From: a virus
IMG/VR virus record: IMGVR_UViG_3300028608_000043
Location: 1-38,047 of that record
Strand: one strand, 5' to 3'
DNA length: 38,047 nt
Part shown: positions 1 to 38,047 of the stretch, in pieces
How positions within the stretch are numbered: the stretch's first letter is position 1
Layout: each line of letters begins with the position of its first letter
The notes under the pieces: model-generated
The model's input: the letters and a program-made list of their open reading frames with translations, nothing else
Told to the model about the DNA's origin: nothing
Databases searched by the model: none
Position numbers and translations under genes: made by a program

Positions 1-734
1 GCGCGCGGTGTTGCCGATACGGTAACCGAAGGTGCACTCGTCGAGAGCGTGAGATTGGAGGACGTTGGATCGATGTCCACCCTGGGCGACAACGCAATCA
101 GCACACCGGCCCACTGATCACTGGCGTCTTGCGTCTGCGTTACCGTGCCCGTCGCGGCGACAAACGCATCTAGATCATAGGATAGTGCAACCGAACCATC
201 GACCGTACCTAGCGTGGTTTCGTAATTTAGTGTTCCGGCCTCATCGAAGGCACTTATCCAGCGCCCACCGAGCGCCGTGCGATTGTTATCGTCCGCACTA
301 CCATTGATTGCCAGCAGCGCACAACCCCGCTGCGTGATCGTGACGCCAGTGTGCTCAATCGAGCCGTCGGTGCCGGTGCTGATCGTGCTGTTGACGTGGA
401 CCGGCGTGCCACCCGGTTTGACGCCTTGAAAGACTGCGATGCCACCTATGAAGGCATCACCAGACGTGCCCGTGCGCGTTGCTGTTAGATTTGGTGTTAC
501 GCCCGCGTAGCGATGATACCAGACTGACAGGCGACTATCTGTGCCGCCGCCGTTGCCTTGAACAATCTGCGTCCAATCTGTGAAAGAGATCGTAGCGTTG
601 TCACTCGAGTGAATGACCGCAATCCACATATCGTTAACGACAGGCGACGACGGTGCGCCAAGCGTGACTGACGATGTACCGGAAGCACCCTTCGCTCCTA
701 CACCGTTAAATGCAACATTGGTCCAATAACTCAT
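1..734 (-). CDS. Virion appendage/tail beta-sandwich protein, C-terminus off the window edge
   Basis: An uninterrupted frame starts at the ATG at 734-732, overlaps the stop of the next gene as ATGA, and is still open at base 1, giving about 244 residues of an unfinished protein. It begins MSYWTNVAFNGVGAKG and is rich in Gly, Thr, Ser and Val with alternating hydrophobic residues, as in phage fibre beta-sandwiches. Near the edge it reads SSNLTLSTSAPSVTVSATP. The neighbouring 912-residue protein carries the related pieces AANLTLSTTRPLSF and QANLTISSVAP after comparable domains, so the two genes appear to share a repeated appendage module. No catalytic motif is visible. A virion surface or tail-fibre role is inferred from composition, that shared module and position. 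Confidence 0.75.
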   Translation of the reverse strand, partial: MSYWTNVAFNGVGAKGASGTSSVTLGAPSSPVVNDMWIAVIHSSDNATISFTDWTQIVQGNGGGTDSRLSVWYHRYAGVTPNLTATRTGTSGDAFIGGIAVFQGVKPGGTPVHVNSTISTGTDGSIEHTGVTITQRGCALLAINGSADDNNRTALGGRWISAFDEAGTLNYETTLGTVDGSVALSYDLDAFVAATGTVTQTQDASDQWAGVLIALSPRVDIDPTSSNLTLSTSAPSVTVSATPR

Positions 735-3469
735 GACGAGAAGCCCCACTTGCTTCTAAAATAAGCATCGAGGGCAAGAAGCTCGTTCGCCGTTAGCGCA
801 CGCTTGACGAATATAATTTCGGAAATCCAGCCTCCCCATTGCGCCGTGTCACTCGATCCAGCCATATGTGGATTGCTTCCGACACTCATCTCCCCACTGG
901 CCGCGTAGTTTCCCAACGTACTCGCCGCCTCGGATTGCTCAACTCCATTGAGGAAGCTCTTGCGTGTACCGGCATCAGTATACACAGCACCGAAGCGGTA
1001 TGGAACATCCAAACTAACCGGCCTCATCAAATATTGTCCGGTGGTGGGGAGCGAATCATCACGCCTATACGGCGACAGCTGCATTAAACTAGGAGTATAG
1101 TAACTATTTAGAACAAGCATAAAGCCACCAGCCGACGTATAGTCGTTCAGGTCGCCTGCGGTCCTGTACGAAATTATGCGGTTGTCGTTTGCGAAGCCTA
1201 TACCATTTCCAGCAGAGACGACAGCAAACATCGACACTGCTGTAACACCCGTGCCGAGCTTGACGCCATTAGCGCCGACCTTGGTTCGTAGATAGTGCTC
1301 GTAAGGCGCGAACTCTACTGCAGGCTTACCATTCATCACGCTGCTGGCAGTTCGATAGGTCGGTCGTTCCGGATCATAGCCTTGCCGGACATGAAAGCCG
1401 TTGTTGCTACGATCTATCCAGCGCCCAACTTTTACACCGTCTGTACACTCCGCCCAGTTTTCATCCTGCACGTATGGAGGGGTGGCGTCGAACCACGCGA
1501 CCAGATCAGACCCGAACTGAGATGGCGAGAAGCCACCTACCACAACCGGGGGCTCCGAACTAAGCCTGAGTTGACCCCCAGGTGGGGGCGCGACCACAAC
1601 CGCCTCAAACTCTATTCGTAGGTCGTTCATGTTCGTAATAGAGGCCAACTGCGGGGCAGTCAGCGTCTGGGTAGCCTGCACTACCGACGCGGACACGTTA
1701 ACGTGGTTCCATTCAACAATCTCAACCGCACCCTGCATCAGCCGCACGTTTAGATTTACAATCCCGTCCCCCGTCTTTTTGTAACGGTACTCAACCTCGA
1801 ATGGAGCCCCCAGCGTGCCAGTCGGGTTGCTAAATCCTACCTGCGCAATATCAGTGACCGGACCCGGCGCGCGCACCCCCGGGTTGGACTGGATATAAGT
1901 ATTATCATCAAAGTCATTCACCCCTTCGAAGAGGACTGTACCGCTAGCCTGGTCAATCCAAGTACCGTCGCTCACATCGGCGTCCGGGATCAGCGTGTAG
2001 TGAGAAAAGTTAGGGGCTACTGACGAAATCGTTAGATTAGCTTGGCCGGGACGACCGATGTTATTGTCTGTTCGGAATGGGGTGTCGTTAATATCCCCCA
2101 TAAAGGTGGCAGTACCAGTAATCGTGTCGGTAGGGTTAGAGCCGTAGGTGAACGTATGAACTGATTCACCAGTGGCGTCCGCCAGCGTGTAGCCCTGCCC
2201 AACGCTCACCAAGCTCTCAGAATCTACAATAGAGTTTAGGAACGTCCCGACACCCATACCGGTCGGGCGGTTGCCACCTTCACTGACCACCCAGCTGAAG
2301 TGAATTTCCTTAGAGATTGTTGTGAAACCTGGGTCTGGGCAGGTCACCGGCGATGTAATATCACCCTCTAGGTTTACCGGATTTTCATCCAGTGGGCTCA
2401 CAATAAACGGTCCCTTAAACACGACCACCGTTGCCGCGTAGTTATTTACTGAGGAGGTTGTGTCGAATGAAACGCTGGTAAGGTTTCCAGGGACCGTCAC
2501 CCGCGCGTAGAACATTCTGCCTGTTACGTTGCCTGTATCAGTTCCGGCATTCTGAGCAACGTAGGTGTTTCCAAGATTATCAGTGACCGCCGTTAGAGTG
2601 AGTGCAGTTTGCTGCCCTAACGTCGCAATAATAAGATCACCCACCTCCACCGCTGTGCTATTAAGCGGCTGGTCAGAACTACCATCGATGGTTACAGGAT
2701 CAGTAATGGCGGTCCCTTGCTCAGCAGCAAATGCCATTATGCTGCCAAAGGACAGCGGGCGGGTAGTAGACAGCGTCAGGTTAGCAGCTGCCGGACTGAC
2801 ACTGACCGACAAGTCCTGCATGAAGGTCGCGGTGCCGAGGATGGTGTTCTGGTTGGCCGCCTCAGTCCACGCTGGCGTTGTCGTGGTTGTTGCCGCGACA
2901 ACCTTGTAGCCGATCATCACTCGGCAAAAAGGACCAGAACCGGGGGCGTACTCTACCGCCTGGACTAGCGGCGAGGTTGGAACGTAATCGGTGCCACTAC
3001 CCCGCAAACCGGCCGTGGCCCACGATATGACCAACTCGGCGGCCTGCGACAGCGTGCCGGTCGCCGGGGCGCTGTAGGAGCTAGTGGCGTCTTGAACGTT
3101 CGCCGGATTTTGATCGAGCGGCGACGCCCTGAACGGCCCCGCGAAAACCGCAACGCCGCAGTTTGCGCCGTCTGAAGCGTGGGCAGTTTGCGTAACAGTG
3201 ACCGAACTGAGCGTGCCAGCCGTGGTGACGCGCGCCCAATACATCTTTCCGGTAAATGTACCGGCGTCGGTTCCGGCGTTCTGCTGGGTGTAGCTGTTGC
3301 CGAGATTGTCGTTGACGGCCGAAGTGGTGTTGTTCGTTTCCTCGCTGACGACAACGACAACCAAATCGCCAATCGCAACCGTGGCCGAGAGTCCGGTGCC
3401 TACAACCAGAGACCCGGAGCGCGGGTCTTCACCGTCGGTAGCAATATCGATAAGATCGCCGAATGCCAT
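731..3469 (-). CDS. Large virion appendage protein: tandem beta-sandwiches plus C-terminal ConA/LamG-like lectin domain
   Basis: A protein of 912 residues. Residues about 1-230 and 240-480 are two copies of one domain: GDLVVVVVSEETNN/GDLIIATLGQQTALT, then DNLGNSYTQQNAGTD/DNLGNTYVAQNAGTD, then VFAGPFRASPLDQNPANV/VFKGPFIVSPLDENPVNL. Each copy ends in an NLTLS/NLTIS element. A third beta-rich stretch follows. Residues about 655-912 look like a concanavalin A-like lectin/glucanase domain, from the pattern LVAWFDATPP, WIDRSNNGFHVRQ, PTYRT and NGKPAVEF. Domains of that type often bind or cleave polysaccharides in phage fibres. The start at 3469 has a purine-rich GAGG upstream. Adsorption or a capsid-surface role is inferred; no catalytic acid pair can be assigned by eye. 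Confidence 0.8.
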   Translation of the reverse strand: MAFGDLIDIATDGEDPRSGSLVVGTGLSATVAIGDLVVVVVSEETNNTTSAVNDNLGNSYTQQNAGTDAGTFTGKMYWARVTTAGTLSSVTVTQTAHASDGANCGVAVFAGPFRASPLDQNPANVQDATSSYSAPATGTLSQAAELVISWATAGLRGSGTDYVPTSPLVQAVEYAPGSGPFCRVMIGYKVVAATTTTTPAWTEAANQNTILGTATFMQDLSVSVSPAAANLTLSTTRPLSFGSIMAFAAEQGTAITDPVTIDGSSDQPLNSTAVEVGDLIIATLGQQTALTLTAVTDNLGNTYVAQNAGTDTGNVTGRMFYARVTVPGNLTSVSFDTTSSVNNYAATVVVFKGPFIVSPLDENPVNLEGDITSPVTCPDPGFTTISKEIHFSWVVSEGGNRPTGMGVGTFLNSIVDSESLVSVGQGYTLADATGESVHTFTYGSNPTDTITGTATFMGDINDTPFRTDNNIGRPGQANLTISSVAPNFSHYTLIPDADVSDGTWIDQASGTVLFEGVNDFDDNTYIQSNPGVRAPGPVTDIAQVGFSNPTGTLGAPFEVEYRYKKTGDGIVNLNVRLMQGAVEIVEWNHVNVSASVVQATQTLTAPQLASITNMNDLRIEFEAVVVAPPPGGQLRLSSEPPVVVGGFSPSQFGSDLVAWFDATPPYVQDENWAECTDGVKVGRWIDRSNNGFHVRQGYDPERPTYRTASSVMNGKPAVEFAPYEHYLRTKVGANGVKLGTGVTAVSMFAVVSAGNGIGFANDNRIISYRTAGDLNDYTSAGGFMLVLNSYYTPSLMQLSPYRRDDSLPTTGQYLMRPVSLDVPYRFGAVYTDAGTRKSFLNGVEQSEAASTLGNYAASGEMSVGSNPHMAGSSDTAQWGGWISEIIFVKRALTANELLALDAYFRSKWGFSS

Positions 3470-3543
3470 CGCCCTCGGTCCTCACCGAGCGGGCCATCAC
3501 TGGCTGAAGACCAATATCGCCACTTAGGCACCAGATGGCGGCA

Positions 3544-3578
3544 AGGGGTGTGTTACGCTTTAGCGCAATCACACCCCT
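3544..3578. other. Long intercistronic hairpin
   Basis: Arms AGGGGTGTG (3544-3552) and CACACCCCT (3570-3578) pair perfectly over 9 bp. The inside continues with TT/AA, one A-C mismatch and CGCT/AGCG around a TT loop, so the stem is close to 16 bp. It lies between the 213-residue gene and the 912-residue gene in the same transcript. There is no U-tract on the minus strand, so it is either a processing or attenuation structure or a factor-dependent terminator. Confidence 0.6.
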
Positions 3579-3622
3579 GCTTTAGGCAAACGACGTGTGC
3601 CAGTTGTTAGCCCACCGTCCGC

Positions 3623-4264
3623 TTAGTTCAGTTCGAAGATCCCGTTCGCGCTCGGGGTCACCGTCAGAGTGTTGCCGTCGTTGACCGTGAACTGGGCCGT
3701 GCTCAGAGCCGACCAGCAGACCAACTTACCTTGACCAACCTCGAAGATCACCGCGTACCGAACGTTGGCAATGTTGCCACCGCTGGCCGACCAGATGACA
3801 GCGTCCGCATTCCAGCGGTATTCCGAGGCCGAGGCCCCAGTCGACCACAGGGTGCTCAGAGCCTTGCCCGAGGTCGAGTAGCCGTTGCCGTCCGCGATCT
3901 GGTTCGTGACTGAACCGAGCACGCTAAGGTTGGCTGACGACGCCGCGTTGGACGCCGAAGTGAACAGCGCCATACGGAAGGAGTCATTGTCGAGGTCGAT
4001 GTCGCCAGTACCCAGGTACTTCTTAGCCGTGTAGTAGAAGGCCCAGGCTGTGGCCGCGCCCAGGTACATCTCGGCACCCATGGCGACGGCGGGATTGCGC
4101 ATCGTGCTGATAGCCGCGACCACGAGGGCCAGGGCCGCCACCCCACTGATAAGCCGCTTGCGCAGCGTGGGGCGGGATTGGAAGAGTTCTGGGCAGAACT
4201 CCAGGTGGAATTGGGCACCCTCGTTACGCAGTTGGGTGCGCAGGCATTCGTAGCTGGTCTTCAT
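3623..4264 (-). CDS. Phage structural protein with an N-terminal hydrophobic segment
   Basis: A protein of 213 residues. The C-terminal 150 residues begin WAFYYTAKKYLG and continue IDLDNDSFRMALFTSAS. This is a pattern I recognise from a widespread, poorly characterised phage virion protein family in which 'A-K-x-Y-[LI]-G ... IDLD-D-F-[KR]-[VM]-ALFTS' is conserved. Residues about 35-60 (ISGVAALALVVAAIS) form a hydrophobic segment that the usual family lacks, so the front may be a fused membrane anchor. The start at 4264 has a strong AGGAGG seven bases upstream and overlaps the end of the upstream gene by 41 bp. An internal ATG at residue 62 has no ribosome site. Function in the virion (decoration, tail or host contact) is not determined. 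Confidence 0.65.
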   Translation of the reverse strand: MKTSYECLRTQLRNEGAQFHLEFCPELFQSRPTLRKRLISGVAALALVVAAISTMRNPAVAMGAEMYLGAATAWAFYYTAKKYLGTGDIDLDNDSFRMALFTSASNAASSANLSVLGSVTNQIADGNGYSTSGKALSTLWSTGASASEYRWNADAVIWSASGGNIANVRYAVIFEVGQGKLVCWSALSTAQFTVNDGNTLTVTPSANGIFELN

Positions 4265-5135
4265 TGACCGCCTCCTCTAGTGATTTGGACATCTCGATCT
4301 CTGCTCCGGTCCTGATGATAGTTGCCAGCAGGCCGTCGCCATGCACGTTAAGCTGGAAGAGATCCCCACGATCCTTTACCAGGACCATGAAGTCGTCTGC
4401 CTGCTTCATATGCCAGGGTGCGCAGAGAAACTTCTTAGCCAAGTCGTCACGGTCCTTGGCGCGAAGCCACACCTCCCCACGTCTGTCACGGTTGTTCTCG
4501 GGCTGGTCGTAGCTGTGATGCTTGTCGTCCATCCAGCAGCTGTCCAGTCCGAATATCTCGATGGAAGTGAAGCCAATCATTCGTAGTAGCGAAATGGCAC
4601 GAATTCCTACCGTGGTCCCCAACACAATGGGGTAGCAACGCTCGAAGTAGAAAGCGTTGACCATATCCAACTCCGGCTGGCCGCCTGTAATTGCGTGCCA
4701 GATAAACACCTCGCGGTCCTTGCACAGGTCGAAGGTCTTGGGGTGGCATTGCGAGGCCAGGATGTAGCGGCACTGCGGTACGGGCTCCGCCACAAAGCGG
4801 GAGTTGAACTCCCGGGCGTCTAGCATGATCATCGCCGTGGGCTTAAGGTTGCGGTCCATACACCACTGGTACGACCCGTTGGTGGCGATAAGCTTGCCAC
4901 CGCGCCACACGGCCTCCCGTAGCTCCTTCTCGGTCTTCTCCAGGGATGGCCCTCCACAGACCAGAAGGGCGATGTTGGGATTAACCGGGTGGGGGCTGAT
5001 CTGCGGCAGGCCACGCCGTATGCTGCTAGCCACCTGCTCGAGGATGATCTCGTTAGGGGTGTTACACTTCCCCTTATCATCGGAGAACTCCACCCGCTTC
5101 ATGCGCGTAAAGTCTTTTACAACTGAGAGGCTCAT
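4224..5135 (-). CDS. DUF115 / 6-hydroxymethylpterin pyrophosphokinase MptE-like protein
   Basis: A protein of 303 residues from the ATG at 5135, which overlaps the upstream methyltransferase stop as ATGA. The longer frame to 5165 would need a GTG. The signature is NIALLVCGGPSLE near residue 55, then LIATNGSYQW and ILASQCHPKTF, and later GTTVGIRAISLLRMIGF followed by IEIFGLDSCW. This order (xxGPSL, 'tN.a..~l...gi.Pd', 'G~.va..ai~la..lG...I~l~G.D') is that of the DUF115/MAF_flag10 family, which has a Rossmann-like pyrophosphokinase/glycosyltransferase fold. In phages such genes sit among structural genes and are thought to act on glycan or sugar-nucleotide substrates. The actual substrate is unknown. 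Pairing with a methyltransferase suggests a joint modification of virion or host glycans, as inference. Confidence 0.65.
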   Translation of the reverse strand: MSLSVVKDFTRMKRVEFSDDKGKCNTPNEIILEQVASSIRRGLPQISPHPVNPNIALLVCGGPSLEKTEKELREAVWRGGKLIATNGSYQWCMDRNLKPTAMIMLDAREFNSRFVAEPVPQCRYILASQCHPKTFDLCKDREVFIWHAITGGQPELDMVNAFYFERCYPIVLGTTVGIRAISLLRMIGFTSIEIFGLDSCWMDDKHHSYDQPENNRDRRGEVWLRAKDRDDLAKKFLCAPWHMKQADDFMVLVKDRGDLFQLNVHGDGLLATIIRTGAEIEMSKSLEEAVNEDQLRMPAHPTA

Positions 5136-5713
5136 CGCGTCACCACAAACAATGAGGAACCACACAGGTCACGAGCGTCGATGACGACACCAACCGTGGC
5201 CAGGTGAACCAGCCACCAGCTATAGGGCTGCACGGTTAGGTGCAAGGGTTGCCCGAATAGCGCAGGGCCAAACTTGTCAGGGAGATTGCTGATCTGTAGC
5301 CAGGCGACGTGACAGCCTGACAGTATGCGCTCTATACACAGCATCGTGTACACAGGCGGGATGTGCTCGAGGACGTCGCAGCAAAACCCGTAGTCCCAAC
5401 TTCCATGCTTTGAGGGCCAGTCCGCCCAGAGGGGGGCCTCGATGAAACGCCGCCTATCGATGTCCGGGTTTAGTGCAGCAGGCGTGATATCCAACCACCA
5501 GGGGTCTAGGCCATGCTCGCCGAACTTTTGCCCGGCGATGCCCGAGCCGCAACCAATGTCCAGGATAACAGAACCCTGCTCCGGCTGCATGACACTCATG
5601 AAGCGGGCAACGTTCTCCTCGCCAGGGGAGTTGGCTTTGCGGTACTGCTCAAAAGCCCAAATCTCCGCGTACTTGTCGCGTTCCTGAGCAGCCCCGTCAA
5701 CGATGTGTATCAT
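5132..5713 (-). CDS. Class I SAM-dependent methyltransferase
   Basis: A protein of 193 residues. The SAM-binding motif I is VILDIGCGSGIAGQKF at about residues 49-64. Motif II is around WWLDITPAAL, and the post-motif DYGFCCDVLEHIPP matches the class I methyltransferase pattern 'D.v...dvLEHip'. The length fits a stand-alone small-molecule or O-methyltransferase rather than a DNA methylase; no DPPY/NPPF motif or target-recognition domain is visible. It is translationally coupled by ATGA overlaps to the small coiled-coil gene upstream and to the DUF115-like gene downstream. A modification of sugar or protein is plausible; the acceptor is unknown. Confidence 0.85.
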   Translation of the reverse strand: MIHIVDGAAQERDKYAEIWAFEQYRKANSPGEENVARFMSVMQPEQGSVILDIGCGSGIAGQKFGEHGLDPWWLDITPAALNPDIDRRRFIEAPLWADWPSKHGSWDYGFCCDVLEHIPPVYTMLCIERILSGCHVAWLQISNLPDKFGPALFGQPLHLTVQPYSWWLVHLATVGVVIDARDLCGSSLFVVTR

Positions 5714-5928
5714 ACGGGGCTCCGCTGGGCTTTATGGATGCGAAGCTTCTTGAGCTCCGACAGCAACTCGCGGGCCACCTTGCGGTTGCGGCGCTTGGAC
5801 TCAGTGGTGGCGTCCAGCTTGGCGCGCAGACGCGCGACCTCAGCCTCCATATCCTCAAGGGTTGGGACCTTCGCGGGGCCAACACTGACACTGGGTGGAT
5901 ACGTTTGTGCTCCAACCTTAGTAACCAT
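5710..5928 (-). CDS. Small coiled-coil protein
   Basis: A protein of 72 residues. Residues 23-65 are predicted helical with heptad character (LEDMEAEVARLRAKL, then a basic stretch SKRRNRKVARELLSEL). The start at 5928 is preceded by AGGAGT at good spacing. It opens a block of four overlapping genes (this one, methyltransferase, DUF115-like, structural protein) after a non-coding gap. I do not recognise its family. The KVARELLSELKKLRIHK tail is basic enough to bind nucleic acid or an acidic partner, but that is only composition. Confidence 0.6.
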   Translation of the reverse strand: MVTKVGAQTYPPSVSVGPAKVPTLEDMEAEVARLRAKLDATTESKRRNRKVARELLSELKKLRIHKAQRSPV

Positions 5929-6076
5929 CTTCCCGACTCCTGCGCTTTTTTAATGTGAGCATGTGCCGCGCTCATTATTCCTTGGTATTTTCTAGCGGCA
6001 CGTTTTTTAGTTTAGGGCCAAGCTGGCCCGTTTATCACAATACGACGCATCGCTGTATTACACAACACCGAAATTG
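5929..6076. other. Intergenic gap with two inverted repeats
   Basis: A 148-bp AT-richer gap between the portal gene and the next cistron. It has GTGCCGC (5963-5969) pairing with GCGGCAC (5995-6001) around a 25-nt loop, followed on the plus strand by TTTTTT, and a tight GGGCCA-AGC-TGGCCC hairpin (6015-6029). On the minus strand neither stem is followed by a U-tract. The gap may separate head and tail transcription units; no convincing -35/-10 pair was found. Confidence 0.35.
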
Positions 6077-7675
6077 CTACTTACCTCTTAGGGTAGGAAC
6101 AGTTGCCTTGCTGCGTCCATTGGGCCGTACAGTTGCTTTCTTAGCGCCAAACTTGCCCCGCCCAGGCCGGGGGTCTTCTTGGTCCTCGTCCTCGATTTCA
6201 TCAACCTCCTCATTGCCCGGCACGGACTCCTCCTTCTTGGGGAAGCCCTCACCCTCCTCACCAGGGACCTCCTCCTGCTGACCGAAGCCCAACAGGCCAA
6301 GACGCTCCGGAGTGGGCTCCGGTGGCATTTGCAGGCCGAGGAGTTCACGCACGTCATTGATAGCAGGATCATCCGGGGTGAGCACCGCGCCCGCCGCCGC
6401 CATCTGACCCAGTGCCGAGGTTATCTCCAGCACTGAGCGGAATGATACGTCGGAGTGCGCGGCCTCGGGACGGAGCTCGTCCTTGATCCCGTTAAGGTCA
6501 CAGATAACTGCCACAATATCCTTGTCCATAGCATCCCCGATATCGTCCAGGGAGCCGTTCACTGTCAGGTAGAAATTCCTAGACTTGTCCTCCGACAATG
6601 CTCTATTAGCCGCGCCCGCGCCCCCGAGCATAAGATGCTCCGTGCCTATAATACGTGCCATCTCCTCGTTGATGCGCTGCACTGCATTAGCCAGACCGGG
6701 GAAGTCAGGCGACTGCCCCGTTAGAAGCTCGAGGCCGTATTGCGGTACGCCAGAGACGGACTTACCACCCTCGGTCTCCACTACGTAAGGTGCACTATCC
6801 AGAACGATGCTGGTATCCTCGGCTTTGCTCTGGATTTTAACGAAGTCCTCGATAGCGTTGGTAATGCGACGGCCCTCATCGGCCGTCATCGCCCCGTCAG
6901 CCACCCAGCCCGCGATAGCCCTATAAGGGACGCGCCCAATAGGAATACCGCGCAGGTCACGCTCAAAACCCCTACCCTCTAGGACCAGGTATTTCTTGAG
7001 CCGTTCGTAGGGTTCGAGCAGGTGCCTAAACAGCCCCATACCCTCTGGGGAGTCAGTGAGCGTATCCTCCACCAGGTACAGGATCTTGCCTCGGGGCAGG
7101 TAGATAAATTCACTAGTCTGCGGGGCTAGCTGCCAGACTCCTTCGAGCGAACCCCTGTCGTCCATCTGCCAACGATCGATGGTGTGGGCAGGCCGTACCT
7201 CAATATCCTCCAGGCCTATCTTGCCATCAGCCCGCTTCTTAGCTGTCCACTCCTGAATACCGAAGCCCTGGAAGCGGTACATGGCCGCCCGCCGAGCAAC
7301 ACGCCGGAAGGGGGTAACCATGTCGTTAATGATCTCTTCGATCAGGTCGGAGGTCTCCTGCGCCTCAGGCGTGTCGTTTGCAGGCGTCATGGTCCAGTCA
7401 GCGTTGGCAACAATATTCAGGAAGTACCTAACCCCTGCCGCAATGATAGACGTGTTGGACACCATCTCCGAGTAGGTGATCCAGCGCTGTGGCCCCCGGA
7501 CCTGGGCGCTCTTCTCGTGGGTGACTGGTCGCCCACCAAACACCGCGATGCCGGACGTACCCAGTTCCTTGAAGGGGGAGAACCGGTTGGACGGGGCTGG
7601 TCCCGGCATGAAGCTGTGGATTTCCCGCCGGGGCGGTGTGACGTAGCCAACGTTGCGGCGGGGTACGCTAGCCAT
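6077..7675 (-). CDS. Portal protein, Mu gp29-like (DUF935) type
   Basis: A protein of 532 residues, the usual length for portals. The N-terminal third has the family features SNTSIIAAGVRYFLNIVANADW, FRRVARRAAMYRFQGFGIQEW and IEVRPAHTIDRWQMDD, which match the Mu gp29/DUF935 portal pattern of an 'A..yG.si.Ei.W' helix followed by a 'p..f.f' strand. GRGFERDLRGIPIGRVP and the GTEHLMLGG segment are also typical. The portal forms the dodecameric ring at the capsid vertex through which DNA passes, and it docks the terminase. The C-terminus (about 440-532) is low-complexity, acidic then basic. The start overlaps the stop of the small upstream gene as TAATG. Here the terminase lies about 7.5 kb upstream, separated by a cluster of small genes. 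Confidence 0.85.
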   Translation of the reverse strand: MASVPRRNVGYVTPPRREIHSFMPGPAPSNRFSPFKELGTSGIAVFGGRPVTHEKSAQVRGPQRWITYSEMVSNTSIIAAGVRYFLNIVANADWTMTPANDTPEAQETSDLIEEIINDMVTPFRRVARRAAMYRFQGFGIQEWTAKKRADGKIGLEDIEVRPAHTIDRWQMDDRGSLEGVWQLAPQTSEFIYLPRGKILYLVEDTLTDSPEGMGLFRHLLEPYERLKKYLVLEGRGFERDLRGIPIGRVPYRAIAGWVADGAMTADEGRRITNAIEDFVKIQSKAEDTSIVLDSAPYVVETEGGKSVSGVPQYGLELLTGQSPDFPGLANAVQRINEEMARIIGTEHLMLGGAGAANRALSEDKSRNFYLTVNGSLDDIGDAMDKDIVAVICDLNGIKDELRPEAAHSDVSFRSVLEITSALGQMAAAGAVLTPDDPAINDVRELLGLQMPPEPTPERLGLLGFGQQEEVPGEEGEGFPKKEESVPGNEEVDEIEDEDQEDPRPGRGKFGAKKATVRPNGRSKATVPTLRGK

Positions 7676-7863
7676 TATTTTCCGCTCCTCTTACGCTTGA
7701 GCGCAGCGACTAGCTGCTTCTCAACCTTCTTCACCCGCGCCCGCAGGTCGTTGAGGGTATCCTCGGGATCCGCCTCTGGCTCCATAGGCTTATCGCGCAC
7801 GCGCACGACCTCGAAGCCGGTGCGCAGCAGCATGGGCAGGTTAACCTTGGGAGTCCTAGGCAT
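7675..7863 (-). CDS. Small basic coiled-coil protein between portal and head protein
   Basis: A protein of 62 residues with a C-terminal helix (LNDLRARVKKVEKQLVAALK) that has heptad spacing and a strongly basic end (KRKRSGK). AAGGA lies nine bases before the ATG, and the TAA overlaps the portal start. The family is not recognised. Its place between portal and the large head-associated protein suggests a head-assembly accessory, as inference only. Confidence 0.55.
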   Translation of the reverse strand: MPRTPKVNLPMLLRTGFEVVRVRDKPMEPEADPEDTLNDLRARVKKVEKQLVAALKRKRSGK

Positions 7864-7865
7864 GT

Positions 7866-10385
7866 CTATTTATCCTTTACGACCGTGGTCTTGATAACGG
7901 TCACACTTCCTTCCAGCTTGAAGTTGGGATCGCGAAGCTGTCCGTAGGTACTGTACTGACTTGATGCCTTCTTGGGTACGTTAGTGATACTATCTACACG
8001 CAATTTAGTACCCCGTGGTAAAATCCACTCCCCTTCAATAATGTCTTGTATTTCCTCCTCGTCCTCAAGTAGCTCTGGGTCCGTAACAGCTACGGCCCGC
8101 ACACCCGGAGTGCCCTTCGGTGCAGTCACCTCCAACAGAACCCCCCTGGTCGAGCGTTGGGTTAGTTCCGCAATAGGCATAACATCTATATCAGCATTTG
8201 TTCGCAAGGCGTAGCTAACAGCTACACCTTCGTCGTCACTAGTACTAGCCGATTTGCTTAATTCAAATATTTCACCAGGCTTTGCGCTAGCAACCTGTTC
8301 TGCATAGTCCCCAAATACCCCACGGTACAACTTACTGTCCTCTGGTAGAGCAAAGTTACGAACAATCTCTTCTAGCTGGTCCTCGTTGATACGGTCTCTA
8401 CGGGATTCCGGATCCCAGGTTGTAACTGCCTGTATTGCTGTAACTGGAACCTGACCCCAAACTCCACCCCCATCCTTAGCTCGGGGGTCCGTGAAGACAT
8501 TTAGATTAAATTTAACACTGTCCTTCTCGTCGTAGACACGATCCAACTGGGCATTTAGGCGCGCGTTGGCTTCATACTCTGGTGTGCCTGGCATCCAAGC
8601 GCCTCTTGCAGGTTTGGCTTGCCACAAACGTCTCGACTCATCCATTAATCGTGCTTCCTCCAACTCCAAATCTTTCAGTTTGGCCCGTAACTCTCCTTCG
8701 GTTAACCCACCACCCGAGCTAGTCCACTGACCGCTATCGTCCCGGGGCTGGTCGGGATCATAACCGGCCTTCTCTACAGGCTCGTCCTCGTCGCCCATCT
8801 CTTCGAGCAGGCGCTGTATCCTTAGCAACACCTCCAGGACCGGGTCGTCCTCCTCAACAGGCCCACCCCCGTTGTGGGCCTTCTTTATGGGTTGCTTGCG
8901 TAGGTTGACCAAGGCATCAACACTCCGCTTCAGTAGCTTCTTGGCGTCTGCCTTCGTGACGGCCGCCACCACGCCTATGTTGTTAATCACCTCGTCAATA
9001 TACTGATTAGTGATATTCTCAGTACCACCCAGATTACCTGAGGCCTGGTCCACAATGGCAGCAATACCTTTTGAGATAGCATCCTTGACCTTCTGGGACT
9101 TAGCAATGCTACTCAAGACGTTAACAACATCGTCAGTCCGGGACCAGTCCTTGTACTGGTTGGGTGCGCTACCCCCAGACACTCGTGGGACGCTGCTCCC
9201 ACTGCTAGCACCACCCCCACCCCCAGACTCCGACCACTGGCCGTCCTCGCCACGGGGTTGGTTGGGGTCGAAGCCTGCTTTGATAACCTGTATCTGATTG
9301 CTGCTGTTAAATTTAGGCAGTGGGTTGGGCGTTGTGGGGATCTTAGCCCGCACAATGAATTCATGAAGGGTGTATTCCTTAAGCGTACCCTTCGCATCTA
9401 TAGCTACAGTACGCTTGCGAGGGATGTACTTAACTGGTTCCAGGATTGTATTACGGGGTAGGATAATCTCGCTCTCCTCACTGGGCTCCACTTTACCCGA
9501 CACTGCCACCGAAGGGACAGAGTACTTGCCACCACGCGGTACCATAATCTTCAGCAGTATACCGTCCCTAACCTCGTCCGGGGCCTGCTTCATAACTCCA
9601 CCAGTAGCAAAATCCACCGCCACGTCCTTATCCAGTGACGCAGACATGTAGCTACGGTCGAGTATTTGCGCAGAGTTCTTAATATGATCCAGCATATCCA
9701 AGTCAACACCCCGGAACAGCAGCATTGGCTTGTCAGTTGTTACGAACGACTTATCAATCGCCTTCACCATGCCGTCCTTACCTAAGGAACTGGACACCCC
9801 GTACCTAAGGTAGTCGTTCACCGAGTCCGACCCTGCTATAGCATAGTCAGCTAGCTCCCCACGCTCTAGCGGGTCGAACCTAAGCATCTTGGACCGGTAC
9901 TCACTAGCCGCGTCCAGGAAGTCCCGGGCATTGGGTATCTCACGCAATAGAGCAATATCCCCGGGCTTAGGACTGACCTCTGGTAGCTCGATCCTGTTCT
10001 CTGGTAGGGAGACCCACACCTTGCGCGTTGGCTCCAGATAAGTCAGGTTCTCCAACTCGTCCTTAATGTCTAAATTGAGCTTGACCTGCTGGTTCCATTC
10101 TGCCAGCATACGCTTATGCTCAGGGTCGTTAATATCCGGGATGGCCTTCATACCGGCACTTAGTTCGTCTATACGAGCACGTATCTTGGGTTGGTCGGCA
10201 ATAATCTGCCTGGCCCGGGCTAGTCCCTCGGGAGTCATGATCGTTGCGGCATCTATAGGTTTGCCAGGCTTATAGGAGCCCCCACCCCCAACGACCCACT
10301 TACCGCCTTCATCACGTGGCTGCTCGGGATTGAAGCCTGCCTTATTGATCAACCCTTCAGGGAGCTTGAGAATCCCTACTGGCAT
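7866..10385 (-). CDS. Head-associated protein with two ADP-ribosyltransferase-like domains
   Basis: A protein of 839 residues. Three copies of one linker motif occur: AGFNPEQPRDEGGKW (16-30), AGFDPNQPRGEDGQW (370-384) and AGYDPDQPRDDSGQW (540-554), each followed by a Gly/Ser stretch. Between them lie two domains with the R-S-E layout of ADP-ribosyltransferase exoenzymes. Copy 1 has LLFRGV (Arg225), SYMSAS (245-250) and EESEIILP (ExE at 304/306). Copy 2 has LYRGV (Arg688), SKSASTS (710-716) and IIEGEWILPRG (ExE at 784/786). The middle 390-540 holds helical and charged sequence. Members of this family transfer ADP-ribose from NAD to proteins. Position next to the portal suggests packaging in the virion and injection, as known for T4 Alt. 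Activity is inferred from motifs only. Confidence 0.8.
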   Translation of the reverse strand: MPVGILKLPEGLINKAGFNPEQPRDEGGKWVVGGGGSYKPGKPIDAATIMTPEGLARARQIIADQPKIRARIDELSAGMKAIPDINDPEHKRMLAEWNQQVKLNLDIKDELENLTYLEPTRKVWVSLPENRIELPEVSPKPGDIALLREIPNARDFLDAASEYRSKMLRFDPLERGELADYAIAGSDSVNDYLRYGVSSSLGKDGMVKAIDKSFVTTDKPMLLFRGVDLDMLDHIKNSAQILDRSYMSASLDKDVAVDFATGGVMKQAPDEVRDGILLKIMVPRGGKYSVPSVAVSGKVEPSEESEIILPRNTILEPVKYIPRKRTVAIDAKGTLKEYTLHEFIVRAKIPTTPNPLPKFNSSNQIQVIKAGFDPNQPRGEDGQWSESGGGGGASSGSSVPRVSGGSAPNQYKDWSRTDDVVNVLSSIAKSQKVKDAISKGIAAIVDQASGNLGGTENITNQYIDEVINNIGVVAAVTKADAKKLLKRSVDALVNLRKQPIKKAHNGGGPVEEDDPVLEVLLRIQRLLEEMGDEDEPVEKAGYDPDQPRDDSGQWTSSGGGLTEGELRAKLKDLELEEARLMDESRRLWQAKPARGAWMPGTPEYEANARLNAQLDRVYDEKDSVKFNLNVFTDPRAKDGGGVWGQVPVTAIQAVTTWDPESRRDRINEDQLEEIVRNFALPEDSKLYRGVFGDYAEQVASAKPGEIFELSKSASTSDDEGVAVSYALRTNADIDVMPIAELTQRSTRGVLLEVTAPKGTPGVRAVAVTDPELLEDEEEIQDIIEGEWILPRGTKLRVDSITNVPKKASSQYSTYGQLRDPNFKLEGSVTVIKTTVVKDK

Positions 10386-10555
10386 GTTTGCAGCACCCGC
10401 TCATGGTCGTCGGGTAGTCTACCCGTACCACCGCACACTGGGCAAGGCTTCTGCGCACGCCCAGTACCAGCTTCGTCGTCGGCACCATCATCTATCCAGC
10501 TGGTGCCGCCGCAGCGCCAGCAGGTAGTCTCATTAGCCATACCCCATCTGCGCAT
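10376..10555 (-). CDS. Small zinc-finger protein (DnaJ-type CxxCGGTG)
   Basis: A protein of 59 residues from the ATG at 10555, which has GGGGAGAGG nine bases upstream. A GTG further up at 10582 lacks a ribosome site. Two Cys pairs, CWRCGGT and CPVCGGTG, resemble one repeat of the DnaJ cysteine-rich zinc-binding domain. It overlaps the start of the ADP-ribosyltransferase protein. It probably binds one zinc ion; a partner cannot be assigned. Confidence 0.6.
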   Translation of the reverse strand: MRRWGMANETTCWRCGGTSWIDDGADDEAGTGRAQKPCPVCGGTGRLPDDHERVLQTCQ

Positions 10556-10581
10556 TTTGCGTATCCTCTCCCCTAGCTTCA

Positions 10582-10761
10582 CTAGTTGATGTCGCCGTTA
10601 CCCTTGAACACTTCTGCTGCACGCACGATACTCGCAACTGCCTCCCGCAGCAAGGAGGACAGTTGCTCTACCTCACGGACAGTTGCCGGTGAGTCTGCCT
10701 GACGGCGCGAGAGACTACGCTCCAGCTTCCAGCATTCGTCCACAATCTCTCGCAGCGTCAT
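10582..10761 (-). CDS. Small helical protein
   Basis: Its 59 residues start at the ATG at 10761, overlapping the upstream stop as ATGA, and end in TAG at 10584-10582. It begins MTLREIVDECWKLER and is helical with heptads (VREVEQLSSLLREAV). The tight overlap and unbroken frame support a real gene. The family is not recognised; a structural or regulatory role in the lysis/head-accessory cluster is possible. Confidence 0.5.
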   Translation of the reverse strand: MTLREIVDECWKLERSLSRRQADSPATVREVEQLSSLLREAVASIVRAAEVFKGNGDIN

Positions 10762-11369
10762 TTCTTGCGTTCCTCCTCCAGATGGACTACCGCCGCAGCA
10801 CTGTTCTGCCTTTGACGCTCACCTAGTTCTGCTCGCAGTTCTTCTAGCTTGACGACAGTTTTCTGGATGTCAGCCGCCAACGCAGGGCTGGGCTCCTGTC
10901 CCAGCCGCTTAGCAGTATCGGCCATCTCGCGCATGTAGATCAGCTTGGCCTCGACCGCCTCGAACAATGCTACGGTCACCTTGGTCAGGTTGGAGTTGAC
11001 AAGCGTATGAACCTCCTTCAGATCGCCCTTCAACCCATCAATCTTTCCAGCCAACTCTGACCTTGCAAGGACTGTCGTGTCGTTTGTTTCCTTGGCGACC
11101 TGTGCGACCTTGTCGTTCGATGCCAGCAGAAGCTCCGCAGCCTCGGAGGTCTTGTCAACCATGTCCTGCTGCTGAGCACCGAGCTTGGCGGCCGCGTCCC
11201 TTGCTTCCTTCTGACTCACTCTGAGTCGCTCGGCGACTAGGTCCTCGCGAGCACGGTCCTCCCGCTTGTCCATCCTGCGGCTGCGCTCCATGAGCAGCGG
11301 AGCGACGAACGACGTGAGCGCTGTCGGAATAGCCACGATCAGCGCCACCCACATTGCCTCGGAGATCAT
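10758..11369 (-). CDS. Membrane-anchored coiled-coil protein
   Basis: A protein of 203 residues starting at the ATG at 11369, which has GGAG six bases upstream and overlaps the beta-helix gene stop as TGATG. The frame that runs 28 codons further up lies inside the previous gene. Residues 1-25 (MISEAMWVALIVAIPTALTS) form one membrane helix, followed by an Arg/Lys/Asp-rich stretch and a long coiled coil to the end. Positive charge after the helix predicts an N-out, C-in anchor. This layout occurs in phage holin-like and spanin-like accessory proteins, but no specific family was recognised. Neighbouring small membrane proteins suggest the lysis module. Confidence 0.6.
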   Translation of the reverse strand: MISEAMWVALIVAIPTALTSFVAPLLMERSRRMDKREDRAREDLVAERLRVSQKEARDAAAKLGAQQQDMVDKTSEAAELLLASNDKVAQVAKETNDTTVLARSELAGKIDGLKGDLKEVHTLVNSNLTKVTVALFEAVEAKLIYMREMADTAKRLGQEPSPALAADIQKTVVKLEELRAELGERQRQNSAAAVVHLEEERKK

Positions 11370-12178
11370 CACACGCTCCACGATGTTGGATAGCCCCACC
11401 AGCGATAGCTTGGTGACCACTCGAAGCTGCGGTTGAGCAGCATGGCCCACCACGGCGTACGGAGGTTTAGGCCACCAGCCACCCAGATGGGCTGCGATCT
11501 GAAGTCATATGCGCAGTTGGTTATGCGAATATTGGCATAGGTGCCAGGGCTTCCATTGACACCTATGCAGGAGCCTTCGTTGCCGAAGAACTTGCATCTG
11601 TCTACCAAGACGTTCCTGATAGCCTGCTCGGGAAGATCACACTCCATGTCAATACCATCACCGGGAGGCGTTCCACCCGTATTGGAAAATACACAATTCG
11701 AAACCAGTAAACCCTCGACCGCAATTGCGCTCAAGCCTTGACGACGGTTGCCATCGGAGATCACGCTATCGATCACCACGTTGGTTGCCTCTTGGACGTA
11801 GAGCCCGTCCGCGAAGCAGCGTGACACATGGGTTCCGAATACCTTGATTGTATGCGCCTTGCGAATATCGATGCCGTGTCCGAATCCACCAACGTCCCAC
11901 TTTGTGGACGCCAGGTGCGTGTCGCGCTCTCCTATAATCCTGCCACCGATAATGCTGACGTTATCAACGTCCCAGAGCTTGAAGATACGATAGCCGAGTT
12001 CTGCAGTAGGCAGCGCCCTGACAGTGGCGTCCGTCAGGTCCAGGGTGATGCCCGACTTGAGGGTTATGCCACTGTTGGCGTTGTCATTGGTGACGTTGAC
12101 GTCATACGTCCCAGCTGGGACCTTGACAGTGTCGCCAACTCTGGCGGCGTCGATCATTGCTTGAATAGTCATGTTCAT
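11369..12178 (-). CDS. Right-handed beta-helix (pectate-lyase-like) protein
   Basis: A protein of 269 residues. The start region MIDAARVGDTVKVPAGTYDV followed by ITLKSGITLDLTDATVRA is the classic opening of phage beta-helix proteins ('I..A..Gd.v~~paGtY.v...'). The repeating turns continue: VSIIGGRIIGERDTH, IDIRKAHTIKVFGTHVSRC, LYVQEATNVVIDSVI, LLVSNCVFSNTGG, IRNVLVDRCKFFGN, IRITNCAYDF. Such proteins are often polysaccharide depolymerases in tail spikes. This one is short and lacks an obvious particle-binding N-terminal domain, so it may be a free enzyme or an accessory to a fibre. It lies away from the tail genes, among small lysis-like genes, which is odd. Confidence 0.8.
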   Translation of the reverse strand: MNMTIQAMIDAARVGDTVKVPAGTYDVNVTNDNANSGITLKSGITLDLTDATVRALPTAELGYRIFKLWDVDNVSIIGGRIIGERDTHLASTKWDVGGFGHGIDIRKAHTIKVFGTHVSRCFADGLYVQEATNVVIDSVISDGNRRQGLSAIAVEGLLVSNCVFSNTGGTPPGDGIDMECDLPEQAIRNVLVDRCKFFGNEGSCIGVNGSPGTYANIRITNCAYDFRSQPIWVAGGLNLRTPWWAMLLNRSFEWSPSYRWWGYPTSWSV

Positions 12179-12219
12179 TCACCCGTTGTGTTTGATCGAC
12201 GCCACCAGCGCTCTGCAAA

Positions 12220-12321
12220 CTACCGCAGTTCTTCGATGGCGTAGTCAGCAGTATTCACCGTACACTTGTTGGCACCCAACCCGAGCCCCAACAAGCTAGC
12301 GATCAGTAGGATCTTAAGCAT
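12220..12321 (-). CDS. Small secreted peptide
   Basis: A 33-residue reading frame with an ideal AGGAGG six bases before its ATG. The sequence starts MLKILLIASLLGLGLGANKC, a signal-peptide-like hydrophobic core with one Lys in front and a Cys at residue 20. The residues before Cys (A-N-K) are not a good lipobox, so it may or may not be lipidated. A small outer-membrane spanin subunit is possible. The ribosome site makes expression likely; the function is unknown. Confidence 0.5.
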   Translation of the reverse strand: MLKILLIASLLGLGLGANKCTVNTADYAIEELR

Positions 12322-12334
12322 AAGTAGCCTCCTT

Positions 12335-12538
12335 TCACTTCGTCTTGTCGCAAATGATGCAGACACTGTAAGGTGTCGCATCAGAGACCGGCGTGTCCTT
12401 CCGTATAGCAGGATACACCGCCCGCCATTCGTGGCCGAGCAGCCAGCACCACCTAGCGCGATCGAAGAAGGCCCTACGCGGTGGTAGTTCCTTCATATCA
12501 CGCCTGTGACGCCTTATCCGCTCTTGCCACTTGTCCAT
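12335..12538 (-). CDS. Small zinc-ribbon-like phage protein
   Basis: A protein of 67 residues from the ATG at 12538, one base after the stop of the holin-like gene. The basic helical front MDKWQERIRRHRRDM is followed by CWLLGHEW and, near the end, CIICDKTK. This 'C..~GH.W ... C..C' pattern resembles small DUF1660-like phage zinc ribbons. A Zn site from Cys, His and two Cys is plausible. A role in host takeover or lysis regulation cannot be determined. Confidence 0.55.
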   Translation of the reverse strand: MDKWQERIRRHRRDMKELPPRRAFFDRARWCWLLGHEWRAVYPAIRKDTPVSDATPYSVCIICDKTK

Positions 12539-12539
12539 G

Positions 12540-12851
12540 CTATTTAACCGGTACGACCCCGTATTCCGCTGGGTCCATCGCAACCTCCTTGATCTCGGGC
12601 GCTGCGTTGGGGCGGACCTCGATTGTGACGCCGGTCTGCGACCCAGCCTGCTGGGTAACAGCCTTGCCTCTATTCGAAATCCAGTCCAGTGCTGCCGACC
12701 CTAGCATGGGAACTAGCACAACCAGCGTTTCGGTCACAGGACCAGCTAGCTCAACCGGCATGTAGTTCCTGGCAACCAACCAAGCGATCGCGGACGGGAG
12801 CACAACCCGCATCACGCCCGCGATCTGGTTGGATAGGATAGTGTTGTTCAT
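12540..12851 (-). CDS. Holin-like small membrane protein (Pam3-gp28-like)
   Basis: A protein of 103 residues. The N-terminal part IAGVMRVVLPSAIAWLVARNYMP and the segment ETLVVLVPMLGSAALDWISNRGK make two membrane or amphipathic segments. The pattern 'G..R.~lp..aa.lva.g..p......~i...l~~l~~~~ws~~~n' is like the small phage membrane proteins annotated Pam3-gp28 or putative holins. The C-terminus is soluble and ends EYGVVPVK. Holins make the inner-membrane lesion for lysis. No endolysin was recognised nearby, so the assignment rests on topology and family resemblance. Confidence 0.6.
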   Translation of the reverse strand: MNNTILSNQIAGVMRVVLPSAIAWLVARNYMPVELAGPVTETLVVLVPMLGSAALDWISNRGKAVTQQAGSQTGVTIEVRPNAAPEIKEVAMDPAEYGVVPVK

Positions 12852-13036
12852 GCCCGAACAACCTTGAAGCCTCGTGCCACGATGCGGTCGACGACATCGG
12901 ACGCGCCGCGCGCAGTCAGTCTCTCGGTGCGGCTTCCCGATATGCCCTCAACTCCTACGTCGGCCCCGGTCAGGGCTTCGACAACGGACTTGCGCAGCGC
13001 CACCAGTTCAGTCTCGGTAGGGGCTCCATTGCTCAT
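12848..13036 (-). CDS. Hypothetical protein
   Basis: A protein of 62 residues with AGGAGTGTAAA before the ATG and an ATGA overlap with the holin-like gene. It contains VEGISGSRTERLTARGASD and ends VARGFKVVRA. It is predicted alpha/beta and hydrophilic, without metal ligands or a membrane segment. No family was recognised; translation coupled to the holin-like protein suggests the lysis cluster. Confidence 0.55.
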   Translation of the reverse strand: MSNGAPTETELVALRKSVVEALTGADVGVEGISGSRTERLTARGASDVVDRIVARGFKVVRA

Positions 13037-13260
13037 TTTACACTCCTGTTGGTTGGTCTTCGCTTCTGCTTCCTTAAGTCCACGGCCGCATCCCTGAACA
13101 TTCTAGCACATGACCACACCCAGTCGTAGTCAGCACCATTTGCAGCACACAGGTCACTAGCTATGCGCTCACAGTCCAAGGCCGCCGTCTCCATAGCATC
13201 ATTCCAAGTCTTATCGACCAGTGATAGCGTACCGTCCAGTTTAGAGTTTACGACCTGCAT
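13033..13260 (-). CDS. Hypothetical protein
   Basis: A 75-residue helical protein with three Cys (ALDCERIASDLCAANG and WSCARMF) and a basic tail (LRKQKRRPTNRSVK). The stop overlaps the next start as ATGA. I do not recognise the family. The spacing of the cysteines along helices does not form a standard zinc finger. Confidence 0.5.
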   Translation of the reverse strand: MQVVNSKLDGTLSLVDKTWNDAMETAALDCERIASDLCAANGADYDWVWSCARMFRDAAVDLRKQKRRPTNRSVK

Positions 13261-13268
13261 TACGTAGT

Positions 13269-13592
13269 CTAAGTCCTGAGGCTGTCCGGCACCTTCCCCC
13301 CACTCTCGGCAAGCTTGGTCATGACCTGCTTGTGAAGCCAGATGTTCATTTCCGCAGACCCGTCCAGGTCACCGCTGTAGCCTAGCTCCTTAGCGAGCTC
13401 CTTGCGGGCCGACAGGCTGCTGTCGAGCTTGAGAACCTTCATCAAGTCGACGATAGACTGCCTCCAGTTGAGATTCTCGTCTTGGTCGTCGGCTAGGTCC
13501 TTGATCTTCGCCTCAACCTCACTCCTGGTGATGGGAGTAGGTTTCGACAACGTTCCGAAGATTGCACGTACGATATCGCCTAGGATGCTCAT
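13269..13592 (-). CDS. DUF3597 domain protein
   Basis: A protein of 107 residues. After a short hydrophobic front (MSILGDIVRAIFG), residues 24-107 match the DUF3597 signature closely: NWRQSIVDLMKVLKLDSS, then ARKELAKELGYSGD, then MNIWLHKQVMTKLAESGGKV. DUF3597 is common in proteobacteria and their phages. It has a small helical fold and no established function. AAGGGA lies six bases before the ATG. Its place beside holin-like genes is worth noting because a lysis or periplasmic role has not been proved for the family. Confidence 0.85.
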   Translation of the reverse strand: MSILGDIVRAIFGTLSKPTPITRSEVEAKIKDLADDQDENLNWRQSIVDLMKVLKLDSSLSARKELAKELGYSGDLDGSAEMNIWLHKQVMTKLAESGGKVPDSLRT

Positions 13593-13610
13593 CTTAGGTC
13601 CCTTATCATG

Positions 13611-13730
13611 TCATGCGAAGAACCACACGCTGACGAGAACAACCGCCGTCAAACCGACGCCCCACATCATGCCTTTGATGAAGGCAACAGTCTCGGGTGG
13701 TTCAGGGCCACTGCCATGCGGTCCTTCCAT
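13611..13730 (-). CDS. Single-pass membrane peptide
   Basis: A 39-residue reading frame starting MEGPHGSGPEPPETVAFIKG, followed by the membrane segment MMWGVGLTAVVLVSVWFFA and a TGA right after it. A short Gly/Pro-rich head with one terminal transmembrane helix fits an N-in tail-anchored phage peptide. A GGGAG lies upstream, just after the previous stop. It could be a small holin or antiholin subunit; no sequence family was recognised. Confidence 0.5.
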   Translation of the reverse strand: MEGPHGSGPEPPETVAFIKGMMWGVGLTAVVLVSVWFFA

Positions 13731-13733
13731 CAC

Positions 13734-13970
13734 TCAGACTCCCTTACCCTCCTTGTAGTGCGTGGCCTCACGCACATCGGCAGCTTCACCAGCCGCAATC
13801 GCGTTCTTGATTATCTTGCGCAGTATGGCCTGCCCATCGGGGGATCTCAGTTGACGCATCGCCACGCTCTGCTCGTCGACGAACGGGATGTCTGGCAGCA
13901 GCCGCACCAAGCCATGCGCATCACGCATCGCGGATTCGAAAGCTGCGTTGAGAAAGTGTTCGCTTGCCAT
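13734..13970 (-). CDS. Hypothetical protein
   Basis: A protein of 78 residues from the ATG at 13970, just after the stop of the next upstream gene; the longer frame to 14126 is a shadow of that gene. It begins MASEHFLNAAFESAMRDAHG and is helical. No family was recognised. It continues the run of closely packed small genes. Confidence 0.5.
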   Translation of the reverse strand: MASEHFLNAAFESAMRDAHGLVRLLPDIPFVDEQSVAMRQLRSPDGQAILRKIIKNAIAAGEAADVREATHYKEGKGV

Positions 13971-13971
13971 C

Positions 13972-14175
13972 TCACGTACCCTTGCCTTCTGCCTTTTCCT
14001 TCGCCGCAGCCTCTGCCGCTCGCCGCACATCCTCGGCTGCCTGCAGCGCGTCTTGTACGACACCGACCAGCTTGTCGTCGGGGATGTACTTGCTTGCTGG
14101 CTGACCGAATACGTGGATTTCGGCAAGCGCCGCCTTTGCGACAGCCACGGCAGCGTCGAGTTCTTTCTGGGTCAT
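13972..14175 (-). CDS. Small Ala/Lys-rich helical protein
   Basis: A protein of 67 residues starting at the ATG at 14175, an ATGA overlap with the membrane protein upstream. A helical N-terminus (LDAAVAVAKAALAEIHVFG) and a C-terminal Ala/Glu/Lys helix flank a short loop. No family was recognised. It is probably cytoplasmic. Confidence 0.5.
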   Translation of the reverse strand: MTQKELDAAVAVAKAALAEIHVFGQPASKYIPDDKLVGVVQDALQAAEDVRRAAEAAAKEKAEGKGT

Positions 14176-14474
14176 AGGATCAGCGCTCTTCCCGCATTAT
14201 GTTGGGTGGACGCGGCGACGGTCCAGGTAAGGGGCAGCACGACTCCTGATCTGCCATAAAAGCTAGGCCCGCGTAATTTTGGGCCACCTCCTGCCAGGAG
14301 GGTTATGACCGCGATAACGACCAGGAGTAGGATGACAAACCAGATGCCCTTTTCGAGCTTGTCGGGGATCTGGTAGACGAAGGTATTGAACCCGTAGAGC
14401 ACGAGGTAGACGACGCCACATAGGATTATGACGCCGATCAGTAGCCACAGTACGTCAATGGCGAGAGCTAGCAT
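14172..14474 (-). CDS. Small two-span membrane protein, holin candidate
   Basis: A protein of 100 residues with GGGAGG six bases before the ATG. It has two strongly hydrophobic segments, residues about 2-28 (IDVLWLLIGVIILCGVVYLV) and 43-62 (IWFVILLLVVIAVITLLAGG), joined by a short loop with FNTFVYQIPDKLEKG, then a soluble tail. Two spans and size fit a class II holin, giving a second holin-like protein in this module. No other function is suggested by the sequence. Confidence 0.6.
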   Translation of the reverse strand: MLALAIDVLWLLIGVIILCGVVYLVLYGFNTFVYQIPDKLEKGIWFVILLLVVIAVITLLAGGGPKLRGPSFYGRSGVVLPLTWTVAASTQHNAGRALIL

Positions 14475-14520
14475 AGCGAACCTCCCTTATCCCTTAAAAG
14501 GGTGTGTCTAATCGACTACT

Positions 14521-14535
14521 ACTGGGAAACCCAGT
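14521..14535. other. Short perfect hairpin after the TerL-side genes
   Basis: ACTGGG-AAA-CCCAGT in the 105-bp gap between the gene ending at 14580 and the membrane protein gene. A CCCTT-AAAAGGG dyad lies next to it. No U-tract follows on the minus strand. It may be an RNA-processing or weak attenuation site. Confidence 0.3.
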
Positions 14536-14579
14536 GGCTAGCTACTACCCTCTACAGATTGCTTGCCTTAAATCACGTC

Positions 14580-14861
14580 TTACGCTGCCAGGCCCACAGG
14601 GACCATCTTGGCGTAGCCTGCTTCCACCAGGGCGGCGATGCTTTCCAACACTTCGGAAGGGGTCATCTTACGCTTCCAGGTGAAGCGCTTCTCACGCCGC
14701 GCTACCTCAATCAGTATCTGTAGCACCGACTGGGGTTTGTTGAAGGACAACGTACAGCCTATCAAGCCGTGGGTCCTCCAGATCTTATCCACCTTAGCTC
14801 CCCGAGTCTCTGGCAACCGGCGTAGGAACTGCCGGTCTAGTACCGGTACGTTGGCACTCAT
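14580..14861 (-). CDS. Hypothetical protein downstream of TerL
   Basis: A protein of 93 residues with AAAGGA seven bases before the ATG. It has a basic middle (VARREKRFTWKRKMTP) and helices at the C-terminus (SEVLESIAALVEAGYAKMV). The C-terminal half resembles a small winged-helix or DNA-binding fold by composition ('s..evl..i..Lv..G.~~~v'), but this is not a firm match. It lies between packaging and lysis genes. Confidence 0.5.
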   Translation of the reverse strand: MSANVPVLDRQFLRRLPETRGAKVDKIWRTHGLIGCTLSFNKPQSVLQILIEVARREKRFTWKRKMTPSEVLESIAALVEAGYAKMVPVGLAA

Positions 14862-14928
14862 GATCTAGTCCTTTCATGATGTGTTTCACTCTACCTGCAC
14901 AACTCTCCTTTGCTGGTGGGTTGTAAAC

Positions 14929-15132
14929 CTAATCCTGAACGCCATCGTCGACCTCACCGTCCTCCAGCAACGCCTCCTTAGCAGCTGCTAGAGCAATCCT
15001 TCTAATCAACCTATGACCCAGTATCCTACCCAGGCGTGGAGGTGGTGTCATCTGGGAGGATATACCAGTATTCACCCGTAGGCGGGTTAGGCGTTTTATG
15101 ACTCTCTCGACAACCTCGTCAGACGGCCTCAC
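14929..15132 (-). CDS. Small basic hypothetical protein, GTG start
   Basis: A protein of 67 residues. The start is a GTG whose overlap with the TerL stop is GTGA; GAAAGG lies seven bases upstream. It is basic in the middle (VIKRLTRLRVNTG, LGRILGHRLIRRIALA) and acidic at the end (ALLEDGEVDDGVQD). No family was recognised. Coupling to TerL suggests a packaging accessory, as inference. Confidence 0.5.
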   Translation of the reverse strand: MRPSDEVVERVIKRLTRLRVNTGISSQMTPPPRLGRILGHRLIRRIALAAAKEALLEDGEVDDGVQD

Positions 15133-16925
15133 TTTAGTGCCTTTCCATCTACAAAGACCTTGGGCCCCATCCCCACCATAACGAAGTCACTGGCCCTGGG
15201 CATGGGCCAGTAGGCCATCACAATAGCGTCAGCTAGGTTAGGGCTCCGGGTGCCATCAGGGGACTTATCAACAACTAGCTTCAGGCGCGAGCCTGTGCTA
15301 GCAGTGGCCTGGCACAGTTCCTTAATCACCTTATGTAGCAAAGGTAGGCGACTGTCGATGGAAAAGATGTCATCAGGGTCTGCTGATATCTTGGTTATTA
15401 CCCCATTGGCATCAGGGATGCCAACTACAGCTTGGTAGGTTCGTAGTACACGCCCGCGCAAGGCCCACCAGGCTTGTGCCTTCAAGTTGGCGAAGAAATC
15501 CTTATTACGCACTGAGTCCCGATCATCAGCGTTAACCCGCTCCGCAGCATGTAGTACCTTGCCCCCAGCATTCCAGGGTACTACACGTAGCTTGTCAGGT
15601 AGGAGGTTATCATCCTTAAGGCGATTGACCTCACTCTTCACATTGGAGCCTATGGCGACAGCGTCATACTGAAGCTCAGGCACCTTCTGCGCTACGCAAT
15701 TAGCAATAGCCTTGCGCGCCGTCACACCAGGATCCCTTGCCACCCATTCATCAGCGAAGGTCAGTACCACACCGGAGCGAACCACCTGGGCGTTACGATC
15801 ACCATCCTCGCTGTCACCTATGTCTAGTCCCGAAATACGGTTCTGTCCAACATCAAAGCCAAGCTTAAGATGAGCATCAATGCAAGCATCCAACCACTCC
15901 TTGGGTAGTATTGTACCGGTTAGCGAAGCAGCATAGTTACGCTCAATCTCCTGTGCGTAAATATGTGGCGTACCCTGGCTGAGGTGGTAGGCCTTCTTCT
16001 CCCTATGCCACTCCTCGCCAAACTCTGGGTGCTCATGGGAATCCATGACAAAGATACGGGTAATGCCCCTGGGTATCTGTGCGCCAGGGTACCAGTCCTG
16101 CCCTACCTCACGCTTCCTATGGAACAGATTACCCAGCCCATTCACCGAGGAGATGTCTATGGGCACCTTGGTGGTCTCGGACAGGGAGGCTTCAATCAGT
16201 TCAGGGCGCTGATAGTGTGCGCTCTCGTCCTTGAAGAACAAACGTGTACGACCACCACGGCCGATCTTATCACCAACCTCACCCACAATAGAGGAACCAG
16301 TAGCCCGGTTATAGCACACGTACTGCTTGATGTCACTGTCGGTTAGGCCCTGTGGCTTAAATATCTCAGGCAGGCGATCAATCAATCCTCGTATCTTGAA
16401 GAATATACTCTTAGGGTTGCCAATCTGATCCACCGAGTCCGCATCCTGGGATCCCCAACCTATAGCAACACCAGGGTAGAACAGCCATAGCCAGACACTG
16501 ATACAGACACACACCCATGTGGCCCCCATGGTGCGGCACTTCTCGACCAGGCCTGGCTGGTCCGTCTCCAGGCAGTCCTGCACGAAGTGTACAAGCTCCT
16601 CCTGGCGCTTAAAGAGTATAAACGGCATCCACACGGGCTTGGTGGTGCCAGCGTTACGGGGATCATGCGTATCGCACCAGTGGTTAATAAACGACACACA
16701 GTCCTGCGCGTAGTAGGCCTTGGCCGCAGGTATCAGATGTGGATTAGTCTCCAGCGTAGCCAGCTGCCCCCTACGCCACAGCAACGCATCATCGTAGTTG
16801 GGAGGCCACTCATGGTTAGCCAGGGTACGGGGTGCACGTAAGGCCGAGTTCCGGGCCGAGCGCTGTAGCCGTTCAATACGGACAGCCGCAATCGCATCAG
16901 ATACATCAACTGGCGCAGGCAGCAT
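15129..16925 (-). CDS. terL: Terminase large subunit (ATPase plus nuclease)
   Basis: A protein of 598 residues. It powers DNA packaging into the procapsid and cuts the concatemer. The ATPase half shows a degenerate Walker A at about 128-137 (EKCRTMGATW, the 'K.R..G.[ST]' form common in TerL) and a Walker B at 228-237 (RLFFKDESAH) whose Glu is the catalytic carboxylate. The RNase H-like nuclease half shows the first acidic strand ISGLDIGDSEDGD (Asp368), the middle strand YDAVAIGS, and the last motif LADAIVMAYW. The ATG at 16925 overlaps the upstream stop as TGATG. A terminase-like gene precedes it. The portal lies further down the same strand. Confidence 0.9.
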   Translation of the reverse strand: MLPAPVDVSDAIAAVRIERLQRSARNSALRAPRTLANHEWPPNYDDALLWRRGQLATLETNPHLIPAAKAYYAQDCVSFINHWCDTHDPRNAGTTKPVWMPFILFKRQEELVHFVQDCLETDQPGLVEKCRTMGATWVCVCISVWLWLFYPGVAIGWGSQDADSVDQIGNPKSIFFKIRGLIDRLPEIFKPQGLTDSDIKQYVCYNRATGSSIVGEVGDKIGRGGRTRLFFKDESAHYQRPELIEASLSETTKVPIDISSVNGLGNLFHRKREVGQDWYPGAQIPRGITRIFVMDSHEHPEFGEEWHREKKAYHLSQGTPHIYAQEIERNYAASLTGTILPKEWLDACIDAHLKLGFDVGQNRISGLDIGDSEDGDRNAQVVRSGVVLTFADEWVARDPGVTARKAIANCVAQKVPELQYDAVAIGSNVKSEVNRLKDDNLLPDKLRVVPWNAGGKVLHAAERVNADDRDSVRNKDFFANLKAQAWWALRGRVLRTYQAVVGIPDANGVITKISADPDDIFSIDSRLPLLHKVIKELCQATASTGSRLKLVVDKSPDGTRSPNLADAIVMAYWPMPRASDFVMVGMGPKVFVDGKALK

Positions 16926-17185
16926 CAGCGCTCTACGGTTCTAGTATTGGACCGACAGTTGGCAGAGTACCAGGCCGTAGCCTGTCGCTTGAATACCTTC
17001 TGGGAAGGGGTCAGGGATACATTCGCGTATTGTACAGCCAGCTGCTCGAGTTGGGTACAACGTGAATCACGGGCCTGGGCTGGTAGCGACTGTAAGAATA
17101 GCAACAACATCACCAGGATGAGGATGATTATCCAGGTCAGGTAGCCCACTTCCGCCAGGTATCTTAATACGTCAAACTTTGCCAT
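16925..17185 (-). CDS. Membrane-anchored protein with two cysteines
   Basis: A protein of 86 residues from the ATG at 17185, one base after the stop of the terminase-like gene. Residues 15-34 (YLTWIIILILVMLLLFLQSL) form one membrane helix. The rest (RDSRCTQLEQLAVQ ... WYSANCRSN) is soluble with two Cys about 35 residues apart. A single N-terminal anchor and a short exported domain resemble an inner-membrane spanin, but the soluble part is short and not clearly coiled-coil. The place between TerS-like and TerL is unusual. Confidence 0.5.
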   Translation of the reverse strand: MAKFDVLRYLAEVGYLTWIIILILVMLLLFLQSLPAQARDSRCTQLEQLAVQYANVSLTPSQKVFKRQATAWYSANCRSNTRTVER

Positions 17186-17186
17186 A

Positions 17187-17672
17187 TCAGTGCCTGGTTC
17201 CATCCTTGGGATCAGGGCTCTCGAGCAGGGCAGCATAGGAATTAGCATCAGCCTCCAGTACCGGGGTGCCTGCAGTCAGTAGTCCAGCAGCCACCTGGGA
17301 GTAGAGGGATTCGAGCAAGGCCAGCTGCTCCTCTGTTGCACCCTTCAGCACAGCAGTGGGTAGGGCCATGATCTTTATAGGTCCATCAGCAGGACCAGTC
17401 AGCTGGGTAGGCATGCACTTCTCAATCAAGCGCACCATGAGGCCAGTGTCCTCACCAGCAATCTTCAGGAAGTATCCTACAGCACCCATGTAGCCCTTGC
17501 CATCCTTCCCAAAGATATGGATGGCTTCCTCAATGGCAGCACGTAATCCAGCACTCCACCTATTCGGAGTACCCTTCTTGCGACCACCACGCTTCTTGTG
17601 GTTCTTTCTGTACTGCCCAGCATGCGTCTTTGTACGAGGCTTCCAGGGTTTGGTGATTCTTCTCGCAACCAT
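17187..17672 (-). CDS. Possible terminase small subunit (basic helix-turn-helix-like)
   Basis: A protein of 161 residues. The very basic front (KPWKPRTKTHAGQY, KKRGGRKKGTPNRW) is followed by a helix LRAAIEEAIHIFG. The 'GR.KGTPN[RK]...lr.aI' pattern is typical of DNA-binding small terminase-like or DUF5681-type phage proteins that lie directly before TerL. The remainder is helical and ends acidic. DNA recognition for packaging is the likely role; the C-terminus that would bind TerL cannot be assigned. Only one small gene separates it from TerL. Confidence 0.5.
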   Translation of the reverse strand: MVARRITKPWKPRTKTHAGQYRKNHKKRGGRKKGTPNRWSAGLRAAIEEAIHIFGKDGKGYMGAVGYFLKIAGEDTGLMVRLIEKCMPTQLTGPADGPIKIMALPTAVLKGATEEQLALLESLYSQVAAGLLTAGTPVLEADANSYAALLESPDPKDGTRH

Positions 17673-17789
17673 GTTGGTTCTGTTACTCTCAATTCTTCAC
17701 TAGGATGGTGGCATATATAACGAATAATAACAGGGTCGTATAGCCACAATATCAGTTTAATTTAGACATAAAAACAATTAGACAAAAAA
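17673..17789 (-). promoter_or_regulatory. AT-rich non-coding gap, probable start of the packaging/structural transcript
   Basis: The stretch is much more AT-rich than the genes around it and holds TTGTTT with TGATAT 17 bases away and several T-runs on the minus strand. It lies directly upstream of the terminase-like gene. A promoter for the late genes is a reasonable guess. No strong consensus pair or terminator stem was found. Confidence 0.3.
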
Positions 17790-17966
17790 TCAAAGAATGC
17801 TAAAATCACGACCAGCAATTTTGCCTAGAGCGCGGCACGCATCATCTAGTTCTTTCTCGGTGTATCCAAGCCGATTAAGCGCACGCATAGCAGTCTCATG
17901 ATAGCTCTTGCTTTCCAGGGTTTCGATGTAGTCAATCAAGGCATCAGCCTGTTCACTAGTTAGCAT
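17790..17966 (-). CDS. Small helical protein
   Basis: Its 58 codons run from the ATG directly adjoining the preceding TAG to a TGA at 17792-17790. It begins MLTSEQADALIDYIETLESK and continues MRALNRLGYTEKELDD. The sequence is helical and acidic. It resembles small phage helix-hairpin proteins, but I cannot name a family. The stop-start junction TAGATG implies translational coupling. It is followed by an AT-rich gap. Confidence 0.5.
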   Translation of the reverse strand: MLTSEQADALIDYIETLESKSYHETAMRALNRLGYTEKELDDACRALGKIAGRDFSIL

Positions 17967-18389
17967 CTAACTCTCCACAGTCCACGTCTTCACAACCTGG
18001 GCAGGCTGGGGCTTGATGATCTCACCCTTGATAATCAGGGTACCGACCGTATACTCGATACCACGCCTATCAATACTATCCAGGAACACCTTGTCTACCT
18101 GATCGGCATAGTTCTCATTCAGGTAGGCTGGAAGGCGGTGTTCCTCGATGACATCCAGGCTGACCTCACCATCCTCAGAGAAGTCAAATACAAACACCTG
18201 TGGGCCACGAGACATTTCAATCCTCCTCGTCAATTTCCTCACCAGATATGACCGAGCCGTCCGTGCGATTTGCTCGTCCGTCATGCAGGAGATACCAAAT
18301 TCGCTCTCGGCCAACTGCTTCTCGGTAATGAGACAGCGCTCGCAGACGTGAGTCAGCGGCGAAAATTGGTGTCTCGGCGGTTCACTCAT
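17967..18389 (-). CDS. Hypothetical protein with an N-terminal CxxC
   Basis: A protein of 140 residues. The ATG at 18389 is chosen because AGGAG lies eight bases before it; an ATG two codons earlier has only two. HVCERCLITEKQL looks like a small zinc-binding head. From residue 60 (RGPQVFVFDFSEDGEV) it changes to an alpha/beta domain with IIKGEIIKPQPAQVVKTW at the end. Two originally separate small proteins may have been joined. No family was recognised. Confidence 0.5.
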   Translation of the reverse strand: MSEPPRHQFSPLTHVCERCLITEKQLAESEFGISCMTDEQIARTARSYLVRKLTRRIEMSRGPQVFVFDFSEDGEVSLDVIEEHRLPAYLNENYADQVDKVFLDSIDRRGIEYTVGTLIIKGEIIKPQPAQVVKTWTVES

Positions 18390-18561
18390 CGGCATGACTC
18401 CTACGCATGATATCCTTGCCGCTACAGTACTCCGCTGCCAATTGTAGCAGCCGGTTTATCACCCGCTGGTCCCGGGGCTCAAACCTGGTGGCCGCCGCGC
18501 GCAGGAACAGATCAATATCCTGCTTCAGGTGACTCATCTCCATCAGTTCTTCCTTAGTCAT
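18382..18561 (-). CDS. Small helical protein adjoining the repeat array
   Basis: A protein of 59 residues starting at the ATG at 18561, eight bases after GGGAG; a GTG and ATG just upstream have too short a spacing. It begins MTKEELMEMSHLKQDIDLFL and is helical throughout. The outermost array block lies only about 20 bases upstream of this start, so its leader is the end of the array. No family was recognised. Confidence 0.5.
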   Translation of the reverse strand: MTKEELMEMSHLKQDIDLFLRAAATRFEPRDQRVINRLLQLAAEYCSGKDIMRRSHADE

Positions 18562-18580
18562 TATCATCACTCCCTGTTAG

Positions 18581-19470
18581 AGTACGCTGGTGGTTATTGG
18601 GTTGCTAATTTGTAGTGGCACGCTAACTGGTCCTGGGTTACTATGCTTTAACGGCACGCTGACTTGTCTTGGATTTGGTTAATGGCATGTTGGCACGCTT
18701 CCTTTCATTGGGTTTCCAATACGTGATGGCGCGCTAGACTTCTCTTGGATTACTGCTTGGAGTTGGCGCGCTGATTTGATCTGGGTTGCTCTTACGCGAT
18801 GGCACACTTGCCTTCTTTGGGTTGCTGTTGGCCGTTGGTACGCTAGTGAGTTCCGGGCTGCTTCTCCTCAACGACACACTACAAGCCTTTGGGTTATTGG
18901 GAGGGTATGGCACACTACGCGGTGTTGGGCTTCTCCTAGCTTTTGGCACACTGATAGTCCTCGGATTGCTAGCTTAGAGTTGGCACACTCGACGATATTG
19001 GTTTCCTGCCTTTCAGTGGCACGCTGTACAACGTTGGGTTACTGGGCGGGTCTGGCACACTGGATTCTTGTGGATTGAACATCTTCGGCTTCGGCGCGCT
19101 GACTTGTCCTGGATTACTAGAGTTGCCTCTGACACACTGACCTGTCCCGGGTTACTTCTTCAAGAAGGCACGCTCCTTCATAGTGGGCTACTGTCACATA
19201 CTGGCCCGCTAGCTTGGTCTGGGCTGCTTGAGGCGACTTGACACGCTCTTTTGTCCTGGGTTGCTGGTTACCAATAGCACGCTACGGCTCTTTGTACTCC
19301 ATTCGATGCATTGGCGCGCTGTCCCTAATGGATTACTTGGCTTGTGTGGCTCACTAAACCTCCATGGGTTACTCGCGCTGGTGTGGCACACTAGTTGCTT
19401 TGGGTTTCCTGAGGTTTTGTGGCACGCTTACCCCTCAATGGGTTGCTTACACGGATTGGCTCGGGCCGCT
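18581..19470. repeat. TIGR-like dual-spacer array, left segment
   Basis: There are 25 copies of a block close to YGGCACRCT (block A), starting with the degenerate agtacgct at 18581 and ending with a decayed copy at 19458. Between successive copies lies a second block close to YGGGTTRCT (block B). The 24 A-to-A distances are 36 (14 times), 37 (6), 39 (2), 38 and 35. Segments between blocks are unrelated, almost always 9 nt. One clean unit is 18800-18835: A block, 9 nt, TGGGTTGCT, 9 nt. Both blocks share the form YGGNNNRCT. Conservation of short blocks with 9-nt variable pairs per 36 nt matches the published organisation of TIGR arrays, in which 36-nt tigRNAs carry two spacers. The frame is not kept, so it is not a coding repeat. 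Confidence 0.8.
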
Positions 19471-19714
19471 ATGACCTCCGCTTCGTACCGAATAAGTAAT
19501 CCACCCACGAGCGCCCGAGCTCCGGACTGACAGCATCGGCGGGGATCACTGCGACCGAATCGTGGTCTGGTGATACGACTACGACAGGGTGCTTAGGCAC
19601 CGCGATTTGCAGCACGGTATCAGCCGGTAGCCTGACCTTCTTCATCTTGGTCTTGGTCTTGATCCGGGTCTTGACCTTGCGCTTGCTAGCAGTCTTACGC
19701 TTCTTCTTTGCCAT
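19469..19714 (-). CDS. Lysine-rich small protein inserted in the array
   Basis: A protein of 80 residues with AAAGGAGA before its ATG. Residues 1-30 hold 16 Lys/Arg (MAKKKRKTASKRKVKTRIKT, then KTKMKKVRLP). The rest is a short beta-rich part (VLQIAVPKHPVVVVSP, VAVIPADAVSP). Such a tail binds nucleic acid or acidic protein. The stop codon lies in the last decayed array block and the ribosome site lies 20 bp from the next array block, so it replaces about seven units without a gap. It may have been inserted into the array or may serve it, for example in RNA handling; neither is shown. Confidence 0.6.
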   Translation of the reverse strand: MAKKKRKTASKRKVKTRIKTKTKMKKVRLPADTVLQIAVPKHPVVVVSPDHDSVAVIPADAVSPELGRSWVDYLFGTKRRS

Positions 19715-19732
19715 GATCAGTCTCCTTTGGTT

Positions 19733-20510
19733 AGCACACTGTTAGTGTTTGGGTTACTCAGATTATCTGGCACACTGGCGATCAACGGGTTACTATCATA
19801 GTGCGGCACACTGTTCCACGTTGGGCTTCTATTACGGCCTGGCACACTTTACCCCTTTGGGCTTATAAATCATACAGGGCTCGCTATCGAACAAGGGGTT
19901 TCTGTTATCCATCGGCTCGCTGGCTACGAGTGGAGGTCTCTCGAACCCTGGCACACTAGGCACTTTTGGGTTGCTTTCCAAAACCTGGCACACTAGTTCA
20001 TTTTGGGTTTGCTCATGGCAGATGGCTCGCTGTCAACCTTAGGGTTGCTGGGAATTGACGGCACACTACTCGCATCCGGGCTACTTACGCTGCATGGCAC
20101 GCATCGGCGGCTTGGAGTTCTCACCGGCAGTTGGCACACTGTCACGTTATGGGTTCCTCGCAATCTGATGGCACACTACCGGGCCTTTGGGTTGCTTCAT
20201 TGCCGTGGCACGCTATGAGGATTTGGGTTACTGCCTAATTTTGGCCCACTATAGTCCCACGGGATACTGGGAGGTCTTGGCACGCTGAACTTCCATGGGC
20301 TACTACTAGGGGGTGGTGGCACGCTGGGCTTTCTCGGGTTACTAACCTTAATAGCACGCTTACGCATTTTGGTTTACTGAGTCCCTATAGCACGCTGCCG
20401 GTTCCTGGCTAGTTAGCTTTGTTACCTCGGCACGCTGATCTCTTCTGGATTTGCTGGCTGATCAAAGGCGCGCTCACCTGTTTTGGGTTACTGAGTTCTT
20501 GTGGCACTAT
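19733..20510. repeat. TIGR-like dual-spacer array, right segment
   Basis: There are 22 further copies of the A block (YGGCACRCT) from 19733 to 20503, alternating with the B block (YGGGTTRCT). The 21 distances are 36 (11 times), 37 (6), and 39, 35, 40 and 38 once each. Variable segments are 9 nt with a few of 8 or 10. A clean unit is 19804-19839. The units toward the right end (20353-20503) are more decayed and more irregular, as if that is the older or leader-distal end. The last A block holds the TAG of the small gene beginning at 20599, so the array joins coding sequence without a spacer. Which strand is transcribed is not decided by the sequence; the neighbouring genes all run leftward. 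Confidence 0.8.
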
Positions 20511-20599
20511 TCTCCACCTTCTCCTGGGTCCACCACCATCAATACGATGGCCGCCGCGAGCACCAGCACTAGATATGCCGCCAGGTCAGGCCCTGTCAT
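20507..20599 (-). CDS. Possible 30-residue membrane peptide at the array border
   Basis: A short frame MTGPDLAAYLVLVLAAAIVL followed by MVVDPGEGGE and TAG. One hydrophobic helix with a small acidic tail would make a single-pass peptide. Its ATG overlaps the upstream gene by 14 bp. No Shine-Dalgarno is obvious, so it depends on coupling. Its TAG lies inside the last array block. Confidence 0.35.
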   Translation of the reverse strand: MTGPDLAAYLVLVLAAAIVLMVVDPGEGGE

Positions 20600-20789
20600 C
20601 CGATTGGGTTGCTCGCAACTTGGCCGCTATGATCCTGGCCGCTGTGGACTCCGCCTGGTACTTGTTTATCAACGGCTGGGGGGCCTTGATCTTACGCATT
20701 TGAACGGCTAGCCCCTCATCGGTAGCGGCCTCCTGCTCCAGGTAGGCCGCGAACCGATCCCGTTCCTCCGCCGTCAGCCGTAAACCCAC
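20586..20789 (-). CDS. Small helical protein, GTG start
   Basis: A protein of 67 residues beginning at a GTG with GGAGAA about six bases before it, inside the tail of the preceding peptide gene. It begins MGLRLTAEERDRFAAYLEQE and is helical and charged. The C-terminus (ARIIAAKLRATQSDDRA) is helical too. Its coding DNA contains one chance-like TGGGTTGCT at 20606-20614 beside the array. No family was recognised. Confidence 0.5.
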   Translation of the reverse strand: MGLRLTAEERDRFAAYLEQEAATDEGLAVQMRKIKAPQPLINKYQAESTAARIIAAKLRATQSDDRA

Positions 20790-20854
20790 AGCAGTTCTCC
20801 GATTATGTAGATGATCGTCACCACCAACACTAGCGCAACCAGGCCATAGGTCAT
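20774..20854 (-). CDS. Possible 26-residue membrane peptide
   Basis: The frame starts MTYGLVALVLVVTIIYIIGE and ends LLWVYG before TGA. It is one transmembrane helix. It overlaps the following gene and supplies its ribosome site, so it may be a real coupled peptide or a leader. No good Shine-Dalgarno precedes it. Confidence 0.35.
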   Translation of the reverse strand: MTYGLVALVLVVTIIYIIGELLWVYG

Positions 20855-20861
20855 AACACTG

Positions 20862-21296
20862 TCATTCACGACCGTACACCTTAAATACGCCATTGGGCCA
20901 GAGCACGTAGACGACCTTGCCCACCCTCTTAGCATAACGCACAGTCGCCCAAGTACCCGACCGAAGCTTTTCCTTAAAGCCAGCGGGGGCTGCTATCAAG
21001 TAATCAACAGCATCCACTATGTCGTGGTTACGCTCCAAGTAGGGTTTTGGGGGCAGTACACGCTTGGCCTGCTTATAGGCACGGGCGCGGGGGTTATCAG
21101 GCGGGTGGATCACTGGCTTTAGACGTAAGGCCGTACAGATATCATGCGCCTCTGCGTCCGCCCCAATACAATCACCGTGATGTAATTCAGTCCCAACGGA
21201 ATAGTCATTCAGGCACACACGCAGAGCGTCCAACTGCGCAGCAGTCATTCCGCGCTTGGTACCTGTAAAACCTATCCTATACACGGGGCGATCCAT
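20862..21296 (-). CDS. SLOG/YpsA-DprA-like Rossmann-fold protein
   Basis: A protein of 144 residues from the ATG at 21296; the longer frame belongs to a shadow of the next gene. It begins VYRIGFTGTKRGMT, followed by ELHHGDCIGADAEAHDIC, RNHDIVDAVDYLIAAP and RSGTWATVRYAKRVGK. The sequence of 'G~tG.R.', 'HGdc.GaD..a...a', 'R~~~iv...d.lia~P' and 'SGTw.tv..A...gk' identifies the SLOG superfamily, YpsA/DprA-like, common in phages as small stand-alone proteins. The fold binds nucleotides, nucleotide sugars or ADP-ribose derivatives. In SLOG-containing defence systems it senses NAD or ADP-ribose products. Whether this one works in defence evasion or DNA handling is not known. Confidence 0.75.
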   Translation of the reverse strand: MDRPVYRIGFTGTKRGMTAAQLDALRVCLNDYSVGTELHHGDCIGADAEAHDICTALRLKPVIHPPDNPRARAYKQAKRVLPPKPYLERNHDIVDAVDYLIAAPAGFKEKLRSGTWATVRYAKRVGKVVYVLWPNGVFKVYGRE

Positions 21297-21492
21297 CGGC
21301 CTGTCGCGTAATAGCAACATTGGCCCACATCGCAGTCGTACGATGGTTCCTAACCACCCAGGTCTTATCGGGGCCGTCCGGGAGCTCCTTCTCCAACACC
21401 TCACTAAATACCTTAGCAGCTTCCCGTACGCGCTGCATGCGCTCCACCTGCTCAGGGGTCGGTTGAAGATAATCGTAGGCTGACGTATGCAT
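21277..21492 (-). CDS. Small Acb2/Tad1-hairpin-like protein (possible anti-CBASS/anti-Thoeris)
   Basis: A protein of 71 residues. The end PDGPDKTWVVRNHRTTAMWA followed by NVAITRQ resembles the helical-hairpin motif of the Acb2/Tad1 family (DUF7681), where a 'pp.r......~L..a.mwan.aI.R' helix ends the fold. Acb2 and Tad1 proteins bind and sequester cyclic nucleotide or gcADPR signals of CBASS and Thoeris defence. This one lies directly before the SLOG-fold gene and overlaps it by 20 bp. The match is by eye to a short motif, so the call is provisional; a profile search is needed before the name is used. Confidence 0.45.
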   Translation of the reverse strand: MHTSAYDYLQPTPEQVERMQRVREAAKVFSEVLEKELPDGPDKTWVVRNHRTTAMWANVAITRQADGSPRV

Positions 21493-21528
21493 GGTTTATC
21501 TCCCTTTTCCACGCCTATACATACAAAG

Positions 21529-22059
21529 CTAGGCCGCCGATGCAGCCTCCAGATCATTACCGCCAATCAATATTGTGGCCTTACGTCCAAGGTAATCCAA
21601 CAACACTCGTTCCCGATCCTTAGGACCAGTACCATCATAGATACCGACAAACCCTGTCAGGTGACCATTCACTACTCGCACAGTCTCACCCACGCGGAAC
21701 CGGCTGTCCTCTCCATTGTACTTGGGAAGGTTAACAAAGCCATCCGACCCCTCTAGCAGGTGTAGCCGCTCAATCTCTGCATCGGGCATGATAGCGGGTA
21801 GGCCGCCCTGTAGTACAACAGTCAATACCCCAAAGGTGCCTAGCAGGAACCGCCAGCGCCCCTCGTTCTTCACAAATATGTAGCCCGGGAACAGGCTACT
21901 GACCTTCTTCTCGGCAACAGCCTTTGCCCGGGCTTTCTTACGCACAGCGATCCGTGGGTAGTAGAACGTACCCCCCTGATTAGCAATATTCTCGCAGGCC
22001 CAGGCCTCCCGCTGACTATGTGTCCGAACAACCAGCCAGCCACGCACCTCTAGAAGCAT
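21529..22059 (-). CDS. NusG/RfaH-like transcription antitermination factor
   Basis: A protein of 176 residues from the ATG at 22059, which has GAGGA eight bases before it; the upstream frame would need TTG. The front WLVVRTHSQREAWACENIAN with later SLFPGYIFVKNEGRWRFL is the NGN domain pattern ('W~vv.t....E..a...L...g...y.P......r......pLFPgYlFv'). FRVGETVRVVNGHLTGFVGI is a KOW motif. NusG paralogs bind RNA polymerase at the clamp and let it pass terminators or couple to ribosomes. A phage copy could direct host polymerase to phage operons. A 13-bp palindrome lies just upstream. It stands alone between small accessory genes. Confidence 0.85.
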   Translation of the reverse strand: MLLEVRGWLVVRTHSQREAWACENIANQGGTFYYPRIAVRKKARAKAVAEKKVSSLFPGYIFVKNEGRWRFLLGTFGVLTVVLQGGLPAIMPDAEIERLHLLEGSDGFVNLPKYNGEDSRFRVGETVRVVNGHLTGFVGIYDGTGPKDRERVLLDYLGRKATILIGGNDLEAASAA

Positions 22060-22076
22060 GCAGATGGTCCTCACCA

Positions 22077-22122
22077 GGGATAAAATCCCCAAATCCTTAA
22101 ACCCGGTAAGGATGGAAGTCAA
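22077..22122 (-). promoter_or_regulatory. Palindrome and weak promoter-like pair before the NusG-like gene
   Basis: GGGAT-AAA-ATCCC (22077-22089) is a perfect 13-bp palindrome or hairpin in the short leader. On the minus strand TTGACT (22122-22117) stands 18 bases from AAGGAT (22098-22093). A promoter is possible but the -10 is poor. The palindrome could be an operator or an RNA hairpin that regulates translation of the factor. Confidence 0.3.
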
Positions 22123-22140
22123 CGACCGATAGCAGAATCA

Positions 22141-22509
22141 TTACGTCAGGGTCAGCAACGGTCCCCGGATGACTAGTAAGTCACCATTGTGTACAGCGAT
22201 GGGCTTACCATAATCCCTAGTAATATCAAACCGTAGCAGAAGGCGCTTACCCAGCACCGTTACGTCTAATATCGCATAGGAGACGTCGTAAATCTCCTCT
22301 GTAGTGTTCTCCCACCTAACATCGGCTGCCAGGTCGGTAAGTGGTATAGACACAATCTCCCGGTCGAGCGTGTCGTCGTAGAGATAGAGCCTAGCCAAGT
22401 TCGGATCAGGCAAAGCCGGTGGCTCTAGTGCAGCAATAGCTGGACTAGCAGCAGCAACCCCTGCCGTCACTCCCCCCACCAGCACCGCACGCCGATTAAT
22501 CTCTACCAT
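22141..22509 (-). CDS. Exported protein with a twin-arginine (Tat-like) signal
   Basis: A protein of 122 residues. Residues 5-31 read NRRAVLVGGVTAGVAAASPA then an IAALE cleavage-like region, matching the Tat signal pattern of two Arg followed by a mild hydrophobic core and AxA. The mature part begins around EPPALPDP and is beta-rich (ARLYLYDDTLDREIVSIPL, LLLRFDITRDYGKPIAV). No catalytic motif was seen. Phage proteins with Tat signals are rare. It may act in the periplasm or on the cell surface. It overlaps the upstream coiled-coil gene by 14 bp. Confidence 0.6.
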   Translation of the reverse strand: MVEINRRAVLVGGVTAGVAAASPAIAALEPPALPDPNLARLYLYDDTLDREIVSIPLTDLAADVRWENTTEEIYDVSYAILDVTVLGKRLLLRFDITRDYGKPIAVHNGDLLVIRGPLLTLT

Positions 22510-22678
22510 GGGCTTCCCTTTCTACCCGCTTGGGCGTATATCGCTCAACCTCATATCTCAGGGCTGCGGTAGCCTGCTGGTAATAGGCTAACTCCGTCCG
22601 CAGCCGCACAATCTCGGCCATCAGATCGTCATACAGCGCCGCCTTGGCGCAGCACTCGCGCTCTATGATATCAGTCAT
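22496..22678 (-). CDS. Small coiled-coil protein
   Basis: A protein of 60 residues. The middle (YDDLMAEIVRLRTELAYYQQ) has heptad hydrophobic residues for a coiled coil, and the tail is basic (YTPKRVEREAHGRD). It has two adjacent Cys (ECCAK). No family was recognised. The ATG overlaps the upstream stop as ATGA and its stop lies inside the Tat-like gene. Confidence 0.5.
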   Translation of the reverse strand: MTDIIERECCAKAALYDDLMAEIVRLRTELAYYQQATAALRYEVERYTPKRVEREAHGRD

Positions 22679-22887
22679 GGGCTAAAGTCCTTGGTCCATC
22701 CAACGTGTGCTGGCTCGATAGGCCCACATTTGCTGCACCGTATCTTAGGGAACCTACACATCCCCGACCAATTTTCTTTCCACGTCATTGTCTCGGGGAA
22801 TTTTAGGAAGCGGGCACACTGGGGGCACAGCCGCTCGAATGCCGGGCCATCCTCTCCATAGCAAATAAGCGGCGCTTCGCGGCCCAT
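22675..22887 (-). CDS. Small zinc-ribbon protein
   Basis: A protein of 70 residues with CPQCARFLKF and IRCSKCGPIEPAHVGW. Two CxxC pairs about 30 residues apart make a zinc ribbon, as in many phage zinc proteins. The start follows the motif ACATGAGCGATG, in which the upstream TGA sits two codons before the ATG. No specific DNA-binding fold can be named. Confidence 0.55.
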   Translation of the reverse strand: MGREAPLICYGEDGPAFERLCPQCARFLKFPETMTWKENWSGMCRFPKIRCSKCGPIEPAHVGWTKDFSP

Positions 22888-22890
22888 CGC

Positions 22891-23169
22891 TCATGTCCCG
22901 CGAGTGCTGAGTTCTACGGCGGCTTCCCGTAGGAGCACTAAAAGTTCAGCGAGGTCCGGGGTGACGTGCGAGCCAATCTCGACGCACACCCGTTCGCCAG
23001 CAGCCCACTCACGTTCCGAGTAGTATCGGACGTGAGTGAACTCGCTGGTCCCGTCACGGTAGTTATGCGGCTGCTTCTCAATTACCCACGGCTCCGGGTA
23101 CTTCGCAATCAACTCGCGGATACGGGCCGCTCTGGCTTCTGGGGTCATCTCACTAATCTCCATCGTCAT
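22891..23169 (-). CDS. Hypothetical protein
   Basis: A protein of 92 residues. It begins MTMEISEMTPEARAARIREL with a helix and then a beta region with aromatic residues (EFTHVRYYSEREW), VCVEIGSHVT, and a final helix (LAELLVLLREAAVELST). No family was recognised. It uses the same junction sequence as its neighbour. Confidence 0.5.
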   Translation of the reverse strand: MTMEISEMTPEARAARIRELIAKYPEPWVIEKQPHNYRDGTSEFTHVRYYSEREWAAGERVCVEIGSHVTPDLAELLVLLREAAVELSTRGT

Positions 23170-23172
23170 CGC

Positions 23173-23367
23173 TCATGTCCTACGATTGCTCAATCTCTCC
23201 ACCAAATCAAACGGTGGGCCTTGCACTCCGTATCTCGCCCCACAGACATCGCAACTCTCGCACCAATCATGACCGCCGTCCTCATAGAACCAAATGCCCA
23301 CCGCTTTGCAGTTTCGGCATCGTGGCTTTCTTGAAAAGAAACCAAGTAGCTTTTTTATCAAACTCAT
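23173..23367 (-). CDS. Small zinc-finger protein
   Basis: A protein of 64 residues. A hydrophobic basic front (MSLIKKLLGFFSRKPR) is followed by CRNCKAVGIWF and CESCDVCGARYG, four or five Cys suited to a zinc ribbon. The end is helical (FDLVERLSNRR). No homologous family is known to me by name. Its stop TGA is two codons before the next start, within the repeated junction. Confidence 0.5.
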   Translation of the reverse strand: MSLIKKLLGFFSRKPRCRNCKAVGIWFYEDGGHDWCESCDVCGARYGVQGPPFDLVERLSNRRT

Positions 23368-23374
23368 CGCTCGC

Positions 23375-23593
23375 CTACCACGAGATAGTAGAGACGCCGG
23401 AAGCTCGCAGCCGCTCTAGCCCTCGGATCAACGCCTGCATCTTGCGAGCGTGGCTATGGAGGTACTTGTCAGGGTTCTTGACCTGTACGTCGGGAAAGCT
23501 CCAGTCGATCGAGCGACGATCCGCCCGCATACGCTTGCGGAAGGTGGAGTCCTTACCGATGGTTATTAAACCCTTAAACGGTCCTGAGCGCAT
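23375..23593 (-). CDS. Small basic protein
   Basis: A protein of 72 residues from the ATG at 23593, which has AAAGG four bases before it; the longer frame needs TTG. The body is basic (TFRKRMRADRRSIDW) with a helix HARKMQALIRGLERLRASG at the end. It overlaps the preceding gene. No family was recognised; nucleic-acid binding is possible from charge only. Confidence 0.45.
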   Translation of the reverse strand: MRSGPFKGLITIGKDSTFRKRMRADRRSIDWSFPDVQVKNPDKYLHSHARKMQALIRGLERLRASGVSTISW

Positions 23594-23919
23594 CACACCT
23601 TTGCCGTACTGTTGATAAAAAACAAGGGCTGGCTCCCCCAATCCCAAGTAATGTCAGCCCCCGCTATTACTGATGTGCTGTAGTGACAAGACCAGGCTAC
23701 AATCGGGCCATCGGCTAGTGGCATCCCGTAGATGATCACGGCCTGCTTCGTCACCACCACAGTCTCCTCCGACTCATTGACCCACCGTACCCAGGGCTTT
23801 TTGAGGCTAGCAATCGGTAGCTCAGCAATTATACGATCACCACTCCATAACACGAGGTCGGCGTTTACAACGTAAAGCGACTCGAAGGTATCAGGTGTAC
23901 TTGCGTCGTACAGGTTCAA
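23593..23919 (-). CDS. Hypothetical beta-rich protein; start uncertain
   Basis: In-frame sequence from about 23919 to 23593 is coding-like (NLYDASTPDTFESLYVV, IIAELPIASLKKPWVRWV, SHYSTS-type beta strands), giving about 108 residues if the TTG at 23919 is used. A GTG or ATG later on is possible. Upstream of this the same frame is only a shadow of the recA-like gene. No family was recognised. Translation may be coupled to the RecA-like protein, whose stop is 28 bases inside. Confidence 0.4.
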   Translation of the reverse strand: MNLYDASTPDTFESLYVVNADLVLWSGDRIIAELPIASLKKPWVRWVNESEETVVVTKQAVIIYGMPLADGPIVAWSCHYSTSVIAGADITWDWGSQPLFFINSTAKV

Positions 23920-24982
23920 ATTGATGCTCGATGTCCGCCCACGCTTTGACAACGACTTGGCGGATCTGTTCCGCGCGCTTGGCGTACTCGGCATTGGGGA
24001 GGCCTTCCATTTCCTGGATGAACTTAACCACAGCGCTATCAGGCCTAGCATCACCGCCATCTCCCTTACGTTTTAGCTTTTCACCAGCACGCTCCGCCTT
24101 GCTACGCTTAGCAATACCGATGCGGTCACCCAAACCTTGCTCTACCAGGAACTCTACGGACGCCTGGATATCGTCAATGCCGTAGCCGAACCTAACCGGG
24201 AACATGCACTTGCGAAAGGGCACGCTGACCTTATTTTTCCGACAGTGGGCAAGCACCCGAATACCGGTGGCGCGCTTCTCCCCACGGATGGTCTGCGTCA
24301 GCGTCTTTATGTGCGACAACCACACAATATGCGTGGCGTAGAAGTCCAGGGACTTGCCCCCGGAGCGGCGCTGCTTCTCACCGATGACGTAGCCTATCTT
24401 GTCCCGCACCTGGGACACGATGATAAGGCACAGGTTACCTCGCTTAAAGTCACCAATCATCTGCTCGAATAGCTGCCCCAATATCTTTTGCTTCTCCAAC
24501 GCGTAGGAGCCCTCCCCCGGGTCCCGGGCCAGCGCCGCCTTGGAGGTCAGCGCGTCCAGGGAGTCAATTATGTAGAGGCCTTCGGCATCGTTAGCGGCAT
24601 GCCACTTACAAACCTTGCGTAGGTCTATAAAGACATCCTCGATGGTACGCCAATGCGTGTCAATGCCCTCCGGACCAAAGTCCACCCGATCCTCTGGCAG
24701 GCCCAGCCGTCCTGCGTAGGGAATGTCAAAGGCGGACTCGGCCTCCCGGTAGTAGATCCGTCCCTTGGGATAGGCCCGGGCAAAGTTAGCACAGGCCTCT
24801 ATAGCCACCAGGGTCTTGCCAGTGGACTTATCACCGACGACGTTAGCTACCCGTTGCAGCACCCAACCCCCACCGAGTATACAATCTAGCAATGTACACC
24901 CGGTGGGGATAAACTGCTTGGGCTTACGTTCATCCGGGAAGTAATCACCCCCCACCCGGAGCGGTATGCGGCGCGCAACCAT
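23891..24982 (-). CDS. RecA-like recombinase
   Basis: A protein of 363 residues. Walker A is GDKSTGKT (about 50-57) after TGCTLLDCILGGGW, and the Walker B strand is LYIIDSLDALTS. The loop SQVRDKIGYV matches the RecA 'I.[NS]Q.R.kiG' element. Phage RecA/UvsX-type proteins catalyse strand exchange on ssDNA coated with binding protein. The nearby genes for an ssDNA-binding protein and a UvsY-like protein fit this. It is a bacterial-type RecA core rather than T4 UvsX in sequence. The C-terminal tail (residues 290-363) is extended and charged. The start is at 24982. Confidence 0.9.
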   Translation of the reverse strand: MVARRIPLRVGGDYFPDERKPKQFIPTGCTLLDCILGGGWVLQRVANVVGDKSTGKTLVAIEACANFARAYPKGRIYYREAESAFDIPYAGRLGLPEDRVDFGPEGIDTHWRTIEDVFIDLRKVCKWHAANDAEGLYIIDSLDALTSKAALARDPGEGSYALEKQKILGQLFEQMIGDFKRGNLCLIIVSQVRDKIGYVIGEKQRRSGGKSLDFYATHIVWLSHIKTLTQTIRGEKRATGIRVLAHCRKNKVSVPFRKCMFPVRFGYGIDDIQASVEFLVEQGLGDRIGIAKRSKAERAGEKLKRKGDGGDARPDSAVVKFIQEMEGLPNAEYAKRAEQIRQVVVKAWADIEHQFEPVRRKYT

Positions 24983-24990
24983 TATAGGTT

Positions 24991-26370
24991 TTATTCCCTA
25001 CGCAACCGGCCTAAGGCCCGCTGGGCCTGACGGCTAGGGGTTTCCTCGGCGTCAGCGGCCCGCACTGGCCGCCTCACTGTCTTGCCACCCCTAGCCTCCG
25101 CCCGCCTACCCCGGGGGGCGTCTTCCTCGCCCTCATCGTCCTCACGGCCCTTACCGTTGGTGGAAGCCTCGTCCTCCTCGTCGTCGTCCCTAGTACGACG
25201 GGCCTTAACGGTGCGGTCGCGGCGACCGGCCTCTTCCTCATCGTCATCCACCGGGGCAGCACGCCGTCGGCGAGGAGTGGGCTTCTCGGCCTCTTCCTCC
25301 TCGCCGGTCCCCTCGGTCGCGGCGTCATCATCGGCGTCCTCCTCCCGACGCCTAGCAGACCGGGGCTTATCCACATCAAAAGGGAGCTCCTCCTCATCGG
25401 GCTCCTTGCCCGTGCGCCGCCGCCGCGTGGGAGCAACCTCTTCCTCCTCACTAGCAGCAGAGCGAGGGCCAACTCTATGAAAGCGTGGATTGGGAGCTTC
25501 AGGTTCGTCCTTGGCCCGACGACGCTTCGAAGACGCAACCTCCTCGTCCTCAGCCTCTTCAGACCGGGCACGGCGGGAGCGGGCATCCTCCTCCTCATCC
25601 TCAGCATCCGGGCGAGCACGCCGCCGCTTCGTGGGGGCAACCTCTTCTTCCTCCTCGGTCTCGGTCTTGCGACGGTTCTCCGTCTTGCCTAGCAGGACCT
25701 TCTCGATATGCTCGTACTCGTAGAACTGGAGGATGGACGGCAGGGGGTTCTCCTCAATGTACTCCAGCCATTGGTTCTGCTTCTTCTCGCTCTTCTCGTT
25801 GATAGCCGATGCCTCCCGTGAGACCTCCAGCGCCGTGTACTGTGTCCGCAGGTCCCGGCCCTCGCGGTTGAACATGATATCGTAACCGTCCTCGGGGTGA
25901 TCGATCTTGATAACGCCCCCGAGCTTCTTGTCCTGTGCCCGATTGTTGACATCGCGGAACATACGCAGGGGCATGGCCCACCACTGCGGACCGATCTGTT
26001 CGTTGTCGCGGTCGATGAGCCAGATCAGCCCTCGCCACTTGGGGGAGGCCTCCGCCCACTCATCATCGGTCATCTCGGCGCGCGCATCACACACCGGACA
26101 GGCCTTCTTCAACATCATCTTGGAGCAGAGATAGGCGCCACCATCCGCGCCCACCCTATAGTGCAGGAAAATGGGGATCTCCCAATTGTTCCCGTACTTA
26201 TCCAGGTCGTCCCAGGTGGCCGGTAGGATACGGATCTGGTTCTCACCCTCGCGGGGCTTGAACATTGTAAAGTCCGGCAGCACGTAGCTGTCGTAGCCCC
26301 CACCCGACTGCTTCGCGCGCTTCATAACTGTTTCGACAGTGCGGCTGTTTCCACGGTACTTAAAAGCCAT
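24991..26370 (-). CDS. ssDNA-binding protein (gp32-like) with a long disordered charged tail
   Basis: A protein of 459 residues. Residues 1-225 form the ordered domain: SYVLPDFTMFKPREGENQIR, followed by ILPATW, and CSKMM ... KACPVCDAR near residue 95, a CxxC zinc region like T4 gp32, then PRWRGL-type and RFNREGRDLRTQYT-like strands. Residues about 230-459 are low-complexity Glu/Asp with Arg/Lys clusters. The unit EEEEVAPTKRRRA recurs as EEEVAPTRRRRTG and as the SSKRRRAK variant. Phage gp32-like proteins use an acidic C-terminus to recruit replication partners. This one alternates acidic and basic blocks, which is unusual. GGAGAG precedes the ATG and lies inside the upstream small gene. Confidence 0.75.
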   Translation of the reverse strand: MAFKYRGNSRTVETVMKRAKQSGGGYDSYVLPDFTMFKPREGENQIRILPATWDDLDKYGNNWEIPIFLHYRVGADGGAYLCSKMMLKKACPVCDARAEMTDDEWAEASPKWRGLIWLIDRDNEQIGPQWWAMPLRMFRDVNNRAQDKKLGGVIKIDHPEDGYDIMFNREGRDLRTQYTALEVSREASAINEKSEKKQNQWLEYIEENPLPSILQFYEYEHIEKVLLGKTENRRKTETEEEEEVAPTKRRRARPDAEDEEEDARSRRARSEEAEDEEVASSKRRRAKDEPEAPNPRFHRVGPRSAASEEEEVAPTRRRRTGKEPDEEELPFDVDKPRSARRREEDADDDAATEGTGEEEEAEKPTPRRRRAAPVDDDEEEAGRRDRTVKARRTRDDDEEDEASTNGKGREDDEGEEDAPRGRRAEARGGKTVRRPVRAADAEETPSRQAQRALGRLRRE

Positions 26371-26371
26371 T

Positions 26372-26527
26372 TTACTTCTCTCCTTCTTTCGACTCTCTCT
26401 TGAACTGGCGCATATACTCGTACTTCGTCCTAAAGTAGGCGAACGAAGCGCTCCTTACAACAGCATACGCGAAGACCACTAGCATCAACCCCAGCAAAAA
26501 CAAACGAGCAACCTCAGTCAGTTCCAT
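26372..26527 (-). CDS. Small membrane peptide
   Basis: A frame of 51 residues starting MELTEVARLFLLGLMLVVFA with a membrane helix and ending in a basic-acidic tail (FKRESKEGEK). Its ATG overlaps the upstream gene by 14 bp and its stop sits beside the SSB gene start, whose ribosome site it contains. It may be a single-pass peptide. It was detected only by reading through the gap between two larger genes. Confidence 0.45.
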   Translation of the reverse strand: MELTEVARLFLLGLMLVVFAYAVVRSASFAYFRTKYEYMRQFKRESKEGEK

Positions 26528-27092
26528 CGTTGTCACCTTCCAAGCGTAGCCGCCGCCGTTCCTCCCCCTCCATCAAGGAGCGTGAGCGCGCAATTATCTC
26601 ATCGCGCGCCCCACCCATCGAACCGCGTGCTGATATACGTGATAGATGCGTACTAACTAATTCCTTAAGCATATAGGACCGTTGCTCGTAGGACTCCTTA
26701 AGTACACCCCAACGTGCCGCTAATGTCTTAAACTCCAGGTATTCCTGCCCCAGGCGCTTGACCTCCGGGGCCTGCTTTATGGCCCGCTTTATCTCAGGCT
26801 CGGTGATCTTCTCCGCATGCTTGGCAGCTTGCGTACGCAGCCGATCATCCTCAGCGGCCTCAGCCTCCTCCAGCATGAGCTTAGTCGCATCACGGGAGGC
26901 GTTGGCCAGCACCTGGCCCTCCGACACCTGATAGAACAACTCCGGCTGCTCCTGTAGGCACAGGTCCAGGTCATCCCGATCTATGGCTAGCTTCCGACGG
27001 TAACGCTCCAACGCATTCCGATCATAGGCCTGGGCCTGGCCCGCCTTGGCCTGAAGCTGGACGGGTTCGGTAGACATACGTGGCTTAGGCAT
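26514..27092 (-). CDS. UvsY-like recombination mediator (helical)
   Basis: A protein of 192 residues, helical throughout. FKTLAARWGVLKESYEQRSY and the following MLKELVSTHLSRISAR fits the C-terminal helix of UvsY-type recombination mediators ('W..l...y..rs.~lk.l..~'). Those proteins load the UvsX/RecA recombinase on SSB-coated ssDNA. The neighbours on this strand are ssDNA-binding protein, RecA and clamp loader, which supports the call. The N-terminus (PVQLQAKAGQAQAYDRNALE) is extra compared with T4 UvsY (137 residues). The assignment is by pattern and context and could be wrong. Confidence 0.5.
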   Translation of the reverse strand: MPKPRMSTEPVQLQAKAGQAQAYDRNALERYRRKLAIDRDDLDLCLQEQPELFYQVSEGQVLANASRDATKLMLEEAEAAEDDRLRTQAAKHAEKITEPEIKRAIKQAPEVKRLGQEYLEFKTLAARWGVLKESYEQRSYMLKELVSTHLSRISARGSMGGARDEIIARSRSLMEGEERRRLRLEGDNDGTD

Positions 27093-27093
27093 G

Positions 27094-28023
27094 CTACTCT
27101 CCTCCTAGGCATATTTTACCGCAGGCCATCACCAATGGGCTTACACCATCGGAGGAATGGAAGGGCTGCGAGAAGACATCTAGTATCTCCAGAGCCCCAC
27201 CAGCCGCCTGCTCGGTCTTAGCGTTGAGCACCACCGTCGTCATATAGGCACGGATGATGTGCCGCACCGACTCCGGGTTATCCTCCTTCAACCGCGCCAG
27301 CAGGCTTTGTATCTCCTTCCAACCGGCCCGCTTCATCAAGGCCCGGGCCAGCTGAATAGCCTCAGCCGACTCCCCCGCCGACCGTAGCAGCTTGCGGGCG
27401 TCATCAACGGTGGCACTAGCGCACAGCGCCAGGTTGGAGATAGCCTGACGGGGGGAGCCACCAGCCGCCTCCGCACAAAGCACCAGGATGTCGCTATCGG
27501 TCTTGAATTTCTCTTCCTCCGATATAAACGACAATAGCTCTATCAGCTTGCGACTAGTCACAGGCCTCAGGTCGCAATGGACGCAACGGGTCTTAACGGT
27601 GGGTAGTATACGATTGGCCTCTGTAGTACACAGGAACCAATAGACCCAATCCGGGGGCTTCTCGAGGATCTTGAGTAGGGACTGGATGGCCGCCTTGCTC
27701 AAGGCGTGGGCCTCGTCCACGATCACAGCCTTAATAGTACCAGCACCGATAGGACGGTACATGAGCCCACTGGTGACGTTCCGCATGTCCTCTATACCGG
27801 TATTGGTGGCGGCATCTATGTCCACTAGGTCCCCAGGCAGGCAACCGAGCTCATTCGCCATTATGTAGGCCAGAGTAGTCTTACCCACACCCGATGGACC
27901 GGTGAATAGGAACGCTCGCGCCAATCCCTTCTTAAGGGCAAGCTGGAGCGCCTGCACCACGGCATCATGACCCACAACCGCGTCGAAGCGGGTCGGTCGG
28001 TACTTATCAATTAATGCAGTCAT
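27094..28023 (-). CDS. DNA polymerase clamp loader ATPase (RFC-small/DnaX-like)
   Basis: A protein of 309 residues. The front DKYRPTRFDAVVGHDAVVQA is the AAA+ clamp-loader opening, with Walker A GPSGVGKT (42-49) and DEAH (103-106) in the Walker B site. LLKILEKPPDWVYWFLCTTE and PTVKTRCVHCDLRP match the clamp-loader sensor 1 and arginine-finger 'SRC' strand ('TRC' here). It should open and load the sliding clamp encoded nearby. The C-terminal 100 residues form the collar-like helical part. A second loader subunit is not seen in this window; T4-type phages use two. Confidence 0.85.
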   Translation of the reverse strand: MTALIDKYRPTRFDAVVGHDAVVQALQLALKKGLARAFLFTGPSGVGKTTLAYIMANELGCLPGDLVDIDAATNTGIEDMRNVTSGLMYRPIGAGTIKAVIVDEAHALSKAAIQSLLKILEKPPDWVYWFLCTTEANRILPTVKTRCVHCDLRPVTSRKLIELLSFISEEEKFKTDSDILVLCAEAAGGSPRQAISNLALCASATVDDARKLLRSAGESAEAIQLARALMKRAGWKEIQSLLARLKEDNPESVRHIIRAYMTTVVLNAKTEQAAGGALEILDVFSQPFHSSDGVSPLVMACGKICLGGE

Positions 28024-30587
28024 TTCCAGGTATCCGATGAGAAGGTTCCGAACTCTTTCATATCCAGCCAGTTATCACCGATGCTCATTTCAGCGGTAAT
28101 GGGTACGTTCACCCAACGAAACGGCACGCGTATCATAGCACCGATGATCTTTTCCGCTACATCGTCCACACGCTTCAACGGTACACTAGTGAACGTGAGA
28201 TCGTCGTGTATGTTAATCTCTGGCTGGAGATCCCAGTCCCCCACCTCGCTTAACCTAGACATACCGTCTAGGACTATTTCCGCAGCTGTACCCTGAACGG
28301 GCGTGTTTATTTGCTGGTTAGGCGAGAGTGGCCCCCGGCGACGGCGGCCTGTAAGACACTCCACGTAGTTATGTTCCTGATAGAAGCCCATAAGGCTTTC
28401 TTGCCAGTCCTTGACGCCCGAGAAGACCCTCCAAAACTCCTCGTATTCAGGACGCAGGTCCTCCACGGGTATCTGGAGGTACTCGGACGCCGACTCTAGC
28501 CGCGCCCCGAAGAACAGTGGGAAGGTCCACTGGTTCTTGATATCGGTGCGGAAGTCCTTCATTACCTTCTTATCGTAGAAGTTCTTCTTACCCCCGACCC
28601 GTGCTGGGTAGGCCCGTGATATACGCTGCGCCCACTCCATATGGACATCGTACTTTTCCCACAGCGCCTTGCAGAACGCTTTGTCCTTGGAGAACATCGC
28701 AATGACGCGGGCCTCTATCTGGCCGTAGTCAAACGACAACAGCACGCAGCCCGGGGGCGCTATGATCTGCTTACGAACCTCCTTGGCCTCATCGTCACGC
28801 TTGGGGAAGTTCTGAAGGTTTGGTCCTTCGCTAGACAACCTGCCTGTTTCCGCAAAAATCGTATTAAAGATCGTATGAAGCTTCCCATCCTCAAAGACGA
28901 CTGAGAACTCGTTGTCCACGTCCAACGGATCAATGTAAGTAGCCTTCTGCTTATTAGTCTCGCGCAGACTAATAAGTAGTGACGCCAACGGATGGTCTAT
29001 CTTGTCCAATATCTTCTTGTCAGCCGAATACTTTGCCGTCTTGGAATACTTATCTACCACCCGACACTCGGGGCGGTTAAGCATGTCCCTAAATATGTAC
29101 ATCACATCGGGATTTGAGAACGGCTTGAAGGTATAGCCCCGATTAGCCTTAAATTGACGGATGATTGGTAGCGAGTAGACCCTAGCAATAGTGTCGCTGT
29201 AGCGCGTCTGGTACTTAGTACTTAGTCGTTGATTCTCAACGCCGTCGACCATAACCCCCTTAATCTGACTGAGCACTACGGTGGGAACGCGCCGCTGCTG
29301 TAGTCGGTTAGCCTCCACCAGACCCTGCTGCTGTATCTCGGCCTCCTGCTCCAGACCGAGCAGGCAATGGAACTTCGCATCACCCCCGTTGTAGCGCAGG
29401 ACTACGTCCAACGTGGTCTGGGCCAGCCATTTGGTGTCAATCATACTGATCTTTTTAAGATTGAAGCCAAAGTACTGCTGTACCAGGAACTCCAGGGAGA
29501 ACGGTCCGGGCTTCTGCTTACCACGCCGCTCGTCTAGGATACAGGCCTGTCCCGCCGTATCCATCCACCGAGCAGCCCGCAGCAAGGACGGATCATCAAA
29601 GTACACGCCTGTCCACTCCAACTCGAAGGCCAGGTTATGTACCCACAAGCGTCCCTTAGCACGCCGTAAAAAATTTGTGAACCGATCGCGTACAGTATCC
29701 TTCTCCGCCTTGGTCCATTCGGCCTCAGGGTGGTCGATGGGGAAGGCAACCCCCTTCGTACCCGTAGCGACGGCCACTGTTAGCAAGCGTGCGCTCTTAT
29801 CATAGGGACGTAGCCGATCAGTCTCGTAGTCCACCCCAACATCTGGCTGCTCAGCCGCCCACGCCAACGCTTCAGTAATTTGGTCAATGCCCTCCTGACC
29901 GAACGTCGTGATACAGTCTATACCCTTGAAGACATCCTTGATGTCGTAGGGTTCGGGCTTGGGTAGACCTTGCGCTACCTCCGCGAAGGCCCGCTTCAGA
30001 TCAAACCCGAACAACCGCTCCACCTCGTAGTTACCACGCATCTGCTCGTATAGCAGATAGGCCGGGTGTAGTATCGGGTAGTACCAGCAGGCGTGCGTCC
30101 CAATCCGGACGGGCATCCGCCGCCCTCGCCATAGAGTTATACCCGTAAAGCCGCTCACCCAACGCAGGGCCACGTCCCCCAAGCCGAAGATAGCCTGGGG
30201 CCTAGACTGCTCTATATCACGGATGACGGAGGGGCGGCAGGCCTCGATCTCAATAGGCGCGGGCGTACGATTATCGGGTGGGCGAGTACGGACCGTGTTA
30301 TTGAACCGCACCTTGTTCTTAAACTCCCGGGGAATGCGCGCCCGCAATAGCTGCCCACTCTTACCGATGAGTTGTACACCTGCGTCATCCTCCTCCTCGC
30401 CAGGAGCCTCTGCGATGATATACACCAATGGCTTGGTGGCCCCAGTGGGGGCCATATCCGGATGACGGTTGCCAGTGACGTGCGCCAAGGGGCAAGCCTT
30501 ACACTCCAGGCGATGGACCTCCCGTATGTCCATGCCTCCAAACTTAGCGCCCTTACGCCGATCGGGCAGGTCACCAAACAACGACAT
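28020..30587 (-). CDS. Family A DNA polymerase fused to a family-4 uracil-DNA-glycosylase-like domain
   Basis: A protein of 855 residues from the ATG at 30587. Residues 1-200 match family 4 uracil-DNA glycosylase: four Cys (29, 32, 117, 167) spaced for an Fe-S cluster, AEAPGEEEDDAG (58-69), NNTVRTRPPDNR and HPAYLL (175-180). Residues about 245-420 carry a 3'-5' exonuclease: DYETD (Asp253/Glu255) and HNLAFELEW. The polymerase part has motif A FDYGQIEAR (619-627), the motif B helix with RTDIKNQWTFPLFFGA, and motif C IHDDLTF (795-797). Many phages fuse this UDG-like domain to polymerase A. It might remove uracil or scan template, or be a DNA-binding module. Confidence 0.9.
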   Translation of the reverse strand: MSLFGDLPDRRKGAKFGGMDIREVHRLECKACPLAHVTGNRHPDMAPTGATKPLVYIIAEAPGEEEDDAGVQLIGKSGQLLRARIPREFKNKVRFNNTVRTRPPDNRTPAPIEIEACRPSVIRDIEQSRPQAIFGLGDVALRWVSGFTGITLWRGRRMPVRIGTHACWYYPILHPAYLLYEQMRGNYEVERLFGFDLKRAFAEVAQGLPKPEPYDIKDVFKGIDCITTFGQEGIDQITEALAWAAEQPDVGVDYETDRLRPYDKSARLLTVAVATGTKGVAFPIDHPEAEWTKAEKDTVRDRFTNFLRRAKGRLWVHNLAFELEWTGVYFDDPSLLRAARWMDTAGQACILDERRGKQKPGPFSLEFLVQQYFGFNLKKISMIDTKWLAQTTLDVVLRYNGGDAKFHCLLGLEQEAEIQQQGLVEANRLQQRRVPTVVLSQIKGVMVDGVENQRLSTKYQTRYSDTIARVYSLPIIRQFKANRGYTFKPFSNPDVMYIFRDMLNRPECRVVDKYSKTAKYSADKKILDKIDHPLASLLISLRETNKQKATYIDPLDVDNEFSVVFEDGKLHTIFNTIFAETGRLSSEGPNLQNFPKRDDEAKEVRKQIIAPPGCVLLSFDYGQIEARVIAMFSKDKAFCKALWEKYDVHMEWAQRISRAYPARVGGKKNFYDKKVMKDFRTDIKNQWTFPLFFGARLESASEYLQIPVEDLRPEYEEFWRVFSGVKDWQESLMGFYQEHNYVECLTGRRRRGPLSPNQQINTPVQGTAAEIVLDGMSRLSEVGDWDLQPEINIHDDLTFTSVPLKRVDDVAEKIIGAMIRVPFRWVNVPITAEMSIGDNWLDMKEFGTFSSDTWK

Positions 30588-30742
30588 CAGGGAACGTCCT
30601 TCCCATCTATATCCCACTCGTTCACTAGTGACTCGGCATCGCGTGGAGCGTACCCAAGCATCTCGAGCCGCGAAACGGCATCAATAAGCTCGATCCTGCC
30701 GTTGAGGAAGTCCTGCCTGATAGCATCCTCACTGTCCATCAT
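30587..30742 (-). CDS. Small acidic helical protein
   Basis: A protein of 51 residues starting at the ATG at 30742 or at the adjacent ATG, with AAGGAG before it. QDFLNGRIELIDAVSRLEML and GYAPRDAESLVNEWD form a helix hairpin often seen in phage head or scaffold-like small proteins. Its stop overlaps the polymerase start as ATGA. No family was named. Confidence 0.5.
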   Translation of the reverse strand: MMDSEDAIRQDFLNGRIELIDAVSRLEMLGYAPRDAESLVNEWDIDGKDVP

Positions 30743-30801
30743 CACTCTCCTTGATCTCTGAGAGGATAGGTGTCTAAAGAGCAATTGCATGTTAGCTATC
30801 T

Positions 30802-31896
30802 TCAACGCGCACCCCCATCCACTGCCGCCACTATATACATAAACCGATCCTCATCACCAAACAGCATGATAGAGGTGGCATCCATCGCGAACCGATTAGC
30901 CTCCCCAAACCCCCGCATAAGCACTGTAGCATTGTACCTAGCCGCCGCATTGGGGAGCTTACCATTCAACGTAATGTTCCCATTAACCGCACCCAACCGA
31001 TACTTACCACTAAGCGTCAAGATGTTGCCCTTACAGGATAGATCACCATTGGCGTCCTCCTCACCCGCCAGGATACTTACACGCTCCAGCAGCGGACGCA
31101 GCCCGGGAGGCAGGTCAGCCCGATCACGGGCCGCCTTTCGGTACTTGCCGGCCAGCACGGCTAGGTCCGGTTCACTCTGCTCCTCAAGTAGGTTGCTGAA
31201 GAGACGAACCCCGTCCCCACCCTCCACCATAAGGTAGTCACCGATATGCAGCGTGGCCCCAGGCTCAACCAGGTCCAGGACGCAACTCACCAACCCCCAC
31301 GGTATGATCACCCGCTCCAGCCCCTTGGGAGGCTCCTCCTCAACGACGGCCTGTGCCAGACTGCGGCTATCGGTGGCATACAACTCCATCTTGTCCTTCT
31401 GAGCCACCAACGTGATCCCGTGGTGCATAGGCTGATCGCCACCGGACTTCCTGACAAAGCGAAGCTTATTGAATGCCCCCACCATAGCCTCGCTAAGGAT
31501 GACGCGCGTACCGCCTTTAGGCTTACCCGCGAGGAGGAAAGGCCACAACCCCGCCTTATCCGCCTCACCAACGACCTCACCGAAGAAGATATCGCCCGGA
31601 AGGGAGACGAGGGTGACTTTGGCCTTGCCCATCTGGAGGACGACGTCATCCTTGACCTGGTCCAGGAAGACTTCCTTGAGTGTAGAAGTCTTGAGTAACT
31701 CGAGCAGGGGCTTGCCCGGTAAGCCGCAGTCCAATTCCGTCTTGAGCGGCAGGCGAATTCCCAACCCCCCATCGTAGGCGTAGACGTTCTTGTTATCAAA
31801 CCAGAAGTGCTTGTAGCCCTCCAGCATAGCCGTGCGGGCTACCGCAGGGCTGGCGTCGTTCAGGACGGATAGCAATTCCTCGCGATCGAAGGTCAT
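30802..31896 (-). CDS. DNA polymerase sliding clamp (DnaN-like)
   Basis: A protein of 364 residues, the length of a bacterial beta clamp (about 366). The features are the start MTFDREELLSVLNDASPAVA, three repeated beta-alpha-beta domains, KDKMELYATDSRSLAQAVV, and the C-terminus DRFMYIVAAVDG, which matches the end of DnaN ('Y.vMPm'-type with the tail after it). It should form a ring that tethers the polymerase. The clamp loader gene follows the polymerase in the same operon, so the set is complete. The sequence is divergent and was not compared with a database. Confidence 0.75.
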   Translation of the reverse strand: MTFDREELLSVLNDASPAVARTAMLEGYKHFWFDNKNVYAYDGGLGIRLPLKTELDCGLPGKPLLELLKTSTLKEVFLDQVKDDVVLQMGKAKVTLVSLPGDIFFGEVVGEADKAGLWPFLLAGKPKGGTRVILSEAMVGAFNKLRFVRKSGGDQPMHHGITLVAQKDKMELYATDSRSLAQAVVEEEPPKGLERVIIPWGLVSCVLDLVEPGATLHIGDYLMVEGGDGVRLFSNLLEEQSEPDLAVLAGKYRKAARDRADLPPGLRPLLERVSILAGEEDANGDLSCKGNILTLSGKYRLGAVNGNITLNGKLPNAAARYNATVLMRGFGEANRFAMDATSIMLFGDEDRFMYIVAAVDGGAR

Positions 31897-33393
31897 CTAT
31901 GCACGCTCCGCATGCTTGTTGCTGTCACTAATCGGTACGGGACGGGGCTCCTGCTCCTCTGGATCCTCTGGCTCCTCAGCATCCGGGTCCAACAGCAGAA
32001 GGCGGTCCATAAGCCCCCGGACCTCAATCAGATCGGCCACAGCCGACCACGTGGCTAGCTGAAAGACGATGTCCTCCTCCTCCTTCCACAGCTTGTTGGC
32101 CTGCGCAAAGCTAACTACCTGCTGCGCCACGGCCGCCTCATTCATTGAAGCACGGGGCGGGGCAACAAATTCAACGCTCTCTATCAGCTTATCGACGTAG
32201 TGCATTGCCTTTTGCAGGTCATCCTTACCGCCCTTCTTACGCCAGCGTGATAGGTACTTCGTTGCGTTGCCCTCGAAGTAGCCCAAGTTAAGCTGGAGCA
32301 CCAGGTCCCAGTGCTCGTAAGCTGTCTTGTAGTGCTGACCACCAATCTGGCGCTTGTTGGCCTCCCCATTTATTGGGGCCGCCCTTTCCTCAGGCTTCAT
32401 CCGACGCTCCATCCATTCCTGGGCGGCCCGCTTCCAGTCCGGGGATATCTTAGAACCCACAAGCTTGTCCCAGGCCTCCAGACGGTGCTTTGCCTTCCAT
32501 AATCGGTTAATAGTAAATAACGGGGCCGCCGTTTCCTCGAACCAGGTGTTCCTTAAGAACGGTAGGGGTCCCCCAGGCAGCTTGGTCCATTCCATAAAAT
32601 CGGCTAGGTCGGAGTCAAACGCCAGGGAGCGATGGATCAAAGGCGTGGGCGTGTAGCCCTCGCTCTCGTACGGCTGAACGAATATTTGGCGGCCCCCGTT
32701 AGCAATCAGCTTGTCGATGATTTCAGTGTAGGCATGGAAGTTGTTGCTGACCTGGTAGTACTTACCTACACCCACACCAATCATTCGCGCCAGGTACTCC
32801 AGTAGCACCGAGAAGTGCACGGCGTTCGCCCCGTACGCCCCCCAGATGGCGTCGTTGGAGCGGCAGCATACGGTTATATCCAGCACGGGACCAGACGACT
32901 CCTTACGCACCCGTAAGAAAGCCTGTGAGTTACATGGGATGTCCTTCTTGTCCTGCACACCCAGGTCCGAAGCCGGATCCCACATCGTCAACACTGCCCG
33001 CCGGTCGTTGTTGTTAGTCCTTAGTATACGGATCAGGACCGGTAGCTGATCACTGTAGAAGTGATTCCTCCACCGATAGCCGTACGCCCCATGCTGCATC
33101 CCATCATCCTCAGCAAAGCGCGCCGAGAAGTCACTAACAAACTGGTCAAGCCAAGTAGCGTCGTTACGACCCGAGAGCATCCACAAACTCTCAAATAAGT
33201 GGAAGAACGGATTGGCGTCCCGCACGGGGTCGAACAACACCCGCTCAGTAGGCTTCTCATAGACGGTCGTCAGTGGATACGGCAGCACAATGACCTGGCC
33301 CGCCCGCGTGTCCTGCACCTCACCCTCCTTAAGCAGGTGGATCAGACCCTGGTCATAAGCATCGTTAACGTTCCGCGCGTTGATTACGTACAT
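31897..33393 (-). CDS. Thymidylate-synthase-type enzyme fused to DUF3310
   Basis: A protein of 498 residues from the ATG at 33393 (GGAGG four bases before it). Residues 1-300 are a thymidylate synthase fold: active-site Cys in DIPCNSQAFLRVR (Cys154) and the substrate loop RSNDAIWGAYGANAVHF. Family members make dTMP or, in phages with modified DNA, 5-hydroxymethyl pyrimidine nucleotides. The loop Asn that contacts the base is present, so a dUMP substrate is favoured over dCMP. Residues about 348-407 (KRQIGGQHYKTAYEHWDLVL, LGYFEGNATKYLSRW) are DUF3310, normally a separate phage protein. Residues 410-498 are an extra acidic tail. The neighbours suggest 5-hydroxymethyl-dUMP production. Confidence 0.85.
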   Translation of the reverse strand: MYVINARNVNDAYDQGLIHLLKEGEVQDTRAGQVIVLPYPLTTVYEKPTERVLFDPVRDANPFFHLFESLWMLSGRNDATWLDQFVSDFSARFAEDDGMQHGAYGYRWRNHFYSDQLPVLIRILRTNNNDRRAVLTMWDPASDLGVQDKKDIPCNSQAFLRVRKESSGPVLDITVCCRSNDAIWGAYGANAVHFSVLLEYLARMIGVGVGKYYQVSNNFHAYTEIIDKLIANGGRQIFVQPYESEGYTPTPLIHRSLAFDSDLADFMEWTKLPGGPLPFLRNTWFEETAAPLFTINRLWKAKHRLEAWDKLVGSKISPDWKRAAQEWMERRMKPEERAAPINGEANKRQIGGQHYKTAYEHWDLVLQLNLGYFEGNATKYLSRWRKKGGKDDLQKAMHYVDKLIESVEFVAPPRASMNEAAVAQQVVSFAQANKLWKEEEDIVFQLATWSAVADLIEVRGLMDRLLLLDPDAEEPEDPEEQEPRPVPISDSNKHAERA

Positions 33394-33899
33394 TTTGCCT
33401 CCATCCATTCAACATAACGCTGGGCGGTTGCCCGATAATACTCTGGTAGCTGCTCGATGATATTCTTGATCACCGGCGCTAGGTCCCTGACAATAGGTTC
33501 CGCGAAGCGGTTACCCATCGCCACCTCCAACATACCAAACTCCCACATCTCGATATAGTCGCAGAGCTTGGCCCGCACGCAGTCACCGGGACTGAGCTCC
33601 TCCATCCGACCACCCATATCCAACACCGCGTCAGCCTCCAAGTCATCAACCATAGCCTTAAGTTTCGGGTTTTGGCTCTTGACCGGATAGGGCAGGTCAC
33701 CGACCACTAACTCACCCGCGTCGTGCCAGATAAAGTGGGTACTCACTCGGGGCGGCAACTCACCCCACATCTGGAACCATATTCGCATAGCGTGGTAGCT
33801 GTGCTCACCGACCGTCTGCTGTCGGAGAATAGGCCACGTGTGGTACCGACGCACCATTCCTGCTACGCGGGGGTTAGTACGTATTTGGTCGCGGTACAT
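33384..33899 (-). CDS. HD-domain 5'-deoxynucleotidase (YfbR-like)
   Basis: A protein of 171 residues from the ATG at 33899, overlapping the upstream stop as TAATG. The R-x-x-x-W pattern RYHTWPILRQQTVGEHSYHA contains the first His of the HD site and WHDAGELVVGDLP holds the HD pair. This is the YfbR-type HD fold that removes phosphate from deoxynucleoside 5'-monophosphates. Beside the thymidylate-synthase-type enzyme it could clear normal dTMP or dUMP so that modified nucleotides enter DNA. YfbR itself acts on several dNMPs; the specificity here is inferred. Confidence 0.8.
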   Translation of the reverse strand: MYRDQIRTNPRVAGMVRRYHTWPILRQQTVGEHSYHAMRIWFQMWGELPPRVSTHFIWHDAGELVVGDLPYPVKSQNPKLKAMVDDLEADAVLDMGGRMEELSPGDCVRAKLCDYIEMWEFGMLEVAMGNRFAEPIVRDLAPVIKNIIEQLPEYYRATAQRYVEWMEAKCT

Positions 33900-34348
33900 T
33901 ATAGCCACCAGAGTCCCGACGAGGGTTTGCGCTTGATCGTACGGGGAGGACTGGTACGGCGCTTGGCACGTTTGTACGCATCCACAGAGCGTTTAGGCGC
34001 GACCTGTAGCGGATGGCTCAACTCCAGAATAACCTTGCCGTCCACCCGCCCAATCCAGGCCTGTAGTTCCTTGATCGGTTGAAAGCGCGGGGCGGGAGTA
34101 ATACTAGGATCCTTCAACCGCAGGCGGGACCGCCCCACCAAAGGACCACCAGCAATAGCAGCACGCCGCTTCCACTCTCGACCAAACGGATCACGTCGCA
34201 ACTCCGCAATCAAGAAACCAACCTTCCAGGCCGTCAAAAAGCGCACACCCTCATTGTATCCCAACCGATGCTGTACCCTAAGCGGGACGTATAGCTCGGG
34301 CTTCATATTCCTGTGCACAGTAACTGCACAGTTAGACTTCCTAATCAT
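33899..34348 (-). CDS. Basic hypothetical protein
   Basis: A protein of 149 residues with GGAGT before the ATG. The front is MIRKSNCAVTVHRNMKPELY with a beta-type centre (WIGRVDGKVILELSHPL) and a strongly basic tail (DAYKRAKRRTSPPRTIKRKP). No family was recognised. Its place between the nucleotidase and the 5-hmdU DNA kinase-like protein suggests a role in base modification or DNA binding, as inference. Confidence 0.5.
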   Translation of the reverse strand: MIRKSNCAVTVHRNMKPELYVPLRVQHRLGYNEGVRFLTAWKVGFLIAELRRDPFGREWKRRAAIAGGPLVGRSRLRLKDPSITPAPRFQPIKELQAWIGRVDGKVILELSHPLQVAPKRSVDAYKRAKRRTSPPRTIKRKPSSGLWWL

Positions 34349-34350
34349 GA

Positions 34351-35238
34351 CTAGTACTCCGTTTCAGGTTTGTAGGTCGCACGAGGGCGGCCCTCTCCAG
34401 CAGCAACGCGCAGCATCTTATCCGTTTCACACAGCGCGTTCTGAACGTCCATAAGCGTCAACGTAACATACTCCGGCCCCAAAGCCCGGATAATCTGATG
34501 GCGCCAAACCTTAAGCTGGCTACACCACACATCCTCCGGAACGCTTTGCTTGAGCGGGTTACCCATCAGACGATTGTACCCACGGATGGAGCCAGGCCCC
34601 TGTGGAGCCCACGCACACAGGTCACCGGCCCGCTCTAGCATCGGCGTGTAGGTCCAATCGGTGACCACTTGCCCCGCCATGAAGCGGCCCCAGTACTTGG
34701 CCTTGGTCAGAGCCCCCCACACCAACCGTTGCTGCTTCACCACAATCGCATGCTCCAAGGACCCACGCACACTAGCCAGACCATCCCCGATGACAACCTC
34801 AGCTACGAAGCGCCCCTTCCCCATCTTGCCGTGCAACGCAGGCTTAGGTGCACGGATCATGTACGCACCAGTCCAGGTCTTTAGATTAGAGGCGCAGCGC
34901 TGGTCTATAAAATCACCGATGGCCCGCAAGTCCAGCTTAGACTGGGGCCACAACCCCTCCTCCATAATAGCCGCGATTGTCGGGGGCCAGTTTACCCATC
35001 GGCACAAAGCCGTGAACTGCACGAAGCTCCATCCCAGTCTTACAGACTTACTTAGAACGTTGCGTATCAACCACTGACTGACCCGATCATCACGGCGTCT
35101 AAGGTTGGTAAATCTGTACTTAGCCAGGATGGGATCGGTAGTCCAGGGTTCTACACCCTGCTCCTTACGCTTGCGGATGGCCTCCCGCTCCGACGCCCAA
35201 TATATCAATGCAGCACTAGAAGGACGACGGTCAACCAT
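34351..35238 (-). CDS. Protein related to the 5-hmdU DNA kinase helical domain / thymine pyrophosphorylase clade
   Basis: A protein of 295 residues. The front IYWASEREAIRKRKEQGVEP followed by WTTDPILAKYRFTNLRRRDDRVSQWL is the pattern of the 5-hmdU DNA kinase helical domain (the 'eR..I..rR..G.p.PWT.Dpil..yRFtNv.R..DrVtqwl' motif), which also occurs in alpha-glutamyl/putrescinyl thymine pyrophosphorylase proteins. These act in phages whose thymine is hypermodified from 5-hydroxymethyldeoxyuridine. No P-loop is present here; the two P-loop kinases follow in the same operon. The C-terminal half (PEYVTLTLMDVQNALCETDK) is probably the substrate or DNA part. The exact reaction, kinase partner or pyrophosphorylase, cannot be told. 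Confidence 0.75.
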   Translation of the reverse strand: MVDRRPSSAALIYWASEREAIRKRKEQGVEPWTTDPILAKYRFTNLRRRDDRVSQWLIRNVLSKSVRLGWSFVQFTALCRWVNWPPTIAAIMEEGLWPQSKLDLRAIGDFIDQRCASNLKTWTGAYMIRAPKPALHGKMGKGRFVAEVVIGDGLASVRGSLEHAIVVKQQRLVWGALTKAKYWGRFMAGQVVTDWTYTPMLERAGDLCAWAPQGPGSIRGYNRLMGNPLKQSVPEDVWCSQLKVWRHQIIRALGPEYVTLTLMDVQNALCETDKMLRVAAGEGRPRATYKPETEY

Positions 35239-35788
35239 CGGCTAGGAGCTTCTTGATAAGGGTTGGCGCGTTACCCGCACTAGTCGAGTAGGCCCGCATG
35301 ATGCCGTCGGCCAGGACCTTCTTCCTTATCCGCTCGGCAGTCTTGAACTTGAGCGTGACGTTCTTAACCAAACGCTCGTCACGGGAATTGCCACTGCGGG
35401 CTTCCACCCGCTTAAGGCACGTCTCCAGTGACGTATTCAGGAAGACAAAGACCGAATCCTTCTTGTATTTCTCCATCAACGCCCCAACCCTGCCGTATAC
35501 GGATGTAATGATCACCCCCTCGAAGATCACGTGCCCCTTGGGCTCGTACTTCTCCAGCAGTCGCAAGACGGTGTCATACTTGAACCGATCACACCCCCCA
35601 CACTCCGTTAGGTGATACGGTCCAAGTATGAACACCGGTCGGCTCACGCCCCGAACCTCTAGCTGATACGCTTCCGGCAGGCGGCTACCCAACGCCCCAT
35701 AGATAGCATGGTTGTGGCAGGAGGCTATAAGCGTACGGATCACCGTACTCTTAGCACTACCGTTAGTTCCTCGAAGAGAGATTAGCAT
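35231..35788 (-). CDS. P-loop kinase, 5-hmdU DNA kinase-like
   Basis: A protein of 185 residues from the ATG at 35788. The P-loop is LRGTNGSAKST with Ala in the place of the usual Gly before Lys-Ser. YHLTECGGCDRF resembles the 'GhYetpcGGCDTi' motif I associate with the kinase domain of 5-hydroxymethyl-dU DNA kinases; GHVIFEGVIITSVYGR is the Walker B-like region. Such enzymes phosphorylate 5-hmdU residues in DNA as the first step of hypermodification. The neighbour upstream is a second kinase of the same type, overlapping by 26 bp, so a gene duplication is likely. Confidence 0.75.
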   Translation of the reverse strand: MLISLRGTNGSAKSTVIRTLIASCHNHAIYGALGSRLPEAYQLEVRGVSRPVFILGPYHLTECGGCDRFKYDTVLRLLEKYEPKGHVIFEGVIITSVYGRVGALMEKYKKDSVFVFLNTSLETCLKRVEARSGNSRDERLVKNVTLKFKTAERIRKKVLADGIMRAYSTSAGNAPTLIKKLLADG

Positions 35789-36350
35789 CGACCGCACCTT
35801 CAACGAGCTCTAATAATTTTTCTAGCGCCGCGTCACGGCGAACCTTTATCACCCTAGCACCCTGCGCCTGCATCTTGGTACAATAGTTGGCCGCCCGCAC
35901 AAAGTTACCCTTGGTATTTTTCTTATCCAATAGCCGACCCTGCCCGCGCGCCGATCGGCGACTGTTGATAGATGCGACGCACGTCGCGTAGGGCACGTCA
36001 AGCTGTAGGATAACGAACTCCTTCCCATACTCGGCGGCCAGCTGTGGACCACGAGTATGGTTCATAACAATCAGCCCCTCGTAGATAACATGATACCGTT
36101 TAGCCTTCTCCCGGATCAGGTCGAATATCTGGACCACGTCACGGATAGTATCACAGCCCGCCGTGTCAGCATCCTCATACGCCCCCATAAGGAAGAAGAG
36201 CACCCCCTCTATCCCAAAGGTGTACCCGATGGGGGGTTTGCGCCCCGCAATATACTGCGGCTTACAGGTGGCCTCCCCCACCCAGGATAGAAACTCGCGG
36301 ATCAGGTGGGTCTTACCCGATCCGGATGTGCCAGCTATATTGATTATCAC
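35763..36350 (-). CDS. P-loop kinase, second 5-hmdU DNA kinase-like copy
   Basis: A protein of 195 residues when started at the GTG at 36350, which overlaps the transporter stop as GTGA and places the typical MIINIAGTSGSGKT at the front. An ATG 33 bases upstream is the alternative. The P-loop is GTSGSGKT. IAGRKPPIGYTFG then LMGAYEDADTAGCDTIRDV and YHVIYEGLIVMNHTRG match the same kinase pattern as its neighbour. The first Gly of the GGCD motif is Ala here, so the two copies have diverged. They could act on different substrates or form a heterodimer. Confidence 0.7.
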   Translation of the reverse strand: MIINIAGTSGSGKTHLIREFLSWVGEATCKPQYIAGRKPPIGYTFGIEGVLFFLMGAYEDADTAGCDTIRDVVQIFDLIREKAKRYHVIYEGLIVMNHTRGPQLAAEYGKEFVILQLDVPYATCVASINSRRSARGQGRLLDKKNTKGNFVRAANYCTKMQAQGARVIKVRRDAALEKLLELVEGAVDANLSSRN

Positions 36351-37771
36351 TTGATCACGTCCAGCGCGTACCAGAACGACCATTCGTTAGCGATCACCAT
36401 AGACCAGAACAGCCAGGCCCACAGACCGCAAGCCACCGCGCAGATGCCCCCATAGAGTGGCAACCGGAAGTGGCTCCGTCCACCTAAGGCATACAAAACA
36501 CCAATCGTGCCTGTAGCCGTAGGGGCCATGAAGCTAAAGTCAACGGAGAAGCCTGTCATCATAATCCAGGGCACAGGGTTGAGCCCCACCGATGGTAATG
36601 CTGTCGTCAGCAACGGGATCAGCATGCCGGCCGTTCCAGTATCGGAAGCAACCTGGGCCATACTAATACACAACGCCACCCAGAGACCCACCGATACGAA
36701 GGGCTCGTAGCTCCAGATATTCCCAACCAGGTCCAGTACCTGCTGGCCCGCCCCGACCACACCAACCAGCGTGGATACACTCATCGCAATCGGCCACACA
36801 CTAACCGCGTGGATAGGGAACTGCTTCAAAGCTTTAAGCGGCAGCACCATACCTACCTTTGGGACCCAAAGCGCCAACGTGACAACCAACAAACCTACGT
36901 ATATCCACGGCAGGCTGAATGGCAACCAAGGCCGGACGTAGGGGAGACCAACGGCTAGCGCGAGCAGGACAGCCACCACCTTCTCGTGACGCGACCAGGG
37001 CTTAGGATGTGCGATCATATTAACCCGATCAGCAAACCTAAAATGCCTCCCACCCAAGGCCAGCACCCAAAATACAGCAGCGATGATTATCAAGCAGACC
37101 GTGGTTGGAAGCAGCATCCTAAGCGTAAATGACAGGGCCGTCACTTCGCCACCTAGCACCTTGTTTAGGCCCGCCCAGGTTATCGCGGCCTGGCCCCCTG
37201 CCATCGGTGTGAGGATGCCCCCTAGGGACGCTCCAATAGCCGTAGCGATAATAAGCAGCATAGCATCCTTGGAGCCTGCCACCGAGTCCAAGTCGTGATA
37301 GCCTGCCCGGTCAAGGATCTTCATAACGATCGGTATCAGTGCTAGGGCCACCACCACGTCCGCCGCGAAGTCCGAGATGATCGTGGAGAACACCAACCAG
37401 AACAGGGTCTGGGCACGCACGCTCGTACCGATCCGGGCAATGAAGAAGAGCGCCATACGCTCCATCAATCCACAGTGGACGGCCGCCACAATAACTACAG
37501 TTGGACCCACGATCAGCAGCAACGCCGGATGGAAGAAGCTCAGCAGTATTGTCGTTATTGGCACCCCCATCAGACCGAAGCCGATGATGGGAATAGCTGC
37601 AGTCCAGAGCACAGGCACCGCCCCACTAGCCCAGTAGATTGCTGCCCAAGCCATCACCCCAATAGCCGCGTAGCTAGGAGCAAGGCTCCAGGTCATCAGG
37701 AACACCGCTGGACCGATGAAGGCTCCTATTATACGACCAGTCTCGAACCTCTGCAGTACGTTCTCAATCAT
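36347..37771 (-). CDS. Multi-span membrane transporter, SLC13/DASS-like (ion transporter superfamily)
   Basis: A protein of 474 residues from the ATG at 37771, with GAGGA before it; the upstream start would be TTG. There are about 11-13 membrane segments. Two related re-entrant motifs occur: GASLGGILTPMAGGQAAITW, and in the second half SDTGTAGMLIPLL with SFMAPTATGTIGVLYALGG. That inverted duplication with a 'TP..G..n' type motif is the mark of the DASS/SLC13 and related ion transporter families that carry dicarboxylates, sulfate, phosphate or arsenite with sodium or protons. Its GTGA overlap with the kinase genes makes it part of the same operon. A transporter of this size in a phage is unusual. 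The substrate is unknown. Confidence 0.75.
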   Translation of the reverse strand: MIENVLQRFETGRIIGAFIGPAVFLMTWSLAPSYAAIGVMAWAAIYWASGAVPVLWTAAIPIIGFGLMGVPITTILLSFFHPALLLIVGPTVVIVAAVHCGLMERMALFFIARIGTSVRAQTLFWLVFSTIISDFAADVVVALALIPIVMKILDRAGYHDLDSVAGSKDAMLLIIATAIGASLGGILTPMAGGQAAITWAGLNKVLGGEVTALSFTLRMLLPTTVCLIIIAAVFWVLALGGRHFRFADRVNMIAHPKPWSRHEKVVAVLLALAVGLPYVRPWLPFSLPWIYVGLLVVTLALWVPKVGMVLPLKALKQFPIHAVSVWPIAMSVSTLVGVVGAGQQVLDLVGNIWSYEPFVSVGLWVALCISMAQVASDTGTAGMLIPLLTTALPSVGLNPVPWIMMTGFSVDFSFMAPTATGTIGVLYALGGRSHFRLPLYGGICAVACGLWAWLFWSMVIANEWSFWYALDVIK

Positions 37772-37782
37772 GGGATCCTCAC

Positions 37783-38047
37783 TTACAGCCAAAAGCCTTT
37801 GCGAATACGGATAGTCTTGTGATCCGCGATCTCTTTAGTAACCTTATAGTGCTGGAGCGCGTAGTCCTGACGACCATCCCACTTCTGAACCTCTCCCAGG
37901 TAACGCGGCGCGAACACCCGCCCTCGGGCCTCCCACACCTCACTAAGCGACATACGAATATTCTGAAGCTGTAACAATTCCTCAGCCTGCTTAATACGTT
38001 CCTGGTCGCGATCAATATCCCGACCGATGTAGTATCGACCCTTAGTC
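37783..38047 (-). CDS. Hypothetical protein, N-terminus off the window edge
   Basis: An open frame from the right edge to TAA at 37785-37783, so the first part lies beyond the window; 87 residues are visible. It reads GRYYIGRDIDRDQERIKQAE and continues MSLSEVWEARGRVFAPRYLG, and ends RIRKGFWL. It is charged and helical then beta. The stop is 11 bases upstream of the transporter start. No family was recognised. Confidence 0.55.
   Translation of the reverse strand, partial: TKGRYYIGRDIDRDQERIKQAEELLQLQNIRMSLSEVWEARGRVFAPRYLGEVQKWDGRQDYALQHYKVTKEIADHKTIRIRKGFWL

What the first reader, a model, noticed from the sequence alone, without database searches (positions are those of the whole stretch)
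18581..20510. A TIGR-like array: alternating 9-nt blocks with 9-nt variable segments at a 36-nt period
Directly seen: 47 A blocks (YGGCACRCT) and the alternating B block (YGGGTTRCT), 45 measured intervals of which 25 are exactly 36 and 12 are 37, and non-repeated segments almost always 9 nt. Established knowledge: the TIGR-Tas systems reported in 2025 have tandem arrays processed to 36-nt tigRNAs, each carrying two short spacers, which guide Nop-domain Tas proteins (with or without RuvC/HNH) to DNA; many occur in phages. Inference: this is such an array with about 45 guides and roughly 90 spacers. It would be the most interesting object in the window.
Basis: partly seen in the sequence, partly recalled or inferred. 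Interest (0 to 1): 0.97.

Follow-up and report, generated by a model that had tools for sequence, protein, structure and literature searches.

The report
Phage guide-RNA array of TIGR-Tas kind
A bacterial virus carries a long array that very probably makes dozens of short two-part guide RNAs for a DNA-binding partner protein encoded elsewhere in its genome, and comparing related viruses suggests that these guide sets are replaced quickly and may be aimed at other viruses.

Summary
On the minus strand, 18580-20510 holds 47 edge repeats (AGYGTGCCA) alternating with 45 loop repeats (AGYAACCCA): sub-arrays of 24 and 21 units around an 81-aa ORF; 25 of 45 unit lengths are 36, 12 are 37. The TIGR reading is supported. 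The window is a fragment of a tailed phage. A longer record of the same phage (99.9% identical over 30.5 kb) has three further array loci and, 42.6 kb from this array, a 338-aa Nop protein without nuclease domain that passes the curated TIGR_Tas model and folds like TasH and TasR: a TasA. Repeats share box C (CCA) and box D (AG) with the published Salicola TIGR array. Edge pairs 2-7 and 3-6 covary across 82 arrays; 101 of 102 array chains lie on the tas strand. Loci with 95-98% identical flanks share on average 43% of guides, without polarity. No self-targets above chance. Two conserved guides match replication genes of other phages; one is backed by guide variants mostly synonymous in the target frame: a lead, not proof. 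The kind is known since 2025; layout and turnover are the new parts.

The parts
19732..20510 (-). TIGR sub-array 1: 22 edge and 21 loop repeats, 21 tigRNA units
   Evidence: chain score 478 against at most 19.6 in 20 shuffles
18580..19465 (-). TIGR sub-array 2: 25 edge and 24 loop repeats, 24 tigRNA units
   Evidence: chain score 559
20502..20510 (-). first edge repeat of sub-array 1, 5'-truncated (ATAGTGCCA; GTGCCA intact)
   Evidence: [quoted passage not shown]
19457..19465 (-). first edge repeat of sub-array 2, 5'-truncated (CCCGAGCCA)
18580..18588 (-). last edge repeat of sub-array 2, 3'-truncated (AGCGTACTC; AGCGT intact)
19469..19714 (-). 81-aa basic ORF lying between the two sub-arrays, same strand; no family found

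Best explanation
This is a TIGR array of a phage TIGR-TasA system. The minus strand is transcribed and cut inside each edge repeat into about 45 tigRNAs of about 36 nt: half edge (ending GCCA), spacer A, loop AGYAACCCA, spacer B, half edge (AGYG). Each tigRNA is held by a dimer of the Nop-domain protein TasA, encoded about 43 kb away in the same phage together with more arrays (82 units counted at four places). The two spacers pair with opposite strands of one DNA site, A followed by the reverse complement of B, and the complex binds and bends the DNA without cutting it, blocking transcription or replication there. Shown by computation: array anatomy, strand, TasA, repeat pairing, guide turnover. 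Inferred from the published TasR/TasH/TasA work: processing, two-strand pairing, DNA bending. Inferred, weaker: the targets are other mobile elements competing for the host, not the phage itself. The confidence given is for the first three sentences; for the target class I would say about one half.
For: Repeat geometry. The parser finds the array of the Salicola TasH locus, a system named in the TIGR paper, on the tasH strand with edge AGCGAGCCA and loop AGACAnCCA, so box D is AG and box C is CCA as here on the minus strand. TasA in the same phage: phmmer to TasH 1.2e-8 and TasR 2.9e-8, profile 2.3e-18 and 1.4e-22, NCBIfam NF052498 120.4 bits over cut-off 100, AlphaFold2 pLDDT 86.6, VIA-align Z 19.3 to TasH 9vzx and 18.7 to TasR 9mty, then 13.4 for IS621 and 7.3 for Nop56/58. 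Of 23 array-chosen viral records 20 match the Tas family, 18 over its cut-off; 3 of 14 control genomes match, none over the cut-off. 77 of 80 TasA loci have an array; 0 of 77 TerL-related loci do (three loci of the same phage left out). Array chains on the tas strand: 101 of 102. Edge pairs 2-7 (GC 48, AT 26, GT 8 of 82 consensi) and 3-6 (CG 74, TA 8) are always paired; 81% and 91% expected. Between two related phages shared spacers nearly always persist as edge-A-loop-B units.
Against: No RNA data. The tas gene is not in the window record (tblastn best E 0.15); it is in a longer record of the same phage. No terminator-like site at the array's 3' end and no sigma-70-like promoter upstream on the minus strand within 17700-21600. 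Targets are not established: 0 exact matches and no excess of near matches for 1596 units in 2.84 Mb of held phage DNA. Some repeats are badly degenerate (for example TTCAATCCA at 19071-19079). Foldseek TM-scores to TasH/TasR are moderate (0.43-0.51 on the query).
Confidence: 0.93

Rival explanations
1. The TIGR-TasA guides regulate the phage's own genes: TasA is steered to sites in its own genome as an RNA-guided repressor.
For: TasA lacks a nuclease, so binding its own genome would be harmless; the four array loci of G001 sit among phage ORFs and in the same direction.
Against: Self-search of nine phages with 324 units, gaps 0-2: 0 exact, 0 one-mismatch and 5 two-mismatch sites; mispaired control 0, 0 and 1; reversed rule 0, 1 and 4. 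Guide sets differ where flanks are still 95-98% identical, which does not fit fixed own targets.
Confidence: 0.08
2. The guides aim at the host chromosome (host takeover or counter-defence), for example at tRNA genes.
For: One unit kept in arrays L199, L206, L210 and L212 has a 20-nt target that reads like a tRNA D arm (ATAGCTCAGTTTGGTTAGTG; likeness judged from recall of tRNA sequences). A 19-mer form of it has one match in viral contigs, in a locus with 19 tRNA genes though not inside a called one.
Against: Only this unit looks so; tRNA motifs are not in clear excess among all units against mispaired controls. Host genomes could not be searched, apart from one 17-mer in four bacterial genomes that hold TasA loci (no match).
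Confidence: 0.25
3. Double-stranded protein-binding repeats (iterons, a centromere or packaging site beside terminase) rather than guide RNAs.
For: The array lies about 1.7 kb from terL; repeats are short and regular.
Against: Two alternating repeats with variable 9-nt spacers, covarying RNA-type pairs in the edge, orientation locked to tas (101 of 102), a Tas match in 20 of 23 array-bearing records; 0 of 77 TerL relatives have such an array.
Confidence: 0.03
4. A decayed, unused TIGR array kept by hitch-hiking.
For: Several window repeats are degenerate, 21 of 90 spacers are not 9 nt, and this array is 42.6 kb from tas.
Against: 42 of 47 window edges keep G2-C7 and three more have G-U there (my count). 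The spacers compared between the window and G001, records that differ at 32 of 30,467 sites, are identical, which is weak evidence.
Confidence: 0.06

Closest known systems
TIGR-TasH of Salicola phage CGphi29 (PMC12045711; NC_020844/HQ634153)
   Same: Edge AGCGAGCCA and loop AGACAACCA against AGYGTGCCA and AGYAACCCA here; same box C and box D; tailed phage; array on the strand of the tas gene; Nop domain aligns (VIA Z 19.3 to TasH 9vzx).
   Different: TasH has an HNH domain; in the 8.5-kb stretch I read there is one array, just after tas. Here the Tas has no nuclease, and this array of 45 units lies 42.6 kb from tas, with three more array loci elsewhere.
TIGR-TasA, for example the Flavonifractor plautii locus (PMC12045711)
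   Same: Solo Nop-domain effector with a dual-repeat array giving 36-nt tigRNAs.
   Different: I did not have that locus to compare; the paper describes arrays upstream and/or downstream of tas, most often of 5-15 units.
TIGR-TasR of a Thermoproteota archaeon (PDB 9mty)
   Same: Nop fold (VIA Z 18.7), edge/loop logic, CCA box C.
   Different: RuvC domain and UG box D there; here AG box D and no RuvC.
IS110/IS621 bridge-RNA recombinases and box C/D snoRNPs
   Same: Related RNA-binding Nop fold (VIA Z 13.4 for IS621, 7.3 for Nop56/58, the latter too low to stand alone).
   Different: No DEDD recombinase domain, no K-turn seen, and a multi-guide array instead of a single RNA.
CRISPR arrays
   Same: Repeats with variable spacers in a phage.
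   Different: Two alternating 9-nt repeats, 9-nt split spacers, no Cas protein among the 30 window ORFs scanned with PHROGs, no polarity of guide change.

Membership tests
TIGR-Tas (TasA type) | Two alternating short repeats (8-12 nt) interspaced by about 9-nt spacers | tested here: met
   47 edges, 45 loops; 69 of 90 spacers 9 nt. In 82 arrays 3299 of 3607 spacers are 9 nt.
[quoted passage not shown]
   First edges ATAGTGCCA and CCCGAGCCA; last edge of sub-array 2 AGCGTACTC. The last edge of sub-array 1, AGTGTGCTA, is hardly truncated.
TIGR-Tas (TasA type) | Typical, not defining: rho-independent terminator after the array | tested here: not met
   No terminator-like site near 18580. The paper says 'typically'; an ORF follows directly here.
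TIGR-Tas (TasA type) | Nop-domain Tas protein in the same genome | tested here: met
   G001:55548-56564, same phage at 99.895% over 30,467 bp; NF052498 over cut-off. Absent from the 38-kb window fragment itself.
TIGR-Tas (TasA type) | The system has an array next to tas | tested here: met
   In G001 an array (56573-57558) starts 9 bp after tas. The window's own array is not adjacent: it is a further array of the same phage, 42.6 kb from tas. The paper searched 5 kb either side of tas.
TIGR-Tas (TasA type) | Matching box C/D motifs in edge and loop; covarying base pairs in the edge | tested here: met
   AG...CCA in both repeats; pairs 2-7 and 3-6 covary in 82 arrays.
TIGR-Tas (TasA type) | No nuclease domain fused to Nop (TasA rather than TasR/TasH) | tested here: met
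   The model aligns to TasH residues 65-304 and TasR 112-322, after their nuclease domains; its N-terminus is helical.
TIGR-Tas (TasA type) | 36-nt tigRNAs bound by Tas | not testable with these tools
   Needs small-RNA sequencing.
TIGR-Tas (TasA type) | Tandem two-strand DNA targeting by spacers A and B | tested here: inconclusive
   No targets above chance in held phage DNA; two leads.
CRISPR array | One repeat of 25-36 nt with spacers of similar size | tested here: not met
   Two alternating 9-nt repeats.

The most novel reading that the evidence does not exclude
Phages of this family wage RNA-guided war on one another. A nuclease-free TasA carries dozens of swappable two-part guides aimed at replication genes of rival phages; the guide set is renewed by internal replacement and duplication of whole units, with no leader end, much faster than the phage's own genes change; arrays are dispersed through the genome and act in trans. 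The best-supported guide matches a rival phage's primase-helicase, and its five known variants differ at three positions and keep the peptide LRGHSSL in four of the five.
Probability: 0.35. Interest if true: 0.88.

Novelty: new member of a known kind. Interest (0 to 1): 0.66.

Why it matters
TIGR-Tas was described in 2025 with its natural targets and the way its arrays change both left open (PMC12045711, discussion). This phage family gives 82 distinct arrays with 1727 distinct guide units in which both questions can be tested: guide units differ between loci whose flanks are 95-98% identical, changes are internal and not polar in the eight pairs examined, and candidate targets can be named. 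It also shows that arrays can sit far from tas, so searches confined to the tas neighbourhood miss guides.

Tried and rejected
Pfam Nop (PF01798) found nothing in the window or in 23 array-bearing records: the model does not reach this family; NCBIfam NF052498 does. Rfam: no match at gathering scores. Named phages: TasA has three matches at E <= 0.001, Salicola phage CGphi29 (two records) and Microcystis phage Mvi-JY20; no plasmid.

Target searches: 532 units in 2.0 Mb and 1596 units in 2.84 Mb, compared with mispaired spacers and with the reversed rule; 0 exact for all four sets; one-mismatch sites, gaps 0-3, 29 for the true pairs against 22, 23 and 26 in the controls. Codon-phase test on diverged unit pairs: 15 of 32 in phase for gap 2, 10 for gap 1, 7 for gap 0, not significant by my estimate. 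Polarity of guide change: none. tRNA motifs across all units: no clear excess.

Wrong turn: one search seemed to show two loci with identical flanks and no shared guide (L210, L211); one search showed that their arrays match and that my parser had read L210 in the wrong edge/loop register (L237 is the same contig; L165, L166, L169 and L170 also had doubtful consensi). Searches used that parser on all loci; an earlier one; the first parser on the window and nine phage records only. It was corrected (139 of 155 loci kept, 16 dropped), and the family-wide numbers I rely on come.

Target leads, results against: the helicase guide that matches exactly is from arrays L216, L220 and L221; the variant in L268, whose sample is next to that of the target contig, has two mismatches. 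One of five variants changes the peptide. The third hit of that pattern lies in another gene (L292, gap 2). The polymerase guide's other variant (TTTAAGGCA, the commoner one) would put a stop codon in the target gene; that gene has the same half-site on both sides, so it also matches the reversed rule; seven of the nine polymerase-pattern hits are homologues and so not independent. In the helicase phages one mispaired control pair also matched exactly (gap 1).

Full report
OBSERVATION. On the minus strand the blocks are AGYGTGCCA (A block, edge) and AGYAACCCA (B block, loop). A chain parser trained on the region finds sub-array 1 at 20510->19732 (22 edges, 21 loops) and sub-array 2 at 19465->18580 (25 edges, 24 loops), scores 478 and 559; the best chain in 20 Markov shuffles of the whole window scores 19.6, in the rest of the window 14.4. 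The 45 edge-to-edge distances include 25 of 36 and 12 of 37; 69 of 90 spacers are 9 nt (my count). Between the sub-arrays lies an 81-aa ORF on the same strand (19469-19714), without a family. The ends fit the published rule: both first edges lack their 5' part, and the last edge of sub-array 2 lacks its 3' part; the last edge of sub-array 1 is nearly whole.

WHERE IT LIES. The window is a whole IMG/VR record of 38,047 bases, a tailed phage with portal, terminase, DNA polymerase, clamp loader, thymidylate synthase and other genes (30 minus-strand ORFs were scanned, no plus-strand ones), on the same strand as the array. Terminase has 945 matches in named phages, all under 60% identical, Rhizobium phages first, and no named phage is near at DNA level. 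A second record, G001 (IMGVR_UViG_3300033551_000003, 64,814 bases), is the same phage: window 7581-38047 equals G001 1-30467 at 99.895%, 32 mismatches. It extends 34 kb beyond the window.

THE PARTNER PROTEIN. I scanned viral contigs for the repeat pattern alone and got 33 stretches on, by my count, 28 contigs. Clustering the ORFs of the window and 29 array-bearing records or loci gave one protein family beside the arrays, present in 23 of the 30 sequences, some of them copies of one another. In G001 it is a 338-aa protein at 55548-56564; an array on its strand starts 9 bp after it. It matches TasH (1.2e-8) and TasR (2.9e-8) in the PDB by sequence, and 2.3e-18 and 1.4e-22 with a 39-sequence profile. 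It scores 120.4 bits against the NCBIfam model TIGR_Tas_endo, cut-off 100. Its AlphaFold2 model (pLDDT 86.6, pTM 0.80) has TasH and TasR chains as its ten best Foldseek matches, with moderate TM-scores of 0.43-0.51 on the query, and VIA-align Z of 19.3 (TasH), 18.7 (TasR), 13.4 (IS621 and ISCro4) and 7.3 (Nop56/58). The aligned parts of TasH and TasR begin after their nuclease domains, so this is a TasA. Of the 23 array-chosen viral records given to, 20 match the model and 18 exceed its cut-off; the three misses are G010 and G015 (shorter records with the same array as the window) and G014 (10.6 kb). The window record has no match. Three of 14 control genomes match, none over the cut-off. Conversely 77 of 80 TasA loci have an array by the parser, 0 of 77 TerL-related loci do (three loci of the same phage were left out), and 2 of 40 Markov-shuffled TasA loci pass the same threshold.

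STRAND AND REPEAT STRUCTURE. The TasH locus of Salicola phage CGphi29, a system named in the TIGR paper, served as control: its array lies after tasH on the same strand, with edge AGCGAGCCA and loop AGACAnCCA. The window's minus strand has the same box D (AG) and box C (CCA). After correcting my parser I kept 139 of 155 loci, which reduce to 82 arrays sharing under 30% of spacers. In the 82 edge consensi, positions 2 and 7 are GC (48), AT (26) or GT (8), and positions 3 and 6 are CG (74) or TA (8): always paired, where independent columns predict 81% and 91%; over 1892 single edges 92% and 92% against 81% and 84%. Control pairs 2-8, 3-7 and 4-6 show no such excess. The parser's starting consensus and the filter on accepted loci favour R-Y classes there but leave A-C and C-A open. 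The paper describes a box C/D pair and one further, covarying pair in the edge; pairs 2-7 and 3-6 fit that. Of 102 array chains in TasA loci of this set, 101 lie on the tas strand. Arrays are not phylogenetically independent.

LAYOUT. G001 has arrays at four places: 11000-12930 (this one), 38519-38838, 49065-49326 and 56573-57558; 82 complete units by one parse (the window-trained parse gives one more in the first place). They run in the direction of the neighbouring ORFs that I read as genes. This array is 42.6 kb from tas. The TIGR paper took 5 kb on each side of tas and describes 5 to 15 units as most common, so a remote array of 45 units extends the known layout. A gene like phage antiterminators (21529-22122, phrog_6386) lies upstream on the same strand; that it helps transcription through the array is my inference.

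GUIDE TURNOVER. Flanks and guides were compared for locus pairs with at least 1500 aligned flank bases and at least five units each. At flank identity of 99.5% or more, 65 pairs share on average 99% of units (within three mismatches); at 98-99.5% (11 pairs) 52%; 95-98% (34) 43%; 90-95% (15) 42%; 85-90% (21) 29%; 80-85% (45) 5%; below 80% (103) 4%. Ranges are wide (95-98%: 0.17 to 1.0), pairs overlap, and flanks are the few kilobases around tas, not whole phages. Example: L210 and L212, 95.9% identical over 10,688 bases, have 25 and 30 units, share 5 exactly and 7 within three mismatches, in the same order. In eight pairs examined, shared units are spread over the array (mean position 0.51 against 0.49 for unshared); order is kept fully in four pairs, largely in three, and much less in L279/L280 (131 concordant, 78 discordant). 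In G012 and L020 shared spacers nearly always persist as edge-A-loop-B units. Near-identical spacers within one array are in excess over column shuffles: 142 against 57 for A and 174 against 67 for B, 74 arrays. So units seem to be replaced and duplicated inside the array; there is no sign of a CRISPR-like growing end.

TARGETS. From the paper's rule I derived the target as A + 0-2 nt + reverse complement of B. Self-targets: 324 units in nine phages gave 0 exact, 0 one-mismatch and 5 two-mismatch sites; mispaired control 0, 0, 1; reversed rule 0, 1, 4. In 2.84 Mb of held phage DNA, 1596 units gave 0 exact matches and near matches equal to controls (first parser). With the last two viral scans I asked for two guides kept in several arrays. 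Unit TAGAGGTCA (and variants)/AGCGAACTA gave three stretches; two (L291, L293, 98% identical proteins) are the same gene, gap 0, a primase-helicase by PHROGs and Pfam AAA_25. The exact guide is in arrays L216, L220 and L221. L291 comes from metagenome 3300021961, one number from 3300021962, which holds an array (L268) with a variant of this unit two mismatches away. Placed in the target frame, the five variants read LRGHSSL in four cases and LSGHSSL in one; 14 of 54 possible single changes at this site are synonymous. Unit TTGAAGGCA/ACTTGGTCT gave nine stretches, seven in one DNA polymerase gene (phrog_262, tested on L301), gap 0, but its commoner variant would make a stop there and the site also fits the reversed rule. 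Hit numbers alone are not above what I would expect by chance in a collection of that size (my estimate), and one mispaired control also hit the helicase phages exactly. I hold the first as a good lead and the second as weak.

MECHANISM. Shown by computation: array, strand, partner, pairing, turnover. From the 2025 work: cutting inside edge repeats and Tas binding of 36-nt RNAs (TasA, TasR, TasH), pairing of the two spacers with opposite strands (TasR, TasH), dimer and sharp DNA bend (TasR structure). Inferred here: TasA without nuclease blocks the bound site; arrays act in trans; targets are mainly other mobile elements.

LITERATURE. PMC12045711: main text parts 1-4 of 12, two methods sections and the figure legends read. 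Searches for later work on TIGR biology in the held library (20 of 26 papers listed; 1 paper; 20 of 31 listed) showed, by titles and abstract starts, reviews and passing mentions only; PDB titles show later TasH structures whose papers I have not seen. That guide turnover is unpublished is claimed only for these searches.

Noticed in passing
L165, L166, L169: TasA loci whose array has a 37-nt period (autocorrelation 0.68 at shift 37) and apparently a different loop repeat; the common parser does not fit them.
   Followed up: partly
L199, L206, L210, L212 arrays: A unit kept in four arrays, CACTAACCARA/ATAGCTCAG, has a target like a tRNA D arm.
   Followed up: partly
G034 (contig of L292), 3503-4144: A viral contig met as a pattern hit carries its own Tas with 220.6 bits to the TIGR_Tas model.
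   Followed up: no
L116 17668-18714 and the following ORF; L212 298-2606: An AAA ATPase (phrog_1297 in L116) and what looks like a vWA-type protein lie near tasA in two distant phages of the family.
   Followed up: no
window 7866-10385: 839-aa protein with weak similarity to Alt-like ADP-ribosyltransferases (phrog_802, 2.5e-8).
   Followed up: no
window 36347-37792: 481-aa protein weakly like DASS anion symporters (47.8 bits, under the 198.6 cut-off), unexpected in a phage.
   Followed up: no
L230-L233: Only 4 loci in bacterial genome contigs (84,980 species) were found to encode this TasA family, against 151 in viral contigs, though with partly different search peptides; L232's contig is 147,885 bases, similar to two phage contigs of the family (L209, L223).
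   Followed up: partly
window 18670-18678, 19110-19118, 19148-19156 (loops) and the spacers after them: Three loop repeats are followed by near-identical B spacers (AGACAAGTC, GGACAAGTC, GGACAGGTC) with unrelated A spacers.
   Followed up: partly
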